From NCBI RefSeq assembly GCF_016862435.1, contig NZ_BOMY01000034.1:186001-250000 (forward strand): a DNA stretch of 64,000 nt. The letters run 5' to 3'. Below are positions 1 to 64,000 of this stretch, piece after piece. This stretch comes from Paractinoplanes tereljensis. Its GTDB lineage: Bacteria; Actinomycetota; Actinomycetes; Mycobacteriales; Micromonosporaceae. The notes beneath the pieces were generated by a model. It saw nothing but the letters and a program-made list of their open reading frames with translations, was not told the origin of the DNA and ran no database searches. The position numbers and the translations under genes were made by a program. Position 1 is the stretch's first letter. Each line of letters starts with the position of its first letter.

Positions 1-575
1 ACCCCCAGCAGGCAGCGGGCGTGGCCGAGCGCGTGGTGCAGCGGAAGCGGCCAGAGCAGGCGGTCGTCCTCCCCGACGCCGAGCACGGTCATCACCCGGA
101 CCACCGTGTCCAGCCAGCGGGCCTGGCTCGACACCACTCCCTTCGGCCGGCCGGTGCTGCCCGAGGTGTAGTGGATCCAGGCGTCCTCGTCCGGGCCGAG
201 GTCGTCGCGCGCGGGCCCGTCACCGGCGGTGAGGACTGGGTCGATGTCGGTCACCACCAGCCGGGGCCGGCAGTCGTCCACGAAGGCGGCGAGCTCGGCG
301 GTCGACGACCGCGGGTTGACCGGCACGCCGATCCCGGCCGCCCGCACCACCCCGAGCACCGCGACCACCGCGTCGAGCCCGGCCGGCAGGTTCACCAGGA
401 CCGGGTCGCCGCGCTCCACCCCGAGGGCGGCCAGGCCGGCCGCGAACCGCCGGGTCCGTTCCTCCAGCTCGGCGAAGGTGAGCTGCCGCCCACCGGCCAC
501 GAACGCGGGGTGGGCGGGCCGCTCGTCGGCGTGCCGGCGCAGAAGTTCGACAATGGACGTATGCACGGGGGACAC
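1..575 (-). CDS. AMP-dependent acyl-CoA synthetase / adenylation enzyme, N-terminal part
   Basis: The visible 191 codons are the N-terminal part of an ANL-superfamily adenylate-forming enzyme, which activates a carboxylic acid as acyl-AMP. The frame opens VSPVHTSIVELLRRHADE and continues with the usual 'TFAELEERTRRFAAGLAALGV' type helix. It contains the P-loop motif YTSGSTGRPKG followed by VVSSQARW. The GTG at 575 is chosen because the homologous part begins right after it; another in-frame GTG lies at 593. The C-terminal part lies beyond the left edge, so substrate class (acyl-CoA ligase or NRPS-type) cannot be decided. It is divergent from the lipoprotein gene at 662. Confidence 0.85.
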   Translation of the reverse strand, partial: MSPVHTSIVELLRRHADERPAHPAFVAGGRQLTFAELEERTRRFAAGLAALGVERGDPVLVNLPAGLDAVVAVLGVVRAAGIGVPVNPRSSTAELAAFVDDCRPRLVVTDIDPVLTAGDGPARDDLGPDEDAWIHYTSGSTGRPKGVVSSQARWLDTVVRVMTVLGVGEDDRLLWPLPLHHALGHARCLLG

Positions 576-661
576 GATGGCAGATCGACGCACGTGGCTC
601 CGGGAACCGTTCCGCGCGGATGAGACGTCTCACCCCGACAAGACGACGCTGAGGAGTGCAT

Positions 662-1567
662 ATGTCCGCGCGGGGGATTGTTCTGCTGGTGGTGGCGTTG
701 CTGGCCGGTGGTTGTGCCGGGCAAGCGGCGGACGGCGGCGAATCGCCGGTCGTGCAGCCGCGCTGGGAATCCTGTGCCGCGGTCACGCCCGAGGAGGGCA
801 CCGAGGGGCTGGCCCTGCCGAAGCTCGACGACAGCTTCGTGCCGGTCAGCGCGGTGATCTGCCGGACCGTGCCGGTGCGCCGGCCCTCGGGCGGCGAGGA
901 CATGGTCGCGGCGGAGGACAAGGCCGGCGACATCGCCGGCCTGCTGGCCACGCTGCGGCTGCCGGACGAAAAGCCCACAAACGGCGCGTGTACGGCGGAC
1001 CTGGTGCTCGTGCCGTACCTGGTGCTGCTGGACGCCGACGGCCGGTGGATCCGTCCCGGGGTACCGGTGGACGCCTGCCGCAAGCCGCGCATCGAGTTCC
1101 GCGACGCCCTCGGCCAGCTGAAGACCGAACGGGTGTCCGGCCGGGTGGTCCTCGAGCTCGAGTCGGACGAGGCGGCCGCCAGCGGGTGCGGCCAGGCTTG
1201 GGCCGACATGGTGTGGGTGATCGGCGAGAACGGCGGTGGCAACGCCTCCCTGGCACCGCTCGCGCCCGAGAACGCCGAGGTTCGCCGCTGCGTCTACCGA
1301 GTGCCGGCCAAAGAACAGGGCGGCGCGAAACCGGCCGGCGAGTTCGAGACGGGCGGCAAGCTGCCGGCCGGGACGTGGGCCGCGGTGCGGCGTGAACTCA
1401 CCAACGCCGCGCCAGCCGGCCGGTGCACGACGCCGGCCAGCCGGTTCGCCGTGCTGACCACCCCGGCCGGAGAGGTCTACGTGGAGGGCGACGGCTGCCG
1501 CCGCGCACTGCTCGGCGAGACCGCCCTGCGGACGGCCACGCCGGCCCTCGAAAAGCTGCTGTTCTGA
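662..1567 (+). CDS. Cys-rich putative lipoprotein, unknown function
   Basis: A 301-residue protein of unknown function. The N-terminus is a short hydrophobic segment ending in a lipobox-like LLAGGC (Cys near residue 18), so it is probably a membrane-anchored lipoprotein facing outside. At least seven further Cys are spread along the mature chain, often followed by an Arg or Thr, which suggests disulphide-bonded repeats. The ATG at 662 is preferred over the GTG at 656 because GAGGAG at 651-656 lies five bases upstream of it. I do not recognise a family. Confidence 0.75.
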   Translation: MSARGIVLLVVALLAGGCAGQAADGGESPVVQPRWESCAAVTPEEGTEGLALPKLDDSFVPVSAVICRTVPVRRPSGGEDMVAAEDKAGDIAGLLATLRLPDEKPTNGACTADLVLVPYLVLLDADGRWIRPGVPVDACRKPRIEFRDALGQLKTERVSGRVVLELESDEAAASGCGQAWADMVWVIGENGGGNASLAPLAPENAEVRRCVYRVPAKEQGGAKPAGEFETGGKLPAGTWAAVRRELTNAAPAGRCTTPASRFAVLTTPAGEVYVEGDGCRRALLGETALRTATPALEKLLF

Positions 1568-1570
1568 GCC

Positions 1571-1828
1571 TCAGCGTCGGCGTCGGTAGTTGTCGACGGT
1601 CAACGCGACTGCCACCACCGCCACGATCGCGCAGGTCATCGCGACGCCCCGGGCGCCCCAGGCGACCATGGCCACCGACAGCAGGCCCCAGACAACGGCG
1701 CCGACCGCGGCAATCGTGATCAGCACGGGTCGGGGCAACTGCCTCGGCACCCGCCTCAGGGACGGATATTCGGTGGTCAGTCGCTCGACGATCTGTTCGA
1801 ACTGGCGCTGCCTGTCCTCGGTAGCCAT
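1571..1828 (-). CDS. DUF3040-like small membrane protein
   Basis: An 85-residue protein with the layout of DUF3040 proteins: a short charged amphipathic N-terminal helix (RQRQFEQIVERLTTEYPSL) followed by two membrane segments (about residues 35-55 and 60-77) and an Arg-rich end. Function is unknown. The start at 1828 is supported by the purine-rich GGGCGAG just upstream. It converges on the lipoprotein gene with only three bases between the stops. Confidence 0.65.
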   Translation of the reverse strand: MATEDRQRQFEQIVERLTTEYPSLRRVPRQLPRPVLITIAAVGAVVWGLLSVAMVAWGARGVAMTCAIVAVVAVALTVDNYRRRR

Positions 1829-1939
1829 TTGCTCGCCCTTTCGGTCCGGGCACTGCTTCCCCGCGGATCGCAGGTTACCCCGGAAACCTGTGATGTTCAC
1901 AGGATCCGGACGGTGGAGCCACGATGCGACAATCCGCCG

Positions 1940-2539
1940 ATGCGGAAGACGCGAGATCTGATCACGCCGCCGACCATCTCGGCGGGCACGCTCGCCGCGA
2001 GCCCGCAACCGGTGCTGGCCGGTTCCGAGCTGGTCCTGCGGCCGTGGGCGGACGGGGACGTGGAAATATTCCTCGCCGCCTACCGGGACCCGGCGATCCA
2101 GCAGTGGCATCCGCGGCAACCGGGCACCGCCGAGAACGTCCGGGTCTGGTTCGCCCGGTACCGGCAGGACTGGGCCCTGGAACGGGGTGGCCACTGGGCG
2201 ATCACCCGGGACGGGACGGTGCTCGGGCGGATCGCCATGCGCGGGTTCGACTTCGACGACGGGCTGGCCGGGTGTGCCTACTGGGTGCTGCCCGAGGCCC
2301 GCGGGGCCGGGGTGGCACCGGCCGCGCTGACCGTCCTGAGCGACTGGGGGCTCGGCGCGGCCGGCTTCCACCGGCTGCACCTGTCGCACTCCACCCGCAA
2401 CCCCGCCTCCTGCCGGGTCGCCACCAAGGCCGGGTTCGTCCTGGAGGGCACCAGCCGCAGCGAGGCGGTGCACGCCGACGGCCGGCACGACATGCACCTG
2501 CACGCGCGGATCCGGGCCGATCAGGCGGCCCGCAGCTGA
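1940..2539 (+). CDS. GNAT-family N-acetyltransferase (RimJ-like)
   Basis: A 199-residue acetyltransferase of the Acetyltransf_3/RimJ type. It has the opening LVLRPWADGDVEIFLAAY, the acetyl-CoA pyrophosphate-binding loop EARGAGVAPAALTVL and the closing motif NPASCRVATKAGFVLEGTSR. It probably acetylates an amino group on a protein or small molecule; the substrate is not visible. The ATG at 1940 gives the normal length for the family; a longer frame reaches back to 1829. Its last 19 bases overlap the end of the convergent DUF1028 gene. Confidence 0.85.
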   Translation: MRKTRDLITPPTISAGTLAASPQPVLAGSELVLRPWADGDVEIFLAAYRDPAIQQWHPRQPGTAENVRVWFARYRQDWALERGGHWAITRDGTVLGRIAMRGFDFDDGLAGCAYWVLPEARGAGVAPAALTVLSDWGLGAAGFHRLHLSHSTRNPASCRVATKAGFVLEGTSRSEAVHADGRHDMHLHARIRADQAARS

Positions 2540-3351
2540 TCGAGGACGATCGGGTCGATCGCGCCGGTGACGATCCGTTCCTCCAGGTTGGCGATGCCGG
2601 CCCAGTCGGCGAGCACGGCGTCCAGGTCGGGGCCGGAGTGGCCGGCCCGGGACAGCAGGTCGCGGACCTCCTCGGCGACCAGGCCGGTCAGCGGGATCAG
2701 CGTGTCCGGGTCGGGGCGCTCGAAGTACATCGAGTGCAGCTCCAGCAGGCGCTGCAGCTCGGCGACCGGGTCCGGGTGGTCGTCGACGCGCAGGTCGACC
2801 CAGACGTCACTGGATCCGCCGTACCCCATGCCCTTGGCCACGACCAGAAGGGCCGCGCTCTGCCGGCCCCGACGGTCTCCGCCGGCGAGATCGCCGGCGC
2901 GCAGCGCCGCGAGCAGCCGGTACCCGAGGCGGGCCTCGGCCGCCGAGGCCAGCCAGGCCACCTCCATGCCGTCGACCACCTGCGGGCCGGCCAGCATGTT
3001 CCCCTGGATCGCGTAGCCGTCGCCGGCTGTGCCGCCGGCCCACGGATGGCAGTCGTCGCCGGTGAACGTGCCGCCCGCGCCGTCCGGGCCGACCACCCCG
3101 ACCTGCCGCTGCGGGACCGGGCCGGCGTCCCCGGCGACCAGGGCCTGGACCACGAACGGCGCGGTCACCCCGCTGGCCAGGAAGGTGAGCGCCTGCGGGC
3201 GGTAGGCGAGATTGGCGTAGGACTGGGTGGCCACCGCGCCCACGCCGGCTTGGGCGGCCGGGACGGCCGCGCCCGCCCCGAGGAACTTGCTGGCGACGGC
3301 GACCCCGTGGGCGGCACCGTCGGCGGAGCGGGCCACGATCGAAAATGTCAT
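2521..3351 (-). CDS. DUF1028 family protein (Ntn-hydrolase-like)
   Basis: A 276-residue DUF1028 protein. It starts MTFSIVARS with the conserved segments GVAVASKFLGAGAAVPAA, ATQSYANLAYRP and QGNMLAG, which mark this family of predicted N-terminal-nucleophile-type hydrolases. The C-terminal segment resembles the peptidoglycan-binding-like extension seen in some members. The substrate is unknown. The start codon ATG (3349-3351) directly faces the upstream region of the Rieske gene, so both must share a very small regulatory region. Confidence 0.85.
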   Translation of the reverse strand: MTFSIVARSADGAAHGVAVASKFLGAGAAVPAAQAGVGAVATQSYANLAYRPQALTFLASGVTAPFVVQALVAGDAGPVPQRQVGVVGPDGAGGTFTGDDCHPWAGGTAGDGYAIQGNMLAGPQVVDGMEVAWLASAAEARLGYRLLAALRAGDLAGGDRRGRQSAALLVVAKGMGYGGSSDVWVDLRVDDHPDPVAELQRLLELHSMYFERPDPDTLIPLTGLVAEEVRDLLSRAGHSGPDLDAVLADWAGIANLEERIVTGAIDPIVLDQLRAA

Positions 3352-3388
3352 GGCGCATTTTGTAACACCGGAGGCGCAAACTGGCCGG

Positions 3389-4579
3389 ATGGAGTGGTTG
3401 CCGATCGCGCGAGCCGTCGACGTGAGCACCCGGCCGCTGGCCGTGACGGCCGCGGGCGTACCCCTCGTGGTGTTGCGGCCGGAACCGGACGCCGAGCCGG
3501 TCGTGTTCGCCGACCGGTGCCCACACCGTCTTGTTCCGCTCTCCGCCGCGAAGGTGGAGAACGGCCGGCTGCGCTGCGCTTATCACGGGTGGGAGTTCGA
3601 CGCCGCCGGTAAGTGTGTTGAGTTGCCGTCGCAGGACGGCGCTCCCCCGCCGCGGGCCGGCCTGTCGCCCGCGCCGCAGGTCCGGGTCCGCGACGGCATG
3701 GTGGAAATTTCCGATTTGCCGCCGACCGACCCCGGCGAGCTGTTCACCAACGAGGATCCATCGCTGCGGCGGGCCTGGCATCCGGTCGGCATAGTCGGAA
3801 TAGACGACATGTCGGAAGTTGAGCTGCTCGGCCAGACATATCGCCCAGCCGAGGAGCGCACCCAGGAACGCTGGGGGCTGCTCTGGCTCGCGCCGGAAGA
3901 GCCGCTCACCGAGCTGTTCGACGACCCCGACCACGACGACCTCAACTATGTCGGCGCCTGGCTGCCGCCCGCCCGCAGCCCGGCCTCGGCCGGGATCGTC
4001 GCCGACAACTTCCTCGACACGGCCCACTTCCCGTTCGTGCACGCCAAAACCTTCGGCGCCGCCGAGGAGAAGAAAGTCGAGCGGTACGCGGTGACCGACG
4101 AACCGTGGGGCTGCCGCAGCGTGCAGGACCAGTGGTTCGACAACCCGGAGGATCCCGGGGTGGCCGCGGGCCTGCGCCCGGTGCGGCAACGGCGCCGGGC
4201 GACCTATGTCTACCGAGCGCCGTTCCAGCTTATGCTGCGCCTCGAGGAACTGGACGCCGGCGCGGTCAAGACGATCCTGTTCTTCAGCCAGCCCGAGTCG
4301 CTGACCAGCACCCGGATCTACACGAAGATGCTGTTCCACGGGATCGGCGGGGTGGCCGACCCCGGACCCGACGTGATCCGCTCCGAGGTCGCCTTCGAAG
4401 AAGCGGTCCTCGAGGAAGACCTCGATCTACAAAGGACGCTACGGTTGCCAGGGTTGCCGTTGCGCATGCGCGACGAGTTGCACGTGCGCGCCGATCTGCT
4501 GGGCGTCCACATGCGACGAATATTGAGCCAATTCGCACAGCCGTCGGCCGCCGCCCTAGGCCGGCCGGCTAAGGACTGA
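3389..4579 (+). CDS. Rieske non-heme iron oxygenase, alpha subunit
   Basis: A 396-residue ring-hydroxylating or demethylating oxygenase. The N-terminal Rieske domain carries CPHRLVPLS and CAYHGWEF, the 2Cys-2His ligands of the 2Fe-2S cluster. The catalytic domain has DTAHFPFVH, the Asp-x2-His-x4-His iron ligand motif. It opens MEWLPIARAVDV, where homologues usually begin, which favours 3389. An in-frame ATG at 3350 would add 13 residues and overlap the DUF1028 start codon. GGAGG lies about 15 bases before 3389, which is rather far. The electron-transfer partner and substrate are not encoded nearby. Confidence 0.9.
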   Translation: MEWLPIARAVDVSTRPLAVTAAGVPLVVLRPEPDAEPVVFADRCPHRLVPLSAAKVENGRLRCAYHGWEFDAAGKCVELPSQDGAPPPRAGLSPAPQVRVRDGMVEISDLPPTDPGELFTNEDPSLRRAWHPVGIVGIDDMSEVELLGQTYRPAEERTQERWGLLWLAPEEPLTELFDDPDHDDLNYVGAWLPPARSPASAGIVADNFLDTAHFPFVHAKTFGAAEEKKVERYAVTDEPWGCRSVQDQWFDNPEDPGVAAGLRPVRQRRRATYVYRAPFQLMLRLEELDAGAVKTILFFSQPESLTSTRIYTKMLFHGIGGVADPGPDVIRSEVAFEEAVLEEDLDLQRTLRLPGLPLRMRDELHVRADLLGVHMRRILSQFAQPSAAALGRPAKD

Positions 4580-4603
4580 ACGCTACGGCGCCCGGTCCAG
4601 GAA

Positions 4604-4654
4604 GTGCTGCGGGCGGGGAACGGTGGTTGCCGCGATCGTCCCCGCTCGCAGCAC
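4604..4654. terminator. Bidirectional hairpin terminator between convergent genes
   Basis: A 16-bp inverted repeat (arms 4604-4619 and 4639-4654, one mismatch; the left arm starts GTGCTGCGGGCGGGGA) with a 19-base loop lies in the 84-bp gap between the Rieske oxygenase and the convergent dehydratase gene. There is no U-tract, as is common in actinomycetes. Confidence 0.75.
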
Positions 4655-4663
4655 GACCTCGGG

Positions 4664-6457
4664 TCAGGCGGCCGGCCACAGGGCGCGCCGGGCACACAGC
4701 TCGGCCAGCGCGGCCGCGATCTCGACCGGGTCGGTCTCCACGTCCAGCTCACGCACCAGCGCCGGATCGAGCGGCGGCACCTCGACGTGCGAGATCAGCG
4801 GGTGGAACGGCCGCTGATCGGTCTCGCCCGCCCCGAAGAGCACCTCGGCCAGCTTCTCCCCCGGCCGCAGCCCGGTGTAACTGATCTCCACCGGGTGCGG
4901 CGCGAGCTGGATCATCTGCCGGGCCAGCTCGGCGATCCGCACCGGCTCGCCCATCTCCAGGACCAGGGCCTCGCCGTCCCGGCCGATCGCGGCGGCCTGG
5001 ATGACCAGCTGCACCGCCTCCTGGATGGTCATCAGATAGCGGGTGACGTCGGGGTGGGTGACGGTGATCGGGCCGCCGTCGGCGATCTGGGTGGCGAACG
5101 TGGTGAGCACCGAACCGCGGCTGCCGAGCACGTTGCCGAACCGCACGCTCAGGAAGGTGCCGGCGCTGCGGCGCGCCTGGTAGGCGGTGAGGCGCTCGGT
5201 GATCCGCTTGGCGTAACCGAGCACGCTGACCGGGTCGGCGGCCTTGTCGGTGGAGATGTTCACGAACCGCTCCACCTGCCCGGCCGCCTCCAGCACGGCC
5301 AGGGTGCCCCAGATGTTGGTCTCCACCGCCTCGCCCGGGTATCGCTGCAGCAGTGACAGGTGCTTGAGCGCGGCCGCGTGGAACACCACCTCCGGCCGCC
5401 GGGACTGGAAGATGTGCCGCATCCGGGCCGGGTCGCGCACCGAGGCCAGCACCAGCCCCGGATCGGTGAGCTGGGCCCGCGGGTCGATCGAGAGCAGCAC
5501 CGCGAGCAGCGCCGACTCGTCCCGGTCCAGCATGATCAGCTCGGCCGGGCGGAAGCGGTGGATCTGCCGGCACAGCTCCGAGCCGATCGACCCGCCCGCC
5601 CCGGTGACCAACACCCGCTTGCCGGTCAGGTAGCCGGCGATGGCGTCCAGGTCGGTGTCGATCTGGTGCCGGCCGAGCAGGTCGGTGATCTCCACCTCGC
5701 GCAGGTCCCGCACGCCGAGGTCGTGGTCGAGCAGCTCGGCGACCGACGGCACGACCAGGAACCGGGCCCCGGCGCCGGTGGTGATGTCGCGGATCGCGCG
5801 GACCATCTCGGCCTCGGCGTTGGCCACCGCGAAGACCACGGTGGTCGCGCCGGTGCGTTCCACGAGCGCCGGGATGTCCTCCCGCTTTCCCAGGACGGGT
5901 ACGCCGTGCAGATGCAACCGTCGTTTGCCGGGATCGTCGTCGACCACGCCGATCGGCAGGTAGTGGCCCTTCGGGTCGGCCAGCATCGACTGCAGCAGGT
6001 GGCTGCCCGCCGCGCCGGCCCCGAACAGCAGCACCCGGGAGGCGAACCGCTCGTCCGGCCGGGACTTGGCCTGCTCGCGCAGCCGCCAGGCGAGCCGGGA
6101 ACCGAGCATGAGCACGAGCGCGGCGATCCCGCCGACCACCGGCGCGCCGGCCGGGACGGCGGCGTCGCTGGCCCACAGGTCGGCCACCAGCAGCACCGCG
6201 ACGGTGATCCCGGTGACCCGGATCAGCACCCGGACCTCTTCCAGGGAGGCGAACTCGTGCCGGCCGCGGTAGAGGCGCAACACCTGGCCGGCGACGATCT
6301 GCACGGCGATGGCGAGGACCACGATGGGGGCGAGCGCGGCCAGATGACGGTCCTCGACGTCGAACTCGTACCGCGCGAGAACGGCGACATAAAGGCCGGC
6401 GACCCAGGACAGGCAGTCCAGGACGGCAGGCAGCACGCGCCTTTTCACATCGGTCAC
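4664..6457 (-). CDS. PglF/WbpM-type membrane nucleotide-sugar 4,6-dehydratase
   Basis: A 597-residue polysaccharide-biosynthesis enzyme. Four membrane helices lie within residues 10-125, then a CoA-binding-like Rossmann domain (VLLFGAGAAGSHLL) and a catalytic extended-SDR domain with the NAD loop TGAGGSIGSELCRQI. The active-site stretch ISTDKAADPVSVLGYAK aligns with the Thr-Asp-Lys...Met...Lys arrangement of PglF, with Leu where PglF has Met. It likely converts a UDP-HexNAc to a 4-keto-6-deoxy sugar at the membrane. The GTG start has GGGAGG upstream. It is divergent from the exopolysaccharide operon at 6607. Confidence 0.9.
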   Translation of the reverse strand: MTDVKRRVLPAVLDCLSWVAGLYVAVLARYEFDVEDRHLAALAPIVVLAIAVQIVAGQVLRLYRGRHEFASLEEVRVLIRVTGITVAVLLVADLWASDAAVPAGAPVVGGIAALVLMLGSRLAWRLREQAKSRPDERFASRVLLFGAGAAGSHLLQSMLADPKGHYLPIGVVDDDPGKRRLHLHGVPVLGKREDIPALVERTGATTVVFAVANAEAEMVRAIRDITTGAGARFLVVPSVAELLDHDLGVRDLREVEITDLLGRHQIDTDLDAIAGYLTGKRVLVTGAGGSIGSELCRQIHRFRPAELIMLDRDESALLAVLLSIDPRAQLTDPGLVLASVRDPARMRHIFQSRRPEVVFHAAALKHLSLLQRYPGEAVETNIWGTLAVLEAAGQVERFVNISTDKAADPVSVLGYAKRITERLTAYQARRSAGTFLSVRFGNVLGSRGSVLTTFATQIADGGPITVTHPDVTRYLMTIQEAVQLVIQAAAIGRDGEALVLEMGEPVRIAELARQMIQLAPHPVEISYTGLRPGEKLAEVLFGAGETDQRPFHPLISHVEVPPLDPALVRELDVETDPVEIAAALAELCARRALWPAA

Positions 6458-6606
6458 GGCCGCACCTCCCGGTCCCCATAGGCCGTCGCTGGCGGTTTTT
6501 CAGCGTAATAGACCTGTTGTCCCCCGGCGGAAGTTCGGGATATCCCCGCACACTCCTGCCCGGAAGCTTAGTTTGATCGTGAGAACGCGGCCAACGGGAG
6601 GGAAGC

Positions 6607-8016
6607 GTGGAGATACGCGACTACCTCCGGGTAATCCGGCGGCAGTGGTGGGTGGTCGCCGCCGCGGTGCTGGTCGCGCTGGGCGTCACTCAGATCATCA
6701 ACAAACGTACGACGCCGGAGTACGCCGCGTCGGCCGTCTTCTTCCTGTCGTCCGGGCGGGACGGGGGCTCGTCGGTGCTCGAGGGCTCGATGTTCGTGGC
6801 GGCCCGGCTGAAGACATATACGGAACTGCTCACCGGCGAGCAAATGGTCAAGGAAATCGCGGCGGCAACCAAGAATGGTCTGACCACCGATGACATCGAG
6901 GACCGCATTACGGTGACCACCGACAGCGGCAGCGTATTGCTGACGGTGACGATTACCGACAGCGTGCCGAGCCGGGCTTCGCTGATCGCGGGTGTGCTTG
7001 TCAGCCGGTTCCCGCCGCTGGTCGCGACCCTGGAGAAACGAACGCCGGCGGCCGGTCCCGGGATCGTCGCCGAGATCGTGCAGCCGGTCATGCTGGACCC
7101 CGACCCGGTGTCGCCGCGCCCGCTGCACAACGACGCCCTGGCCATCGCGGTCGGCCTGCTGGTCGGCGCGGCGATCGGGGTGATCCGGGAGATCAGCGAC
7201 AGCTCGATCCGGAGTGCCGCGCCGCTCGCCGATCTCACCGGAATGCCGGTACTGGCCCTGATCCCGCTCGATCGGAAGGCTCCCCGCAAGGGCGGCCCGT
7301 TCGTCTCGGACAGCCGGTCGGTGCGGGCCGAGGCACTGCGTCAGCTGCGCACCAACATCCAGTTCGCCGATCGCGAGCACCCGGTGAAGATCCTGGCCGT
7401 GACCAGCGCGATGCCCGGCGAGGGCCGTTCGTCGACCGCGTGCGGGCTGGCCATCCTGTTCGCCGAGGCCGGTCAGCGGGTGCTGATCGTCGACGCCGAG
7501 CTGCGCCGCCCCCGGCTCGCCGCGTTCCTGGGCCGGGAGGGCTCGGCCGGGCTGACCACGGTGCTGGTCGGTGCCGCCTCGCTCGACCAGGTGCTGCAGC
7601 CGTGGGGCACCGGGCTGTGGCTGCTGGCCAGCGGGCACCGGCCGCCCAACCCGAGCGAGCTGCTCGGCTCGGCCAAGATGGAGGAGCTGATCGCCGAGCT
7701 GCGCGACCGCTTCGACAAGATCATTTTTGACTCGCCGCCGCTGCTGCCGGTCACCGACGGCGCGGTGGTGGCCGCCCGCGCCGATGGGGCGCTGCTGCTG
7801 GTGCGGGCCCGCAAGACCACCGGCGCGCAGGTCACCGCGGCCGTCCGCGCGCTGGCCGCGGTCGATGCCCGGCTGCTCGGCCCGGTATTCAACATGGTCT
7901 CCGCCCCGCGCCGCCGCCTCGGCCTGCCGACCAGCGCCGACACCGCCGGGCCGCCGCTCCCGCCGGCCCCCAGGCCGGGCGGCTGGCACGCCGTCGCCCT
8001 CAGCGGGGCGCTATGA
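6607..8016 (+). CDS. Wzz/BY-kinase-like chain-length protein with altered P-loop
   Basis: A 469-residue protein with a Wzz domain (membrane helix near residues 15-32, a second near 180-195) fused to a BY-kinase/ParA-like ATPase. It should control chain length and assembly of the exopolysaccharide. The ATPase shows Walker A-prime VLIVDAELRRP (Asp296) and Walker B IIFDSPPLL (Asp375). In the P-loop AMPGEGRSST the usual invariant Lys is Arg274. The C-terminus lacks the Tyr cluster that BY-kinases autophosphorylate, so kinase activity is doubtful. The GTG start follows GGGAGGGAAGC. It is the first gene of a six-gene run. Confidence 0.88.
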   Translation: MEIRDYLRVIRRQWWVVAAAVLVALGVTQIINKRTTPEYAASAVFFLSSGRDGGSSVLEGSMFVAARLKTYTELLTGEQMVKEIAAATKNGLTTDDIEDRITVTTDSGSVLLTVTITDSVPSRASLIAGVLVSRFPPLVATLEKRTPAAGPGIVAEIVQPVMLDPDPVSPRPLHNDALAIAVGLLVGAAIGVIREISDSSIRSAAPLADLTGMPVLALIPLDRKAPRKGGPFVSDSRSVRAEALRQLRTNIQFADREHPVKILAVTSAMPGEGRSSTACGLAILFAEAGQRVLIVDAELRRPRLAAFLGREGSAGLTTVLVGAASLDQVLQPWGTGLWLLASGHRPPNPSELLGSAKMEELIAELRDRFDKIIFDSPPLLPVTDGAVVAARADGALLLVRARKTTGAQVTAAVRALAAVDARLLGPVFNMVSAPRRRLGLPTSADTAGPPLPPAPRPGGWHAVALSGAL

Positions 8017-9011
8017 ACAGGCTGCCCTTCCTCAGCGTGGTGATCCCGTGCTGGAACGAGGCCGGGTTCGTGGCCGCGTTCCTCGACTCGGTGCTGGCCA
8101 ACGACTACCCGGCGGACCGGTTCGAGATCCTGCTTGTCGACGGGATGAGCGACGACGGCACCCGGGAGATCGTGCGCAAGTTCATCGAGAACGAGCCCCG
8201 GCTCCGCATGATCGACAACCCCGGGCACAGCAAGCCGGTCGCGCTCAACCACGGCATCCTGGAATCCCGCGGCGACGTCGTCGTCCGGCTCGACGTGCAC
8301 GCCTGCTACGAGAACGACTACCTGCGCCGGTGCGTGCAGGGGCTGATGGCGCACCCGGAGGCCGACAACGTCGGCGGGACCCGGCGGGCGCAACCGCGCG
8401 ACGAGAAGCTGCTGAGCCGGGCCATCTCGCTGGCCAACACGCACCCGCTCGCGGCCGGCAACGCCAAGTACCGGATCGGCGCGTCCGGTCCGCGCTGGGT
8501 CGACACCGTCTTCGGCGGCTGCTACCGCAAGGAGGTGTTCGACCGGATCGGGCTGTTCGACGAGCGCCTCGACCGCACCCAGGACCTCGAGTTCAACCAG
8601 CGGCTGCGGGCCTCCGGCGGGAAGATCCTGCTGATCCCGGACATCGTCTGCACCTATTTCCCGCGCGGCGACGCCCGGGAGTTCGTCGAGTGGACCTACC
8701 GGTCGGCGTACTGGGCGTTCCGGGGCAGCCGCATCGTCGGCCGGTGGATCGGCTCGTGGCGCAACTGCGTACCGCTGGGCTTCGTGGCCGGCCTGGCCGG
8801 CGCGGCCGTGCTCGGACCGCACTCCCGGCTGGTGCGCCAGGTGGCCGGGACGGTCATCGGCACGTACGGCTGCATCGTGCTGGCCGCCTCGGCGCGCGTC
8901 GCGTCCCGGGAGCGCGACCCACGCCTGCTGGTCGCGATGCCGGTGGTCTTCTTCGCCACCCACGTCGCCTACGGCGTCGGCTCGGCCGTCGGCATCCTGG
9001 AACGGCCGTGA
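8013..9011 (+). CDS. Family 2 glycosyltransferase (ExoA-like)
   Basis: A 332-residue GT-A fold enzyme with SVVIPCWNEAGF, the nucleotide-sugar-binding segment ILLVDGMSDDGT, VVRLDVHA in the place of the DxD motif, and TQDLEFNQRLR, the catalytic-base region. Two or three membrane segments follow near residues 250-325, as in the succinoglycan enzyme ExoA. It should add a sugar to the lipid-linked repeat unit on the cytosolic side. Its ATG overlaps the stop of the preceding gene (ATGA), which indicates translational coupling. Confidence 0.9.
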   Translation: MNRLPFLSVVIPCWNEAGFVAAFLDSVLANDYPADRFEILLVDGMSDDGTREIVRKFIENEPRLRMIDNPGHSKPVALNHGILESRGDVVVRLDVHACYENDYLRRCVQGLMAHPEADNVGGTRRAQPRDEKLLSRAISLANTHPLAAGNAKYRIGASGPRWVDTVFGGCYRKEVFDRIGLFDERLDRTQDLEFNQRLRASGGKILLIPDIVCTYFPRGDAREFVEWTYRSAYWAFRGSRIVGRWIGSWRNCVPLGFVAGLAGAAVLGPHSRLVRQVAGTVIGTYGCIVLAASARVASRERDPRLLVAMPVVFFATHVAYGVGSAVGILERP

Positions 9012-9670
9012 CCGGCTATGAGGCGGCGAAGCGGGCCACCGACGTGGTGGTCAGCACGGCCGCGCTGATCGCCGCCGCGCCGCTGGGCGCGGCCGTCGCC
9101 TGGCGGATCCACCGCGACGACGGCGGCCCGGTGATCTTCCGGGGCGTCCGGGTCGGCCGCGGCGGCCACACCTTCCACATGCTCAAGTTCCGCACCATGG
9201 CGGTCGGCGCCGACCAGCTCGGCCTGTTCGTCACCCCCGGCGACGACCCGAGCCTGACCGACACCGGCCGGTTCCTGCGCCGGTGGAAGCTGGACGAACT
9301 CCCCCAGCTGGTCAACGTGCTGCGCGGGGAGATGAGCCTGGTCGGCCCGCGCCCGCCGACGGTGTGGGACGCCGATCACTACACCGACCAGGAACGGCAC
9401 CTGCTCGACGTGCGGCCCGGCATCACCGACTGGTCCTCGATCCGCTACCGCACCCAGGACATCCTCATCGAGGGCCGGGCCGACCCGCACTCGGCGTACT
9501 TCGAACTGATCCGTCCCGGCAAGATGGACCTGGCCCTGGCCTACCTGCGGCACCGCAGTTACGTCGTCGACCTGGGCATCCTCGGGCTGACCGCGCTGGC
9601 CCTGCTGCGCTACCCCCGCACCGACGAGCTCCTGCAACGCATGGTGACGTCCGTCCGGGCCCGCGTCTGA
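9008..9670 (+). CDS. Small-PglC-type phosphoglycosyl transferase (bacterial sugar transferase)
   Basis: A 220-residue enzyme that transfers a sugar phosphate to undecaprenyl phosphate, starting repeat-unit synthesis. It has a re-entrant N-terminal hydrophobic segment (about residues 11-32), LKFRTM, the catalytic Asp-Glu pair in KLDELPQLVNVLRGEMSLVGPRPP, and DVRPGITDWSSI. It is the short form with no N-terminal four-helix domain. The GTG at 9008 overlaps the previous stop (GTGA). It lies downstream of GT2 in the same operon. Confidence 0.92.
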   Translation: MTGYEAAKRATDVVVSTAALIAAAPLGAAVAWRIHRDDGGPVIFRGVRVGRGGHTFHMLKFRTMAVGADQLGLFVTPGDDPSLTDTGRFLRRWKLDELPQLVNVLRGEMSLVGPRPPTVWDADHYTDQERHLLDVRPGITDWSSIRYRTQDILIEGRADPHSAYFELIRPGKMDLALAYLRHRSYVVDLGILGLTALALLRYPRTDELLQRMVTSVRARV

Positions 9671-9674
9671 GACC

Positions 9675-10979
9675 GTGCCCGCGATCCGCTTGCTGGCCCG
9701 CGTGCCGGCCAAGGTGCGGCGCGACTACCTGGCCACGTCCCTCGCCCACTGGCTGACCCTCGTCTCCGGACTGTTCCTGTTCCACCTGGTCGCCGGGCGC
9801 GCCGGGGTGGCCGGCTTCGCCTATTACCAGATCGCCCGCGGGGTGGTCTCCACTGTGCAGCCGCTCGCCCTGTTCGGCATGGTCCAGGCCCTGCACCGGT
9901 ACCTGCCCCGGGCCGGGCGCAAGGTCCGGGTGCTGGCCCGGCAGGCGTTCATCCTGGAACTCGCGGCGCTCAACGTGATCGGCCTGCTCACCCTGGTGCT
10001 CGCCGACGACCTGGGCCGGCTGTTCCACATCGGCGGCGGCGCCGAGGTGCGCGCGGTGATGGTGCTGACCGCCGGGAACTGCCTGCTCACCATCGCGGTG
10101 GCGGCGCTGCGCGGCAGCGGCCGGGTGCGCCGGTCCAACCTGGCGTCGCTGTGCGGGTACGGCATCCTGCCGCTCATCGCGTTCGCGGTGACCACCCGGA
10201 TCGACGTCTTCCTCATCCTGCAGGGCGCCTCGATGGCCGCCCTGGCCTGGTGGGGCATCGCCGAGGCGGGGCCGCGCGGCGCCGAGCAACTGCCGGCCGG
10301 GCCGCGCCCGGCGCCCCCCTTGCGCGTCCTGGTCCGGTACGGGCTGCGCCGCACCCCCGGCGACATCGCCCTGCCCGGCCTGTTCGCCTTTCCCACGTTC
10401 TACGTCGCCGGCATGTCGCACAGCGCGGCCGAGGCCGGCTACATCGGGTTCACCACCTCGGCGATCACCCTGATCTGCTCGATCTTCGGCATGCTCAGCC
10501 CGGTCCTGCTGCCCCGGCTCAGCGGCCACGCGCACGCCGCCGAAGCCACCGGCCGTGGCTTCGGCGCCGAACTGGCCCGCGGGCTGCGCCTGCTCCCGTT
10601 CGCGGCGGCCGGGGTGGCCGCCCTGATCAGCCTGGTGCTGGTGGTCACGGCGGCGCCGGTGCTGCACTGGTACCTCGGCGAGGAGTTCCGGGGTGGCGAC
10701 GACGTGGTCCGCTTCGGCGTGCCGGTGGCCATCCCGCTCGCCATGTTCTACGCCGCCCGGCCGACCATCGACGCGCTGCGCTCGGCCCCGGTGACCACCT
10801 GGCTGCTGGTCGGCTGCCTGGCCGCCGAGGTGGTGATCACGGCCGGCACCGGCCTGGTGCTGCCACCGTGGCCGGCCGCGGTGGCCGGGTTCGGCGGGGC
10901 CGCCGTCATCCTCGCCGCCTGCTCGTACGTGGCGCTGCTGCACGCGATCCCGTCGCCGGCCCGGAAATCGACCTCGTGA
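9675..10979 (+). CDS. Wzx-like polysaccharide flippase
   Basis: A 434-residue integral membrane protein with about 12 predicted helices and the shape of MOP-superfamily Wzx flippases. It probably turns the undecaprenyl-linked repeat unit to the outer face. Typical early segment: FAYYQIARGVVSTVQPLALFG, shown here in pieces as FAYYQIARG and VQPLALFGM. It starts with GTG four bases after the phosphoglycosyl transferase stop. Sequence similarity in this family is low, so the call rests on topology and operon position. Confidence 0.8.
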   Translation: MPAIRLLARVPAKVRRDYLATSLAHWLTLVSGLFLFHLVAGRAGVAGFAYYQIARGVVSTVQPLALFGMVQALHRYLPRAGRKVRVLARQAFILELAALNVIGLLTLVLADDLGRLFHIGGGAEVRAVMVLTAGNCLLTIAVAALRGSGRVRRSNLASLCGYGILPLIAFAVTTRIDVFLILQGASMAALAWWGIAEAGPRGAEQLPAGPRPAPPLRVLVRYGLRRTPGDIALPGLFAFPTFYVAGMSHSAAEAGYIGFTTSAITLICSIFGMLSPVLLPRLSGHAHAAEATGRGFGAELARGLRLLPFAAAGVAALISLVLVVTAAPVLHWYLGEEFRGGDDVVRFGVPVAIPLAMFYAARPTIDALRSAPVTTWLLVGCLAAEVVITAGTGLVLPPWPAAVAGFGGAAVILAACSYVALLHAIPSPARKSTS

Positions 10980-12220
10980 CGCCGGGCCTCGTGACCTCGG
11001 GCGGCCGGCCGAGTCCGGTCATCATCGTGGCCTGTTACGTGGCTACCCTGGCCGGCCACTTCACGCTCACCCGGATCGGTATCTCGGTTCCGGTGCTCAA
11101 CGACGTACGCGTGCTGTTCTTCTCCGCGGTTTTGATGGCTTTTGCCTTGGAGATCCATCACGCCGGGGTGTTCCCGCTGCACACCGGCCCGGCCCGGCGA
11201 ACCCTGCAGCCGGTCCTGATCCTGTTCGGCTACCAGATCCTGTCGGCGGCCTGGGCGCCCCGCAACGCGGTCATCAACGACGTGGTCAGCGATCTGGTCG
11301 CGATGGTGGTCCTGGTGATCGTCTACACCGCGCTCACCGAGTGGGACCAGGAGCGGGTGATCGTGGTGACCATGTACAGCCAGTACGTGGCCGCCTGGCT
11401 GTATTTCCTCTATTCGGCGTCCGGTCACGGTGCCACCGCGGCCGGGCGCTGGACCGCGTTCGGCGGCGGCCCCAACGTGTACGTCCGGGTCATGGTGCTC
11501 GGCATGGTGGCGGCCGCGTACTTCTACTTCCGCAGCGGCGGGAAGTTCCTCTGGCTGGCCGCCGCCCCGCTGTTCCTGGTCGGCGCGATCGCGTCCGGCT
11601 CCCGGGGCGGCCTGGTGGCGTTCGGCGGGATCGTCCTACTGGCCGGCCCGAGCCTGGTGCGTTTCATGCGGCGGCACGGCGCGGTCAAGCCCCTGGCGGC
11701 CATCCCGATGGTCGGCGGGGTGGTGTGGCTGCTGTTCGGCGACCAGATCATGTTCTTGATCAACAACCGCTTCCTGGCCGGCACGATCCAACAACGCAAC
11801 ACCTCGGACCGGGACGTGCTGTACGAGAAGGGCGCCGGCCTGTTCCTGGACAGTCCCGTGTTCGGGGTCGGGGTGCACGGCTTCTACGCCATCACCAACC
11901 TCGGCCCGGGCGAGAAATACGTGCACAACCTGCCCCTGGCGGTGGCCGCCGAGGGCGGGGCGGTGGGCCTGTTGCTGCTGCTGGTGGCGCTGTGGGCGCT
12001 GCGCCGCGAGTACGCCCGGATCCCGAAGAAGCAGCGCTCCCTGCCGAGCCGGGCGGCCGCGTACTCCGGCATCTTCATCCTGGGCGCGAGCTTCTTCTCC
12101 GGCGACTACTACGACCACCGCCTGATGTGGATCTTCTTCCTGCTGGCCGCGGTCGGCTCCCCCATCTCTTCTGGGATTCAGCCCCGCAGGAACGCCAGCA
12201 CCGCCCTGACCCGGCGGTGA
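10976..12220 (+). CDS. Wzy/O-antigen ligase-family membrane protein
   Basis: A 414-residue polytopic membrane protein of the Wzy_C/O-antigen ligase type, with about ten helices and a large outside loop near residues 270-325 containing [12 protein letters not shown] and [10 protein letters not shown]. It likely polymerises the repeat unit or ligates it to an acceptor. GTG at 10976 overlaps the flippase stop (GTGA), although an in-frame GTG also lies at 10991. Its last 43 bases overlap the convergent response-regulator gene. Confidence 0.82.
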
Positions 12221-12819
12221 TCGTCGGCGTCCGGCGGCAGGTCGAGCTTGGTGAGCACACTGCCGATGTGCTTGGCGACCGCCGCCTCGCTGACCACCAG
12301 GTGCCGGGCGATCGCCGTGTTCGACCGGCCCTCGGCCATCAGCCCGAGCACCTCCCGCTCCCGGGCGGTCAGCGTGCGCAGCGGGTCCTTGCGGCGCCCC
12401 AGCATCTGCCGGACCACCTCCGGGTCGACCACGGTCTGCCCACCGGCCACCGCCTCCAGCGCCTCGACGAACTCGGCCACGTCACCCACCCGGTCCTTGA
12501 GCAGGTAGCCGACCCCGGCCGACCGTCCCGAGTCGAGCAACTCGGCCGCGTAGGTAGGCGCCACGAACTGACTGAGAACCACCACCGGCAGTTCCGGGTC
12601 GGCGGCCCGCAGCGCGATAGCGGCCTGCAGCCCTTCATCACTGAACCCCGGCGGCATCCGCACGTCGGTGACCACGATGTCCGGCCGGTGCTCAACCACT
12701 GCGGCCACCAGCGCCGCCGCGTCCCCCACCGCCGCCACCACGTCGTGCCCGAAGCGCCGCAGCATGCCGGCAACGCCTTCCCGCACGATCAGCCCATCCT
12801 CGGCGATCACCACCCGCAC
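12178..12819 (-). CDS. NarL/LuxR-type response regulator, orphan
   Basis: A 213-residue response regulator. The receiver has the acidic pair at residues 7-8, phospho-acceptor Asp52 in VTDVRMPP, Ser83 and Lys108. The C-terminal LuxR-type helix-turn-helix reads [18 protein letters not shown] then [18 protein letters not shown]. No sensor kinase is adjacent. The [15 protein letters not shown] segment is of the kind usually paired with four-helix 'Sensor'-domain kinases, and one such kinase is encoded at 19961-21199, so the two may be a separated pair. The GTG start is preceded by AGAGGA. Confidence 0.9.
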
Positions 12820-12966
12820 CGCAGATCCTCTTTTCCATCGGCCCAGGCAGGGTATCCGCTAGTGCATGGCTGAAAAGAAGGCGTCGGCCTGCCGGAGATC
12901 GGACGAGCCGAACTCGCCATCGGCGTTCGCTCGTACGTGGCCGGCCCACCGACGTACGGTTGCCCC

Positions 12967-13368
12967 ATGATGACCTTGCCCGAAGGCCTGCTCGCCCTCC
13001 TGCGCCGGCCGAGTCCGTGCTTCATCGCCACCGTCGACCCGGACGGTTCGCCGCAGCTGACGGAGACATGGGTCGACACGGACGGCGAGCACATCGTGAT
13101 CAACACGGTGGAGGGCTTCCGAAAGGTCCGCAACGTCGAGCGGGACCCGCGCGTATCGGTAATCGTGACCGACCCCGACGACGTGACCGACTATTACTCG
13201 GTGAAGGGCCAGGTCATCGACGTGACTCCGAAGAACGGCGCCGAACACATCGACGAACTGGCCCACAAATACCTCGGCCGGCCCTACCCCTGGTTCGGCG
13301 GCCGCGACCAGGTGCGCCTGATCATGACCATCGCCGCCGACAAAATCGTCCACGCGCCACGCGGCTGA
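12967..13368 (+). CDS. PPOX-class flavin/F420-binding split-barrel protein
   Basis: A 133-residue protein of the pyridoxamine-5'-phosphate-oxidase-like fold. It has PCFIATVDPDGSPQLTETWV, given here as PCFIATVDPDG plus PQLTETWV, then FRKVRNVERDPRVSVIVTD, the usual cofactor-binding pattern of F420-dependent reductases of the TIGR03618/Rv1155-like groups. It may reduce a small aromatic or quinone substrate. ATG at 12967 is followed at once by ATG at 12970; either may be used. Confidence 0.8.
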   Translation: MMTLPEGLLALLRRPSPCFIATVDPDGSPQLTETWVDTDGEHIVINTVEGFRKVRNVERDPRVSVIVTDPDDVTDYYSVKGQVIDVTPKNGAEHIDELAHKYLGRPYPWFGGRDQVRLIMTIAADKIVHAPRG

Positions 13369-13522
13369 CCAGCCCGGCCGGAACATTGGACCAGACCTCG
13401 CTGTGCACCCCGACCGGCGGCGGCGCGGGGTTGCCACCGCGCTGAGCGGGCCGAACCGGTGGATCGGCCCGCTCAGCGGGTATGACTCGGGTAGAGCACC
13501 CCGGCCGAGCACGAGGAGAACC

Positions 13523-14377
13523 ATGAGTTCCACCATTCCGACCATCTCGCTCAACGACGGACGTACCATCCCGCAGCTGGGCTTCGGCGTCTTCCAGGTG
13601 CCGCCGGAGGAGACTCGCGCGGCGGTCGAGACGGCCATCGAGATCGGCTATCGGCACATCGACACCGCCCAGATGTACGGCAACGAGGCCGGCGTGGGCG
13701 AGGCCGTGAACAACTCCGGCCTGGACCGCAGCGAGTTCTTCATCACCAGCAAACTCAACAACGGCTTCCACGAGCCCGACGACGCCCGCAGCGCGTTCGA
13801 CGACACCCTCAAGGCGCTCGGCACCGACTACGTCGACCTGTTCCTCATCCACTGGCCGATGCCGGCCAGCTACGGCGGTGACTTCGTGCAGACCTGGAAC
13901 ACTCTCGAGGAGTTCTACCGCGAGGGCCGGGCCCGCTCGATCGGCGTCTCGAACTTCACCCCGCACCACCTGGGCCGGCTGCGCGCCGAAACCCAGGTCC
14001 GCCCGGCGGTCAACCAGATCGAAGTGCACCCGTACCTGACCAACGACGCTCTGCGTGCGTACAACGCGGACAACGAGATCGCGACCGAGGCGTACTCCCC
14101 GATCGCCCAGGGCGAAGTTCTGACCGACCCGGTGATCACCGAGATCGCCCGCCAGACGGGCAAGACCCCGGCGCAGGTCGTCCTGCGCTGGCACATCCAG
14201 CGCGGCGACATCATCTTCCCGAAGTCGAAGACGGCCGAGCGGGTCCGCGAGAACTTCGAGATCTTCGACTTCGAGCTCGACGGCGGCGCGATGGGCAGCA
14301 TCACCGCCCTCGACCGCGGCGACAAGGGACGCACGGGAGCAAACCCGGACACCATGAACTACGGCGCCAAGAGCTGA
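13523..14377 (+). CDS. Aldo/keto reductase (AKR5-like)
   Basis: A 284-residue NADPH-dependent reductase of the 2,5-diketo-gluconate reductase group. All four catalytic residues are visible: Asp47, Tyr52 (DTAQMYGNE), Lys77 (ITSKLNN) and His110 (LIHWPMP). The NADPH-binding segment FPKSKTAERVRENFEIF lies near the end. It reduces aldehydes or ketones; the substrate is unknown. GAGGAGAA precedes the ATG. It is followed after 23 bases by a small conserved gene on the same strand. Confidence 0.93.
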   Translation: MSSTIPTISLNDGRTIPQLGFGVFQVPPEETRAAVETAIEIGYRHIDTAQMYGNEAGVGEAVNNSGLDRSEFFITSKLNNGFHEPDDARSAFDDTLKALGTDYVDLFLIHWPMPASYGGDFVQTWNTLEEFYREGRARSIGVSNFTPHHLGRLRAETQVRPAVNQIEVHPYLTNDALRAYNADNEIATEAYSPIAQGEVLTDPVITEIARQTGKTPAQVVLRWHIQRGDIIFPKSKTAERVRENFEIFDFELDGGAMGSITALDRGDKGRTGANPDTMNYGAKS

Positions 14378-14400
14378 CCACCGCTGGGTAAGGAAAGGTC

Positions 14401-14757
14401 ATGGCCAAGTACGAAGTGAACGAGGCGGCGCTGCAACGGGCTCGACAGCTCATCGCCTCGAAACAGTACGTGCTGGACAGCGACTGGGGCGGTGTGCAGC
14501 CACGCGCCGACGCCGAGAACGCGTTCCTCGACAAACATTCCTGGGAGGAATACGCGTCCTGGCACCTCGGCCTGACCGACGGCGCCGCGGACGAGACCAA
14601 GGCCCGGTACGCCTTCGCCTACGGCGACCTGCGCCGCCTGCACCGCAGCGGCCTGATCGCCTGCGTCTACCGCGCCGCGGAATGGCGACACAAGGCCATC
14701 GAACTGGCCGCCCACAACCTACTCCAGGAACTGGACGCGGCAGCCGGCATCAAGTGA
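14401..14757 (+). CDS. Conserved small actinobacterial protein, unknown function
   Basis: A 118-residue soluble protein with no signal or membrane segment. The body has the conserved-looking blocks QYVLDSDWGGVQP, HSWEEYASWHLGLT and YRAAEWRHKAIE. I recognise the pattern as a family common in actinomycetes but know no function. GGAAAGG precedes the ATG. It lies directly behind the aldo/keto reductase and may be co-transcribed. Confidence 0.75.
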   Translation: MAKYEVNEAALQRARQLIASKQYVLDSDWGGVQPRADAENAFLDKHSWEEYASWHLGLTDGAADETKARYAFAYGDLRRLHRSGLIACVYRAAEWRHKAIELAAHNLLQELDAAAGIK

Positions 14758-14919
14758 TCCACCCAACGACCTGGCACGGAAACGGCTATCTGCTCCCGAG
14801 CGTCGCCTGCGGCAGAGTGTCAGCCCTTAGGCGCGAGCCAATAGGCTGACCTCGTGGAGCAGCCCGGCCCTGGATTTGTCGCCGCTTTCGTCACCGCCCT
14901 CGACCGACGGACGTAGGCC

Positions 14920-15438
14920 CTAGTCCCGGAAGCGCCACCGAGTCTGGCTGTACTGCTCGCCCTTGCCGAATCCGAAGATGGTCGTGGGTGCGACCCGGTA
15001 CACCGGGATGTCGGCGTTGCGGATCGCGTCGCCCAGACCGAACCAGGTGCCCTCGGGTGCGGTGAAGTGCCTTCCGTACTTCACCTCGAAGGTGTCGGCG
15101 AGCCTTCGAAGCTCGGCCTCATCGTTCACCTCCGCGGCCGCGCCCTCCACCACGAGATCCAGTCCGTCCAGCGTGTTGTTCCCGGTCGTCAGAACGCACT
15201 GCCGGTTGTGGGCGAGGTTCTTGGCTTTGCGTTCCTCGGGGCCGGTGGAGAAGTACAGGGCGCCGTCCATCCAGGCCGCCAGCAACGGGGTGACGTGCGG
15301 TCGCCTGTCCGGGCGGACCGTCGACAACCAAAACACCTGCGCGTCCTGCAGGGCGGCCCGGGCCTGGTCCCACGGCGTCGCGACGGCATCGGCGCTGCTG
15401 AAGGCGCCCAGTTCGGCCACCGGTTGCTGCTCGGTCAT
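14920..15438 (-). CDS. PPOX-fold pyridoxamine 5'-phosphate oxidase family protein
   Basis: A 172-residue split-barrel protein with the segments VFWLSTVRPDRRPHVTPLLA and LYFSTGPEERKAKNLAHN, the FMN/F420-binding pattern of the family, and a C-terminal TTIFGFGKGEQYSQTRWRF. It is likely a flavin- or F420-dependent oxidoreductase of unknown substrate. The preceding 162-bp gap holds no clear gene; a 20-codon GTG frame at 14854-14916 is too short to support. Confidence 0.82.
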   Translation of the reverse strand: MTEQQPVAELGAFSSADAVATPWDQARAALQDAQVFWLSTVRPDRRPHVTPLLAAWMDGALYFSTGPEERKAKNLAHNRQCVLTTGNNTLDGLDLVVEGAAAEVNDEAELRRLADTFEVKYGRHFTAPEGTWFGLGDAIRNADIPVYRVAPTTIFGFGKGEQYSQTRWRFRD

Positions 15439-15660
15439 GTCGACCTTTCCGTCGGCAGGTCTGGCTCGGGCATCGCACCGGCCTCGCCCTCACCCGTGCC
15501 GAGCTTGGTTCCCTGTCCCCAGCCCGATCGGGTGCGGCCCGTTCTCATCAGACCATTGCCGGGAAAGCCGAACCACCTGACAGGCAGAACGGCAGCAGCG
15601 AACTGCCACGCGCTGACGGCTCGTTCAGCCCGGAAAGCGCCGCCGTTCGGCATTCGGGCT

Positions 15661-16545
15661 TCACAGCGCCCGGTCGAGCAGCCTGATCAAGGCGGCGGCG
15701 AAGTGGCCTTCGGGGTCGAGATCCGGGCGGAAGTCGGCGATGCTTACGCCGAGCAGGTCGGGCGCTGTCGCGAGTGGGGTGAGCAGTGCCGCTAGCTGGT
15801 CGAGGTCGGGGCCGCCGGGTTGCGGGTAGGTCACCGCGGGCAGGCTCGACGGGTCCAGGACGTCCACGTCGAGGTGGAGCCACATCGGCATTCGCAGGCG
15901 CTCGGCCCAGGCCGTGGCCTGACTCCCGGCGGTGTGTGGGTCTCTGATCACCTCGGGCGCGCCGATCTCGAGCACCTCCCGCGGCAGGCCGGCCAGTTCC
16001 GCCGCGGACGCGGGGTCGAGGCCGCTGGTGCGATGGCCGATCAGGGCTACGTGGCTGGCCTCCACCATCGGCAATGCCTGCGCCAGGCCGGTCAGGGCGG
16101 CCGGCCCCGCGCCGGTGAGCACGGCTAGTTCGAGGTCGGCGGTCTCGCCGGTGTCCGAGGCGTGGGCATCGAGGTAGTCGGGGTGGCCGTCGACCAACCA
16201 CAGTCCGACCTGGCCGATAGCTTGGCGGAGGTGGGCGAAGACGCCGAGGAGCAGGCTGCAGTCGCCGCCGATGACCAGCGGGCGGCGCTCGGGATGGGCG
16301 CGCGTGCCGGCACCCAGCGCCGCCGCCAGGGCCTGCGCCGCCGCCACGGTCCCGGGCAGTGCCCGGACCCCGGTCTGCTCGTCGCGGCGGGAGTCGGAGA
16401 TGACGGTCGCGGCGTCGCCCAGATCGACGTCTACGCGCCGGCTCAGGCCGGCCGTCCGTAGTGCCGCCGGTGCGTCGGCCTCGCCCCGGCCGGTGCCCGA
16501 ACAGTCCCACGGAGCGCCGAGCAGAAACCAGTTCCGGCCGTCCAT
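15661..16545 (-). CDS. Arginase/ureohydrolase-family protein
   Basis: A 294-residue protein with the arginase-fold metal motifs: GGDCSLLLG (usually GGDHS), VDGHPDYLD (usually DAHxD) and HLDVDVLDP. The dinuclear Mn ligands are therefore present except that the first His is Cys, a change seen in some actinobacterial members. It may hydrolyse a guanidino or formimino compound; the substrate is not clear. The ATG at 16545 is chosen because it lies four bases after the stop of the upstream zinc-ribbon gene; a longer frame reaches 16590. Confidence 0.85.
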   Translation of the reverse strand: MDGRNWFLLGAPWDCSGTGRGEADAPAALRTAGLSRRVDVDLGDAATVISDSRRDEQTGVRALPGTVAAAQALAAALGAGTRAHPERRPLVIGGDCSLLLGVFAHLRQAIGQVGLWLVDGHPDYLDAHASDTGETADLELAVLTGAGPAALTGLAQALPMVEASHVALIGHRTSGLDPASAAELAGLPREVLEIGAPEVIRDPHTAGSQATAWAERLRMPMWLHLDVDVLDPSSLPAVTYPQPGGPDLDQLAALLTPLATAPDLLGVSIADFRPDLDPEGHFAAALIRLLDRAL

Positions 16546-16549
16546 GCGA

Positions 16550-16777
16550 TCAGGCCGCGACCATCTCGTCGGCGGCGGCGTTCCGGACACGGCCGCAGTT
16601 GGTGCAGGTCACGAAGTAGCGCGCGGCCCGGACCGGGAACAGCGGCACGAAGAACAGACTGAACTTGGTCGTACGCCGCACGAGCGTCTGCGCGGCCGCG
16701 GCGCCGCAGACCTCGCACCGCCCGAGCCGCGACCCGATGATCCTGTCCTTACTGCGAAGTCCGAAGATGAGAAGCAC
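16550..16777 (-). CDS. Small zinc-ribbon protein (zinc-ribbon_15-like)
   Basis: A 75-residue protein opening with the hydrophobic LLIFGLRSKDRIIG, then two Cys pairs (CEVC and CTNC) around a hydrophobic stretch TKFSLFFVPLFPV. This matches small membrane-associated zinc-ribbon proteins of unknown function. The GTG at 16777 follows GGCGGG. It is four bases upstream of the arginase-like gene, which suggests one transcript. Confidence 0.75.
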   Translation of the reverse strand: MLLIFGLRSKDRIIGSRLGRCEVCGAAAAQTLVRRTTKFSLFFVPLFPVRAARYFVTCTNCGRVRNAAADEMVAA

Positions 16778-16998
16778 CCCGCCAACGGTACGGCGGACCG
16801 GCACCCGGCGCCTCCGGGCGGCCTTGCCGACCGCCCCACGCGAAAGTGGCGCAACGGCCTCGGCCCCGTCCTGGGTCGCCGTGCGCCACGGAACCTTCGG
16901 CGCCCGTATTCTCCAAAAGCTCGGCCCCGGATTTCGCCGGCGCCGACCGGGCCGACCTCCGATCTTGCCGGGGCCGGCCCGCGTGCGGTGGAACCCGC

Positions 16999-19281
16999 CT
17001 AGCTGATCGTGGCCGGGAAGCGCTCCCAGACGCGGTGGGCCGGGAGGAGTCGCTGCAGTTCGGCGAGGGCGGCCTCGCCCGAGTCGGCGACGAGCACGCC
17101 GGGCGAGCCGACCATGCCGGTTGCCTCCAGGACGGCCGCGCCGGCTCCCCAGGCCACGACCGCCTTGGCATGCCGCCAGCTCTCCTCCACCAGCAGCAGA
17201 ACTCGCGGGTCGATCGCCTTTCCTTTCGCCTTGCCGTTGGCTTTTCCGTTGGCTTTTCCGTTGGCCTTGGCGCCGGCCTTGGCATCGCGGGCCGGAATCG
17301 CGTCCGGGGCCGGGGCCGGGGCGCCGGTCAGGATGATCGCGTCGAACTCGACCGAGCGTGCCGTGGCGAACGTGCGCTGCACCGGCAGGTCGCCGACCGT
17401 GCCACCGTGCGCGGCGATCAGCAGCGGCACCATGCCGGCGGCGAACACCGCGGCCCGCACGTCGCCGAGGCCGGCGTCGGGGGCGTCGGTGTCCACCACG
17501 ATGCCGATGGTGCGGCCGTCCGACGGCCACTCCCGGCCGATCTGGGACAGCACCGGGCTCGGCGTTTCCTCGGTCAACTCCTTGGTCGGCTTCGGAACCG
17601 GCAGGCCGAGGCCGGTCGCCACCTGCTCGCACAGCTCGGGGTCGACATTGGCCAGGCACTGCAGCTGACGCTCCTTGATCGTCTGCTCGTAGCACTTGGC
17701 CAGCTCGAACGTGTAGGCCCGGACGATGTGCTCCTTCTCGACCGGGCTCATGCTCCGCCAGAACAGCCGGACCTGGCTGAAGTGGTCGTCGAAGGACACC
17801 GGGTTGGCCCGGATCTTCGGCGCCTCGGCCACCGTCACCGGCACGTCGAGGAACGCCTGCTCGTCGTCGCCGGCCTCGAACGGGTTGCCGCCGTCCAGCG
17901 AGTTCGGGTGGTAGGGCGCGACCCCGCCGTGCACGGCCTGCTGGTGGAAGCCGTCCCGGAGCATGTCGTTGACCGGGACGTGCGGCCGGTTGATCGGGAT
18001 CTGCGCGAAGTTCGGCCCGGCCAGGCGGGTGAGCTGGGTGTCGCCGTAGGAGAACAGCCGCCCCTGCAGCAGCGGGTCGTTGGTGACGTCGATGCCGGGC
18101 ACCAGGTTGCCGAGGTGGAAGGCGACCTGCTCGGTCTCGGCGAAGAAGTTCGTCGGCGTCCGATCAAGAACAAGACGACCCACCAGTTGTACGGGCGCCA
18201 GCTCCTCCGGAACGAACTTGGTCGGATCGAGCAGGTCGATGTCGCCGAAGGTCTCGTCGGGCATGTCCGGGAACAGTTGCAGACCCAGCTCGTACTCGGG
18301 GAACGCACCGGACTCGATGGCGTCGTACAGGTCGCGGCGGTGGAAGTCGGGGTCCAGGCCGGCCAGCATCTGCGCCTCCTCCCAGTCCAGGGAGTGCACG
18401 CCCAGCTTCGGCTTCCAGTGGAACTTGACCAGGGTGGTGTCGCCGGCCGCGTTGACCAGGCGGAACGTGTGGACCCCGAAACCCTCCATGGTTCGGTAGG
18501 AACGCGGGATGCCGCGGTCGGACATGTTCCAGATGGTGTGATGCTGCGCCTCGGTGTGCAGCGAGACGAAGTCCCAGAACGTGTCGTGCGCGCTCTGCGC
18601 CTGCGGGATCTCCCGGTCCGGGTGCGGCTTGGCGGCGTGGATGATGTCCGGGAACTTGATCGCGTCCTGGATGAAGAACACCGGGATGTTGTTGCCGACC
18701 AGGTCGAAGGTGCCCTCGTCGGTGTAGAACTTGGTCGCGAAGCCGCGGGTGTCCCGCACGGTGTCGGCCGATCCCCGGGAACCGAGAACGGTGGAGAACC
18801 GCACAAAGACCGGCGTCTCCTTGCCCTTGGCCAGGAAACCGGCCCGGGTCACCCCGTCGGCCGTGCCGTACCCGGTGAACGTGCCGTGCGCGCCGGTGCC
18901 GCGAGCGTGCACCACCCGCTCCGGGATGCGCTCGTGGTCGAAGTGGGTGATCTTCTCGCGGAGGTGGTGGTCCTGCAGCAGGGTCGGTCCGCGCCGCCCC
19001 GCCTTCAGCGAGTGGTCGGTGTCCCGCAGCCGCGCACCGTTCGACGCGGTGAGGTAGTCGCCCTGCTGGCCGTTCGCGGTCGGCGGCAGGCCGGTCGACG
19101 CGCCGGTGGGCGTCATCGGCGCGGGGGTGCCCTGCTCGCCTTTCGGGGGCAGTGGGCTGCGCGGCGTGGTCGGCTCCGCCAAGGTCGGCGCCCCGCTTCC
19201 CGGGGAGCCCGGGACCGTGTCCTTCTTGGCGGCCGCGTCGGCGACGTCCTTGCGCACGCGCCTCGGCTTGGAGCTGGCCAT
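16999..19281 (-). CDS. katE: Large-subunit HPII-type catalase with DJ-1/PfpI-like C-terminal domain
   Basis: A 760-residue clade II catalase that breaks down hydrogen peroxide. It shows the catalytic His near residue 125 (ERVVHARGTGAHG), the Asn region GNNIPVFFIQDAIKFPD and the heme-ligand Tyr in RLFSYGDTQLTRL. After residue about 600 a flavodoxin/DJ-1-like domain follows (TIGIVVDTDAPDAG), as in E. coli HPII (753 residues). In this domain, around residues 665-690, sits a Lys/Ala/Asn/Gly repeat (KANG three times) encoded by a 12-bp tandem repeat. GAGGGACG precedes the ATG. The N-terminal 70 residues are low-complexity and Pro-rich. Confidence 0.95.
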   Translation of the reverse strand: MASSKPRRVRKDVADAAAKKDTVPGSPGSGAPTLAEPTTPRSPLPPKGEQGTPAPMTPTGASTGLPPTANGQQGDYLTASNGARLRDTDHSLKAGRRGPTLLQDHHLREKITHFDHERIPERVVHARGTGAHGTFTGYGTADGVTRAGFLAKGKETPVFVRFSTVLGSRGSADTVRDTRGFATKFYTDEGTFDLVGNNIPVFFIQDAIKFPDIIHAAKPHPDREIPQAQSAHDTFWDFVSLHTEAQHHTIWNMSDRGIPRSYRTMEGFGVHTFRLVNAAGDTTLVKFHWKPKLGVHSLDWEEAQMLAGLDPDFHRRDLYDAIESGAFPEYELGLQLFPDMPDETFGDIDLLDPTKFVPEELAPVQLVGRLVLDRTPTNFFAETEQVAFHLGNLVPGIDVTNDPLLQGRLFSYGDTQLTRLAGPNFAQIPINRPHVPVNDMLRDGFHQQAVHGGVAPYHPNSLDGGNPFEAGDDEQAFLDVPVTVAEAPKIRANPVSFDDHFSQVRLFWRSMSPVEKEHIVRAYTFELAKCYEQTIKERQLQCLANVDPELCEQVATGLGLPVPKPTKELTEETPSPVLSQIGREWPSDGRTIGIVVDTDAPDAGLGDVRAAVFAAGMVPLLIAAHGGTVGDLPVQRTFATARSVEFDAIILTGAPAPAPDAIPARDAKAGAKANGKANGKANGKAKGKAIDPRVLLLVEESWRHAKAVVAWGAGAAVLEATGMVGSPGVLVADSGEAALAELQRLLPAHRVWERFPATIS
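17234..17269. repeat. 12-bp tandem repeat inside the catalase gene
   Basis: Three near-identical units of CCGTTGGCTTTT (the last ends CTTG) encode KANG repeats on the minus strand. Being a multiple of three it keeps the frame, so copy number can vary without inactivating the gene. Confidence 0.85.
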
Positions 19282-19327
19282 CTGAACCGTCCCTCATCAG
19301 GTAACTCGTGGTAGCAGTGCGTCCCGC

Positions 19328-19354
19328 TTACCCTCGGGCCGACCGAAGTAACAC
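19328..19354 (-). promoter_or_regulatory. Possible stress-sigma (SigB-like) promoter of the catalase gene
   Basis: On the minus strand, a GTGT (19351-19354) is followed after 17 bases by GGGTAA (19328-19333), 46 bases before the catalase start. This resembles the GnnT-N14-16-GGGTAC/T consensus of streptomycete SigB-type sigma factors with a slightly long spacer. This is a consensus match by eye only. Confidence 0.3.
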
Positions 19355-19423
19355 AAGGTCACCGTGTTGTTTCGTCCTTTTCGCCGGAAGTTTGTGCCAC
19401 TCTCGTGCGGCTTCGGCCACCGG

Positions 19424-19453
19424 CGGGTAGTTCCGTGCGCAAGCGGGTAGTTA
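19424..19453. repeat. Pair of 10-bp direct repeats upstream of the CBS gene
   Basis: GCGGGTAGTT occurs at 19424-19433 and again at 19444-19453, exactly 20 bases apart (two helical turns), 39 bases before the CBS-protein start. It could be a regulator site or tandem GGGTA-type -10 elements. Confidence 0.45.
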
Positions 19454-19491
19454 CCGAACGCATTCACCCCCATGGAATGGAGACCCGGTTC

Positions 19492-19905
19492 ATGACGACC
19501 GCGCGCGAGATGATGACACCCGACGTCACCTGTGTCGGCGAGAACGAGAGCCTGGCCGACGCCGCCCGCAAGATGGCCGACCTGAACGTCGGTTCCCTCC
19601 CGATCTGGGGCGCCGACGACACCCTGAAGGGCATGGTCACCGACCGCGACATCGTCACGCAGGCGATCGCCAAGGGCCGCGACCCGAAGGAGGTCACCGC
19701 CGGCGAGCTGGCCCAGGGCAAGCTGGTCACCATCGGCGCCGACGACGACGCCGCCGAGGTGCTGCGCGCGATGGCCGACCATCGGGTCCGCCGCCTGCCG
19801 GTGATCGACGGCAATCGGCTGGTCGGCATCGTCGCCGTGGCCGACGTGGCCCGGGCCCTCCCCGACCGCCCGGTCGGCGACCTGATCGACGCCATCAGCG
19901 CCTAA
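19492..19905 (+). CDS. Tandem CBS-domain protein
   Basis: A 137-residue stand-alone CBS-pair protein, starting TTAREMMTPDVTCVGENESL and ending with DLIDAIS. Two repeats each carry the LPIW/LPVIDG and GMVTDRDI/GIVAVADVA strands that bind adenosine nucleotides. Such proteins sense energy state and are common among dormancy and stress genes. ATG 19492 has GGAG nine bases upstream; an in-frame ATG at 19477 would add five residues. It is divergent from the catalase. Confidence 0.9.
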   Translation: MTTAREMMTPDVTCVGENESLADAARKMADLNVGSLPIWGADDTLKGMVTDRDIVTQAIAKGRDPKEVTAGELAQGKLVTIGADDDAAEVLRAMADHRVRRLPVIDGNRLVGIVAVADVARALPDRPVGDLIDAISA

Positions 19906-19926
19906 CGGCGCCGGCTCGGCCCGGCC

Positions 19927-19950
19927 CGGCCCCGGCTCGGCCCGGGGCCG
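19927..19950. terminator. Hairpin terminator between convergent CBS and sensor-kinase genes
   Basis: A perfect 9-bp stem (CGGCCCCGG / CCGGGGCCG) with a six-base loop lies in the 55-bp gap between the two stop codons. Confidence 0.6.
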
Positions 19951-19960
19951 CAAGGTCCTC

Positions 19961-21199
19961 TCACGGGGGCATGGGGATCTCCACGCGTAGGCGGGTGGGG
20001 CCGCCCGGTGGGCTGGACAGGGCCACCGCGCCGTCGACGGTGGCGACGCGGTCGGCCAGGCCGACCAGGCCGGAACCGCTCGACGGGTTCGCGCCGCCGC
20101 GGCCGTCGTCCCGCACCTCGAGGACCAGGCGGTCGCCGGTCACCTCGGCCGTCACCGCGGCGCGCTGGGCGGCGCTGTGCTTCGCGACGTTAGTGAGCGC
20201 CTCGACCACCACGAAGTAGGCGGTCACCTCGACCGTCGACGGCAGCCGCCCGGGCAGCCGGATGCGCACGTCGACCGGCATCGGCGCGGAGCTGGCCACC
20301 TCGCCGACGGCGGCCTCCAGGCCGCGGTCGGTCAGCACCTTCGGGTGCACGCCGCGGATCAGCTCGCGCACGTCGGTCAGGGCCTGTTTGGCCAGTTCGT
20401 GGGCGCGGGCCAGCTGGGCGTCGGCGGCCGAGCCGGCGGGCAGCTCGAGCCGGGCCATGCCCAGCTGGATGGTGAGGGCGACCAGGCGCTGCTGGGCGCC
20501 ATCGTGCAGGTCGCGCTCGATGCGCCGCCGCTCCAGTTCGAACGCGTCCACCAGCCGCGCCCGGGACTGCGTCACCTCGACCAGCTTGGTGTCGGCGTCG
20601 TGGATGCGTGGCGCCAGGATCGCCCGGGCCATGGCCGCGCGGGCACCGGCCCACGCGGTCACCGGATAGGCGGCGACGACGGCGAGCGGGATGCCCGCCA
20701 ACGCGATCGGCACTGACAAGTAGAGCGGTTCGTCGTCAAGGTAGAACGGGCCCAGCAGCAGCATCGACGGCAGATAGATCGCCAGGCCCACGACGAGAGC
20801 GTCCATCCAGCACAGCATCAGCGCGGACAGCATCGTGTAACCCAGCTCGCGCCACGTCGCCTGCTCACGCAGCCGCAGCGTCACCCAGGCCCGGATGCCG
20901 GCCCGGGGCGCCGGCCGGTGCGGGTCGGGCAGGGCGTTGTTGTCGACCAGCCGCATCCGCCACCGCTCGAGCCGCCCGACCGCCACCCCGGACAGGACCG
21001 TCGCGATGTAGCCCGCGATGCCGACCACCACGACCGACAGCACGATGCCGGCCAGCACCAGGCCCACGACCGCGAGAATCGTCGCGAACCCCAGCAACGC
21101 GCCACCGGCCAGATAGGCCAGCGACCGCCACGGCCAGGCCGAGCACAGGAAATGTGTCGGCCGCATCGTGAGCGCCTCGAGCGCGTTGCGAACCGGCAT
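19961..21199 (-). CDS. Sensor histidine kinase with four-helix Sensor domain (DesK/HisKA_3 class)
   Basis: A 412-residue membrane kinase. Two helix pairs (about residues 20-65 and 115-180) form a PF13796-like Sensor domain. The dimerisation segment ELERRRIERDLHDGAQQ carries the phospho-acceptor His232. The HATPase part has EALTNVAKHS (N box), DDGRGG and GSGLVGLADRV (G boxes). Normally the response regulator is adjacent; here it is not, and the nearest matching one is at 12178-12819. ATG 21199 is preferred over ATG 21226 because an ATCCAGCACTAC element and a TAGCGT -10 box are placed as in the ABC gene at 25374. Confidence 0.9.
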   Translation of the reverse strand: MPVRNALEALTMRPTHFLCSAWPWRSLAYLAGGALLGFATILAVVGLVLAGIVLSVVVVGIAGYIATVLSGVAVGRLERWRMRLVDNNALPDPHRPAPRAGIRAWVTLRLREQATWRELGYTMLSALMLCWMDALVVGLAIYLPSMLLLGPFYLDDEPLYLSVPIALAGIPLAVVAAYPVTAWAGARAAMARAILAPRIHDADTKLVEVTQSRARLVDAFELERRRIERDLHDGAQQRLVALTIQLGMARLELPAGSAADAQLARAHELAKQALTDVRELIRGVHPKVLTDRGLEAAVGEVASSAPMPVDVRIRLPGRLPSTVEVTAYFVVVEALTNVAKHSAAQRAAVTAEVTGDRLVLEVRDDGRGGANPSSGSGLVGLADRVATVDGAVALSSPPGGPTRLRVEIPMPP

Positions 21200-21205
21200 G
21201 GGGGC

Positions 21206-21246
21206 GACGCTACCGGGGCTGCGCATCCGTGTCGGTAGTGCTGGAT
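21206..21246 (-). promoter_or_regulatory. Putative leaderless promoter plus activator site of the sensor-kinase gene
   Basis: Read on the minus strand: ATCCAGCACTAC (21246-21235), CCGACA as -35, a 17-base spacer and TAGCGT as -10, which ends seven bases before ATG 21199. This predicts a transcript starting at or close to the ATG. The 12-bp element lies 35 bases before the start codon, the same distance as in front of the ABC transporter gene. The site is inside the 3' end of the DUF998 coding region. Confidence 0.5.
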
Positions 21247-21914
21247 ATACCTTTCCGGGGAGCGTTCAGCGCGGCGCCCAGGACGATGAATCCGATCAGA
21301 TACGGATAGATGACGCCGCGTTCGACGAGGCCGATGAGGACGCCGTCGCCCGTGGACAGGTCGGCCATGAACGCCACCAGCGAGACGACGCCGAGGATCC
21401 CGAGCCCCACCAGGGCTCTCCCCCGGGCGCGGGAAACCCCGAGGAGGCGGTGCCGCCGGCCGAGGAGGATCGCCAGCACGTTCCCGCCGACGAATGCCGC
21501 GAAAGCCCCAAGCCCGTGGAAGACGCCCGTACCGTCGTCGAACGCCTCCGCGGATCCGGGGAACAGTCCCACCAGCATGCTGCCGACCGCCAGCAGCACG
21601 GCGGTCACGACCGGCGCCCACCGCCGCCGGCCCGGCAGTCCCCGCAGCAGCAGGACACCGGCCAGCACGACCGGCCCGAACAGCACGAAGCCGGTGTTCA
21701 TCACCCAGGCCAGCGGCGAGTACATGAACTGCCCGAACGCGGTCGAGGGGCCGTGCACCCCGAGGTTGCTGATCCAGTGATACGTGTAGCTGTAAGGCGG
21801 ATCCGTCCACGCCGCCGCGGCGATGAACTCGGTCCCGAAGTAGATGCCCCCGCCGGCCATGAGGGCCAGCCCGGCCGCCCGGCTCCGGGGTGTTGCGGAA
21901 TTGATGTCGCTCAA
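21210..21914 (-). CDS. DUF998 family membrane protein
   Basis: A 234-residue protein with six predicted membrane helices and the DUF998 pattern: YTYHWISNLGV early, then NTGFVLFGPVVLAG, VGLFPGSAEAFDDGTG, and FHGLGAFAAFVGGN. Function is unknown. The TTG at 21914 (TTGAGCGACATC) is chosen because a strong GGAGG lies six bases upstream; the frame is open further up but without a start supported by a ribosome site. It ends ten bases before the sensor-kinase start, so read-through is likely, and it is divergent from the SARP regulator. Confidence 0.78.
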   Translation of the reverse strand: MSDINSATPRSRAAGLALMAGGGIYFGTEFIAAAAWTDPPYSYTYHWISNLGVHGPSTAFGQFMYSPLAWVMNTGFVLFGPVVLAGVLLLRGLPGRRRWAPVVTAVLLAVGSMLVGLFPGSAEAFDDGTGVFHGLGAFAAFVGGNVLAILLGRRHRLLGVSRARGRALVGLGILGVVSLVAFMADLSTGDGVLIGLVERGVIYPYLIGFIVLGAALNAPRKGISSTTDTDAQPR

Positions 21915-21962
21915 CGTTTCCTCCGTCGTTCGTGATGGCCGTGCGAAGACTCCGGCGGGCCG

Positions 21963-21992
21963 CTGACACGCGGCAAACACCGGACTGACACG
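21963..21992. promoter_or_regulatory. SARP-box-like direct repeats, 11-bp period
   Basis: CTGACACG at 21963-21970 and 21985-21992, with a weaker CAAACACC at 21974-21981 between them, makes three repeats with an 11-bp period. SARP-family activators bind direct repeats with this spacing. The array sits between the DUF998 gene and the SARP/NB-ARC gene, 47 bases before the latter, so self-regulation is possible. Confidence 0.45.
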
Positions 21993-22039
21993 GCCGGCTG
22001 ATTTGGGCCGGTGCCGGTGCGGGCGCAAAGATCAAAGGC

Positions 22040-25000
22040 ATGAGGAGCGAGGTACGGGTACGCGTCACGCTGCTCGGCGCGTTCCAGGTGTCGGTCGGCG
22101 ACGCCGTCCTGCCCGTCCCCGGGGCGCGGTTGCAGGGCCTGCTCGTCCGGCTGGCGCTCGCCGGTGGCCGCGCGGTCGAGCCCGCCGTGCTTGTCGACGC
22201 GATCTGGCCGGACCAGCCGCCGTCCGGGCCGGCCGCCGCCCTGCAGACCCTCGTCTCCCGGCTGCGCCGCGCCCTCGCCCCGGCCGGCACGGCCTCCGGC
22301 CTGCCAACCGGTGTGGTCGAGCAGGTCGCCGGCGGCTACCGGCTGGCCGTGGACCCGGCCGAGGTGGACGCGCTGCACTTCGAACAGCTCGCCGCGGCCG
22401 GCCGGGAACGGCTGCGGGCCGGCGCCGCACAGGCCGCCGGCGCCGCGCTCACCGAGGCGGTGGCACTGTGGGTGGACCGTCCCGGCGCCGAACCCGCGGT
22501 CGTCGCGGCGGTCGCACCCACGGTCGCGACCCGGCTGGCACAGCTGTCCGTCGAGGTGGTCGCTGACCTGGCCGCGGCCGAGCTGTCAGTGGGCCGGGTC
22601 GAGGCGGCCGCCGCCCGGCTGACCGGGTTGGTGGCCGAGCAGCCGGTCAACGAACGGGCCGCCGCCCTTCTGATGGACGCGCTCGCCGCCGCCGGGCGCC
22701 AAGCCGAGGCACTGGCCGTCTACGAGCAGATCCGCGAGTCCCTGGCCGACGTCCTCGGCGCCGACCCGGGCACCGCCCTGCGCGAACGCCACCTGCGGCT
22801 GTTGCGTCCCGGACCGGCTGAGGCCGTCCCGGCGGTGGAAACCCCGCGGATCCGGCCACCGGGTCTGCCCGCGCCGCTGACCAGCTTCGTCGGCCGCGAC
22901 GACGACCTCACCCGGATCGGCACCCTGCTCGCCGCCGGGCGCCTGGTCACCGTCCTCGGCCCGGGTGGCGCCGGGAAGACCCGGCTCGCGCTGGAAGCGG
23001 CCCGCCGGCACCCCGGCGGAGCGTGGCTCGTCGACCTCGCGCCGGTCACCGAACCCGCGAAGGTCGCCGCGGCCGTGCTCGCCGGGATCGGGCTGCGCGG
23101 TGGCTCGATGCTGGACGCCCGCAGGTTCGCCGAGGGTGACGAGCTGGACGTTCTCGCCGGCGAGCTCGGCGGCCGGGAGAGCCTGCTGCTCGTCGACAAC
23201 TGCGAGCACCTGATCGACGCGGTGGCCCACCTGGTCGCGGCGCTGCTGGCCCGCTGCCCCGGGCTGCGCGTGCTCGCCACCAGCCGCGAACCCCTCACGG
23301 TCGACGGTGAGACGCTGGTGCCACTCGGACCGCTGACGCTGCCCGAGGCGGGCGACGGCCTCGAGGAATCCCGGCGTACGGCATCGGTGCGTCTCTTCGT
23401 CGAGCGGGCGGCCGCCGTACGCCCCGGATTTGATCTTGATCGGTTGACTTTTTCGCAGGTCATCGACGTGGTCCGCGGCCTGGACGGCATGCCGCTGGCC
23501 CTCGAACTGGCCGCTGCCCGGTTGCGGACGTTGTCCCTGGCCGACCTGGCCGACGGGCTCTCCGACCGGTTCCGGCTGCTCACCACCGGCAGTCGCACCG
23601 CCCCGCCCCGGCACCGCACTCTGCGCGCGGTCATCGCCTGGAGCTGGGACCTGCTCGACGGGGCCGAGCGCACCGTCGCGGAACGGATCTCGGTCCTGCC
23701 CGGCGGCGTCACGCCGGCCTCGGCCGCCGCCGTCTGCGCCGGCACCACCGTGCCCGCCGCCGACATCCCGGACCTGCTCGCCATGCTCGTCGACCGCTCG
23801 CTGCTGCAGCTGGCGGCCGGCGCCGGCCGATACCGCATGCTGGAAACCATCCGCGAGTACGGCATCGACCGGCTCACCGGCACCGGCGACCTCGGCACCG
23901 CCCGGGACCTGGCCGGCGCCCACGTCACCGAGCTGATCGCCCGCCACGACCCGCGGTTGCGCGGTCCCGGCCAACTGGCGGCCATGGACGTCATCGGCGC
24001 CGAGTACGACAACGCGCTCGCCGCCCTGCGCCACCGGTGCGCCGGCCACGACCCGGCCGGCGCGATCGCCCTGGCCCTGGCCCTGACCTGGTACTGGCAG
24101 ATGGCCGGCCGCCAGCCCGACGGCGCCTACTGGCTCGGCGAGGCCCTGGCCGTGCCCGGCGGCGCGGCCTCGCCCGAGCGGGACTGCGCGCGAGCCGTCT
24201 ACCTGCTCAACCGGGCGGACATCCAGTCGGGGATCACCGCCGGCGAGGCCGCCGACGACCGGGTGGAGATGCGGGAGCTGGCCGCCCGTCTGGTCGACCG
24301 CCCGGAACTGCCGGGTCACTACCGGGTGTTCGGCCCGGTGCTGCTCTTCCTGCTGGAGCCGGCGGCCGCGCTCGCGATCTTCCAGAGCCTGGCCGACGGT
24401 GCCGACGGGTGGCTGTCCGGGCTGGCCAACATGTTCCTGGCCGAGATCGCCGAGAACGCCGGCGAGCCCACCCGGATGCGGGCATACGTGGAGGCGTCCC
24501 TGGCCGGATTCCGGCAGGCCGGCGACCGCTGGGGTCAGGCCGCGACCCTGCCGATGCGTGCCCAGCTGCGGCGGTACGACGACCTCGACGGCGCGCTGGC
24601 CGACCTGCGCGAGGCCCGGACGCTGACCGGGGAGTTCGGCGGGCTCGGCCTCGGCGACCAGCTCTACAGCGACCTGCGCTGGATCGACGTGCACCTTCGG
24701 CGCGACGACACCGGCCGGGCCTTGGCGATGATCGCCTCCGCGCGGGAGCGGGCGCTGCACGCGTCGGCCACGGAGATGCTGGTCCTGATCGACATCCGGG
24801 AGGCCGGCCTCCGGGTGCGGCTCGGCGATCTGGACCGGGCCGGGATGTTGCTCGACGACGCCGACCGGGGGCTGCGCGGCAGCACCGGCTTCGCCGTGGA
24901 CCACGCCCGCGCACTGGCCGGCGGCGCACGGGCCGCGCTCGGCCTGGCCCGCGGCGATCTGCCCGGCGCGGACCAGGCGCTGCGCCAGGCGTACGCCGCC

Positions 25001-25276
25001 GCGCTGGCCACCGGGGAACTGCCGGTCCTGTCCGGGGTGGCGGTGCACGCCGCCGCTCGGGTGCGGCCGGACGAGTCGGCCACGCTGCTCGGCGCCGCCG
25101 CCCGGCTGCGGGGCACCCACGACCGCACCGATCCACAGGTGCGCGAACTCACCCGCCGGGGCGAGGCCGCCCTGGGTGCCGAGGAATTCGCCGCCGCGTA
25201 CGCGCAAGGGTGGGAATGGGACCTTTCTGCGGCCTCCGGCCGCCTTCGGGAATGCCTGGAGGACCGGCCACAGTAG
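22040..25276 (+). CDS. SARP/AfsR-type transcriptional regulator with BTAD, NB-ARC and TPR-like regions
   Basis: A 1078-residue regulator. Residues about 5-95 form an OmpR-like winged helix (VRVTLLGAFQVSVGD; GLLVRLALAGGRAVEPAVLV) and about 100-255 the BTAD domain ending ADVLGADPGTALRERH. An NB-ARC ATPase follows with Walker A GPGGAGKTRLALE near residue 310, Walker B LLLVDNCEH and PLALELAAARLRTLS. The rest is a helical TPR-like array with TIREYGIDRL. Such proteins activate secondary-metabolite or stress genes on an ATP-dependent signal. It is divergent from DUF998 and faces the ABC exporter at 25374. Confidence 0.92.
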   Translation: MRSEVRVRVTLLGAFQVSVGDAVLPVPGARLQGLLVRLALAGGRAVEPAVLVDAIWPDQPPSGPAAALQTLVSRLRRALAPAGTASGLPTGVVEQVAGGYRLAVDPAEVDALHFEQLAAAGRERLRAGAAQAAGAALTEAVALWVDRPGAEPAVVAAVAPTVATRLAQLSVEVVADLAAAELSVGRVEAAAARLTGLVAEQPVNERAAALLMDALAAAGRQAEALAVYEQIRESLADVLGADPGTALRERHLRLLRPGPAEAVPAVETPRIRPPGLPAPLTSFVGRDDDLTRIGTLLAAGRLVTVLGPGGAGKTRLALEAARRHPGGAWLVDLAPVTEPAKVAAAVLAGIGLRGGSMLDARRFAEGDELDVLAGELGGRESLLLVDNCEHLIDAVAHLVAALLARCPGLRVLATSREPLTVDGETLVPLGPLTLPEAGDGLEESRRTASVRLFVERAAAVRPGFDLDRLTFSQVIDVVRGLDGMPLALELAAARLRTLSLADLADGLSDRFRLLTTGSRTAPPRHRTLRAVIAWSWDLLDGAERTVAERISVLPGGVTPASAAAVCAGTTVPAADIPDLLAMLVDRSLLQLAAGAGRYRMLETIREYGIDRLTGTGDLGTARDLAGAHVTELIARHDPRLRGPGQLAAMDVIGAEYDNALAALRHRCAGHDPAGAIALALALTWYWQMAGRQPDGAYWLGEALAVPGGAASPERDCARAVYLLNRADIQSGITAGEAADDRVEMRELAARLVDRPELPGHYRVFGPVLLFLLEPAAALAIFQSLADGADGWLSGLANMFLAEIAENAGEPTRMRAYVEASLAGFRQAGDRWGQAATLPMRAQLRRYDDLDGALADLREARTLTGEFGGLGLGDQLYSDLRWIDVHLRRDDTGRALAMIASARERALHASATEMLVLIDIREAGLRVRLGDLDRAGMLLDDADRGLRGSTGFAVDHARALAGGARAALGLARGDLPGADQALRQAYAAALATGELPVLSGVAVHAAARVRPDESATLLGAAARLRGTHDRTDPQVRELTRRGEAALGAEEFAAAYAQGWEWDLSAASGRLRECLEDRPQ

Positions 25277-25298
25277 CCCGCCGCTGATGTCGCTGTCG

Positions 25299-25338
25299 GT
25301 AGTGCTGGATATACCCTCAAGACTCCATCCAGCACTAC
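25299..25338. promoter_or_regulatory. Inverted repeat/operator upstream of the ABC exporter
   Basis: A perfect 12-bp inverted repeat, GTAGTGCTGGAT (25299-25310) and ATCCAGCACTAC (25327-25338), has a 16-base loop. The left arm is part of a 22-bp sequence (25294-25315) repeated exactly at 21230-21251 before the sensor-kinase gene. The right arm lies 35 bases before the ABC ATPase start. It could also act as a terminator of the SARP gene, but the exact repeat near another promoter favours an operator. Confidence 0.6.
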
Positions 25339-25373
25339 TGTGCCGCCGCTGCCGGCCCGGTTAGCTGGTCGCC

Positions 25374-26126
25374 ATGACAAGGGCGAACACACCACCGGCT
25401 GTCGAGCTGCGTGGTGTCTCCAAGACTTACGGGTCCGGCGAGCGTGCGGTGACCGCGCTGAACGCGCTGGACGTGGTCTTCCCGGCCGGCACGTTCACCG
25501 CGGTGATGGGCCCGTCCGGGTCGGGCAAGTCGACGCTGCTGCACTGCGCGGCCGGCCTCGACCGGGCCACCGGCGGCGAGGTGATCATCGACGGCACGCC
25601 GGTGGGCGGGTTGTCCGAGCGGGCGCTGACCAGGTTGCGCCGGGCCCGGGTCGGCTTCGTGTTCCAGGCGTTCAACCTGATCGCGGCGCTGACCGCCGCG
25701 CAGAACGTGGCGCTCCCGCTGCGCCTGGCCGGCCGGAAACCGGAACCGGGTGAGGTCACCGCGATGCTGGGTGAGGTCGGCCTGGCCGACCGGGCCGGGC
25801 ACCGGCCGGGCGAGCTGTCCGGCGGCCAGCAGCAGCGGGTGGCGATCGCCCGGGCCCTCGTCACCCGCCCGGCGGTGTTGTTCGCCGACGAGCCGACGGG
25901 TGCGCTCGACGCCGCGTCGGGCCGGGAGGTGCTGCGGCTTCTGCGGGCGGCGGTCGACCGGCACGACCAGACCGTCGTGATGGTCACGCACGACCCGTTC
26001 GCGGCCGCGCACGCCGACCGGGTTGTCTTCCTGGCCGACGGCCGCCTCGTCGATTCGCTCGACGGTCCGTCCGGGGCGCAGGAGATCGCGGTCCGCACGG
26101 CCCACCTGGAAGAGGTCATGTCGTGA
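25374..26126 (+). CDS. ABC transporter ATPase (MacB/LolD type)
   Basis: A 250-residue ATP-binding subunit with Walker A GPSGSGKST, Q-loop VFQAFNLIAALT, signature LSGGQQQRVAIARAL, Walker B VLFADEPTGALD and the H-loop MVTHDPFAA. It drives the FtsX-type permease encoded next, whose GTG overlaps its stop (GTGA). Such pairs export peptides, lipoproteins or antibiotics, or act with a sensor kinase in resistance. The start is possibly leaderless: TAGCTG lies six bases before the ATG and no ribosome site is visible. Confidence 0.94.
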   Translation: MTRANTPPAVELRGVSKTYGSGERAVTALNALDVVFPAGTFTAVMGPSGSGKSTLLHCAAGLDRATGGEVIIDGTPVGGLSERALTRLRRARVGFVFQAFNLIAALTAAQNVALPLRLAGRKPEPGEVTAMLGEVGLADRAGHRPGELSGGQQQRVAIARALVTRPAVLFADEPTGALDAASGREVLRLLRAAVDRHDQTVVMVTHDPFAAAHADRVVFLADGRLVDSLDGPSGAQEIAVRTAHLEEVMS

Positions 26127-28453
26127 GCCTCGCCTGGCACATGGTGCGGCACCGGTTCGGCGGTTTCGCCGGCACGTTCGTGGCGATCGCCCTGGGCGTG
26201 GCGCTGGTGGCCGGTTCCACCACGATCTACCTGTCCTCCCGGCCCGAGGCGCCGGAGCGATATTCGGCGTCGCCGGTGCTGGTCCGCTCCCCGTCGGTGG
26301 GCAAGAACAGTTACGGCGAGCCGGAATACCAGTCCTGGACGGCCGCCGAGGCCACCCGGTTGTCGGCCCGGCTGGCCGCCCTGCCCGGCGTGACGGCGGC
26401 CGCCGCCGACCCGGTCTTCTACGTGCAGCGCGTCGTCGCGGGGCGGCCGACCGGCGATCCCACCGATGCCCTGCTCGACGGGCACGCCTGGTCCTCGGCG
26501 CGGCTCGGCGGCTACCGGCTGTCCGCGGGCACGCCGCCGCGCCGTCCGGACGAGGTCGCGGTCGACGGCGCGGCGCCGGGCAGCCGCATCGAGGTGCTCA
26601 CCGCCGCCGGCCCGGCCACCTGGACGGTGACCGGCACGGTCGACGGCCCCGGCTTCTACGTCGCCGACCCGGCCGCCCTGACCATGTCGTCCGGCGTCCG
26701 CGTCATCGGCCTCACGGTCGACGGCGACGCCGCTCAGGTGGCCACCGCCGCGCGCGACGTCGTCGGGGCGGCGGGCGAGGTGGTGGCCGGCCACGACCGC
26801 AACTCGCTGGAGCCGGCCGCCGTGACCCGGGTGCGCTGGCTCGGCGCGCAGCTGCTGATCGCGATGGTCGGCCTGGGCGGTTTCGTCGCGGTGTTCGTGG
26901 TGGCCTCGACGTGCGCGCTGAGTGCCGCCCAGCGCCGCCGCGAGATCGGCCTGCTGCGTGCGGTCGGCGCGACGCCCGGGCAGGTGCGCCGGTTGATGTA
27001 TGCGGAGACGCTCGTAGTCGCGGTGCTGGCCGCCCTGGCCGGCCTTCCGCTCGGGGCACTCACGGCTCCGCTGCTGGCCGGCCCGCTCGTCGGCGTGGGC
27101 CTGGAGCCGGCCGGGTACACCGTGACCATGCAGCCGCTGGCCCTGGCCGGCTCGTTCGTCCTCGGCGTGCTGGTCGCCCTGGCCGGTGTCGGGGCCGCGG
27201 CCCGGCGGTCCAGCCGGGTGCCCGCACTCGACGCCCTGCGGGAGGCAGCCGTCGAACGGCGGGCGATGACCCCGCTGCGCTGGACAGCGGGTGGCGCGAC
27301 GGCGGCGCTCGGCGCCTTCCTGCTGGCGAAGATGCCGTCGATGCCGGTAACCGACCGGTCAACGGCGGGTCTCGGCGCCGCGATGCTCCTGCTGACCGCG
27401 GCGGCGCTGCTGGCACCGGTGGTGATCGTGCCGCTGGTGCGCGTGGTGACGTGGCCGTGGCGGCGGGCCGCCATCGGCATGCTGGTCCGCGAGGGCACCC
27501 TGGTGGCCGTGCGGCGGGTGGCGTCCACGGCGGCGCCGGTGCTGCTGACGGTCGGCTTCACGGTGCTGCTGACCGGCACGGTCGCCACGATCGACGGCGT
27601 GCAGGGCGCGGCCGACGCCGACAAGATCCCGGCCGCCACGGTCCTCGCCCCCGACGGCACCCCCGGCCTGACCGAAGCGGCCGTCGCCGCCCAGACCGGC
27701 ACGTCACAGCTCCCCACTCGCGTCCTGATAACGCACGGCGGCACCACGGCCGGGTATTACGCCGCCGGCCCGGCCAGCGGTAGCGGGATGGTGCTCGACA
27801 AGGCGACCGCGGCCGAATTGCGGGCCTCGGCCGGCGACGGCGTTGACCTCCGGTGGGCGGACGGGAGCACCTCACGCATGGTCGTTCGGGCGGTCCGGGC
27901 TGAGGCCGGGCCCGGCATGCTGGTGCCCCGCGAACTGGTTCGCCGGCACGATCCGGCCGCGTTGACCGAGGCCGTCCTGCTCAGCGGCTCGCCGGTCGCC
28001 GCGGTCGGGGCGCGGGCCATGACGGCCCGGGACTACGTGCAGGCCGACCTTGACGAGGAGGGTGAGCTGGTCGATCTGTTCCTCGCGGTGCTGATCGGCC
28101 TCACCGTGGGCTACACCGGTCTGGCCGTGGCCAACACGCTGCTGATGGCGACGGCCGCGCGCCGCCCCGAGTTCCGCACTCTGCGGCTGTCCGGAGCATC
28201 GGGCGGCCAGATCCTGCGGGTCACGTCGGCCGAGGCGCTGCTGGCCGTCGCCGTCGGCACCATGCTGGGCGGCGCCGTGGCCGTGGCCTCGCTCGGCGGC
28301 TTCCGCGCGGCCGTCGAGGCGGAGCTGAGCCGCCCGGTCCCGCTGGTCATCCCGTGGGGCACCGCCGCCACCGTGATCGCCACCTGCGCCGTGATCGCCC
28401 TGGCCGCCACCGCCCTGCCGGTCATGCGCGGCACCCGGGCAGCGACCGGATAA
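26123..28453 (+). CDS. FtsX-type ABC transporter permease, two-domain
   Basis: A 776-residue permease with an N-terminal helix, a large outside domain (about residues 45-240), an FtsX domain (LRAVGATPGQVRRLMYAE) and a second FtsX domain near the C-terminus (LRLSGASGGQILRVTSAE). The duplicated layout of about ten helices is typical of actinobacterial peptide or antibiotic exporters that need no separate membrane-fusion protein. It is translationally coupled to the ATPase gene. Confidence 0.92.
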   Translation: MSLAWHMVRHRFGGFAGTFVAIALGVALVAGSTTIYLSSRPEAPERYSASPVLVRSPSVGKNSYGEPEYQSWTAAEATRLSARLAALPGVTAAAADPVFYVQRVVAGRPTGDPTDALLDGHAWSSARLGGYRLSAGTPPRRPDEVAVDGAAPGSRIEVLTAAGPATWTVTGTVDGPGFYVADPAALTMSSGVRVIGLTVDGDAAQVATAARDVVGAAGEVVAGHDRNSLEPAAVTRVRWLGAQLLIAMVGLGGFVAVFVVASTCALSAAQRRREIGLLRAVGATPGQVRRLMYAETLVVAVLAALAGLPLGALTAPLLAGPLVGVGLEPAGYTVTMQPLALAGSFVLGVLVALAGVGAAARRSSRVPALDALREAAVERRAMTPLRWTAGGATAALGAFLLAKMPSMPVTDRSTAGLGAAMLLLTAAALLAPVVIVPLVRVVTWPWRRAAIGMLVREGTLVAVRRVASTAAPVLLTVGFTVLLTGTVATIDGVQGAADADKIPAATVLAPDGTPGLTEAAVAAQTGTSQLPTRVLITHGGTTAGYYAAGPASGSGMVLDKATAAELRASAGDGVDLRWADGSTSRMVVRAVRAEAGPGMLVPRELVRRHDPAALTEAVLLSGSPVAAVGARAMTARDYVQADLDEEGELVDLFLAVLIGLTVGYTGLAVANTLLMATAARRPEFRTLRLSGASGGQILRVTSAEALLAVAVGTMLGGAVAVASLGGFRAAVEAELSRPVPLVIPWGTAATVIATCAVIALAATALPVMRGTRAATG

Positions 28454-28486
28454 TCGCGGAGACTTACCCGGTTCATCACGCGGGTA

Positions 28487-28515
28487 TCGACTCTGTCCAT
28501 CGTGGATGTTAGCGT
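28487..28515 (+). promoter_or_regulatory. Predicted promoter of the small secreted protein gene
   Basis: TCGACT (28487-28492), a 17-base spacer and TAGCGT (28510-28515) make a reasonable vegetative-type promoter. Transcription would then start around 28521, at the foot of the hairpin described next. Confidence 0.45.
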
Positions 28516-28520
28516 CCAGG

Positions 28521-28542
28521 ATTATCGGCAGAAACCGATAAT
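28521..28542 (+). promoter_or_regulatory. Perfect 8-bp hairpin in the short leader
   Basis: ATTATCGG, a six-base loop and CCGATAAT form an AT-rich perfect inverted repeat just before the ribosome site GAGAGG and the ATG at 28555. It is at the predicted transcript start, so it may be an operator or a 5' stabilising hairpin. Confidence 0.6.
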
Positions 28543-28554
28543 GAGAGGCCGCTC

Positions 28555-28896
28555 ATGCACGGCAAGAATGCCCTGCGCAGAATCCTCAGAAAAGCGTCCG
28601 TATTTCTGACCGTCGTCGTGTCGCTGGTGACGATTTCGGCCACGCCCGCCCATGCGGCCGGCTTCTATTATCGCAACTACTACTTTTTCGGATCCAGTCC
28701 GAACATATTGAACGAAGCCCTGGACACCGCCGGCAACACCGGCGCCGATGATTCGGTATTGCGACACAGCCTCACCAGCAACACGAACGCGCTCTGGATA
28801 CGCCCGTACATCTGCGTCTATCTCTATTACACCGTCAATCCCACCGTGACCAAATGCGCGGGCGACGGCGCCTGGATGCAGTACAACGGCGGCTGA
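28555..28896 (+). CDS. Small secreted Tyr-rich protein, unknown
   Basis: A 113-residue protein with a clear Sec signal peptide (residues 1-34, basic start, hydrophobic core VFLTVVVSLVTIS, cleavage after AHA). The mature 79 residues are rich in Tyr, Phe and Asn, with only two Cys (in YICVYLYY and TKCAGDG) that may pair. Codon use is less GC-rich than in its neighbours, which hints at recent arrival. I recognise no family. It sits alone between two ABC exporters of opposite direction. GAGAGG precedes the ATG. Confidence 0.8.
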   Translation: MHGKNALRRILRKASVFLTVVVSLVTISATPAHAAGFYYRNYYFFGSSPNILNEALDTAGNTGADDSVLRHSLTSNTNALWIRPYICVYLYYTVNPTVTKCAGDGAWMQYNGG

Positions 28897-28922
28897 ACCG
28901 GCCGCCCGGGCGGGCAGCCGGT
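28897..28922. terminator. Hairpin between convergent secreted-protein and exporter genes
   Basis: ACCGGC at 28897-28902 pairs with GCCGGT at 28917-28922 around the self-complementary CGCCCGGGCG, immediately after the stop codon. Confidence 0.5.
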
Positions 28923-28938
28923 CCGTCAGCCACAAAAG

Positions 28939-30216
28939 TCAGGCACGCATGACGGTGGCGATCGGGATGCCGGCTGCTCGCAGGGCGGGGACGAAACCGC
29001 CCAGGATGCCCGCCACGATGCCGGCGAGGATGCCGGCCACGCCGGCCTCCCACGGGAACTGGACGTTGTGCAGCAGCGGTTCGCTGTCGCCGATCAGCAT
29101 CGACACGGCTTTCAGGCCGGCTACGCACACGCCGATCGCGGCCGCGGCCGTGAGCAGGCCGGTCAGCAACGTTTCGGCGAGAACAATGCCGGCCAGCAGC
29201 ATTCGCGGGGTACCCACGGCGCGGCGCAGGGCGAACTCCTCGATCCGTTCGCCCACGGTGGCCAGGCCGACGTTGAGGATGCCGGCCACGCCGATCAGCA
29301 GCACCAGGCCCGCCATCGAGAAGAAGATCAGGCGCATCAGCGTCAGCTCCTTCTGGCGGTGCTTGCGGGATTCGACGGTGGACACGTAGGTCTCGACGCC
29401 GGCGCCGCGCAGCTTGGTGGTCAGGATCTGCTCGGTCGGGGTTTCCGGGGCCAGCAGCACCCGCATCTCGGCGCCGCCGTTGCCCAGATTCGCGGGCGAC
29501 AGCCAGTTGGTGAGCTCGTCGAGGCGGACGTACGCGCGGGGTTGCTGGTCGCCGTCGTCGATGACGCCGATGAGCTGCGGGGTCAGGTTGGCGGAGGCGC
29601 CGGTGACCCGCATCTCGGCGGGGACCCGGTAGCGGTCGAAGCCCTTCGCGGCCTCCTGGTTCAGCACCAGGCGCGGGGCCATCGACGGCATCGTGCTGAA
29701 GTCGAGCCAGCGGCCGGACTGCTGGGTGAACGGGCGGAACATCCGCACGTCGCCGGTCAGCGCGGTCAGGCGCACCTCGATGGCGGCACCCTCGGGACCG
29801 TTGCTGGTGTCCGGCTCGCAGCGGCCGTCGCCGTAACAGACCATGCCACCGCCCCAGTCCTCGTCGATCGGGGATCCGCCCTCGTTGACCGGGCGGACGC
29901 CGGGCTCGCCGATGATCGCCGAGACGCCGAGAGTCGCCACGCCGTCGGTGCGGCCCTTGAGCGTGCTGATGACGATGTCGGCGGCCTTGGGCTCCGGGGG
30001 CATGTCGACGATGCGGGTGCCGTCGATGCCGTCGGTGAGTTGCAGGTCGGCGAGCAGGGCCTTCTCGGCGATGCTGGCGCCGGCCTGGACGACCACGACG
30101 GCGGACACGCCCAGGAAGAGGCTGACCATGGACAGCAGGGTGCGCAGTTTGCGGGCGCGGATGCCCTGCAGCCCGATGATCAGCGAGGAGCGGAAGCGAC
30201 CGGAGAATCTCCTCAT
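28939..30216 (-). CDS. MacB-like FtsX permease
   Basis: A 425-residue permease: one N-terminal helix after RKLRTLLSMVSLFLGVSA, a periplasm-side MacB core domain (about residues 55-275) and three C-terminal helices in an FtsX domain with FALRRAVGTPRMLLAGIVL. The outside domain carries a pair of Cys (MVCYGDGRCEP). With the ATPase and the adaptor encoded upstream it makes a MacAB-type tripartite exporter without an outer-membrane part. Its ATG overlaps the stop of the ATPase gene. Confidence 0.92.
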   Translation of the reverse strand: MRRFSGRFRSSLIIGLQGIRARKLRTLLSMVSLFLGVSAVVVVQAGASIAEKALLADLQLTDGIDGTRIVDMPPEPKAADIVISTLKGRTDGVATLGVSAIIGEPGVRPVNEGGSPIDEDWGGGMVCYGDGRCEPDTSNGPEGAAIEVRLTALTGDVRMFRPFTQQSGRWLDFSTMPSMAPRLVLNQEAAKGFDRYRVPAEMRVTGASANLTPQLIGVIDDGDQQPRAYVRLDELTNWLSPANLGNGGAEMRVLLAPETPTEQILTTKLRGAGVETYVSTVESRKHRQKELTLMRLIFFSMAGLVLLIGVAGILNVGLATVGERIEEFALRRAVGTPRMLLAGIVLAETLLTGLLTAAAAIGVCVAGLKAVSMLIGDSEPLLHNVQFPWEAGVAGILAGIVAGILGGFVPALRAAGIPIATVMRA

Positions 30217-30905
30217 GCCGGCACCCGCTCGGTGAGCACGCCGGCGTCCAGGTCGAGGATGCGGCCCATCCGGGCGGCGTGGTCGCGGTCGTGGGTGACC
30301 AGAATCAGGCCGCAGCCGCGGGTGGTCGCGGCGAGCAGGGCGTCGATGACCAGGGCGCCGGTCTCGGTATCGAGGGCGCCGGTGGGTTCGTCGGCGAGCA
30401 GCACCCGGGGGTTGCGCACCAGGGCGCGGGCGATGGCGACCCGTTGTTGTTCGCCACCGGACATCCGGGCCGGGCGGTTCTTCGCGAGGTGGGCGATGCC
30501 GACCAGGTCGAGGGCTTCCAGCACCCGGGCCCGGCGTTCCCGGCGGGGCAGCCAGCCCTGGCCGTTGACCAGGGCCATCGCCACGTTCTGGGCGGCGGTG
30601 AGGTGCTTGAGCAGGAAGAAGCGCTGGAACACGAAGCCGAAATGCGAGCTGCGGAGCTTGGCGGCGCGGCGTTCGGGCACCCGGCTGATGTCCTGCCCGG
30701 CCAGCTCGTACTGGCCCGAGTCGGCCCGGTCGAACAGGCCGATCACGCTGAGCAGGGTGCTCTTGCCGGAACCGGACCGGCCGACGATGGCGACGCTCTC
30801 GCCGGCCGCCACGGTCAGGTCGACGCCGTCCAGGATGGTGCGGGGCTCCTGCTGGCCCTTGAGCACCTTGGTGATGCCGGTCAGCCGGATCAGCGGGTCG
30901 GTCAT
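30213..30905 (-). CDS. ABC transporter ATPase (MacB/LolD type)
   Basis: A 230-residue ATPase with Walker A GRSGSGKSTLL, Q-loop VFQRFFLLKHLT, signature MSGGEQQRVAIARAL, Walker B VLLADEPTGALD and H-loop LVTHDRDHA. It is the middle gene of a three-gene operon; its start overlaps the adaptor stop and its stop overlaps the permease start, which gives fixed co-translation. Confidence 0.95.
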   Translation of the reverse strand: MTDPLIRLTGITKVLKGQQEPRTILDGVDLTVAAGESVAIVGRSGSGKSTLLSVIGLFDRADSGQYELAGQDISRVPERRAAKLRSSHFGFVFQRFFLLKHLTAAQNVAMALVNGQGWLPRRERRARVLEALDLVGIAHLAKNRPARMSGGEQQRVAIARALVRNPRVLLADEPTGALDTETGALVIDALLAATTRGCGLILVTHDRDHAARMGRILDLDAGVLTERVPA

Positions 30906-31885
30906 CCCACGGCTCCGGACGGGCCATTCTGGCCGGGAGCCGCCGTGGGCAGGTCGGGACCGGGCACCGCGATGGTCTCGTCGCCGCGCAGGCCCTTGCG
31001 GATCTCCACCACCTTGCCGTCGGTGAGGCCGAGGGTCACGTCGACGGTCTTGCGGGTGCGGTCCTCGCCGACCACGTCGACCTTGCCCTTGCCCTGGATG
31101 CCGGCGACCGCTTCCACCGGCAGGACCAGGACGTGCGAGGCCTTCGCGGTGACCACGTCGAGGGTGACCGACGCGCCGTTGATCAGCTTGATTTCCTCGG
31201 GGGCGGTGCAGACGAGGCGCAAACCGGTGGGTTCGGAGCCGGGAGCGGACTCCGAGTCGCCGACGACGGGCGGGGCGCTGGGGCCGGCAGAGGCCGGCGG
31301 CGAAACCACAGGCGGTTCCGGGATGGTCCCGGCCGGCAGGGCCGCAATCGTCCCCAGGGCGCTGCACTCGAACGGGCCCGGTCCGTTGGTGATCTGCCCG
31401 CGCACGGTCTTCACGGCACCGGCGATCCGGTAGGCCTGGGCGCTGTCGATGTCGGCGACGATGCCGTACCCGGCGTAGCGGGCCGAGATGACCGGCATCC
31501 CGGCGGTCACGTCGGAGCGGTCGTCCATCAGCCGGCCGGCCAGGATCGAGTCCTTCGGGATCTCGACCCGGCGGGGCACCCCGTCGTCCCAGATCGACGC
31601 CACCCAGATCGGCCGGGTCGACGCGGTCTTGGCCGGCTGGCGATCCACGTACCGCAGCTCGCCGTCGACCGGCGCGACGATGCCGAAGACCGGATTGATC
31701 TCGACCTTCCCGGCCAGGCTGATCTGGTTGGTGAGGTCCTGCCGGGTCGGCTTCACCGTGGTCACCACCGTGCCGCGCGCCTCCAGGCCGGGAGTCTGCG
31801 CCGCCTCACCGGTCGAGCTGCACGCGCAGAGCACGGCGCCCGCCGCCACCAGCACCCCCACCCGGGCAAGCCTGCCTCTGTCCAC
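30902..31885 (-). CDS. MacA-like membrane-fusion lipoprotein
   Basis: A 327-residue adaptor. The signal segment ends in a lipobox-like VLCAC, so it is probably lipid-anchored. The chain has a barrel-sandwich start (VKPTRQDLTNQISLAGKVE), a Pro/Ala/Ser linker near residues 180-215 where the coiled coil would be, and a C-terminal domain LVLPVEAVAGIQGKGKVDVV. This resembles actinobacterial HlyD/peptidoglycan-binding-like partners of MacB permeases. GTG start with GGAGGG upstream. Confidence 0.83.
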   Translation of the reverse strand: MDRGRLARVGVLVAAGAVLCACSSTGEAAQTPGLEARGTVVTTVKPTRQDLTNQISLAGKVEINPVFGIVAPVDGELRYVDRQPAKTASTRPIWVASIWDDGVPRRVEIPKDSILAGRLMDDRSDVTAGMPVISARYAGYGIVADIDSAQAYRIAGAVKTVRGQITNGPGPFECSALGTIAALPAGTIPEPPVVSPPASAGPSAPPVVGDSESAPGSEPTGLRLVCTAPEEIKLINGASVTLDVVTAKASHVLVLPVEAVAGIQGKGKVDVVGEDRTRKTVDVTLGLTDGKVVEIRKGLRGDETIAVPGPDLPTAAPGQNGPSGAVG

Positions 31886-32114
31886 CGATCAATCCCTCCG
31901 GCCGAATCCCCCGCCGCCCGGCCGAAACCAGGAGAAGCCATGGATCATCGACGATCCGGCACGGCGGAGCAGAGGTTACAGCGATCACGCAACCCCGGAG
32001 CGCGACGGCGCGCTAACCCGAAACACCGGCGAAATGGGGGGTTCTGATGGCCAGGCCGGGCATGCTCGAATGAGACCCGGACCACACCCGAGAAACGTGA
32101 AGGGGAAAGACGGC

Positions 32115-33662
32115 ATGCTCAACCTCTCCGTCCTGCTGGAGGACAGCGCTCGCAACTATCCGGAGCGGGTGGCGGTCGTCCTCGGGGAAACGCGGCTCAC
32201 CTACGCCCAGCTCAACGCGGCGGCCAACCAGGTGGCCAACCTGCTCGCCGAGCGCGGCATCCGGCCCGGTGACAAGGTCGCGCTGTCCTGCCCCAACCTC
32301 CCGTACTTCCCGGTCGTCTACTACGGCATCCTCAAGTCCGGCGCGGTGGTCGTCCCGCTGAACGTGCTGCTCAAGGGCCGGGAGATCGCCTACCACCTGG
32401 CCGACTCGGACGCCAAGGCCTACCTCTGCTTCCAGGGCACCCCCGAGCTGCCGATGGGCGCCGAGGGCCACACCGGCTTCCAGCAGGCCGACGACTGCGA
32501 GCACTTCTTCCTGATCACCGCCGACCCGGCCGCGCCGAGCACGGTCGACGGGGCCGAGACGCTCGGCCAGGCCCTGAGCGGCAAGAGCCCGGTCTTCGAA
32601 TCGGTGCTGCTGCCCGAGACCGACCCGGCCGTCATCCTCTACACCAGCGGCACCACCGGACAGGCCAAGGGCGCCGAGCTCAGCCACTCCAACCTGATCC
32701 TCAACGCGCTCACCTGCAACCGGCTGTTCCAGAGCAAGCCGGGCGTCGACACGCACCTGCTGGTGCTGCCGCTGTTCCACTCGTTCGGCTCGACGGTCAA
32801 CATGAACGCCGGTTTCGCCACCGCCTCGACGCTGGTGCTGCTGCCCCGGTTCGACGCGGCGGCCGCGGTGAAGCTGCTCGATCAGGAAAGCGTCACGTTC
32901 TTCGCGGGCGTGCCGACGATGTGGTGGGGGCTGCTCAACGCGCTCACCGAGGATGTCGACGTCGAGCGGATCGCCGGCAACATGCGGGTCGCGGTGTCCG
33001 GCGGGTCCAGCCTGCCGGTCGAGATCATCAAGGCGGTCAAGGAACGCTTCGGGGTGACCATCCTCGAGGGGTACGGCCTGTCCGAGACCTCGCCGGTGGC
33101 CACCTTCAGCGACCCGAACAGCGATCCCCGCCCCGGTTCGATCGGCATCCCGATCTGGGGCGTCGAGGTGAAGCTGATCGACGAGCAGTGGAACACGATC
33201 GACGGGGTCGACGAGATCGGCGAGATCGCCATCCGCGGCCACAACATCATGCGCGGCTACTACGGCCGGCCGGAGGCGACCGCCGAGGTCATCAAGGACG
33301 GCTGGTTCCGCAGCGGTGACCTGGGCCGGCGCGACAAGGACGGCTTCTACTACATCGTCGACCGGGCCAAAGACATGATCATCCGGGGTGGCTTCAACGT
33401 CTACCCGCGGGAGATCGAGGAGGTCCTGATGACCCACGAGGCGGTCTCCCTCGCCGCGGTCATCGGGGTGCCGCACCAGAGCCACGGCGAAGAGGTCAAG
33501 GCGTTCGTGATCCTCAACTCGGGCGCCACGGTCACCGAGGACGAATTGGTCGCCTGGGGCAAGGAGCAGATGGCGGCCTACAAATACCCCCGGGTCGTCG
33601 CCATCGTCGAGTCGCTGCCGATGACCGCCACCGGAAAGTTGCTCAAGCGTGCCCTCACCTGA
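32115..33662 (+). CDS. Long-chain fatty-acid/acyl-CoA ligase
   Basis: A 515-residue ANL enzyme that makes acyl-CoA through an acyl adenylate. It shows YTSGTTGQAKGAELSHSN (P-loop), LEGYGLSETSPVATF, GWFRSGDLGRRDKDGFYYIV and the C-terminal catalytic Lys motif LPMTATGKLLKRAL. The N-terminal region and the linker IVDRAKDMIIRGGFNVYP are those of medium/long-chain acyl-CoA synthetases. AGGGGAAAG precedes the ATG. It is divergent from the MacA gene across 229 bp in which I see no further gene. Confidence 0.92.
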   Translation: MLNLSVLLEDSARNYPERVAVVLGETRLTYAQLNAAANQVANLLAERGIRPGDKVALSCPNLPYFPVVYYGILKSGAVVVPLNVLLKGREIAYHLADSDAKAYLCFQGTPELPMGAEGHTGFQQADDCEHFFLITADPAAPSTVDGAETLGQALSGKSPVFESVLLPETDPAVILYTSGTTGQAKGAELSHSNLILNALTCNRLFQSKPGVDTHLLVLPLFHSFGSTVNMNAGFATASTLVLLPRFDAAAAVKLLDQESVTFFAGVPTMWWGLLNALTEDVDVERIAGNMRVAVSGGSSLPVEIIKAVKERFGVTILEGYGLSETSPVATFSDPNSDPRPGSIGIPIWGVEVKLIDEQWNTIDGVDEIGEIAIRGHNIMRGYYGRPEATAEVIKDGWFRSGDLGRRDKDGFYYIVDRAKDMIIRGGFNVYPREIEEVLMTHEAVSLAAVIGVPHQSHGEEVKAFVILNSGATVTEDELVAWGKEQMAAYKYPRVVAIVESLPMTATGKLLKRALT

Positions 33663-33758
33663 GGACAAAGGGGGGACTCCGCCGACCGCCGGCCGTCCGT
33701 AGACTCGGCGCCTTGCGCGAATACCGCACAGTAGGACTCGCGGTGGACGGAGGAAAGC

Positions 33759-35048
33759 TTGAGCACAGCGGTGGTGAACCGGCCCGCGCCGGCAGCACGG
33801 GCGACAACGACAACGGCGCGCCTCAAAGCCCTACGCCAGACGTCACCCGGCCGGCTCCAGCTGATGCTCGCCGCCCTGATCGCGCTGGGCCTGCTCACCG
33901 GTTTGCTGGCCGGGGTCACCGGTCAGCAGGCGGCGGCCGGCACCACCGATCTCGGCAACCGCGCCCAGCCGCTGCTGGCCGAGGCCGAGACGATCTACGC
34001 CAACCTGGCCGACGCCGACACCACGGCGGCGCAGGCGTTCCTGGCCGGCGGTCTCGAGCCGGCCGCGCTCACCGAGCGCTACAACGACGACCTGACCAGG
34101 GCCACCACCGCCCTGACCGAGGCGGCCCGGCTCACCCCGGAGGGCAGCGCGGCGGCCGGCTCGGTGCAGGCCATCTCGACCGGCCTGGCCCGTTACACCG
34201 CCCTGGTGGCCACCGCGCGGGCCGACAACCGCCAGGGCCTTCCGGTCGGATCGTCCTATCTGTCCTCCGCGTCGGAACTCAACCGCACCGCCCTGCTGCC
34301 CGAGGCCAAGAACCTGTTCGACCTCGCCCAGCGGGAGGTCCGCGACGGCTACACCGGCGCCGCCGGCGGCTGGTGGTCGGGCTTCTTCGCGCTGCTGCTC
34401 GTGGCCCTGCTCGGCGCGCTGTGGCTGGCCCAGCGCTACCTGAGCCGGCACACCCACCGCACGTTCAACGTCCCGCTGCTGGCGGCCACGGTGCTGACCC
34501 TGATCCTCGGCCTCGGCACCGCCACCGTCCTGCTGACCCAGAATCAGCATCTCGACCGGGCCGCCGACACCGGCTCCACCCCGGTCGTGCAGCTCGCCGA
34601 GGCCCGCATCCTGGCCCTGCAGGAGCGCGGGGACGAGGCGCTGACCCTGGCCATGCACGGCAGCAGCGACGAGCCCGAGAAGCGCTGGCAGGCCGCGAAC
34701 CCGCAGTTGAAGGCGGCCCTGAACAACTCCTACCTGCCCAGCAGCACCCCGGGCAGCTACCAGGAGTACGCCGCCGCCCACGAGCAGATCCGCAAACTCG
34801 ACGGGCAGGACGGCAACTACGACGGCGCGGTCGAGCTGGCCATCGGCACCGACACCACCGGCAAGTTCGAGCAGGTCACCGCCGACCTCACCAAGGCCCT
34901 CGACGAGCGGAAGATCGCGTTCACCGCCGAGATCGACAAGGCCGGGCGCGGCCTGACCGCCCTGGCGATCCTCGGGCCGCTGGCCGCGCTGGCGATCTGC
35001 GCGCTGGCCTTCGCCGGCATCCGCACCCGGCTGGAGGAGTACCGCTGA
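33759..35048 (+). CDS. glnX: GlnX-like membrane signal-transfer protein
   Basis: A 429-residue protein with four membrane helices (near residues 35-55, 205-225, 245-262 and 400-420) that frame two helical outside domains. There is no HAMP or kinase domain. The position directly before a GlnH-type lipoprotein and PknG matches the mycobacterial pknG-glnX-glnH locus, where GlnX passes the GlnH amino-acid signal to PknG. TTG start with GGAGGAAAG just upstream. It overlaps the next gene (TGATG). The symbol rests mainly on context and topology. Confidence 0.75.
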   Translation: MSTAVVNRPAPAARATTTTARLKALRQTSPGRLQLMLAALIALGLLTGLLAGVTGQQAAAGTTDLGNRAQPLLAEAETIYANLADADTTAAQAFLAGGLEPAALTERYNDDLTRATTALTEAARLTPEGSAAAGSVQAISTGLARYTALVATARADNRQGLPVGSSYLSSASELNRTALLPEAKNLFDLAQREVRDGYTGAAGGWWSGFFALLLVALLGALWLAQRYLSRHTHRTFNVPLLAATVLTLILGLGTATVLLTQNQHLDRAADTGSTPVVQLAEARILALQERGDEALTLAMHGSSDEPEKRWQAANPQLKAALNNSYLPSSTPGSYQEYAAAHEQIRKLDGQDGNYDGAVELAIGTDTTGKFEQVTADLTKALDERKIAFTAEIDKAGRGLTALAILGPLAALAICALAFAGIRTRLEEYR

Positions 35049-35998
35049 TGCGCCGCAAGCTGATCGCGACCGTCGCCGCCGCCGCGCTGACCCTGGCGCT
35101 CGCCGCGTGTTCCGGCGACGCGTCCCCGCTGCCCGGGAGCACCGCCCAACCGGCACCGGAGACCAGCACCTCGGCCCCCGCCGCGGACACCTCGTGCAAC
35201 GCGCGGGCCAGCCTCCGGCCGTCCGGTGCCCTGCCCGAGCCGGGCCGGATGCCGGCCGGCAGCTACATGGCCACGATCCAGAAACGCGGCCGGCTCATCC
35301 TCGGCACCAGCCAGGACACCCTGCTGTTCTCCTCCCGCAACCCGTTCAACGGCCAGGTCGAGGGCTTCGACGTGGACATGGGCCGGCAGCTCGCCCAGGC
35401 CATCTTCGGCGACCCGAACAAACTGCAGATCAAGGTCATCGGGTACGACAAGCGAGTGAGCTCAGTCCGCGACGGCGACATCGACGTGGTGGCCGACACG
35501 ATGACCGCGAACTGCTCCCGGTGGAAGGACGTCAACTTCTCCACCATTTACTACGAGGCCGGCCAGAAGGTTCTCGTATCGAAGGACTCGAGCGCGAAGA
35601 AGATCGAGGACCTCGGCGGCAAGAAGGTGTGCTCGGCGGCCGGCTCCACGTCATACCTGAACATCCAGGCCGTGTCGACGAAGCCGATCGCGGTGGCCAA
35701 GCCGGCGTTCGGCGACTGCCTGGTGGCGTTCCAGCAGAACGAGGTCGACGCGATCTCCACCGACGACACCATCCTGGCCGGCATGGCCGCCCAGGACCCG
35801 TACGCCAAGGTTGTCGGAGAGAAATTCACCGAGGAGCCGTACGGGATGGCGCTGTCCCAGAATTATCCCGAGTTCACCCGGTTCGTGAACGCGGTGCTGG
35901 AGAAGAACCGGGCCAACGGCACCTGGACCGCCACCTACAACAAGTGGCTGGGCAGCTTCGGCACCGCCCCGAAGCCACCGGCGGCGCAGTACCGATGA
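35048..35998 (+). CDS. glnH: GlnH-like amino-acid-binding lipoprotein
   Basis: A 316-residue type II solute-binding protein. The lipobox LALAAC anchors it outside the membrane; a Pro/Ser/Thr linker follows. The SBP_bac_3 core has RLILGTSQDTLLFSSRNP, VEGFDVDMGRQLAQAIFG, VVADTMTANCSRW and YGMALSQNYPEF. No permease genes are near, which fits a sensor rather than an uptake role: in mycobacteria GlnH senses Asp/Glu for PknG. Five Cys besides the lipobox Cys are present. Stop overlaps the next start (ATGA). Confidence 0.85.
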   Translation: MRRKLIATVAAAALTLALAACSGDASPLPGSTAQPAPETSTSAPAADTSCNARASLRPSGALPEPGRMPAGSYMATIQKRGRLILGTSQDTLLFSSRNPFNGQVEGFDVDMGRQLAQAIFGDPNKLQIKVIGYDKRVSSVRDGDIDVVADTMTANCSRWKDVNFSTIYYEAGQKVLVSKDSSAKKIEDLGGKKVCSAAGSTSYLNIQAVSTKPIAVAKPAFGDCLVAFQQNEVDAISTDDTILAGMAAQDPYAKVVGEKFTEEPYGMALSQNYPEFTRFVNAVLEKNRANGTWTATYNKWLGSFGTAPKPPAAQYR

Positions 35999-37179
35999 CC
36001 GACCTCGCACCGGCCGACGCCGAGCTGCTGCGCCTCGAGACCGCCCTGACCGCGATAGCCGCGAACCTGGTCGATCTGGACGACAACCCGGCCCGCAAGG
36101 ACCTCGACAAGTCCGGGCTGACCGGTAAGACGGCCGCCGCCTGGGCCGACGCCACCGACGCGCTGACCCAGCTGTGGGACGGCTACCGGATGCTCACCGA
36201 CCTCACCGGTCAGGCCCGGCAGAAGCGCAGCCGGCGCAAACTCAGCGACACCGAGCGCGCCGAGCTGAAACACCAGGTCCTCGGCCGGTCGATCACGCTG
36301 TCCACCACGACCGTCCCGCTCGCCCAGCGCGGCCTGCTCGGCACCAGCCAGGTGCACACCACCTGCTCCCCCGCCGAGCTGCTGTCGGCCATGGAGGCCG
36401 CCTTCCAGACCGCGGTCGACGTGGTCACCCGGGCCGGCGAGGTGTGGCAGCGGCTGCTCCCGGGCGCCGCCGACGCGACCGCCGCGGTCGACAACGTGCG
36501 GGTGCTGATCCGGCTGGCGGGCAGCGGCACGGCCACGATCGACGAGGCCGACCGCCGGCTCGGCGCCTTCACCAAGACCCTCGCCACCGACCCGCTCGGC
36601 GTCGATCCGGCCGAGCTGAACGCCGTACGCGCCCTGATCGCCCGGGCCGACGCCGAGCGCACCTCGGTCGCCGAGCTGCGCGATTCCCTCACCCAGCGGC
36701 TGGCCGACGCCCGCCGGCTGGCCACCGAGCTCACCCAGGCGGCGAACGCCGCCGACCAGGCGGCGGAGGCCGCCGCGGACCGCTTCCGGGATCAAGACAT
36801 CCAGACGGTACGCGGACCCGACCTGCGCCCGGATCTGGCCGCCATCGACGCCCTGGCCGCCGCCGGGCACTGGCCGCTGATCGGCGCGAAGCTGGCCGAC
36901 TGGAGCCGCCGGGCCCGCGAGCGGCTGACCGCTTTGCACCAGACCGCCGCGCACAACAGCGGCCTGCTGAGCACCCGCAACGAGCTGCGCGGACGCCTCG
37001 ACGCCTACCAGGCCAAGGCGCTGCGCCGGGGGTTCGGTGAAAGTACCGAGCTCACTCCCCTGGCCGAGAAGGCCCGCACTGCGTTATACACGGCACCATG
37101 TGATCTTGAGGCGGCCCGCGCGGCCGTCAACGCCTACCAGGATGCGCTCACCGCCACGATCGCGAGGGAAGGCCGATGA
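35995..37179 (+). CDS. Helical, coiled-coil protein of the PknG operon, unknown
   Basis: A 394-residue soluble, almost wholly alpha-helical protein with no signal or membrane segment. Long Ala/Leu/Arg/Glu heptad-like stretches (about residues 215-265, for example DSLTQRLADARRLATELTQA) predict coiled coils. I know no function. It overlaps glnH and pknG by four bases on each side, so it should be made in fixed proportion to them. It may be a scaffold or a PknG substrate. Confidence 0.8.
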   Translation: MTDLAPADAELLRLETALTAIAANLVDLDDNPARKDLDKSGLTGKTAAAWADATDALTQLWDGYRMLTDLTGQARQKRSRRKLSDTERAELKHQVLGRSITLSTTTVPLAQRGLLGTSQVHTTCSPAELLSAMEAAFQTAVDVVTRAGEVWQRLLPGAADATAAVDNVRVLIRLAGSGTATIDEADRRLGAFTKTLATDPLGVDPAELNAVRALIARADAERTSVAELRDSLTQRLADARRLATELTQAANAADQAAEAAADRFRDQDIQTVRGPDLRPDLAAIDALAAAGHWPLIGAKLADWSRRARERLTALHQTAAHNSGLLSTRNELRGRLDAYQAKALRRGFGESTELTPLAEKARTALYTAPCDLEAARAAVNAYQDALTATIAREGR

Positions 37180-39335
37180 AGTGCGAACGTGACTGTCCCG
37201 GAACCATCGAGGACGGCTACTGCGACACGTGTGGGATGGCCCCGGCGGCGGGGACAAAAACCGCAACGAGGGCTACCGCTCCTTCACAACGGACAGCCGC
37301 GCTCTCCACCCGTACCGGCGGAAGTGGCCGCACCGGCAGCTCCCGCACCGGATCGCGGCGCCGCCGTTTCGGCGGCGGCCTGGTCGACGTCGTCCCGATC
37401 GTGCAGGCCGACCCGGCCACCGCGGTGATGGCGAAGGCCGAGGTCCCCGAGGACAAGCGCTACTGCGCCAAGTGCGGCAACCCGGTCGGCCGGTCCCGCG
37501 GCGACCGCGACGGCCGCGCCTCCGGCTTCTGCCCGTCCTGCGGCGAGGGGTTCAACTTCACCCCGAAGCTGGTCAAGGGCGACCTGGTCGGCGGGCAGTA
37601 CGAAGTGGTCGGCGCGCTCGCGCACGGCGGTCTCGGCTGGATCTACCTGGCCGTCGACAAGAACGTCTCGGACCGCTGGGTGGTGCTCAAGGGCCTGCTC
37701 AACTCCGGCGACGAGGACGCCCTGGCGGCCGCGGTGGCCGAGCGGCGGTTCCTGGCCGAGGTCGAACACCCGAACATCGTCAAGATCTACAACTTCGTCG
37801 AGCATGACGGCGCCGGCTACATCGTCATGGAATATGTCGGCGGGCAGTCGCTCAAGGACATGCTCAAGAAGCGCCGGCCCGAGCCGCTGCCGGTCGACCA
37901 GGCCCTCGCGTTTGTGCTGGAGATCATGCCGGCGTTCGGCTACCTGCACGACCGTGGCCTGATCTTCTGCGACTTCAAGCCGGACAACGTGATCCAGTCC
38001 GGCGACCAGATGAAGCTGATCGACCTCGGCGGCGTCGTGCACATCGACGACATGGACGCGGCGCTCTACGGCACGGTCGGCTACCAGGCGCCGGAGATGG
38101 CCACCGAGGGCCCGTCGATCGCCTCCGACCTGTTCACCATCGGCCGCACCCTGGCCGTGCTGACCACCGACTTCCGCGGTTACCAGACCACCTTCAAGGA
38201 CAGCCTGCCGGACCGCGGCGAGTTCGAGGTCTACCAGCGCTACGAGTCGTTCTACCGGCTGCTGCTGCGGGCGACCATGCTCAACGCGGCCGACCGGTTC
38301 ATCGACGCCGGCGAGATGACCGACCAGATGCTCGGCGTGCTGCGCCAGGTGCTCGCCGCCGCCGACGGCAAGCCGCGGCCGGCCACCTCCCGGCTGTTCA
38401 CCGGCGAGCTGCGCACCGACCTGAAGGCCGACCTGCCGCGCTGGCAGGACCTGCCGACGCCGATGATCGACCTGACCGACCCGGCCGCCGCGTTCCTCGC
38501 GTCGGTGACGGTCACCGACCCGGCCGAGGTGCTCGCCCTGCTGGCCAACGCGCCGGAGGACACCGTCGAGGTCCGGCTGCGCGAGCTGCGCGCGCACATC
38601 GACCTGGGCGTACGCGACAACGACTTCCGCCCGGCCGCCGCCAAACGGGACGAGCTGCTCGCGTCGGACGACGCCGACTGGCGGGTGGCCTGGTACGACG
38701 GGCTGCTCGCACTCGCCACCGAGCGTTTCGACCAGGCCCGGCAGCGGTTCGACGCCGTCTACTCGGCGCTGCCCGGCGAACTCGCCCCGCAGCTCGCGCT
38801 CGGCCTCACCCTGGAACTCGCCGGCGACCCGGCCGCGGCCGGCTACTACGACGTGGTCAGCCGCACCGACCCGGCGTACACCACGGCGTCGGCCGGGCTG
38901 GCCCGGTGCCGGCTCGGCGCCGGCGACCGCAGTGGCGCCGTCGAGGCGTACAACCGGGTCCCCGGCACCTCGTCGGCCTACCGCAGCTCGCAGGTCGGCG
39001 CGGTCCGCGCCCTGGTGCGGTCGCACCCGTCGGCCGCCGCCGACGTCACCTCGCTGGCCGCCGCGGCGGCCCTGATCGAGCGCCTCGAGATCGAGGCGGC
39101 CCAGCTCGCCGCGCTCCGCGCCGAACTGCTCGAACAGGCCCTGAGCTCGGTGACCAGCGGGCGGGCCCTGCCGGCCGCCGTACTGGGCACGGCCCGCAGC
39201 GGTGAGGTACGCGAACGCGACGTCCGGTTCGCCCTGGAGACCGCCTACCGCGAGATGGCCCAGGCCGCGCACGGCCCCGAACGGATCCGCCTGGTGGATC
39301 TCGCGAACGCGTCCCGCCCCCGGACGCGCACGTAA
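37176..39335 (+). CDS. pknG: PknG-type Ser/Thr protein kinase
   Basis: A 719-residue kinase (M. tuberculosis PknG: 750). Order: N-terminal zinc ribbon (Cys3, 7, 16, 19), Thr/Ser-rich tail, rubredoxin-like domain (Cys97, 100, 119, 122), kinase domain and C-terminal TPR region. Catalytic parts: GGLGWIYLAVD glycine loop, Lys172, Asp266 and Asn271 in FCDFKPDNVI, and Asp283 in LIDLGG. In relatives PknG phosphorylates the FHA protein GarA/OdhI to control 2-oxoglutarate use. It sits in a seven-gene operon with a PP2C phosphatase and an FHA protein. Confidence 0.95.
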   Translation: MKCERDCPGTIEDGYCDTCGMAPAAGTKTATRATAPSQRTAALSTRTGGSGRTGSSRTGSRRRRFGGGLVDVVPIVQADPATAVMAKAEVPEDKRYCAKCGNPVGRSRGDRDGRASGFCPSCGEGFNFTPKLVKGDLVGGQYEVVGALAHGGLGWIYLAVDKNVSDRWVVLKGLLNSGDEDALAAAVAERRFLAEVEHPNIVKIYNFVEHDGAGYIVMEYVGGQSLKDMLKKRRPEPLPVDQALAFVLEIMPAFGYLHDRGLIFCDFKPDNVIQSGDQMKLIDLGGVVHIDDMDAALYGTVGYQAPEMATEGPSIASDLFTIGRTLAVLTTDFRGYQTTFKDSLPDRGEFEVYQRYESFYRLLLRATMLNAADRFIDAGEMTDQMLGVLRQVLAAADGKPRPATSRLFTGELRTDLKADLPRWQDLPTPMIDLTDPAAAFLASVTVTDPAEVLALLANAPEDTVEVRLRELRAHIDLGVRDNDFRPAAAKRDELLASDDADWRVAWYDGLLALATERFDQARQRFDAVYSALPGELAPQLALGLTLELAGDPAAAGYYDVVSRTDPAYTTASAGLARCRLGAGDRSGAVEAYNRVPGTSSAYRSSQVGAVRALVRSHPSAAADVTSLAAAAALIERLEIEAAQLAALRAELLEQALSSVTSGRALPAAVLGTARSGEVRERDVRFALETAYREMAQAAHGPERIRLVDLANASRPRTRT

Positions 39336-39350
39336 CTGGAACGAGGCACC

Positions 39351-40304
39351 ATGACGATGACCGACTGCGCCTCGTGCGCCGACGAGCGAGCTGCCGGCGC
39401 GGCCTTCTGCGAGGCCTGCGGGCGTTCCCTCGCGGCCGCCTCCGCCCCGGTGGCCGAGCCCTGCCCGAACTGCGGCTATCCGGGCGGGGTGGGCGCCGAC
39501 GGCTACTGCGAACGCTGCGGCATGCTGGCCGGCCGCCCCCGCGACCACCTCGAGTCCGACTGCGGTGACATCGCCGCCGCGGTCACCGACCGGGGCCGGC
39601 GGCACCACCGCAACGAGGACGCCATGTGGCTGGCCGTCCGCGGCACCGACGTCGACGTGGTGGTCAGCGACGGCGTCTCGGCGTCGTTCGACCCGGACGT
39701 GGCCTCCGAGGCCGCCGCCAACACGGCCGGTGCGCACCTGGGCGTGGAACCGGACGTCTCCAAGGCCATCCTGGCCGCCAAGGACGCCGTCGCCGAGCTG
39801 GTCAACGGCGGCGACCCGCGCCGGGCCGCGTCCAACCCGGCCTGCACGATCGTGGTGGCGACGGTACGCGGCACCGAGATCAACATCGGCTGGGTGGGCG
39901 ACAGCCGGGCCTACTGGCTGCCCGCCGAGGGGCCGGCCGAGCAGCTCACCGAGGACGACTCGTGGGCCACCCACGCCATCGCGATGGGCACCGACCCGGA
40001 GGCCGCGATGCGCGACCCGAAGGCGCACGCGATCACCGCCTGGCTCGGTGCCGACGCCGGCCCGTCGATGCCGCGCACCGGCGCGTTCACCGTGATCGGG
40101 CCCGGTCACCTGATCCTGTGCAGCGACGGCCTGTGGAACTACCTCACCGACCCGGCCGACTTCGGCGCCGTGGTGCGGGAGAGGTTGCGCGAGGGCGGCA
40201 CTCTGATCGATGCCGCCCGCGGTCTGATCGACTTCGCCAACGCCGCCGGCGGCGCCGACAACATCACCGTCGCTCTCGTGCCCGTCAGCAACATCAAGGA
40301 GTAG
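39351..40304 (+). CDS. PP2C-family Ser/Thr phosphatase with two N-terminal zinc ribbons
   Basis: A 317-residue phosphatase. Residues 6-23 and 38-56 hold two four-Cys zinc ribbons. The PP2C domain has RHHRNEDAMW, VVSDGVSASF, GWVGDSRAYWL, LCSDGLWNYL and GGADNITVALV, that is all metal-binding acidic residues. It should reverse PknG phosphorylation. The second ribbon (GADGYCERCGML) resembles the PknG N-terminal one (EDGYCDTCGM). GAGG lies five bases before ATG 39351; a second ATG at 39357 is possible. It follows pknG by 15 bases. Confidence 0.94.
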   Translation: MTMTDCASCADERAAGAAFCEACGRSLAAASAPVAEPCPNCGYPGGVGADGYCERCGMLAGRPRDHLESDCGDIAAAVTDRGRRHHRNEDAMWLAVRGTDVDVVVSDGVSASFDPDVASEAAANTAGAHLGVEPDVSKAILAAKDAVAELVNGGDPRRAASNPACTIVVATVRGTEINIGWVGDSRAYWLPAEGPAEQLTEDDSWATHAIAMGTDPEAAMRDPKAHAITAWLGADAGPSMPRTGAFTVIGPGHLILCSDGLWNYLTDPADFGAVVRERLREGGTLIDAARGLIDFANAAGGADNITVALVPVSNIKE

Positions 40305-40306
40305 GA

Positions 40307-41572
40307 ATGCCGTACACCGCCGAGGCCTTCCAGAACGAATTCCTCGCGCTGGGCGCGACCGAGGTCAACTCGATCATCACGGTCACCTCGTCCGGCGCCG
40401 AGGGCGGCCGCCGCACCTCGGGCGCCACCGAGATCATCATCGTCGACGCCTCCGGGTCGATGCAGGCCGAGGGCCGCATCCAGGCCGCCCGGCAGGCCGC
40501 CAAGACCGCCGTCGAGTGCATCGACGACGGCGTGAATTTCGCCATCATCGCCGGGGTCAGCACCGCCCAGCAGCTGTTCCCGGCCCCCGGCCGGCTCGCC
40601 GTCTCGTCCGCCGAGACCCGGGCCGACGCGATCCGCTCGATCGACCGGCTGCAGGCCAGCGGCGGCACCGCGATGGGCGCCTGGCTGCTGCTCGCCGCCC
40701 AGCTGTTCGCCCAGCGCCCCGGCGACATCGCGCACGCCATCCTGCTCACCGACGGCGACAACGGCGAGCGTGCCGGCTACCTGGAGCAGGTCCTCGCCTC
40801 GATCGCCGGCAAGTTCACCTGCGACAGCCGCGGCGTCGGCGTCAACTGGAAGGTCTCCGAGCTCCGCAAGATCGCCGACGCGCTGCTGGGCACCGTCGAC
40901 ATCGTCGCCAACCCGGCCGGGCTGGCCGCCGCGTTCGAGCAGATGATGACCAAGGCGATGGGCAAGACCAGCGCCGACGTGCAGCTCAAGGTGTGGACGC
41001 CGGTCAACTCGACGGTCCGGTTCGTCAAGCAGGTCGAACCCGAGGTGGCCGACCTGACCGGCAAGCGGGTCGACGACGGCCCCCGGGCCGGCCGGTACCC
41101 GCTCGGTTCCTGGGGCGCGGAGAGCCGCGACTACCACGTCTGCATCGACGTGCAGCCCGGCGCGGCCGGCGACGAGATGCTGGCCGCCCGGGTGTCGGTC
41201 GTCGAGGGCGACACCGTGCACGCGCAGTCGCTGGTCCGGGCGGTGTGGACCGAGGACACCGCGCTGTCCACCCGGATCAACCGGCAGGTCGCGCACTACA
41301 CCGGCCAGGCCGAGCTGGCCGAGACGATCCAGGCCGGCATCGAGGCCCGCAAATCCGGCGACGACCGCACCGCGACGCTGAAGTTCGGCCGGGCCGCCCA
41401 GCTCGCCCACGCCAGCGGCAACAAGGCCACCGAGGAGCTGCTGGCCACCGTCGTCGACATCGAGGACGCCGCCACCGGCACGGTCCGGCTGCGGCGCAAG
41501 GTCGAGGCCGCCGACGAGATGGCCCTGGACACCCGCTCGACCAAGACGGTCCGGGTCGGACGGTCCCAGTGA
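40307..41572 (+). CDS. VWA-domain protein
   Basis: A 421-residue protein with a von Willebrand A domain: MIDAS residues in VDASGSMQ, the Thr in SGGTAMGAW and the Asp in LLTDGDNGE. It is followed by a beta-rich domain and a helical C-terminus (AELAETIQAGIEARKSGDD). No membrane segment or signal. VWA proteins act as metal-dependent binding scaffolds. AAGGAG precedes the ATG three bases after the PP2C stop. Its end overlaps the FHA gene (GTGA). Thr-rich ends (TRSTKTVRV) could be kinase sites. Confidence 0.92.
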   Translation: MPYTAEAFQNEFLALGATEVNSIITVTSSGAEGGRRTSGATEIIIVDASGSMQAEGRIQAARQAAKTAVECIDDGVNFAIIAGVSTAQQLFPAPGRLAVSSAETRADAIRSIDRLQASGGTAMGAWLLLAAQLFAQRPGDIAHAILLTDGDNGERAGYLEQVLASIAGKFTCDSRGVGVNWKVSELRKIADALLGTVDIVANPAGLAAAFEQMMTKAMGKTSADVQLKVWTPVNSTVRFVKQVEPEVADLTGKRVDDGPRAGRYPLGSWGAESRDYHVCIDVQPGAAGDEMLAARVSVVEGDTVHAQSLVRAVWTEDTALSTRINRQVAHYTGQAELAETIQAGIEARKSGDDRTATLKFGRAAQLAHASGNKATEELLATVVDIEDAATGTVRLRRKVEAADEMALDTRSTKTVRVGRSQ

Positions 41573-42219
41573 CCACCTACACCTGCCCGAAGGGCCACTC
41601 GTCGACGACGGACGACTTCTGCGACGAGTGCGGCGCCAAGATCGGCGGAACGGCGTCGATCCCGGCCGCCGCGCCGCCGGTCGCGCCGGCGGCCCCCGCG
41701 GCGGCTTCGCCACCATGCCCCCACTGTGGGGCACCCCGGGCGGGCGGCTCACGCTTCTGTGAGGATTGCGGGTACGACCACAGCACCGGCAAAGTGCCTA
41801 CGCTGACCGCACCCCCGGCCGTGGCGACGCCGGCGACCGGCCAGTGGACCGCGACGATCGCCGCCGACCGCGCGTACTTCGAGGAGAACGCGATCGAGGG
41901 CGTCGAGTTCCCGGCCGAGGCGCAGGAACGCACCGTCACGTTGCCCGCCCCCCAGGTGCGCATCGGCCGGCGCAGCACGTCGAAGGGCACCAACCCGGAG
42001 ATCGACCTGGCCGACACCGACCCCGGCGTCTCACACAGCCACGCCCTGCTGACGCTCAGCGTGGATGGCGTGTGGCTGGTCTCCGACCTGGGCTCGACCA
42101 ACGGCACCTACCTGAACGGCGAACAGCAGCCGCTGGGCGCCGGCCATACCCGCCAGCTGAAGGGCGGCGACCAGGTACACGTAGGCGCCTGGACCACCAT
42201 CACGCTGCACGCCCCGTAA
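41569..42219 (+). CDS. FHA-domain protein with two zinc ribbons
   Basis: A 216-residue protein. Zinc ribbons lie at residues 6-21 (CPKGH...CDEC) and 50-67 (CPHC...CEDC), followed by a Pro/Ala linker. The FHA domain has VRIGRRSTSKGTNPEID, VSHSHALL and DLGSTNGTYLNG, the phosphothreonine-binding loops. Unlike GarA/OdhI it has no short N-terminal Thr-Thr phosphorylation motif. It is the last gene of the PknG operon and the likely reader or target of its phosphorylation. Confidence 0.93.
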   Translation: MTTYTCPKGHSSTTDDFCDECGAKIGGTASIPAAAPPVAPAAPAAASPPCPHCGAPRAGGSRFCEDCGYDHSTGKVPTLTAPPAVATPATGQWTATIAADRAYFEENAIEGVEFPAEAQERTVTLPAPQVRIGRRSTSKGTNPEIDLADTDPGVSHSHALLTLSVDGVWLVSDLGSTNGTYLNGEQQPLGAGHTRQLKGGDQVHVGAWTTITLHAP

Positions 42220-42241
42220 GCCTGGTTTATCCCCGAACGCC

Positions 42242-42265
42242 AGCCCGGCCCCAGCCGGCCGGGCT
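42242..42265 (+). terminator. Short GC hairpin after the PknG operon
   Basis: AGCCCGGC and GCCGGGCT form an 8-bp stem with an eight-base loop, 22 bases after the FHA stop. It ends 12 bases before the next ATG, so it could also affect that gene's translation. Confidence 0.45.
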
Positions 42266-42277
42266 ACCTTCCCGTTC

Positions 42278-42565
42278 ATGGTGAGAGATCACCGCGTACC
42301 CCCGCCGCCGCCGGATGCGACCCCGGCCTCCGGCCGGATCGCGCTGGTCCTGGGCATCGCCTCGGTCCCGATGTCGATCTGCGGCATCGGTTTCCTGCTG
42401 GGCCTGCTGGCCGTCCTGGCCAGCCGTGGCGGCGGCCCGCAACCAGGCGGTCCGAGGGTGACCCCGGCCTTGCTGGGCCGAATCTTCGGCCTCCTGGGCA
42501 TAGCCCTGTCGATCATCGCGGTGATAGTCGTGCTGATCGCCCGCGGCCACCACACCAGCCCCTGA
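42278..42565 (+). CDS. DUF4190-like small membrane protein
   Basis: A 95-residue protein: Pro-rich start (PPPPPD), helix 1 (IALVLGIASVPMSICGIGFL), a short loop with GGGPQPGG, and helix 2 (IFGLLGIALSIIAVIVVLIA). Function unknown. It may be a stand-alone gene, because a hairpin separates it from the PknG operon. Confidence 0.7.
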   Translation: MVRDHRVPPPPPDATPASGRIALVLGIASVPMSICGIGFLLGLLAVLASRGGGPQPGGPRVTPALLGRIFGLLGIALSIIAVIVVLIARGHHTSP

Positions 42566-42617
42566 CCCGGCCGATTGCCGACAGCAGTTCCTCCCGCCCT
42601 CTGCTAGGTTCCGCCGG

Positions 42618-43469
42618 ATGACGCTACAAATCGCCGTGGTCGGCGATGCTGTCAAGTTGACGCGACTTTCGGACGCCCTGGCGTCCCATCCGAACGCGCA
42701 TGTCCTCATCACGGCCGGATCCGCGGAATACAGCTACAGCCTGCTTCGGCAGAACAGTGCCGTCGATACCGTCCTCATCGACCCGCTGGCCGACCAATTC
42801 GATCCATACAAATCGTCCCAGTTCATTCTGGAGACCCGGGTCACGCATCCCGACATCGCCATCGTGCTCCTGGTCTCGGACGAGGAACTGAGGGCGGATC
42901 TCCACCGGTTCCCGCACGAGCTACGGCAGAGAATCGGCCACTACTTCCGGATCGACCCGTCGGCCGCCGGGCCGGACCTGGACGCCCAGGTGGATCAGGC
43001 GGTGCAGCAGTGCGTCAGGTGGCACGCCGAGGCGGGCCGGCACCCCCGGGATCGGCCCTACGTCTATGACATCGCGTTGTCTTTCGCCGGCGAGGATCGC
43101 GACTTCGCCCGGGATCTGGACGAGATCCTCACCGAACGCGGCGTCCGCGTCTTCTACGACGACGACAAGAAGGCATTGCTCTGGGGTAAGAACCTCTACA
43201 CCACCCTGTACGACGTGTACGCGAATCAATCGCGTTTCTGCGTGCTACTCGTGAGTGCGGCCTACCGCGACAAGATGTGGACCAATCACGAACGAGCCGC
43301 CGCGCAGGCGCGAGCACTGGAAATGCGAGGACAGGAATACATCCTCCCGATCCGCATCGAGGACGTCACCATTCAAGGCGTGCCACCGACCATCGCCGCG
43401 CTACCGGCCTCCCTCGGTGCGGCTCGCATAGCCGACCTCGTAATCGAGAAGATCGCCGCGTCCGTCTGA
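42618..43469 (+). CDS. TIR-domain protein with receiver-like N-terminal domain
   Basis: A 283-residue soluble protein. Residues about 148-283 form a TIR_2 domain: YDIALSFAGEDRDFARDLDE, GVRVFYDDDKKALLWGKNLY, then SRFCVLLVSAAYRDKMWTNHE with Glu225 at the position of the NAD-cleaving glutamate. Residues 1-110 look like a receiver or flavodoxin-like alpha/beta fold (VDTVLIDPLADQFDP; IAIVLLVSDEEL) but lack the usual acidic pair. Bacterial TIR proteins are often NADases in anti-phage defence or immunity. No partner gene is adjacent. Codon GC is a little lower than around it. Confidence 0.88.
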   Translation: MTLQIAVVGDAVKLTRLSDALASHPNAHVLITAGSAEYSYSLLRQNSAVDTVLIDPLADQFDPYKSSQFILETRVTHPDIAIVLLVSDEELRADLHRFPHELRQRIGHYFRIDPSAAGPDLDAQVDQAVQQCVRWHAEAGRHPRDRPYVYDIALSFAGEDRDFARDLDEILTERGVRVFYDDDKKALLWGKNLYTTLYDVYANQSRFCVLLVSAAYRDKMWTNHERAAAQARALEMRGQEYILPIRIEDVTIQGVPPTIAALPASLGAARIADLVIEKIAASV

Positions 43470-43540
43470 CCCCGGTCTCAGCGAGAGCACGGGTGCGTGC
43501 GCCGCGGCAGCCGGCATGAGGGGGCAGCCGGCCGGCGCCT

Positions 43541-43635
43541 GGGGCCGGGCCCGCCCGGCGCGGGCGCGCGGAGGGTGAGGCCCGCCTGGCGGGACTGTGG
43601 GCCACGGGACTGATCCGACGGCGTACTGAAAAATG
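43541..43635 (-). repeat. Dispersed ~95-bp repeat, copy A
   Basis: Read on the minus strand from 43635 it starts CATTTTTCAGTACGCCGTCG and ends in GGGCGGGCCCGGCCCC. It is over 80% identical to 49872-49968. It begins within six bases of the stop of the inositol-monophosphatase-like gene and has GC-rich self-complementary parts, so it may end transcription as well as be a mobile repeat. Confidence 0.75.
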
Positions 43636-43638
43636 GGG

Positions 43639-44457
43639 TCAGGCGCGGGAGGCGGCGTGCCGGGCGTCGGCCAGCAGTTCCAGGGTGGCCATCCGCAGCG
43701 CGTCGCTGCGGGCGTACAGCGACGCGCCCGGGCCTGGTGAGGTGCGGCCGCTCAGGCCGCTGAACGAGCCGCCCGCCTCGGTGAGGATCAGCGAGGTCGC
43801 GGCGAAGTCCCAGATCTGGCCGCCGGTCTGGATGGCCAGATCCAGGTCGCCGCGGGCGACCAGCAGGCCGGGATGCACCGGCCAGGGCAGCGGCGGGGTG
43901 ACCTCGCCGATCGGGTCGACCAGGTTGGGCGCCCAGGTCTCCGGCACCGCGCCGAACCGCGCTCCCTCCAGTCCGTCCGGACCGTCCGACACCCGCAGCG
44001 GGGTCGCGGCGACCACCCGGCCGCCGACGATGCGGCCCTCGAAGGCGCCGCCGCCCCGCACCGCCCAGAAGACACTCCCCTGGGCCGGGTGGGCGGCCAC
44101 GCCGACGACGATCTCGCCGTCCTCCTCGAGGGCGGTCAGGATCAGCCACCGGTCGTCGCCGGCCACGAACAGGGCGGTGCCGTCGATCGGGTCGATGATC
44201 CAGCGGCGGGAGGTGTCGGGGCCGGAGCTGGCGCCGTGTTCCTCGCCGAGGATGGCGTCGTGCGGGCGGGCCGCGGTCAGCACGTCCCGGATCGCGGTCT
44301 CGGTGGCGCGGTCGGCGGCGGTGACCACGCTGCCGTCCGCCTTGAGCTCGCGGGGCAGGTCGGCCAGGGCGCTGAAGTGCGGCAACGCCACCGCGGCGCC
44401 GGTCAGCACCGCGCGGTGGGCCAGCTGAAGGTCGGTCTCCACCAGGTCATCCTGCAC
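43639..44457 (-). CDS. Inositol-monophosphatase-family phosphatase (HisN-like)
   Basis: A 272-residue metal-dependent phosphatase. It has ILGEEHGASSG (metal ligand Glu), WIIDPIDGTALF (the Asp-Pro-Ile-Asp-Gly-Thr signature) and QIWDFAATSLILTEAGG (third Asp). It could be histidinol phosphatase or inositol monophosphatase; the length fits actinobacterial HisN. GTG at 44457 is chosen; a GTG at 44442 with AGGA upstream is an alternative that removes five residues. Confidence 0.88.
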   Translation of the reverse strand: MQDDLVETDLQLAHRAVLTGAAVALPHFSALADLPRELKADGSVVTAADRATETAIRDVLTAARPHDAILGEEHGASSGPDTSRRWIIDPIDGTALFVAGDDRWLILTALEEDGEIVVGVAAHPAQGSVFWAVRGGGAFEGRIVGGRVVAATPLRVSDGPDGLEGARFGAVPETWAPNLVDPIGEVTPPLPWPVHPGLLVARGDLDLAIQTGGQIWDFAATSLILTEAGGSFSGLSGRTSPGPGASLYARSDALRMATLELLADARHAASRA

Positions 44458-44517
44458 GTCCCGGTCCGGTCGTGGCGTGTCTTGCCGCCAAGGAACGCGC
44501 GACCGGGCGACAAACAA

Positions 44518-44787
44518 TCAGCAACCGGGGCCGGACGCCAACCCGTCGACGATCGAGTACGCGGTGATGTCGCCCTTCACATAACCGGCCAGGTCGGTGA
44601 TCGACTCCGGCTGGGTGTCGTTGAGGGCGAGGTAGGCGACGATCGCCGTGTCGACGGTGCGGCACGACGCCTGGTCGGCGACGACCTGCGCCTTGGCCTC
44701 CAGCTCCGCCGGGTCTAACGCTGCGTAAGAAACTCCGGCAACACTCACTGTTACTGCGGCGGCCATAGCTACGTGGGTCAAGTGCAC
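44518..44787 (-). CDS. Small exported pilin-like protein
   Basis: An 89-residue protein with one hydrophobic N-terminal segment (AMAAAVTVSVAGVSYAAL) and a short outside part ASCRTVDTAIVAYLALN...SIVDGLASGPGC. The two Cys at the ends of the outside part probably pair. The pattern resembles minor pseudopilins, but no prepilin peptidase motif is seen. Start may be GTG 44787 or ATG 44766. It lies between the phosphatase and a lipoprotein hydrolase, all on the same strand. Confidence 0.6.
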   Translation of the reverse strand: MHLTHVAMAAAVTVSVAGVSYAALDPAELEAKAQVVADQASCRTVDTAIVAYLALNDTQPESITDLAGYVKGDITAYSIVDGLASGPGC

Positions 44788-44875
44788 CGATGCAGCCTAG
44801 GCAAGATCACTCTAAGTACAGACCTGACCGAACGGGCGAGTCTTTCGTCTCGGAGTGCCACTCTGGGTGAAAGTG

Positions 44876-45607
44876 CTAAACCTGCTGCTGGAGGAAGGCG
44901 AGGATGCGGGCGGACACCATCGGGTAACCCGGGCGGCCCACTTTGAGGTAATCGCCGTGCCGACCGGCCGGGACGGTCACGAAGGTCTTCGGCCACGGCA
45001 GGGCCGCGTACGCATCACGGCCTGCTCTGAGCGGAACCGTCCCGTCGCGATCGCCGTGCACGAAGAGAACCGGCACCGACGGGCCGCCGAACGCCGAAGG
45101 CGGCCGGCGCCCGGCCACCGACACGGCCGCCACGATCCCCGGATCGTGCCCGGCCCGCAGCAGCCCCAGTGTCGTGGTGCCGCCGGCCGAGAACCCCACC
45201 GCGACCACCCTCGCGGCGTCCAGCCGCGGATCGGCCTTCTCGGCCGCGTGCAGCGCGAAGGCGGCGTCGGCCGGCTGGTTGCGCACGTCGGACCGGTCCA
45301 CCCGGACCTTCGCGTTGGTGTGCGGATAGGTCGGCGCGACCACGATGAAGCCGGCCCGCGCCCAGGTCGCGGCCAGCGGGGCGAAGTGCGCGGGCAGCCC
45401 GCCGAGCCCGTGGCTGAACAACACGACCGGGTGCTTTCCGGTCAGCCCGTCGAGGGACCAGATCGTGGTCGGCAGCGGACGGTCCCGGCCTCGCGCCAGC
45501 AGCAGGATCCGGGTGGTCACCCCGGCGCGGGACTCGGCGTGCGCGACGCTGCCGCCGCAACCGGCAAGCAACGCCACCAACACGACGAATGCTCCCAGCC
45601 TGCGCAT
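44876..45607 (-). CDS. Alpha/beta-hydrolase lipoprotein (chlorophyllase/PAF-hydrolase-like)
   Basis: A 243-residue esterase. A signal ending LLAGCGG suggests lipid anchoring outside. The oxyanion region is VVLFSHGLGGLPAHF, the nucleophile elbow GFSAGGTTT, the acid GDRDGTVP and the His in AGRHGDY. The substrate is unknown. It ends close to a 88-bp gap before the pilin-like gene and is divergent from a second hydrolase at 45660. Confidence 0.85.
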   Translation of the reverse strand: MRRLGAFVVLVALLAGCGGSVAHAESRAGVTTRILLLARGRDRPLPTTIWSLDGLTGKHPVVLFSHGLGGLPAHFAPLAATWARAGFIVVAPTYPHTNAKVRVDRSDVRNQPADAAFALHAAEKADPRLDAARVVAVGFSAGGTTTLGLLRAGHDPGIVAAVSVAGRRPPSAFGGPSVPVLFVHGDRDGTVPLRAGRDAYAALPWPKTFVTVPAGRHGDYLKVGRPGYPMVSARILAFLQQQV

Positions 45608-45659
45608 GCCGTGAGCGTAGAAACGTCACGCCAGCGGACGTATCACCGTTGTGGGGGCG

Positions 45660-46433
45660 ATGAGACGACGAATATTGCTCGGCACCGGCGCAGCGGTGAT
45701 CACGGCCGCCACGGTGGCCGGTTACCGCCGCCGTTTAGCCGAGGAAGACCTGGTCATCCCGGCTGCACCGGCCGGCCAGCAGCGGCTTCTGCGGCTGCCT
45801 TCGGCCGCCCGGGGCCGCACGGTCGACGTCTACACGGCCGTTCCGGCCGGGTACGGCGCCGGCGCCGGCCTCCCGGTCTGCCTGATCCTGCACGGCGGGA
45901 GCAAGAGACCGGCGGATTTCGCCGGCCTGGGTCTGGGACGGTTCCTGACCGATGCCGTACGCCGTGGCGCACCCCCGTTCGTGCTGGTCGGCGCGGACGG
46001 CGACCGCCTGGCCTGGCGCCCGTCCGGTGGGGACGACCCGCAGCGGATGGTCCACGAGGAGGTCCCGGCATGGTGCCGCAAGCTCGGCTACGACACCGAC
46101 CGGATGGCGGCCTGGGGCTGGTCGATGGGCGGGTACGGCGCCCTGCTGCTGGCCGAGGCGTACCCCGGGTTCGTCCGCGCGGTGGCCGCCTTCTCCCCCG
46201 CCGTCCGTCCCGGCGACGACGTCTCGGTCGCCGCCTCGCTGCTGCGCGGCACCCCGGTCGGCCTGTGGTGCGGCAAGCAGGACAGCCTCTACTACAACGT
46301 GCGTGCGCTGGCCAAACGGCTGCCGGAGAAGCCGGCCGCGGGCGGGTACGCGGACGGCCGGCACAACTTCGGCTACTGGTCGCGATGTGTGCCGAATGCG
46401 TTCGACTTCGTCGCCGGGGCTTTACGGCCCTGA
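45660..46433 (+). CDS. Exported esterase (EstA/Ag85-like alpha/beta hydrolase)
   Basis: A 257-residue alpha/beta hydrolase. It begins RRRILLGTGAAVITAATVAGY, a twin-arginine-like or anchor helix. CLILHGGSKRPADF forms the oxyanion part, GWSMGGYGALLLAEAYP is the nucleophile elbow typical of esterase D and Ag85-type enzymes, and DGRHNFGYW the catalytic His. It probably acts outside the cell. A GTG at 45651 could add three residues. Confidence 0.85.
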   Translation: MRRRILLGTGAAVITAATVAGYRRRLAEEDLVIPAAPAGQQRLLRLPSAARGRTVDVYTAVPAGYGAGAGLPVCLILHGGSKRPADFAGLGLGRFLTDAVRRGAPPFVLVGADGDRLAWRPSGGDDPQRMVHEEVPAWCRKLGYDTDRMAAWGWSMGGYGALLLAEAYPGFVRAVAAFSPAVRPGDDVSVAASLLRGTPVGLWCGKQDSLYYNVRALAKRLPEKPAAGGYADGRHNFGYWSRCVPNAFDFVAGALRP

Positions 46434-46490
46434 TGCCCGTTCCGTACGGTGGTTACCCAGAGCAACGGTTGACTCACGCTGGAGGATCCC

Positions 46491-46856
46491 ATGCGTCGTG
46501 CCGCTGTCTTCGTCGCCGCTCTTGTCGCGGCCCTCTGGATCGCATCCCCCGCCCAGGCGTTCGCCCACAACAACGTCCACAACACCTACCTGCACGCCGT
46601 TCTCGACGCGCTCACCCTGGTGGTGGTGTCCGCGCCGGTCTGGACGGCGCTGCTGTGGGCCGGCGGCCGCCGGTGGTGGCTGGCCGCGCTGATCGCGGTC
46701 GTGCAGATACCGGTCGCGGTGATCGGGTTCGTGCCGATCGCGAACCCCTACCTGCACCTGACACTCTTCGTGATCGCCATCGGCCTCACCGCGGTGTCCC
46801 TGCGGATCGTCCGCCAGCAGGCTCGGGCCGAGGTTCCCGCAGCCACTGTCCGTTAG
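46491..46856 (+). CDS. Small membrane protein, unknown
   Basis: A 121-residue protein: a signal-like first helix (AAVFVAALVAALWIASPAQA), an outside segment with His (AHNNVHNTYLHAVLDA), then three helices up to residue 105. Function unknown. GGAGG lies five bases before the ATG, which makes expression credible. Its 3' end overlaps the convergent gene by 71 bases. Confidence 0.72.
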   Translation: MRRAAVFVAALVAALWIASPAQAFAHNNVHNTYLHAVLDALTLVVVSAPVWTALLWAGGRRWWLAALIAVVQIPVAVIGFVPIANPYLHLTLFVIAIGLTAVSLRIVRQQARAEVPAATVR

Positions 46857-47166
46857 GCGCCCGGACGGCCAGGCCGACGACCGCGGCCTGGCCGTCCCGG
46901 ATCAGCTGCACGTCGGGGCAGCCGTCGGCGGCCGGGTGCCACCCGTCCCGCCCCCGCACGGCGTTGTGCCGGCAGTGCTCCTCATCGGCGTAACCCCAGG
47001 CCCGCAGGATCTCCCGGTCGCCGATGAAGTAACAGCCGACCGTCGCGGTGCGACCGTCCTCGTCGCGGTGAAAATACGAGGCGCGCAGCCCCGGCACCGG
47101 CACGCCCTCGAACGGCGCATCGTCCTGAGTGCGCACAAGCGAAAAATCTGAAATGTCGGGAATCAC
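46786..47166 (-). CDS. Hypothetical soluble protein
   Basis: A 126-residue frame starting GTG at 47166 with no known domain. Segments such as YFHRDEDGRTATVGCYFIGD and AVVGLAVRAPNGQWL look like a real folded chain. It contains three Cys. The 71-bp convergent overlap with the membrane-protein gene is large for this genome, so the true end of one of them deserves care. Confidence 0.5.
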   Translation of the reverse strand: MIPDISDFSLVRTQDDAPFEGVPVPGLRASYFHRDEDGRTATVGCYFIGDREILRAWGYADEEHCRHNAVRGRDGWHPAADGCPDVQLIRDGQAAVVGLAVRAPNGQWLREPRPEPAGGRSAGTPR

Positions 47167-47270
47167 GCCCGTATCTAACCGGAACCGGTTAAGGAAATCT
47201 CAAGCATCCCGAACGTGGCGGTGATCGAGTTTTAACCTGGCTGTCAAGTGTGATGCCGGACAATGGACCG

Positions 47271-48140
47271 ATGGTGGCGGAGACCTTCCCGGTGAACGGA
47301 ATCGAACTCTGCGTCGAGACCTTCGGGGAGCCGCCCGATCCCGCCGTGCTGCTCATCGCGGGCGGGGCCAGCTCGATGGACTGGTGGGAGGACGAATTCT
47401 GCCGCCGCCTCGCCGCGGCCGGCCGGTTCGTGATCCGCTACGACCACCGGGACACCGGCCGCTCGACCTCGTTCCCACCGGGCGACCCGCCCTACTCCGG
47501 AGTGGACCTGGCCCACGACGCGCTCGGCGTGCTCGACGCCCTGGGCGTCCACAAGGCGCACGTGGTCGGCCTGTCGATGGGCGGAGCCCTGGCTCAGCGG
47601 ATCGCCACCGAACGCCCGCACCGGGTGCTGTCACTGACCCTGATGTCCACCACGATCGGCGCCACCCCAGACGCCGACTCGGTCTCCGGCCCCGGTTCGC
47701 CGGTCGCCACCACCGACCGCGACATCGCCGAGATGCCCGACTGGACCGACCGCAAGTCGTCGGTCGAGCGCATGATCACCGCGACCAGGACGCTGGGCGG
47801 CCTGTTCACCGCCGACGACGCGCACCTGCGCCGGCTGGCCGAACGGGTCTTCGACCGCACCAACGACATGGCCGCCACCCAGCTCAACCACTGGTGCTGC
47901 CCGACCGGCCCGGCGCCCCGCCAGCCGCTGTGCGGGATCACCGCCCCCACCCTGATCATGCACGGCACCGCCGACCCGATGTTCCCGGCCGCGCACGCGC
48001 ACGCCCTGGCCGCCGAAATCCCCGGCAGCCGCCTGGTGTGGCTGGAGGGCGTCGGCCACGAGTTCCCACCGGCCGCCGTCTGGCAGCAGGTGATCGACGA
48101 GATCACCGGCCACGCCGCCCGCGGCCGCCAGCCCGCTTAG
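47271..48140 (+). CDS. Alpha/beta-hydrolase fold enzyme
   Basis: A 289-residue hydrolase with VLLIAGGASSMDWW (oxyanion region), YDHRDTGRSTSFPPG, nucleophile elbow VVGLSMGGALAQ, acid in MHGTADPMFP and the His in LEGVGHEFPP. This pattern is that of aclacinomycin methylesterase RdmC-like and related hydrolases. The substrate is unknown. ATG 47271 is chosen to start at the conserved part; GTG 47250 and ATG 47253 are in frame. The last four bases overlap the next gene's end. Confidence 0.85.
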   Translation: MVAETFPVNGIELCVETFGEPPDPAVLLIAGGASSMDWWEDEFCRRLAAAGRFVIRYDHRDTGRSTSFPPGDPPYSGVDLAHDALGVLDALGVHKAHVVGLSMGGALAQRIATERPHRVLSLTLMSTTIGATPDADSVSGPGSPVATTDRDIAEMPDWTDRKSSVERMITATRTLGGLFTADDAHLRRLAERVFDRTNDMAATQLNHWCCPTGPAPRQPLCGITAPTLIMHGTADPMFPAAHAHALAAEIPGSRLVWLEGVGHEFPPAAVWQQVIDEITGHAARGRQPA

Positions 48141-48754
48141 CTCTGTCGCAGGCGCAGCCCGGCCACCAGGATGCCGCCGGCGAACAGCGAGCCCATGGTC
48201 ATCGCCAGATAGATCAGCAGCAGGTCGAACGCACTGCCGAACGCCATCGTGGAGAGCAGCACGGTCAGCACGAACCCGGCCGCCACCGACCCGAGGGTGA
48301 CCGTCCAGGCGGCCGCCTTCTGCGCCAGCGTCCAGTGCGGCGACGCGGTGGCCAGCAGCATCCCGGCGAACGGCGAGATCACCGGCAGCACGAACGCCCC
48401 CGCGGTCAGCATCGCGACCGCGGTGTACTCGGCCGGTCCGCCCCCGGTGCGCACCGGCGGCACGGGCGGCGGCGGGGGCGGCGGAAGGACCAGGGCCGGC
48501 AGCCGTACGTGCGGGGGAAGCGAACCTCTTCGCATCGCCGCGACCAGGTCCTCGGGCGGCCCTAACCGCCGCACGATGGCCTCGGCGTCCTCGAGCGGGG
48601 AAACCGCCGCGACCCGGCGGGCGGCGATGTAGTCGGCCACCGTGTTCATCAGTTCGTCGCGCTGGTCCGGCGAGAGATCCTCGCTCTGCGCCCACAGCGC
48701 GGCCAGATAGTCCAGGACGATCACGTCGGTGTGGGCGAGCGGTGCGGTGGTCAT
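48137..48754 (-). CDS. HAAS-domain-like membrane protein (DUF1700 type)
   Basis: A 205-residue protein. The first 85 residues are the helical HAAS-like domain (LDYLAALWAQSEDLSPDQRDE...LGPPEDLVAAMRRG) found in permease-associated and regulator-linked proteins. A run of eight Pro follows, then four membrane helices. Function is unknown; relatives are often next to a PadR regulator, which is absent here. GGGGGAAG precedes the ATG. Confidence 0.72.
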   Translation of the reverse strand: MTTAPLAHTDVIVLDYLAALWAQSEDLSPDQRDELMNTVADYIAARRVAAVSPLEDAEAIVRRLGPPEDLVAAMRRGSLPPHVRLPALVLPPPPPPPVPPVRTGGGPAEYTAVAMLTAGAFVLPVISPFAGMLLATASPHWTLAQKAAAWTVTLGSVAAGFVLTVLLSTMAFGSAFDLLLIYLAMTMGSLFAGGILVAGLRLRQS

Positions 48755-48966
48755 GTTCTTCCCCCATGCTGGTCCGGCGGGTAGGCACAGCATCGGCTCC
48801 GAGCGATCCGCACCGCATCCGCCCGGGGACCGAATCAGCGAACCCGTCTGCAACTTTCGGCCGATTCCACTCACGTTCGGCGAGGCCCGGGCGATGTGGT
48901 TCCGGCGTAGGGAAGGGGCGGCGATCGCGGTGGGGGCCGCGGTCGCCGTCAGGGCAAGATGGGCGC

Positions 48967-49851
48967 ATGCGCCTGGTCTCCCTGCTGCCGTCCGCGACCG
49001 AGATCGTCTATGCGCTGGGCCTGGGCGACGACCTGGTCGGCGTGACCTTCGAGTGCGACGAGCCACCCGCGGCCCGCACCGAGAAGACGGTGGTGGTCGG
49101 CGGCCGCGACACCCGGGACATGTCCCCGGCGGCGATCGACGCCTACGTGAAACAGCAGATGGCCGCGGGTGCCGACCTCTACACCCTGCACGCGGGCGCG
49201 CTGGCCGCGCTGGCGCCCGACCTGATCCTGACCCAGGACCTCTGCCGAGTCTGCGCGCTGCCCTCCGACCACGTCGACGAGGCCCTGGACCACCTGGGTT
49301 GCCGAGCCGACGTGCTCTCCCTCGACCCCTATTCGCTGGATGAGGTCTTCGACACGTTCCTGCGGGTGGGTGCCGCGGCAGGCGTACCGGAAAGGGCTTC
49401 GTCCCTGGTCACGGCCCTGCGCCGGCGTCTGGCCGCGGTGGCGTCGGCCGTGGCCGGCCGTCCGCGGCCGAGAGTCGCGCTGGTGGAATGGGTAGATCCG
49501 CCGTTCACCGCCGGCCACTGGGTGCCCGACCTGGTGACGGCGGCAGGCGGCGATCCGGTCGCGGCCCGCGCCGGCGCCCGCTCGGTCCAGATCTCCTACG
49601 CCGATCTGGCCGCCGCCAACCCCGACATCGTGGTCGTCACCCCCTGCGGTTTCCACCTGTCCGGCGCCGCTTCGCAGGCCGCCACGGTGGTGCCGCACTT
49701 CCCGAACGCCCAGGTCTGGGCGATCGACGGCGACGCCTTGATCGTCCGCCCCGGCCCCCGCCTGGTAGCCGGCGTCGAGGCCTTGGCGGCCATCTTCCAC
49801 CCCGACGCGGTGCCGGCTCCGCCGCCAACAGCAATAGCCCGAATCGCCTAA
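48967..49851 (+). CDS. BtuF-like cobalamin/iron-chelate-binding-fold protein, no signal peptide
   Basis: A 294-residue class III substrate-binding fold: LVSLLPSATEIVYALGLGD, VTFECDEPP, PDLILTQDLCRVCALP and PDIVVVTPCGFHL. There is no signal peptide or lipobox, and no ABC permease or ATPase is near. Such cytosolic relatives are widespread in actinobacteria, so the role may be binding rather than uptake. No cobalamin riboswitch is visible upstream. Confidence 0.8.
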   Translation: MRLVSLLPSATEIVYALGLGDDLVGVTFECDEPPAARTEKTVVVGGRDTRDMSPAAIDAYVKQQMAAGADLYTLHAGALAALAPDLILTQDLCRVCALPSDHVDEALDHLGCRADVLSLDPYSLDEVFDTFLRVGAAAGVPERASSLVTALRRRLAAVASAVAGRPRPRVALVEWVDPPFTAGHWVPDLVTAAGGDPVAARAGARSVQISYADLAAANPDIVVVTPCGFHLSGAASQAATVVPHFPNAQVWAIDGDALIVRPGPRLVAGVEALAAIFHPDAVPAPPPTAIARIA

Positions 49852-49871
49852 CGCCAGGCCGTTCTCTCACG

Positions 49872-49968
49872 CATTTTTTCAGTACGCCGTCGGACCAGTC
49901 CCCTGCTCCACAGTTCCCGCTGAGCGACACTCACCCTCCGCGCGCCCGCTGCGGGCGGGCCCGCCCCC
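49872..49968 (+). repeat. Dispersed ~95-bp repeat, copy B
   Basis: It starts CATTTTTTCAGTACGCCGTC and runs to GGGCGGGCCCGCCCCC. Compared with copy A (43541-43635, opposite strand) the core CAGTACGCCGTCGGA, the middle CCACAGT and the stretch CTCACCCTCCGCGCGCCCGC are identical. It lies 20 bases after the BtuF-like gene stop. Confidence 0.75.
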
Positions 49969-50008
49969 TCCGCTTACCCACCACCCGGTCACACCGCCCG
50001 CCACGCAC

Positions 50009-50112
50009 GGTCACGTCCGCTGGCGCGTGGTCGCATCCGCTGGCCTGGGGGTCGCATCCGCCGGCGTGCGTCGCGGCCGCCGGCGTAAGTCGCGGCCGCG
50101 GCCGCCGGCGTG
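50009..50112. repeat. Degenerate ~20-bp tandem repeat
   Basis: About five units related to GGTCGCATCCGCTGGCCTGG follow each other with small changes, the last ones drifting to GTCGCGGCCGCCGGCGTAA. It has no coding support. Confidence 0.6.
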
Positions 50113-50595
50113 GTGCAAGAGGCGGCCCGCACCCGCCCCAACCGCGACCCGCCGGTCCTACTCACCGCCGGGCAGGCCACCAGCGGCACCAGACCTGGCC
50201 CGGCCGATAGACCGAGAGGCCCAGCGGGGCGTTTTGACAGTTTATGCGAAGCTTGCGGCCGGAGATCCATCCAGCAATTTTCAGATCTTGGAACGGTAGG
50301 GCACTCAGCGGGTATTGGAATCGACAACTTCGATGTGATCGACCTGCGCTTGCCGGACAAAAACGGCATATCGCGGCCTCGGGTTCATGATGTGGGAGCG
50401 TCGTCCACCAAGTGGGACGGAGATCCACGATGCGGCATGGCCCCTCCGGGTCGGAGGGCTGCCAGCATGCGAGAGACCGGTGCCGGGCCGTTCCTTCCAG
50501 ATGGCACTGGTCGTGGCCGAGCCAGCAGACCGCCCACTGCCGCCCGGCCGACTCAGGCAACCGCGCGACTCCGGCAGCCAGGCGACCGAGGCGGC

Positions 50596-51363
50596 TCAGG
50601 CGGCCAGGACGGGCTGGCGGGCCGGGGCCGACCAGCGCTCGCGGGCCGCGGCCCGCACCCGGGAGGCCCGGTAGAGCCAGAGCGAGTCCCGGCCGAACGA
50701 CCAGGTCAGCGTGCCGAGGGCGATCGCCAGGGCGGCCACCGCCAGCAGGTGCGGGAGCAGGTTGGCGGTGACCAGGGCGAGCACGATGCCCTGCAGCGCG
50801 GCGACGACCTTGCGGGAGAACCGGTACGGCAGGGCCGCGTTCAGCCAGGGCAGCGCCCACGAGGCGGCGACGAAAACGTACCGGTAAGCGCCGAGGGCGA
50901 CCGTCCACCAGCCGAAGCGGTCACCGGCGTACACGCTCAGGACCAGGATCAGGAACGCGTCGATCTCCATGTCGAACCGGGCACCCAGCGCCGTGGTGTT
51001 GCCGGTGCGCCGGGCCACCTGCCCGTCCACCCCGTCCAGGGCGAGAGCCACGCCGGCCACCGCGACCAGCGCCGGCGTGCTGACCGGATGCGCGAACGAC
51101 GTCACCACCAGGGCGGTCACCCCGCCGACCAGCAGCGCCCGGCTGAGCGTCACCACGTTGGCCGGGCCCATCCGGGTCATCCCGGCCCGCTGCAGGCCGA
51201 CCGCGAGAAGAATGCAGAGCACGAGGCCGTACGCGGTGCCGGCGACCAGGCCGGCCGGGGTGAGCCCGAGCGTCACGGCCAGCGCGACCAGCAGGACGAG
51301 CTGGGCGGCCAGGCCGGTCATCGGGCCGCGTGCGGGCGCCGACGGGGTCGCTGCGAGTGTCAC
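50596..51363 (-). CDS. CDP-alcohol phosphatidyltransferase-family membrane enzyme
   Basis: A 255-residue membrane enzyme with seven or so helices. The CDP-AP active-site motif is complete: DGQVARRTGN followed by LGARFDMEID, giving D-G-x2-A-R...G-x3-D-x3-D. It joins a CDP-activated lipid or alcohol to an acceptor alcohol. GTG start with GGAGG six bases ahead. It is divergent from the dehydrogenase of the GTP-derived-metabolite cluster and may belong to it. Confidence 0.88.
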   Translation of the reverse strand: MTLAATPSAPARGPMTGLAAQLVLLVALAVTLGLTPAGLVAGTAYGLVLCILLAVGLQRAGMTRMGPANVVTLSRALLVGGVTALVVTSFAHPVSTPALVAVAGVALALDGVDGQVARRTGNTTALGARFDMEIDAFLILVLSVYAGDRFGWWTVALGAYRYVFVAASWALPWLNAALPYRFSRKVVAALQGIVLALVTANLLPHLLAVAALAIALGTLTWSFGRDSLWLYRASRVRAAARERWSAPARQPVLAA

Positions 51364-51437
51364 CGTGCCTCCAGTGCAAGATCGGCTGCGTAGTGTTGCC
51401 GCTGTCAGCGCTTAACACGAGCAGCGGCGGCGATCGG

Positions 51438-51463
51438 TTCACCAGGTTGATTCACCAGGTTGA
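51438..51463 (+). repeat. Exact 13-bp tandem duplication in a leader
   Basis: TTCACCAGGTTGA is repeated directly twice (51438-51450, 51451-51463) just upstream of, and touching, the ribosome site GAGGAG of the dehydrogenase gene. Confidence 0.85.
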
Positions 51464-51474
51464 GGAGACAGCCC

Positions 51475-52449
51475 ATGTCGGGTGACGCACAGGCGTTCTG
51501 GCTGGCCTCGCCCGGGCAGGGCGAGATCCGTTCGTCCACGCTGCCGGTGCCCGGCCGCGACGACGTGGTGGTCCGCACTCTCCACACCGGGGTGAGTCGC
51601 GGCACCGAGACGCTGGTCTTCACCGGCGCCGTCCCGGAGACCCAATGGGCGTCGATGCGGGCTCCCTTCCAGGAGGGGGACTTCCCGTCCCCGGTCAAGT
51701 ACGGCTACCTGAACGTCGGTGTCGTCGAACACGGTCCGGCTTCGCTGCTGGGCCGAACCGTTTTCTCCCTTTACCCACATCAGACGCGATATGTCGTGCC
51801 GGCCGCCGCGGTCACCGTCGTGCCCGACGGCGTACCCGCACATCGCGCCGTGCTGGCCGGCACGGTGGAGACCGCGGTCAACGCGCTCTGGGACGCCGCC
51901 CCGCTGATCGGCGACAAGATCGCGGTGGTCGGCGGCGGCATGGTCGGTTGCTCGGTCGCCGCGATCGCGGCGACGATTCCCGGCGTACGCGTGCAGTTGG
52001 TTGATGTTGATTCGTCCCGCGCGGCCGTCGCGGATGCACTCGGCGTTGCATTTGCGCACCCGGCCGACGCTTCGGGCGACTGCGACATCGTGATCCACGC
52101 CAGCGCCACCTCGGCCGGCCTGACCAGGTCGCTCGAGCTGCTGGCCCACGAGGGCACCGTCGTCGAGCTGAGCTGGTACGGCGACAAGCAGGTCAGCGTC
52201 CCGCTCGGCGAATTTTTCCACGCCCGCCGGTTGACGATTCGCAGCAGCCAGGTGGGGAACATCGTTCCCGGACGTCGCCGCACCTACGCCGACCGGCTGG
52301 CGCTGTCCCTGGATCTGCTCGCGAACCCCAAGTTCGAGGCTTTGATCACCGGAAGGACCGAGTTCGCCGATCTGCCCGACGTGATGCCGCGGATCGCGGA
52401 CGGTAGCCTTCCCGCCCTCTGCCACGTGATCGACTACCCCGAGGAGTAG
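51475..52449 (+). CDS. MDR-family dehydrogenase, apparently without catalytic zinc site
   Basis: A 324-residue medium-chain dehydrogenase/reductase. The GroES-like half has GVSRGTETLVFTGAVPETQ, without the Cys that normally binds catalytic zinc. The cofactor half has the Rossmann loop VVGGGMVGCSVAAIAA and an Asp after the second strand (QLVDVD), which prefers NAD(H). It resembles BchC-type proteins. It is the first gene of a run with the QueD-like and glycosyltransferase genes, starting after GAGGAG. Confidence 0.82.
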   Translation: MSGDAQAFWLASPGQGEIRSSTLPVPGRDDVVVRTLHTGVSRGTETLVFTGAVPETQWASMRAPFQEGDFPSPVKYGYLNVGVVEHGPASLLGRTVFSLYPHQTRYVVPAAAVTVVPDGVPAHRAVLAGTVETAVNALWDAAPLIGDKIAVVGGGMVGCSVAAIAATIPGVRVQLVDVDSSRAAVADALGVAFAHPADASGDCDIVIHASATSAGLTRSLELLAHEGTVVELSWYGDKQVSVPLGEFFHARRLTIRSSQVGNIVPGRRRTYADRLALSLDLLANPKFEALITGRTEFADLPDVMPRIADGSLPALCHVIDYPEE

Positions 52450-52452
52450 CAC

Positions 52453-52851
52453 TTGTTCAGCGTCACCGTCCGCGACCACATCATGGTCGCCCACAGCTTC
52501 ACCGGCGAGGTCTTCGGCCCGGCCCAGAAGCTGCACGGCGCCACGTTCGTGATCGACGCGACCTTCCGCCGCCCCGAGCTGGACGACGACAACATCGTGG
52601 TGGACATCGGCCGCGCGCTAGACGAGCTGCGCACCATCTGCAGCGCCCTGAGCTACCGCAACCTGGACGACGAGGACGCCTTCAAGGGCATCAACACGTC
52701 CACCGAGTTCCTGGCCAAGGTCATCGCCGACCGCCTGGCCGACAAGGTGGCCTCCGGCGACCTGGGCGCGGGTGCCGCCGGCCTGACCAGCATCTCGGTG
52801 ACCTTGCACGAGTCCCACGTGGCCTGGGCAAGCTACGAGCGCACTCTGTGA
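52453..52851 (+). CDS. 6-pyruvoyl-tetrahydropterin synthase/QueD-like protein with altered active site
   Basis: A 132-residue T-fold protein with the PTPS/QueD ends [22 protein letters not shown] and [12 protein letters not shown]. His14 and His28 match two zinc ligands. The usual His-Gly-His is His28-Gly-Ala30, and no Cys stands a few residues before it, so both the third zinc ligand and the catalytic Cys are missing. It may bind a pterin-like compound with different chemistry. TTG start three bases after the dehydrogenase stop, with GAGGAG inside that gene's end. Confidence 0.8.
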
Positions 52852-54170
52852 GTAGCCCGCTCTGGGCGGTGCTGCCGGGCGGCATTGACGACCCGGCAGC
52901 CCCCAGCGGCGGAAACCGCTACGACCGAGAACTCCTAACCCGCCTAGCGGCCACCCCCACCACCCACAGCGACGCGAGCAGCGCGAGCAGCGCGAGCACC
53001 GCCCGCGATCTTGTGGAATTCCCGCCACCACCCAGCGCCACCTCCACAAGATCACAGGCCAGCGCGGACAGCGCGAGCACCGCCCGCGATCTTGTGGAGT
53101 TCGGGCCGCCACCCAGCGCTAACTCAGCAAGATCGCAGGCCGGCGAGAGCAATCGCGGTCACGCGCGAGATCTAGTGGACTTCCTGCCACCACCCGGCGC
53201 CAACTCCACAAGATCGCGAGGCGGCGAGGATCGCGCGGATGCGTCCGCGGTGCGGGATGTGCACGAGATCGCTATTGGCGGCTCCTGGCCGGTCCCGGCC
53301 GCGCCGGCGCGCGCCGCACTAGATCGCGCCCTCCGCGACATTCCGGACAAGTCCGATGTGCTCATTGACGGGCTGGTCGCCTGCGGGGTGCCGGAGCTTC
53401 TCGAGCCGCACCGGCACCGGCTTCGCCTGATCGTGCTGGTCCATCTGCCGCTGAGCGATGAAACCGGCCTCGATGCCGCCGAGGCCGCACGGCTGCGCGA
53501 GAAGGAACGCGCGACGCTGCACCTCGCCACCCGGGTGATCGCCACCAGCAACGCCGCCGCCCAGCGCATTTCCGACATGCACGACCTGACCGATGTCGCG
53601 GTCGCGGTGCCGGGCGTCGACCCCGCTCCCCTGGCTGCCCCCTCGGCGGACGGCGGCCGGCTGCTCTGCGTCGCCGCGGTCACCCCGCGCAAGGGCCAGG
53701 ATCTGCTGGTCACGGCCCTGGAGCTGGATCTCGCCGAGCTGAGCTGGAGCTGCACGTTCGTCGGCGCGCTGATCCGCCCGGTCGCGCACACCAGCGCGAA
53801 CATCCGCTTCACCGGCCCAAAGGCCGGCGTCGACCTGGACGCCGCCTACGCGAACGCGGACCTCTTCGTCCTCCCGTCGCGCGCCGAGACCTACGGCATG
53901 GTGGTCACCGAGGCCCTGGCCCGCGGCCTCCCGGTGCTCGCCACCGACGTCGGCGGCGTCGCCGAGGCCCTGGGCCACGCCCCGGACGGCACCCTCCCCG
54001 GCTTCCTGATCCCCCCGGACGACCCGACTGCGCTGGCCGCCGCGCTACACCGCTGGCTGACCGAGCCAGCGCTGCGCGCCGAGCTGCGCGCCTCCGCCGC
54101 CGCCCGCCGCGAAACACTCCCGACCTGGACCGACACCGCCCGCCACATCAGCGCAGCGCTGAACGCATGA
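52848..54170 (+). CDS. Family 4 glycosyltransferase with in-frame palindromic-repeat insertion
   Basis: A 440-residue GT-B enzyme. The C-terminal half has [40 protein letters not shown] and [15 protein letters not shown], the nucleotide-sugar-binding pattern. The N-terminal half starts [20 protein letters not shown]. Between residues about 40 and 134 an insertion made of three 27-residue repeats ([13 protein letters not shown] and similar) separates [10 protein letters not shown] from [11 protein letters not shown], which should be nearly adjacent. GTG overlaps the QueD-like stop (GTGA). It probably glycosylates a product of this cluster. Confidence 0.88.
53007..53215. repeat. Three tandem copies of a 47-bp palindromic element, 81-bp period, inside a coding gene
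   Basis: Units at 53007-53053, 53088-53134 and 53169-53215 each begin GATCTTGTGGA (third: GATCTAGTGGA) and end TCCACAAGATC (second: TCAGCAAGATC), with a 25-bp core rich in GCCACCACC. The start-to-start distance is exactly 81 bp twice, which is 27 codons, so the reading frame of the glycosyltransferase is kept. Confidence 0.92.
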
Positions 54171-54229
54171 CACCCACCCCCGCCGCGGGCTTAGCCCGCC
54201 GCCCAAGCCGCCGCGGGCTCAGCCTGCCG

Positions 54230-54600
54230 CCCGAACCGCCGCGCGCTCAGCCCGCGGCCCGCACAAGCCACGCGCTCGGCCCGGCGCGGCCTCAACCCGC
54301 CACCCAAACGGCGCACGCTCAGCCCGCCGGCCAAACCCGCCGCTGGCTCAGGCCGCCACCCCCGCTGCCGCGGGCTCAGCCAGCCGCCCGAAACCGCTGC
54401 GGGCTCAGCCCGCGGCCCGCACAAGCCACGCGCTCGGCTCGCCGCGGCCTCAACCCGCCACCCAACGGCGCACGCTCAGCCCGCCGGCCAAACCCGCCGC
54501 TGGCTCAGGCCGCCACCCCCGCTGCCGCGGGCTCAGCCAGCCGCCCGAAACCGCCGCGGGCTCGGCCCACAGCCCGCACAAGCCGCGCGGTCGGCGTGAC
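54230..54600. repeat. ~157-bp tandem repeat, about 2.4 copies
   Basis: The marker GCACAAGCC occurs at 54261, 54419 and 54576, 158 and 157 bases apart. Around it the copies agree almost base for base, for example CACGCTCAGCCCGCCGGCC and CTCAGGCCGCCACCCCCGC in units one and two. One-base indels break any common reading frame. Confidence 0.88.
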
Positions 54601-54670
54601 GCCGTGGCCGTTGTGCGCTTGGCGTCACACGCATCGCGGGCGGCTCGCTCAACGCGGGCGAGGACAGCAA

Positions 54671-54742
54671 CGTGTTGACCGTCAACACGACATCAACACG
54701 TCAACACGTTTGCGTGGACGTCAATGTTGATTCAGTCAACAT
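54671..54742. promoter_or_regulatory. TGTTGAC/GTCAACA operator-like array
   Basis: A perfect 19-bp palindrome CGTGTTGACCGTCAACACG lies at 54671-54689. Further half-sites are ATCAACA at 54692, GTCAACA at 54700, TGTTGAT at 54725 and GTCAACA at 54735, the last two forming an inverted pair. All lie within 100 bp of the methyltransferase start, in DNA of lower GC than its surroundings, and are likely a multi-site regulator target. Confidence 0.6.
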
Positions 54743-54769
54743 GAAACCGACGACCCTAGGAGAGACTGC

Positions 54770-55537
54770 ATGACCGGAGAGTTCAGTGAGACCTGGCTGG
54801 GGCTGCGTGAGCCCGCTGACGCCGCTGCCCGCGCCGATGACCTCGTTGCCCTGGTGCCGGGGCCAGTCCGGACTATCCGGGACCTCGGCTGCGGCACCGG
54901 GTCGCTTGGGCGGTGGCTCGCGCCGCAGCTGAGCGGGCCGCAGCACTGGGTGATGGCCGACCGGGATCCCGTGCTGCTGGAGTACGCGGCGGCGAACATG
55001 CCGTTCGAGGGCGTGACCGTGGAGACCGCGCTGGGTGACGTGACTGAGCTCACCGCGGCCGACCTGGAAAACACCGACCTGGTCACCTGCTCGGCGCTGC
55101 TCGATCTACTCACCGAGGACGAGATTACCAACCTCGCCGCGGTCTGCGCGGCCTCGGCTACGCCGGCGCTGTTCACGCTGTCGGTGGCCGGAACTGTGAC
55201 CCTGGAGCCCGCCGACCCGGCCGATGCCGACGTCGAGGCGGCGTTCAACGCGCACCAGCGCCGGACCGTCGGCGGGCGGCGGCTGCTCGGGCCGGACGCG
55301 CCGGCGGCGGCCGTGGCCGCGTTCGAGAAGGCAGGTGCGACGGTCGTCACTCGACCGAGTCCGTGGCGGCTGGGCGAAGAACTACCGGAACTGACCGCCG
55401 AATGGCTGCGCGGATGGGTGGGTGCGGCCGCCGAGCAGGGGCCTGACCTGGGACTCGACCGTTATCTGCAGGGGCGGCTCGATCAGCTTCCAAAAGTAAC
55501 GGTCGGACATGTCGATCTTTTAGCGATCTTCGGCTGA
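54770..55537 (+). CDS. Class I SAM-dependent methyltransferase
   Basis: A 255-residue methyltransferase with motif I RDLGCGTGSLGRWLAP, an acidic residue at the end of strand two (VMADRDPVLLEYA) and the later motif DLVTCSALLDLLTEDEI. It should methylate a small molecule of the cluster. AGGAGAG precedes the ATG. It may have its own promoter, given the operator-like array upstream. Confidence 0.88.
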   Translation: MTGEFSETWLGLREPADAAARADDLVALVPGPVRTIRDLGCGTGSLGRWLAPQLSGPQHWVMADRDPVLLEYAAANMPFEGVTVETALGDVTELTAADLENTDLVTCSALLDLLTEDEITNLAAVCAASATPALFTLSVAGTVTLEPADPADADVEAAFNAHQRRTVGGRRLLGPDAPAAAVAAFEKAGATVVTRPSPWRLGEELPELTAEWLRGWVGAAAEQGPDLGLDRYLQGRLDQLPKVTVGHVDLLAIFG

Positions 55538-55597
55538 ACCCTTTCGGTCCGTCCCGGCGTACTAGGGGAGGACGGGCGAACAGAGGGGGACGGCGAA

Positions 55598-56632
55598 GTG
55601 ACGCGATCGATCTGGCCATGGCTGCGGCTGCTCGGCGGAGCGGCGATCCTCGCAGTGCTGCTGTGGCGGCTCGGCACCGGCGCGTTCCTCGACGGGCTCC
55701 GGGTGATCGACGCTCCGGCGCTGGTCGCCGCGTTCACGATCGGTGTGGTCACCACCGTGTTCAGCGCGTGGCGATGGTGTCTCGTCGCTCGCGGGCTCGG
55801 CCTGCGGCTGTCGCTACGCGGTGCGATCGCCGATTACTACAAGGCGCTGTTCCTCAACGCGGCCCTGCCGGGCGGCGTGATCGGCGACGTCGACCGCGCG
55901 GTCAAGCACGGCCGGGACGAGGGTGACGTCGCGAAGAGCGTCCGGGCGGTGGTTCTGGAGCGTACGGCCGGGCAGATCGTCCTGATCGGTGTCGGCGTGA
56001 CCGTTCTGGTGACCGTACCCTCGCCGGTTTTGACGCTTTTGGACAAGCACGGCGCGGTGGCCGCGACGATCGGCCTGGCCGTCGCCGCCGCCGGCGTTCT
56101 TGTTCTTGTCGCCTGCCGCCGGCTGCGGCAGGGCGGCTCCCGGGTGGCCTCGGCCGTGCGCACCACGCTCAGTGAGATCCGCACCGGGTTGCTCGCCCGC
56201 CGTAACTGGCCGGGCATCACGCTCGCCTCGACCGTCGTGCTGGCCGGGCACCTGGCCACCTTCGTGGTCGCGGCCCGCGCGGCCGGCTCGGAGGCCGCGC
56301 TGCTCAAGCTGGCCCCGCTGATGCTGCTCGCGCTGCTGGCGATGTCGCTGCCGCTGAACATCGGCGGCTGGGGTCCCCGCGAGGCGGTCACCGCGTGGGC
56401 GTTCGGCGCGGCCGGCCTCAGCGCCTCGCAGGGCCTCACCATCGCGGTCGTCTACGGCGTCTTCGCCTTCGTCGCGGCCCTTCCGGGCGCGATCGTGGTG
56501 CTGGCCCGGGCCGTCACGCGGGTCCGGGTGGTGGCCGCGACCCATGCCGTACGGGCGGCCGCCCCCGTTTCCCCGGCCGTCGGTTACGCCGTGCCGCAGG
56601 AGCGGCGCGAGCTCGTCCGCACCGGCGCGTGA
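55598..56632 (+). CDS. Lysylphosphatidylglycerol-synthase-TM-family (UPF0104) membrane protein
   Basis: A 344-residue polytopic protein with about eight helices. It has FSAWRWCLVARGLGLRLSL, DYYKALFLNAALPGGVIGDV and LPLNIGGWGPREAVTAWAF, the typical segments of the LPG_synthase_TM/AglD-like family. Without the soluble aminoacyl-transferase domain, such proteins are thought to move or modify lipid-linked compounds. GTG start with GGGGGA upstream. It follows the methyltransferase by 60 bases. Confidence 0.85.
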   Translation: MTRSIWPWLRLLGGAAILAVLLWRLGTGAFLDGLRVIDAPALVAAFTIGVVTTVFSAWRWCLVARGLGLRLSLRGAIADYYKALFLNAALPGGVIGDVDRAVKHGRDEGDVAKSVRAVVLERTAGQIVLIGVGVTVLVTVPSPVLTLLDKHGAVAATIGLAVAAAGVLVLVACRRLRQGGSRVASAVRTTLSEIRTGLLARRNWPGITLASTVVLAGHLATFVVAARAAGSEAALLKLAPLMLLALLAMSLPLNIGGWGPREAVTAWAFGAAGLSASQGLTIAVVYGVFAFVAALPGAIVVLARAVTRVRVVAATHAVRAAAPVSPAVGYAVPQERRELVRTGA

Positions 56633-56656
56633 TCGCTGGTGTTGTTCACCCCACCG

Positions 56657-57349
56657 TTACTCGTCCTGGAACCGGTCGGAAAGGGCGTACCGCAGCAGCA
56701 CCACGTCGCCGATCTGCCGCACCCCGGCCAGCCGGGCCCGGTGGCCGGGGCCCCAGGGGAAATCGCCGTCGCTGACGAACCGGGGCGCCCGGGAGTCACC
56801 GACGAAGAACGGGGCGACGACCAGCTGCAACTCGTCGGCGAGACCGGCGGTGAGGAACTGGGTGTGCATGCTTCCGCCGCCCTCGACCATGAGCCGGCGC
56901 ACCCCGCGAGCGGCCAGGTCGGTCATGACGAAGGCCAGGTCGACCGGGTCGCCGCCGTCGACGATGGTGGCGACCTCGCCGAGCCGGTCGCGGGCCGAGC
57001 CGACCGCGGCGCTGGCGCAGTAGACGAGCTTCTCGACGTCACCGAGGGCGAAGAACCGGGCGGCCGGGTCGATCCCGCAGCTGCCGGTCACCGTGACCTT
57101 CAGTGGGTGTGGCGCCTCGCCACGCGTCACCCGCGCCTGCTGGCGCTCGGCCGAGCGGATCATCAGCCGCGGGTCGTCCTGGCGGATCGTGTTGGACCCG
57201 ACCAGGATCGCGTCGCAACCGGCCCGCACCTCGTCGACCCGGTCGAAATCGGCGTCGTTGGACAGCATGAGCCGGTCCTGCGCGGCGTCGTCGAGGTAGC
57301 CGTCGATGGACATGCCGCAGCTCAAGAGCGTGTAAGGACGATCAACCAC
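56657..57349 (-). CDS. RibD C-terminal-type pyrimidine reductase
   Basis: A 230-residue dihydrofolate-reductase-fold enzyme: YTLLSCGMSIDGYLDDAA, DAILVGSNTIRQDDPRL, LMVEGGGSMHTQFL and ELQLVVAPFFVGD. It matches the NADPH-dependent reductase half of RibD, which reduces the ribosylamino-pyrimidine formed from GTP. No deaminase domain is present. GTG 57349 is preferred because GGAGG (57358-57362) lies eight bases before it; the frame is open to GTG 57382. It is divergent from ribA across 164 bp. Confidence 0.9.
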   Translation of the reverse strand: MVDRPYTLLSCGMSIDGYLDDAAQDRLMLSNDADFDRVDEVRAGCDAILVGSNTIRQDDPRLMIRSAERQQARVTRGEAPHPLKVTVTGSCGIDPAARFFALGDVEKLVYCASAAVGSARDRLGEVATIVDGGDPVDLAFVMTDLAARGVRRLMVEGGGSMHTQFLTAGLADELQLVVAPFFVGDSRAPRFVSDGDFPWGPGHRARLAGVRQIGDVVLLRYALSDRFQDE

Positions 57350-57513
57350 CGATGACGCCTCCAGTCGAGCGACGATCGTCACCCCGGTCGAACAGTTGCG
57401 TCCAACATAATCCGGGCCACGATTACAGACACATTCGCGGTCTGTTGCGTTGTGGTCACCTCGACAGCGGGCATAGCGGATCAGCGGGGAAACAACGAGG
57501 AGGACCGATAGCG

Positions 57514-58155
57514 ATGATGAAGGCCACGGTGCGTCAGCAGGTTACTGTGCCGCTGCGCTTCACGGATGGATACACCACCCCGGCCCGGGTGATGACCTTC
57601 GACGGGCTGGTGGACGGCAAGGAGCACATCGCTCTCGGCCTGGGTGACTGGCAGCGGGCGCTGACCAAGTCGGCGGCCGGCGGCCGGGCGCCGCTGGTGC
57701 GGCCGCACAGCGAGTGCATGACCGGTGACGTTTTCGGGTCGCTGCGCTGCGACTGCGGGCCACAACTGCGCGAGGCGGTGGAGCGGATCGCCGAGCAGGG
57801 CGGCTTCCTGCTCTACCTGCGCCAGGAGGGCCGCGGCATCGGGCTGTACGCCAAGCTGGACGCGTACGCGCTGCAGGACTCGGGCCTGGACACCTACGAG
57901 GCGAACGTGGCGCTCGGGCACGGCGAGGACGAACGCGACTACTCGGCGGCGGCGCAGATGCTGTTCGCGGTGGGGGCCGACCGGGTGCGGCTGCTGTCCA
58001 ACAACCCGGACAAAGCGCTCCAGCTGGAGAAGTGCGGCATCGACGTCACTCAGCAGATCCCGACCGGGGTGCACATGTCGGCGGCCAACGTGCGTTACCT
58101 GGCCACCAAGGCGACGCACACCTCGCACACGATCGAGCTGCCGCTCGCCGAGTAG
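57514..58155 (+). CDS. ribA: GTP cyclohydrolase II
   Basis: A 213-residue RibA-type enzyme that opens GTP to 2,5-diamino-6-ribosylamino-4(3H)-pyrimidinone 5'-phosphate, formate and pyrophosphate. Zinc Cys residues lie in HSECMTGDVFGSLRCDCGP; the nucleotide and catalytic segment is YLRQEGRGIGLYAKLDAYALQ, shown here as LRQEGRGIGL. Later blocks are RLLSNNPDKALQLEKCGI and PTGVHMS. There is no fused RibB domain. Start follows AGGAGG. The neighbours suggest a role outside riboflavin supply. Confidence 0.93.
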   Translation: MMKATVRQQVTVPLRFTDGYTTPARVMTFDGLVDGKEHIALGLGDWQRALTKSAAGGRAPLVRPHSECMTGDVFGSLRCDCGPQLREAVERIAEQGGFLLYLRQEGRGIGLYAKLDAYALQDSGLDTYEANVALGHGEDERDYSAAAQMLFAVGADRVRLLSNNPDKALQLEKCGIDVTQQIPTGVHMSAANVRYLATKATHTSHTIELPLAE

Positions 58156-58159
58156 GAGA

Positions 58160-58189
58160 CCGGGGAGGCGTGACAGCACGCTTCCCCGG
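58160..58189 (+). terminator. Strong hairpin terminator after ribA
   Basis: CCGGGGAGGCGTG, the loop ACAG and CACGCTTCCCCGG form a 13-bp stem (one G-T pair) starting five bases after the stop codon. Confidence 0.8.
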
Positions 58190-58277
58190 CGTACGCCCAA
58201 TGGGTTGAAGTTTGGGGTTTGCTCGGGTTATCCACAGGCTCCGGCAAAGTGTCGGCCGTTCCCTCTAACATCGCGGG

Positions 58278-60533
<2,256 letters not shown>

Positions 60534-60550
60534 GCCCGGCGACTACGTTG

Positions 60551-60575
60551 CCGCTGGTCGCTTCGCGGCCAGCGG
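60551..60575 (+). terminator. Hairpin terminator after recQ
   Basis: CCGCTGGTCGC, loop TTC, GCGGCCAGCGG: an 11-bp stem with one mismatch, 18 bases after the stop codon. Confidence 0.75.
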
Positions 60576-60620
60576 GCCCAACTGCTGGCCAGCAGGCCGG
60601 CGGCGAAAACGGCACGGCTG

Positions 60621-60667
60621 GATCTTGAGGACTTCCCGCGCGGGCCGAACGCCATTTCGACAAGGTC
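60621..60667. repeat. 47-bp palindromic element, diverged intergenic copy
   Basis: It starts GATCTTGAGGACTTCCCG and ends TCGACAAGGTC. Length and arm placement equal those of the elements in the glycosyltransferase gene, but each arm carries one or two changes. Confidence 0.7.
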
Positions 60668-60763
60668 GTGATGGGGTGGGCGAGCGCCGACGGGATATAG
60701 GCGTCATATCGCCTTTGTCGGCTGCGGCTGGTGCGGGGTGGGCCTTCCGGAATCGGCGAGCGA

Positions 60764-60937
60764 TCAGATGAGCGTCGCCGGCTGGCAGAGGACCTCGCCG
60801 CTCTCCCGGTCGCGGCACAGGTACTCGCCGCCGTCGTGCACCCAGCCCCACAGTTCGTCGAGGACGAGCTGTTCGGAGCAATGCAGACATCGCGGCGTCG
60901 CCTGGTTGCCGGTTGATGCGTCCGCCAGATCCTGCAC
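60764..60937 (-). CDS. Small Cys-rich (zinc-ribbon-like) protein
   Basis: A 57-residue protein with RCLHCSEQLVLDELWGWVHDG followed by YLCRDRESGEVLC, written here in parts as RCLHC, WGWVHDG and YLCRD. The Cys/His pattern (CxxC...H...C...C) suggests a zinc site. Function unknown. GTG 60937 is chosen because GGGAGG lies eight bases upstream; a GTG at 60970 is also in frame. Confidence 0.65.
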   Translation of the reverse strand: MQDLADASTGNQATPRCLHCSEQLVLDELWGWVHDGGEYLCRDRESGEVLCQPATLI

Positions 60938-61053
60938 TTTGAGTGCCTCCCCGTGTTTCGTGCGGCGCACCGTCCATGGTCCACTCGCAACGTCAGGCGC
61001 TTAGAGATACCGGTGGTGTCCAGGTCCCGCCAACCGCTGAATGAACAATTTTT

Positions 61054-61989
61054 TCAAACCACCGCACCGTCCATGTCGGTGATCAGCCGGGTCACCAGCG
61101 GGCGCAAGGCCGCTGACCTGGCCCGACGCCAGGTGGAGATGCTCGGCATGACGGTGTCCGGCACGGTCGCGGCCCGGATGCACCACATCCCCGCCAGCCC
61201 CACGACGAAGCGCGACGCCTCGGGCGGGAGCGTCCGCAACAACCGGTACGCGCGATCCGTCGCGGCTTCCGGACCGAGGACGTGCCCGGTGGCAACCACG
61301 TCCGCCGCCAGCTGGGCGAGATCGATCCACGAAGCACCAGCCGCCGCGTACGCCCAGTCGACCAGCACCGCGGTCCCGTCTCGCCCGTCGACTGTGGTGT
61401 TGTCGAGGCGGATGTCCCGGTGGACCAGGGCGTCGCCAGTTGTCCAGCGTTCCCACCCGGCCACCACCTCGGCGGCCGGTCCCGCGTGGGCCGCCTCCCA
61501 GTCGTCCGCCGCGCCGAGGTCGAGCAGGCGGGTCCAGCCGTCGAAGTCGAAGATGCGCTGGGCCACCGGAGGCAGGGCCGTCGGGGCCCGGTGCCCGCTC
61601 GCAGTCCGGCATGCCTGCGCGACGGCCGCGATGGAGGCGTCGGTCCAGGTCGGCGCGGTCGCCCCGCCGGCCCAGGTGGTGGCCAGGGCGATCCACGGCC
61701 CATGTTCGACGGTGGCGAGACGCCGGGGCGCCGGCACCGACTCCGGAAGGACGTCCAGGATCCCGGACTCCTGCCGGATCATCCGGTGGTTGTGCGCCCG
61801 GACCTGCGCGGACACGGCTTTGACGAAAACCTGCCGCCCGTCGCCCAGCCGCAGGCCCGCAGCCGGCCCCGGCGACATGCCACCGTGCAGATCCACATGA
61901 TCAGCGATCTCCGAACCGAGCGCCTCGGCGACGGCAATCCGCACCGGCTCCGGCGTGTCAGCCCAAGCGGCCCGAGGCGTAAATGTCAC
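61054..61989 (-). CDS. Aminoglycoside-phosphotransferase-fold kinase
   Basis: A 311-residue APH/choline-kinase-like phosphotransferase. The nucleotide-binding Lys is in QVFVKAVSAQ, the catalytic loop is LVHRDIRLDNTTV and the metal-binding segment AVLVDWAYAAAGASWIDLA. It phosphorylates a small hydroxyl-bearing molecule; whether this is an antibiotic cannot be told. GTG 61989 gives the normal length. It lies behind a 465-bp gap on its 5' side. Confidence 0.85.
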   Translation of the reverse strand: MTFTPRAAWADTPEPVRIAVAEALGSEIADHVDLHGGMSPGPAAGLRLGDGRQVFVKAVSAQVRAHNHRMIRQESGILDVLPESVPAPRRLATVEHGPWIALATTWAGGATAPTWTDASIAAVAQACRTASGHRAPTALPPVAQRIFDFDGWTRLLDLGAADDWEAAHAGPAAEVVAGWERWTTGDALVHRDIRLDNTTVDGRDGTAVLVDWAYAAAGASWIDLAQLAADVVATGHVLGPEAATDRAYRLLRTLPPEASRFVVGLAGMWCIRAATVPDTVMPSISTWRRARSAALRPLVTRLITDMDGAVV

Positions 61990-62454
61990 GAACCGGATCG
62001 TATGCCGACCACGCACGCCCCACCGCCCGCGCACGCCCACCGCCGGCACGCACGCTCCATCCCCGATCGCGAGCAGCACCCAGGTTGCCGTCGCGCTACG
62101 GACTACCGCGGCCCTGACCAGCTACGACAGCCACCGCCCCGGTGCCCAACGCACACCGCCTGGTGCTCACAGCCCGCCGCCCGGCACCCGAGGCCCGGCA
62201 CCCGAGGCCCGCCATCCGGTGCCCGAGGCCCGACCGAGGCCCGGGGCCTGCCATCCGGGGCCCGAGGCCCGCCACCCGGCACCAGATCTAGCTGAGTTGC
62301 TGTTCGGACCGGACAGAAGGTCCACAAGATCGCGGCGCTGGTGCACCGCCGCAGAGCGATGCGGACGCTTTGGGCGTTTAGCCGGATGACTTGTCCAGAT
62401 GGGGGCCGCCGTGCAGGCATCGATCTTGGATCTGACACCGACGAGCTTCCCGCG
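61990..62454. other. 465-bp gap: low-complexity repeat and palindromic element
   Basis: Around 62165-62285 short units like GGCACCCGAGGCCC and CCGAGGCCCGCC follow each other irregularly. Directly after comes a 47-bp palindromic element. No gene is supported. Confidence 0.6.
62285..62331. repeat. 47-bp palindromic element, diverged intergenic copy
   Basis: It starts GATCTAGCTGA and ends TCCACAAGATC with the same 47-bp length as the coding copies. The right arm is identical to units one and three at 53.0-53.2 kb, while the core is unrelated. Confidence 0.7.
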
Positions 62455-64000
62455 TCACCGGGTGCGGAATATCAGGCCGGCGCCGAGAGCGACGACGACC
62501 ACCGCGCTGATCAGAGGCAGGTAGCGGGCCCATCGGGCCGGGGCGCCGGTCTGGAAGCGTCCGGACAGCGCTGCAAACGTCCGGGCTCGGACCAGCAGGA
62601 CGCCGATGCTGATCAGGACGGCGGCGAGGCCGACGCTGAACGACAGGATCAGCAGCATCCCGACGGCGATGTGACCGAGTCCGACCGCCAGGATCATCAC
62701 GCCGAGCGCCTCCGGGCACGGCACCAGCCCACCGGCGACGCCGAGCGCCACCACCGACCCGAGCCCGACTCGCCGCCCAGCCGGGCCAGGTCCGCGGGCA
62801 TCTCCCCGATCGTCCCCGTGCTCGTGGCAGCGCTCTGGTTCCTCGTCATGGCTGTGCGCGGGCTCCAGTTCGGAGCTGTGGCCGTCCGCCTGCTCCAGGC
62901 CGTGACCGTCGCGGAGCGCAGTCTTCAGGGCGTGACCGTCGCTGTGCGTAAGCACCACGCCCTGGCCAGGTCCGACCGCTGACTTCAGCCCATGGTCATG
63001 GCCGTCCGCTGACTCCGTCCCGCGTCCGTCGCCGTGCGCGAGCTTCGAGCCCCGGCCACGGCTGTGCGCAGGACCCAGGTCATGACCGTGGGTGTGGTCG
63101 TGTCCGTGGCTGTGAGTGTGACCGTGGCCGTGAGTGGGGTCGGGGTGCGAGGACCAGGGCAGAGCGGAGCGGCGCTGCCAGAGCAGGCGCAGGCCCAAGC
63201 CCAGCACCAACAGACCCGAGGTCAGTTCCAGGGCGGGGACCAGGAGGTCTGGCACCGCGAAGTGGCTTGCCAGCAATGCCACCGCGCCGATTGCCAGCAC
63301 CGATGACGTGTGGGTCACGGTTACCGAAACGCCTAGGGCGAGAGCATCACGGACTCGGCCGCCGCTGCCTACCAAGTAGGCCGCCATCATGGTCTTGCCA
63401 TGGCCCGGCGTCAGCGCGTGGAACGCTCCCAGCACCATGGCCAGGCCCAGGGCGGCCGGCGTCAGCCAGATCGAGCGGGACGGGTCCTGCAACATCGACA
63501 GCAAGCGCTCGACGCCCCAGCCGCTGCCGGCCGGCGCGGTGGCCGTCGGCTGTCGCCCGCCGCGCGCCGCCAGGCCCGCCGCCGCAGGTGCCGGAGCCAG
63601 GCCCGTCGCCGCAGGCCCCGCCAGGCCCGTCGCCGCGGGCCCCACCGGGTCTGTCGCTGCAGCGGCCGGCGGGTCAGTCGCCGCGGGTGCCGGGGATTCG
63701 CCGACTGTGAAGACCGTGCGCACCTCGCGCTGGGCCTCGTCGTGATTCTGAGTGCCTACCGTGATGGGGGCGTTCTTCGGGGCCAGGACCACCGCCTCGT
63801 ACTGCGGCTTCGGTGGGATGAAGTCGTTGCGGTAGAACAGCGCGTGGTCACCCACGGCCGGTGACAAGGGGGACGTGGCCGTGACGTGCAGAACTCCGTA
63901 CCCGGCCTTGGTCTGGGGGTAAGTCGGCAGCTCGACCGACGCCAGCGTGAGCGACATCGGGGTCTCATCGATGCGCAGGGTCAGTTTTGCCAGCAGGTGA
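62455..64000 (-). CDS. NicO-type nickel/cobalt transporter with His-rich loop, N-terminus beyond window
   Basis: At least 515 residues are visible. The frame stays open to the right edge, and residues before the ATG at 63957 (TLRIDETP) fit the same domain, so the gene is partial. An outside beta-rich N-terminal domain is followed by an Ala/Pro repeat linker and the NicO core: FHALTPGHGKTMMAAYLVGS, THTSSVLAIGAVALL and GGLVPCPEALGVMILAV. Between helices three and four lies a ~130-residue His/Asp/Gly loop beginning HGHGHTHSHGHDHTHGHD, a likely metal-binding store. It probably exports Ni or Co. Confidence 0.9.
   Translation of the reverse strand, partial: HLLAKLTLRIDETPMSLTLASVELPTYPQTKAGYGVLHVTATSPLSPAVGDHALFYRNDFIPPKPQYEAVVLAPKNAPITVGTQNHDEAQREVRTVFTVGESPAPAATDPPAAAATDPVGPAATGLAGPAATGLAPAPAAAGLAARGGRQPTATAPAGSGWGVERLLSMLQDPSRSIWLTPAALGLAMVLGAFHALTPGHGKTMMAAYLVGSGGRVRDALALGVSVTVTHTSSVLAIGAVALLASHFAVPDLLVPALELTSGLLVLGLGLRLLWQRRSALPWSSHPDPTHGHGHTHSHGHDHTHGHDLGPAHSRGRGSKLAHGDGRGTESADGHDHGLKSAVGPGQGVVLTHSDGHALKTALRDGHGLEQADGHSSELEPAHSHDEEPERCHEHGDDRGDARGPGPAGRRVGLGSVVALGVAGGLVPCPEALGVMILAVGLGHIAVGMLLILSFSVGLAAVLISIGVLLVRARTFAALSGRFQTGAPARWARYLPLISAVVVVALGAGLIFRTR

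What the first reader, a model, noticed from the sequence alone, without database searches (positions are those of the whole stretch)
53007..53215. A palindromic DNA element has expanded in frame inside a glycosyltransferase gene
Three copies of a 47-bp palindrome (arms GATCTTGTGGA/TCCACAAGATC) repeat with an exact 81-bp period, so each adds 27 codons ([15 protein letters not shown] type). They lie where the GT-B fold should run from [10 protein letters not shown] to [11 protein letters not shown] with few residues between. Two further 47-bp copies at 60621-60667 and 62285-62331 are intergenic, so this is a small mobile or copying element that has entered a gene without breaking it. It recalls Rickettsia palindromic elements, which also insert in frame. 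That parallel, and the idea that the added peptide forms a surface loop, are inferences.
Basis: partly seen in the sequence, partly recalled or inferred. Interest (0 to 1): 0.82.

Follow-up and report, generated by a model that had tools for sequence, protein, structure and literature searches.

The report
Palindromic DNA repeat inside protein genes
A 47-base palindromic DNA element that appears to be copied around the chromosomes of certain soil actinobacteria also lies in frame inside several protein genes, and in this glycosyltransferase it has become a three-unit, 81-residue array, much like the coding palindromes described in Rickettsia and a few other microbes.

Summary
Three 47-bp palindromes with exact 81-bp spacing lie in frame in a group-1 glycosyltransferase gene (52848-54170), and two imperfect copies lie between genes. 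They belong to a dispersed family: 92 copies at up to 3 mismatches in this 10.8-Mb genome, control 0; matches in 12 of 67 genomes of the genus; a looser form in 27 of 300 genomes and 6 of 44 genera of the family. Of 29 other best-match loci scanned, only that of Paractinoplanes toevensis has the element in this loop, one copy. Elements lie inside open frames of seven gene types in six genomes, mostly in one reading phase. Among similar unlinked copies, most sides lose identity at the palindrome's ends, so 47 bp is the copied unit in several genomes; in P. toevensis a larger unit is common. Intergenic copies favour convergent gaps. The six richest genus genomes have no Y1/RAYT match, so this is not a RAYT-driven REP there. 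It works like Rickettsia palindromic elements, but is shorter and mostly intergenic. The copying machinery is unknown.

The parts
52848..54170 (+). Glycosyltransferase gene (group 1), 440 aa, host of the in-frame array
   Evidence: Open frame; Pfam Glycos_transf_1 E 7.1e-27; dN/dS about 0.16 before and 0.23 after the insert against P. toevensis
52979..53221 (+). Three tandem 81-bp (27-codon) units, each holding one palindrome
   Evidence: the repeat finder D1, spacing 81, 81; folded as RNA z = -5.42 against 200 shuffles
53007..53053 (.). 47-bp palindrome copy 1, reads [16 protein letters not shown]
53088..53134 (.). 47-bp palindrome copy 2, reads [16 protein letters not shown]
53169..53215 (.). 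47-bp palindrome copy 3, reads [16 protein letters not shown]
60621..60667 (.). Intergenic copy between the recQ-like gene and a minus-strand gene (convergent)
   Evidence: gene calls of my own script
62285..62331 (.). Intergenic copy between two minus-strand genes
   Evidence: gene calls of my own script

Best explanation
The feature is an insertion of a dispersed, non-autonomous 47-bp palindromic element that is copied around the genome by machinery not identified here. A copy entered the glycosyltransferase gene, probably in the common ancestor of this species and P. toevensis, at a length-variable place early in the N-terminal domain. In this lineage palindrome plus spacer was then duplicated in tandem (81 bp, a multiple of 3), giving three 27-residue units. 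The gene kept its frame and both flanking parts remain under purifying selection, so the protein most likely carries the array as a tolerated, probably disordered loop. Shown: the element family and its numbers, a 47-bp unit in several genomes, lineage-specific interiors, in-frame copies in other genes, selection on the flanks. Inferred: a single ancestral insertion, loop disorder, near-neutrality, and copying through a hairpin or single-stranded intermediate by an unlinked enzyme.
For: 92 copies at up to 3 mismatches in the own genome, control 0; 12 of 67 genus genomes; the exact form in named contigs only of P. toevensis (10) and A. lutulentus (1). Similar unlinked copies (27 or more of 33 interior bases): no flank homology on 138 of 142 and 184 of 208 sides in two g20 genomes, 103 of 122 in G007 and 36 of 44 in G000; on those sides identity is near background from the first flanking base in g20, with bases -1 and -2 somewhat raised in G007 and -1 in G000 (sides are pairwise, not independent). 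Nearest neighbours in the same genome for 37% (G000), 80% (G009), 52% (G004), 98% (G007) and 100% (G298), where 18% is expected. The ABC-gene copy of G000 matches a copy on another contig of its own genome at 44 of 47 bases, but the copy in the same linker of P. toevensis at 35 of 47. Loop occupancy: 3 copies here, 1 in P. toevensis, 0 in G004. dN 0.097/dS 0.61 over 33 codons before and dN 0.070/dS 0.30 over 303 codons after the insert.
Against: No copying enzyme was found. In P. toevensis 37 of 64 sides do have flank homology, so a larger unit moves there. No clean 47-bp empty site was seen; the one occupied/empty comparison differs by about 264 bp. The five G009 regions that align on both flanks with held G000 sequence are occupied in both genomes, so part of the set is old, though most of that sequence was fetched because it holds elements. 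The P. toevensis loop copy is nearest to G000 loop copies 2 and 1 only in a three-way tie with an unrelated copy (37 of 47); loop copy 3 ranks 25th. G000 elements are nearer to P. toevensis ones (47%) than to each other (37%). No protein or RNA data.
Confidence: 0.72

Rival explanations
1. The palindromes are functional hairpins, such as bidirectional transcription terminators or mRNA stabilisers, kept at gene ends by selection; the copies in genes are accidental.
For: In four whole contigs 11 of 16 occupied gaps are convergent, against 15% of gaps by number (p 1.7e-6) and 27% by length (p 6e-4); 0 of 181 divergent gaps are occupied. Arm positions 8-12 covary in G000 and in the mainly g20 group (0 of 2000 shuffles each). 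Strong fold.
Against: No T run beside the palindrome in pooled flank counts. Arm covariation is not seen in G009 and G007 and is reversed in G004; the G007 centre anti-pairs. 55 of 67 genus genomes have no match at up to 3 mismatches. Avoidance of divergent gaps is also what tolerance of insertions would give.
Confidence: 0.2
2. REP element moved by a RAYT (Y1 tyrosine transposase).
For: Short palindrome, intergenic, clustered, lineage-specific. Three genomes with few copies do have Y1 matches: G048 (4 copies, 1 match), G082 (2, 1) and G014 (1, 3).
Against: PF01797 gives 0 matches in the six richest genus genomes G000, G009, G007, G004, G071 and G063, while 21 of 67 genomes match and the E. 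coli control rings. No GTAG or CGTC tag in the flank counts.
Confidence: 0.03
3. Ordinary low-complexity loop expansion in one gene, without any mobile element.
For: The loop varies in length among orthologues, and G019 has its own tandem repeats there.
Against: The same palindrome is dispersed genome-wide and occurs in other genera.
Confidence: 0.03

Closest known systems
Rickettsia palindromic elements (Ogata et al. 2000, 2002; not held, known here only from passages of PMC10969869 and PMC3733652)
   Same: Palindrome found in frame inside unrelated genes and also elsewhere; recurring peptide; differs between species
   Different: RPEs are about 150 bp in an obligate intracellular bacterium; this unit is 47 bp, in free-living high-GC actinobacteria, mostly intergenic, with tandem in-frame arrays. 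No sequence comparison with RPEs was made
Coding palindromes of Wolbachia and Methanocaldococcus jannaschii, and PARCEL repeats of Mollicutes (PMC2996958, passages)
   Same: Palindromic DNA read as protein; PARCELs form tandem coding arrays
   Different: Other phyla; not compared by sequence here
REP elements, GTAG- and CGTC-tagged (PMC3733652, abstract start and passages)
   Same: Short dispersed palindromes in many copies
   Different: 47 bp rather than 20-40, no tag seen, no Y1 match in the richest genus genomes
MITEs (PMC10969869, passages)
   Same: Non-autonomous, dispersed, sometimes fused in frame
   Different: No target duplication and no parent IS identified here

Membership tests
Protein-coding palindromic repeats (RPE-like behaviour) | Copies in frame inside several unrelated genes | tested here: met
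   Seven gene types with a frame open on both sides
Protein-coding palindromic repeats (RPE-like behaviour) | Recurrent reading phase/peptide | tested here: inconclusive
   Phase 0 six times, phase 1 twice, phase 2 never (one count per gene and phase). Phase 0 also has fewest stops, which the column consensus explains
Rickettsia palindromic elements proper | Sequence relationship to RPE families | not tested
   No RPE sequence was fetched
Rickettsia palindromic elements proper | Unit of about 150 bp (size from a PMC10969869 passage) | tested here: not met
   Unit is 47 bp in several genomes, although a larger unit of roughly 150 bp is common in P. toevensis
REP/RAYT | Cognate Y1 transposase in the genome | tested here: not met
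   0 matches in each of the 6 richest genus genomes; not tested in g20
REP/RAYT | GTAG or CGTC tag at one end | tested here: not met
   Flank counts pooled over both sides show no such run; highest single column C at -1, 71% in G000
MITE | Target-site duplication | tested here: inconclusive
   No clean empty site among the loci held
MITE | Autonomous parent IS with the same ends | not tested
   No systematic search; one adjacent 1-kb repeat family in g20 looks like a paralogous gene, judged from reading frames only
Intrinsic terminator | Hairpin followed by a T run | tested here: not met
   No column beside the palindrome has T as its commonest base within 20 bases, nor a run of A on the reversed sides

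The most novel reading that the evidence does not exclude
A new class of minimal mobile DNA: a 47-bp palindrome with defined ends that spreads without a RAYT, probably by a hairpin or template-switch copying mechanism, and works across the Micromonosporaceae as a recurrent source of new protein linkers, some of which multiply in frame.
Probability: 0.3. Interest if true: 0.85.

Novelty: new variant of a known kind. Interest (0 to 1): 0.66.

Why it matters
The passages I read cite in-frame coding palindromes for Rickettsia, Wolbachia, Mollicutes and the archaeon M. jannaschii, mostly host-dependent microbes with small genomes. The same behaviour in large-genome soil actinobacteria weakens the idea that it is a by-product of reduced genomes. 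It also offers related species with 3, 1 and 0 copies in one gene, in which protein tolerance, tandem growth and the copying enzyme can be tested.

Tried and rejected
RAYT-driven REP: rejected for the rich genomes of the genus. Viral carriage: the four viral-contig matches have interiors that do not look palindromic by eye, and two are near-identical. Rfam family: nothing near a curated threshold in 52400-54400. Translation-level selection on intergenic copies: phase 0 looks unusually open against pair shuffles, but sampling columns independently gives nothing beyond chance, so I withdrew it. Uniform covariation as proof of structure: holds in two of five groups only. A 1-kb repeat next to g20 palindromes looked like a transposon but reads as a paralogous gene with its 5' region. 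Of 14 clusters that my script flagged as spanned by an open frame, five (C30, L200, L240, L276, L285) were dropped for negative codon scores. The glycosyltransferase and the heparinase-like gene also score negative and were kept because orthologues or a Pfam match show the gene; this is judgement. Heparinase orthologues could not be searched. Two g20 loci are held twice (L079 in L278, L090 in L297), and the 'Micromonospora' group includes one locus of another genus (L091, G105); identical sequences were collapsed in the tests.

Full report
Observation. The window has three 47-bp palindromes at 53007, 53088 and 53169, at exact 81-bp spacing, in an uninterrupted frame 52848-54170. The exact two-armed pattern occurs once and never in 100 shuffles. 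A relaxed detector finds 5 family members in the window against 0 in the reversed window at up to 2 outer mismatches, 5 against 1 at 3 and 9 against 4 at 4, so only the five are trusted. The gene is a group-1 glycosyltransferase with dehydrogenase-like, pterin synthase, methyltransferase and LPG-synthase-like neighbours.

Where it is from. The exact palindrome occurs in named contigs only of Paractinoplanes toevensis (10) and Actinoplanes lutulentus (1); the window's own genome may be left out there. Contig lengths identify G009 as P. toevensis and G063 as A. lutulentus. Genus g20 is presumably Micromonospora; that name comes from no call.

Family. At up to 3 mismatches: G000 92, G009 71, G007 42, G004 21, G071 19, G063 8, six genomes with 1-4, and 55 of 67 with none; control 0. 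The looser pattern matches 27 of 300 family genomes in 6 of 44 genera and also finds copies in G008 and more in G014. With exact outer 7-base arms G007 has 129 matches. In the loci held, 239 of 249 exact-arm pairs with spacers of 5-79 have a spacer of 33; most loci were fetched by that spacing, so this is partly by construction.

Unit of copying. I compared unlinked copies with at least 27 of 33 interior bases equal. Sides without flank homology number 138 of 142 (G201), 184 of 208 (G298), 103 of 122 (G007), 27 of 64 (G009) and 36 of 44 (G000). On them identity drops from the arms, which are fixed by the search, to about 0.3-0.4 at base -1 in the two g20 genomes; in G007, G009 and G000 bases -1 or -2 are raised to 0.6-0.7. 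In P. toevensis many copies share a larger unit of roughly 150 bp. Interiors are most alike within a genome except in G000, whose nearest neighbours are 37% own and 47% P. toevensis. This fits copying within lineages.

Inside genes. (1) This glycosyltransferase, 3 copies, and 1 in P. toevensis. (2) A fused ABC exporter, one copy in the linker of both species. (3) A heparinase-like gene with about eight repeats of the peptide, four with exact outer arms. (4) An MFS transporter with two copies between its halves, phases 0 and 1. (5) A SWIM-like protein of G004, two copies; label from a motif read by eye, no Pfam match. (6) A membrane protein in three g20 genomes; the one scanned has no Pfam match. 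(7) An MFS transporter in G298, phase 1; its G201 orthologue carries the element too but has a stop upstream. One count per gene and phase gives phase 0 six times, phase 1 twice, phase 2 never. Of 165 clusters with enough flank (two loci counted twice), 14 were flagged and 9 accepted; case 5 came and the P. toevensis loop. All accepted sites look like linkers or loops, judged from sequence.

Selection. Against P. toevensis dN/dS is 0.16 over 33 codons before the insert and 0.23 over 303 codons after it; among the three 27-codon units it is 0.35-0.55, on few changes.

Intergenic copies. In 1.04 Mb of whole contigs 48 elements were detected. Two at contig ends were not assigned; 3 are in the glycosyltransferase and 43 in intergenic gaps, which are 13% of the sequence. 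Of 16 occupied gaps 11 are convergent, 5 same-strand, 0 divergent. The contigs were chosen because they hold elements, and the gene calls come from my own codon script, which missed the start of the glycosyltransferase.

Structure. Arm positions 8-12 covary within G000 and within the mainly g20 group (0 of 2000 shuffles reach the value), not in G009 or G007, and are reversed in G004 (13 of 2000 as low). The centre of G007 elements is conserved as mismatched. So outer palindromy is maintained in some lineages, by selection or by template-switch correction; these cannot be told apart here.

Literature. The listings shown for seven searches hold no report that I recognise as this element; several lists were capped, and the hits for the bare arm sequence look unrelated by title. 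Passages of three papers were read. The survey of tagged palindromes has no mention of Actinobacteria, Actinoplanes or Micromonospora in its text. The library is open-access only, so absence is weak.

Verdict. Real, not chance. The copying mechanism is open.

Noticed in passing
window 54170-54730: GC-rich low-complexity repeat (GCTCAGCC-type, spacing roughly 30-70 bp) between the glycosyltransferase and the methyltransferase gene.
   Followed up: no
L199-L215 (P. toevensis): Many palindromes are the centre of a larger dispersed unit of roughly 150 bp sharing one or both flanks, a possible composite element.
   Followed up: partly
L277, L278, L294, L301, L305, L312, L314, L316: Genus g20 genomes hold several copies of a gene that reads as lysozyme-like by eye, with a long conserved 5' region; in 6 of 8 aligned copies the palindrome lies at the end of that region.
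   Followed up: partly
L148 6340-7000 (G000 C20:186340-187000): An array of about 72-bp degenerate relatives of the element (peptide DLEKLTLGTNTTSTT) between convergent genes; the orthologous P. toevensis site holds a single palindrome.
   Followed up: partly
L041 (G019): An unrelated tandem duplication (DDQTPSAVRRE-type) in the same glycosyltransferase loop, so the site tolerates expansions of different origin.
   Followed up: no
G000 contigs C16, C19, C20, C24, C28, C35, C36, C57, C67: Several contigs end within a few hundred bases of palindromes, so the assembly probably undercounts them.
   Followed up: no
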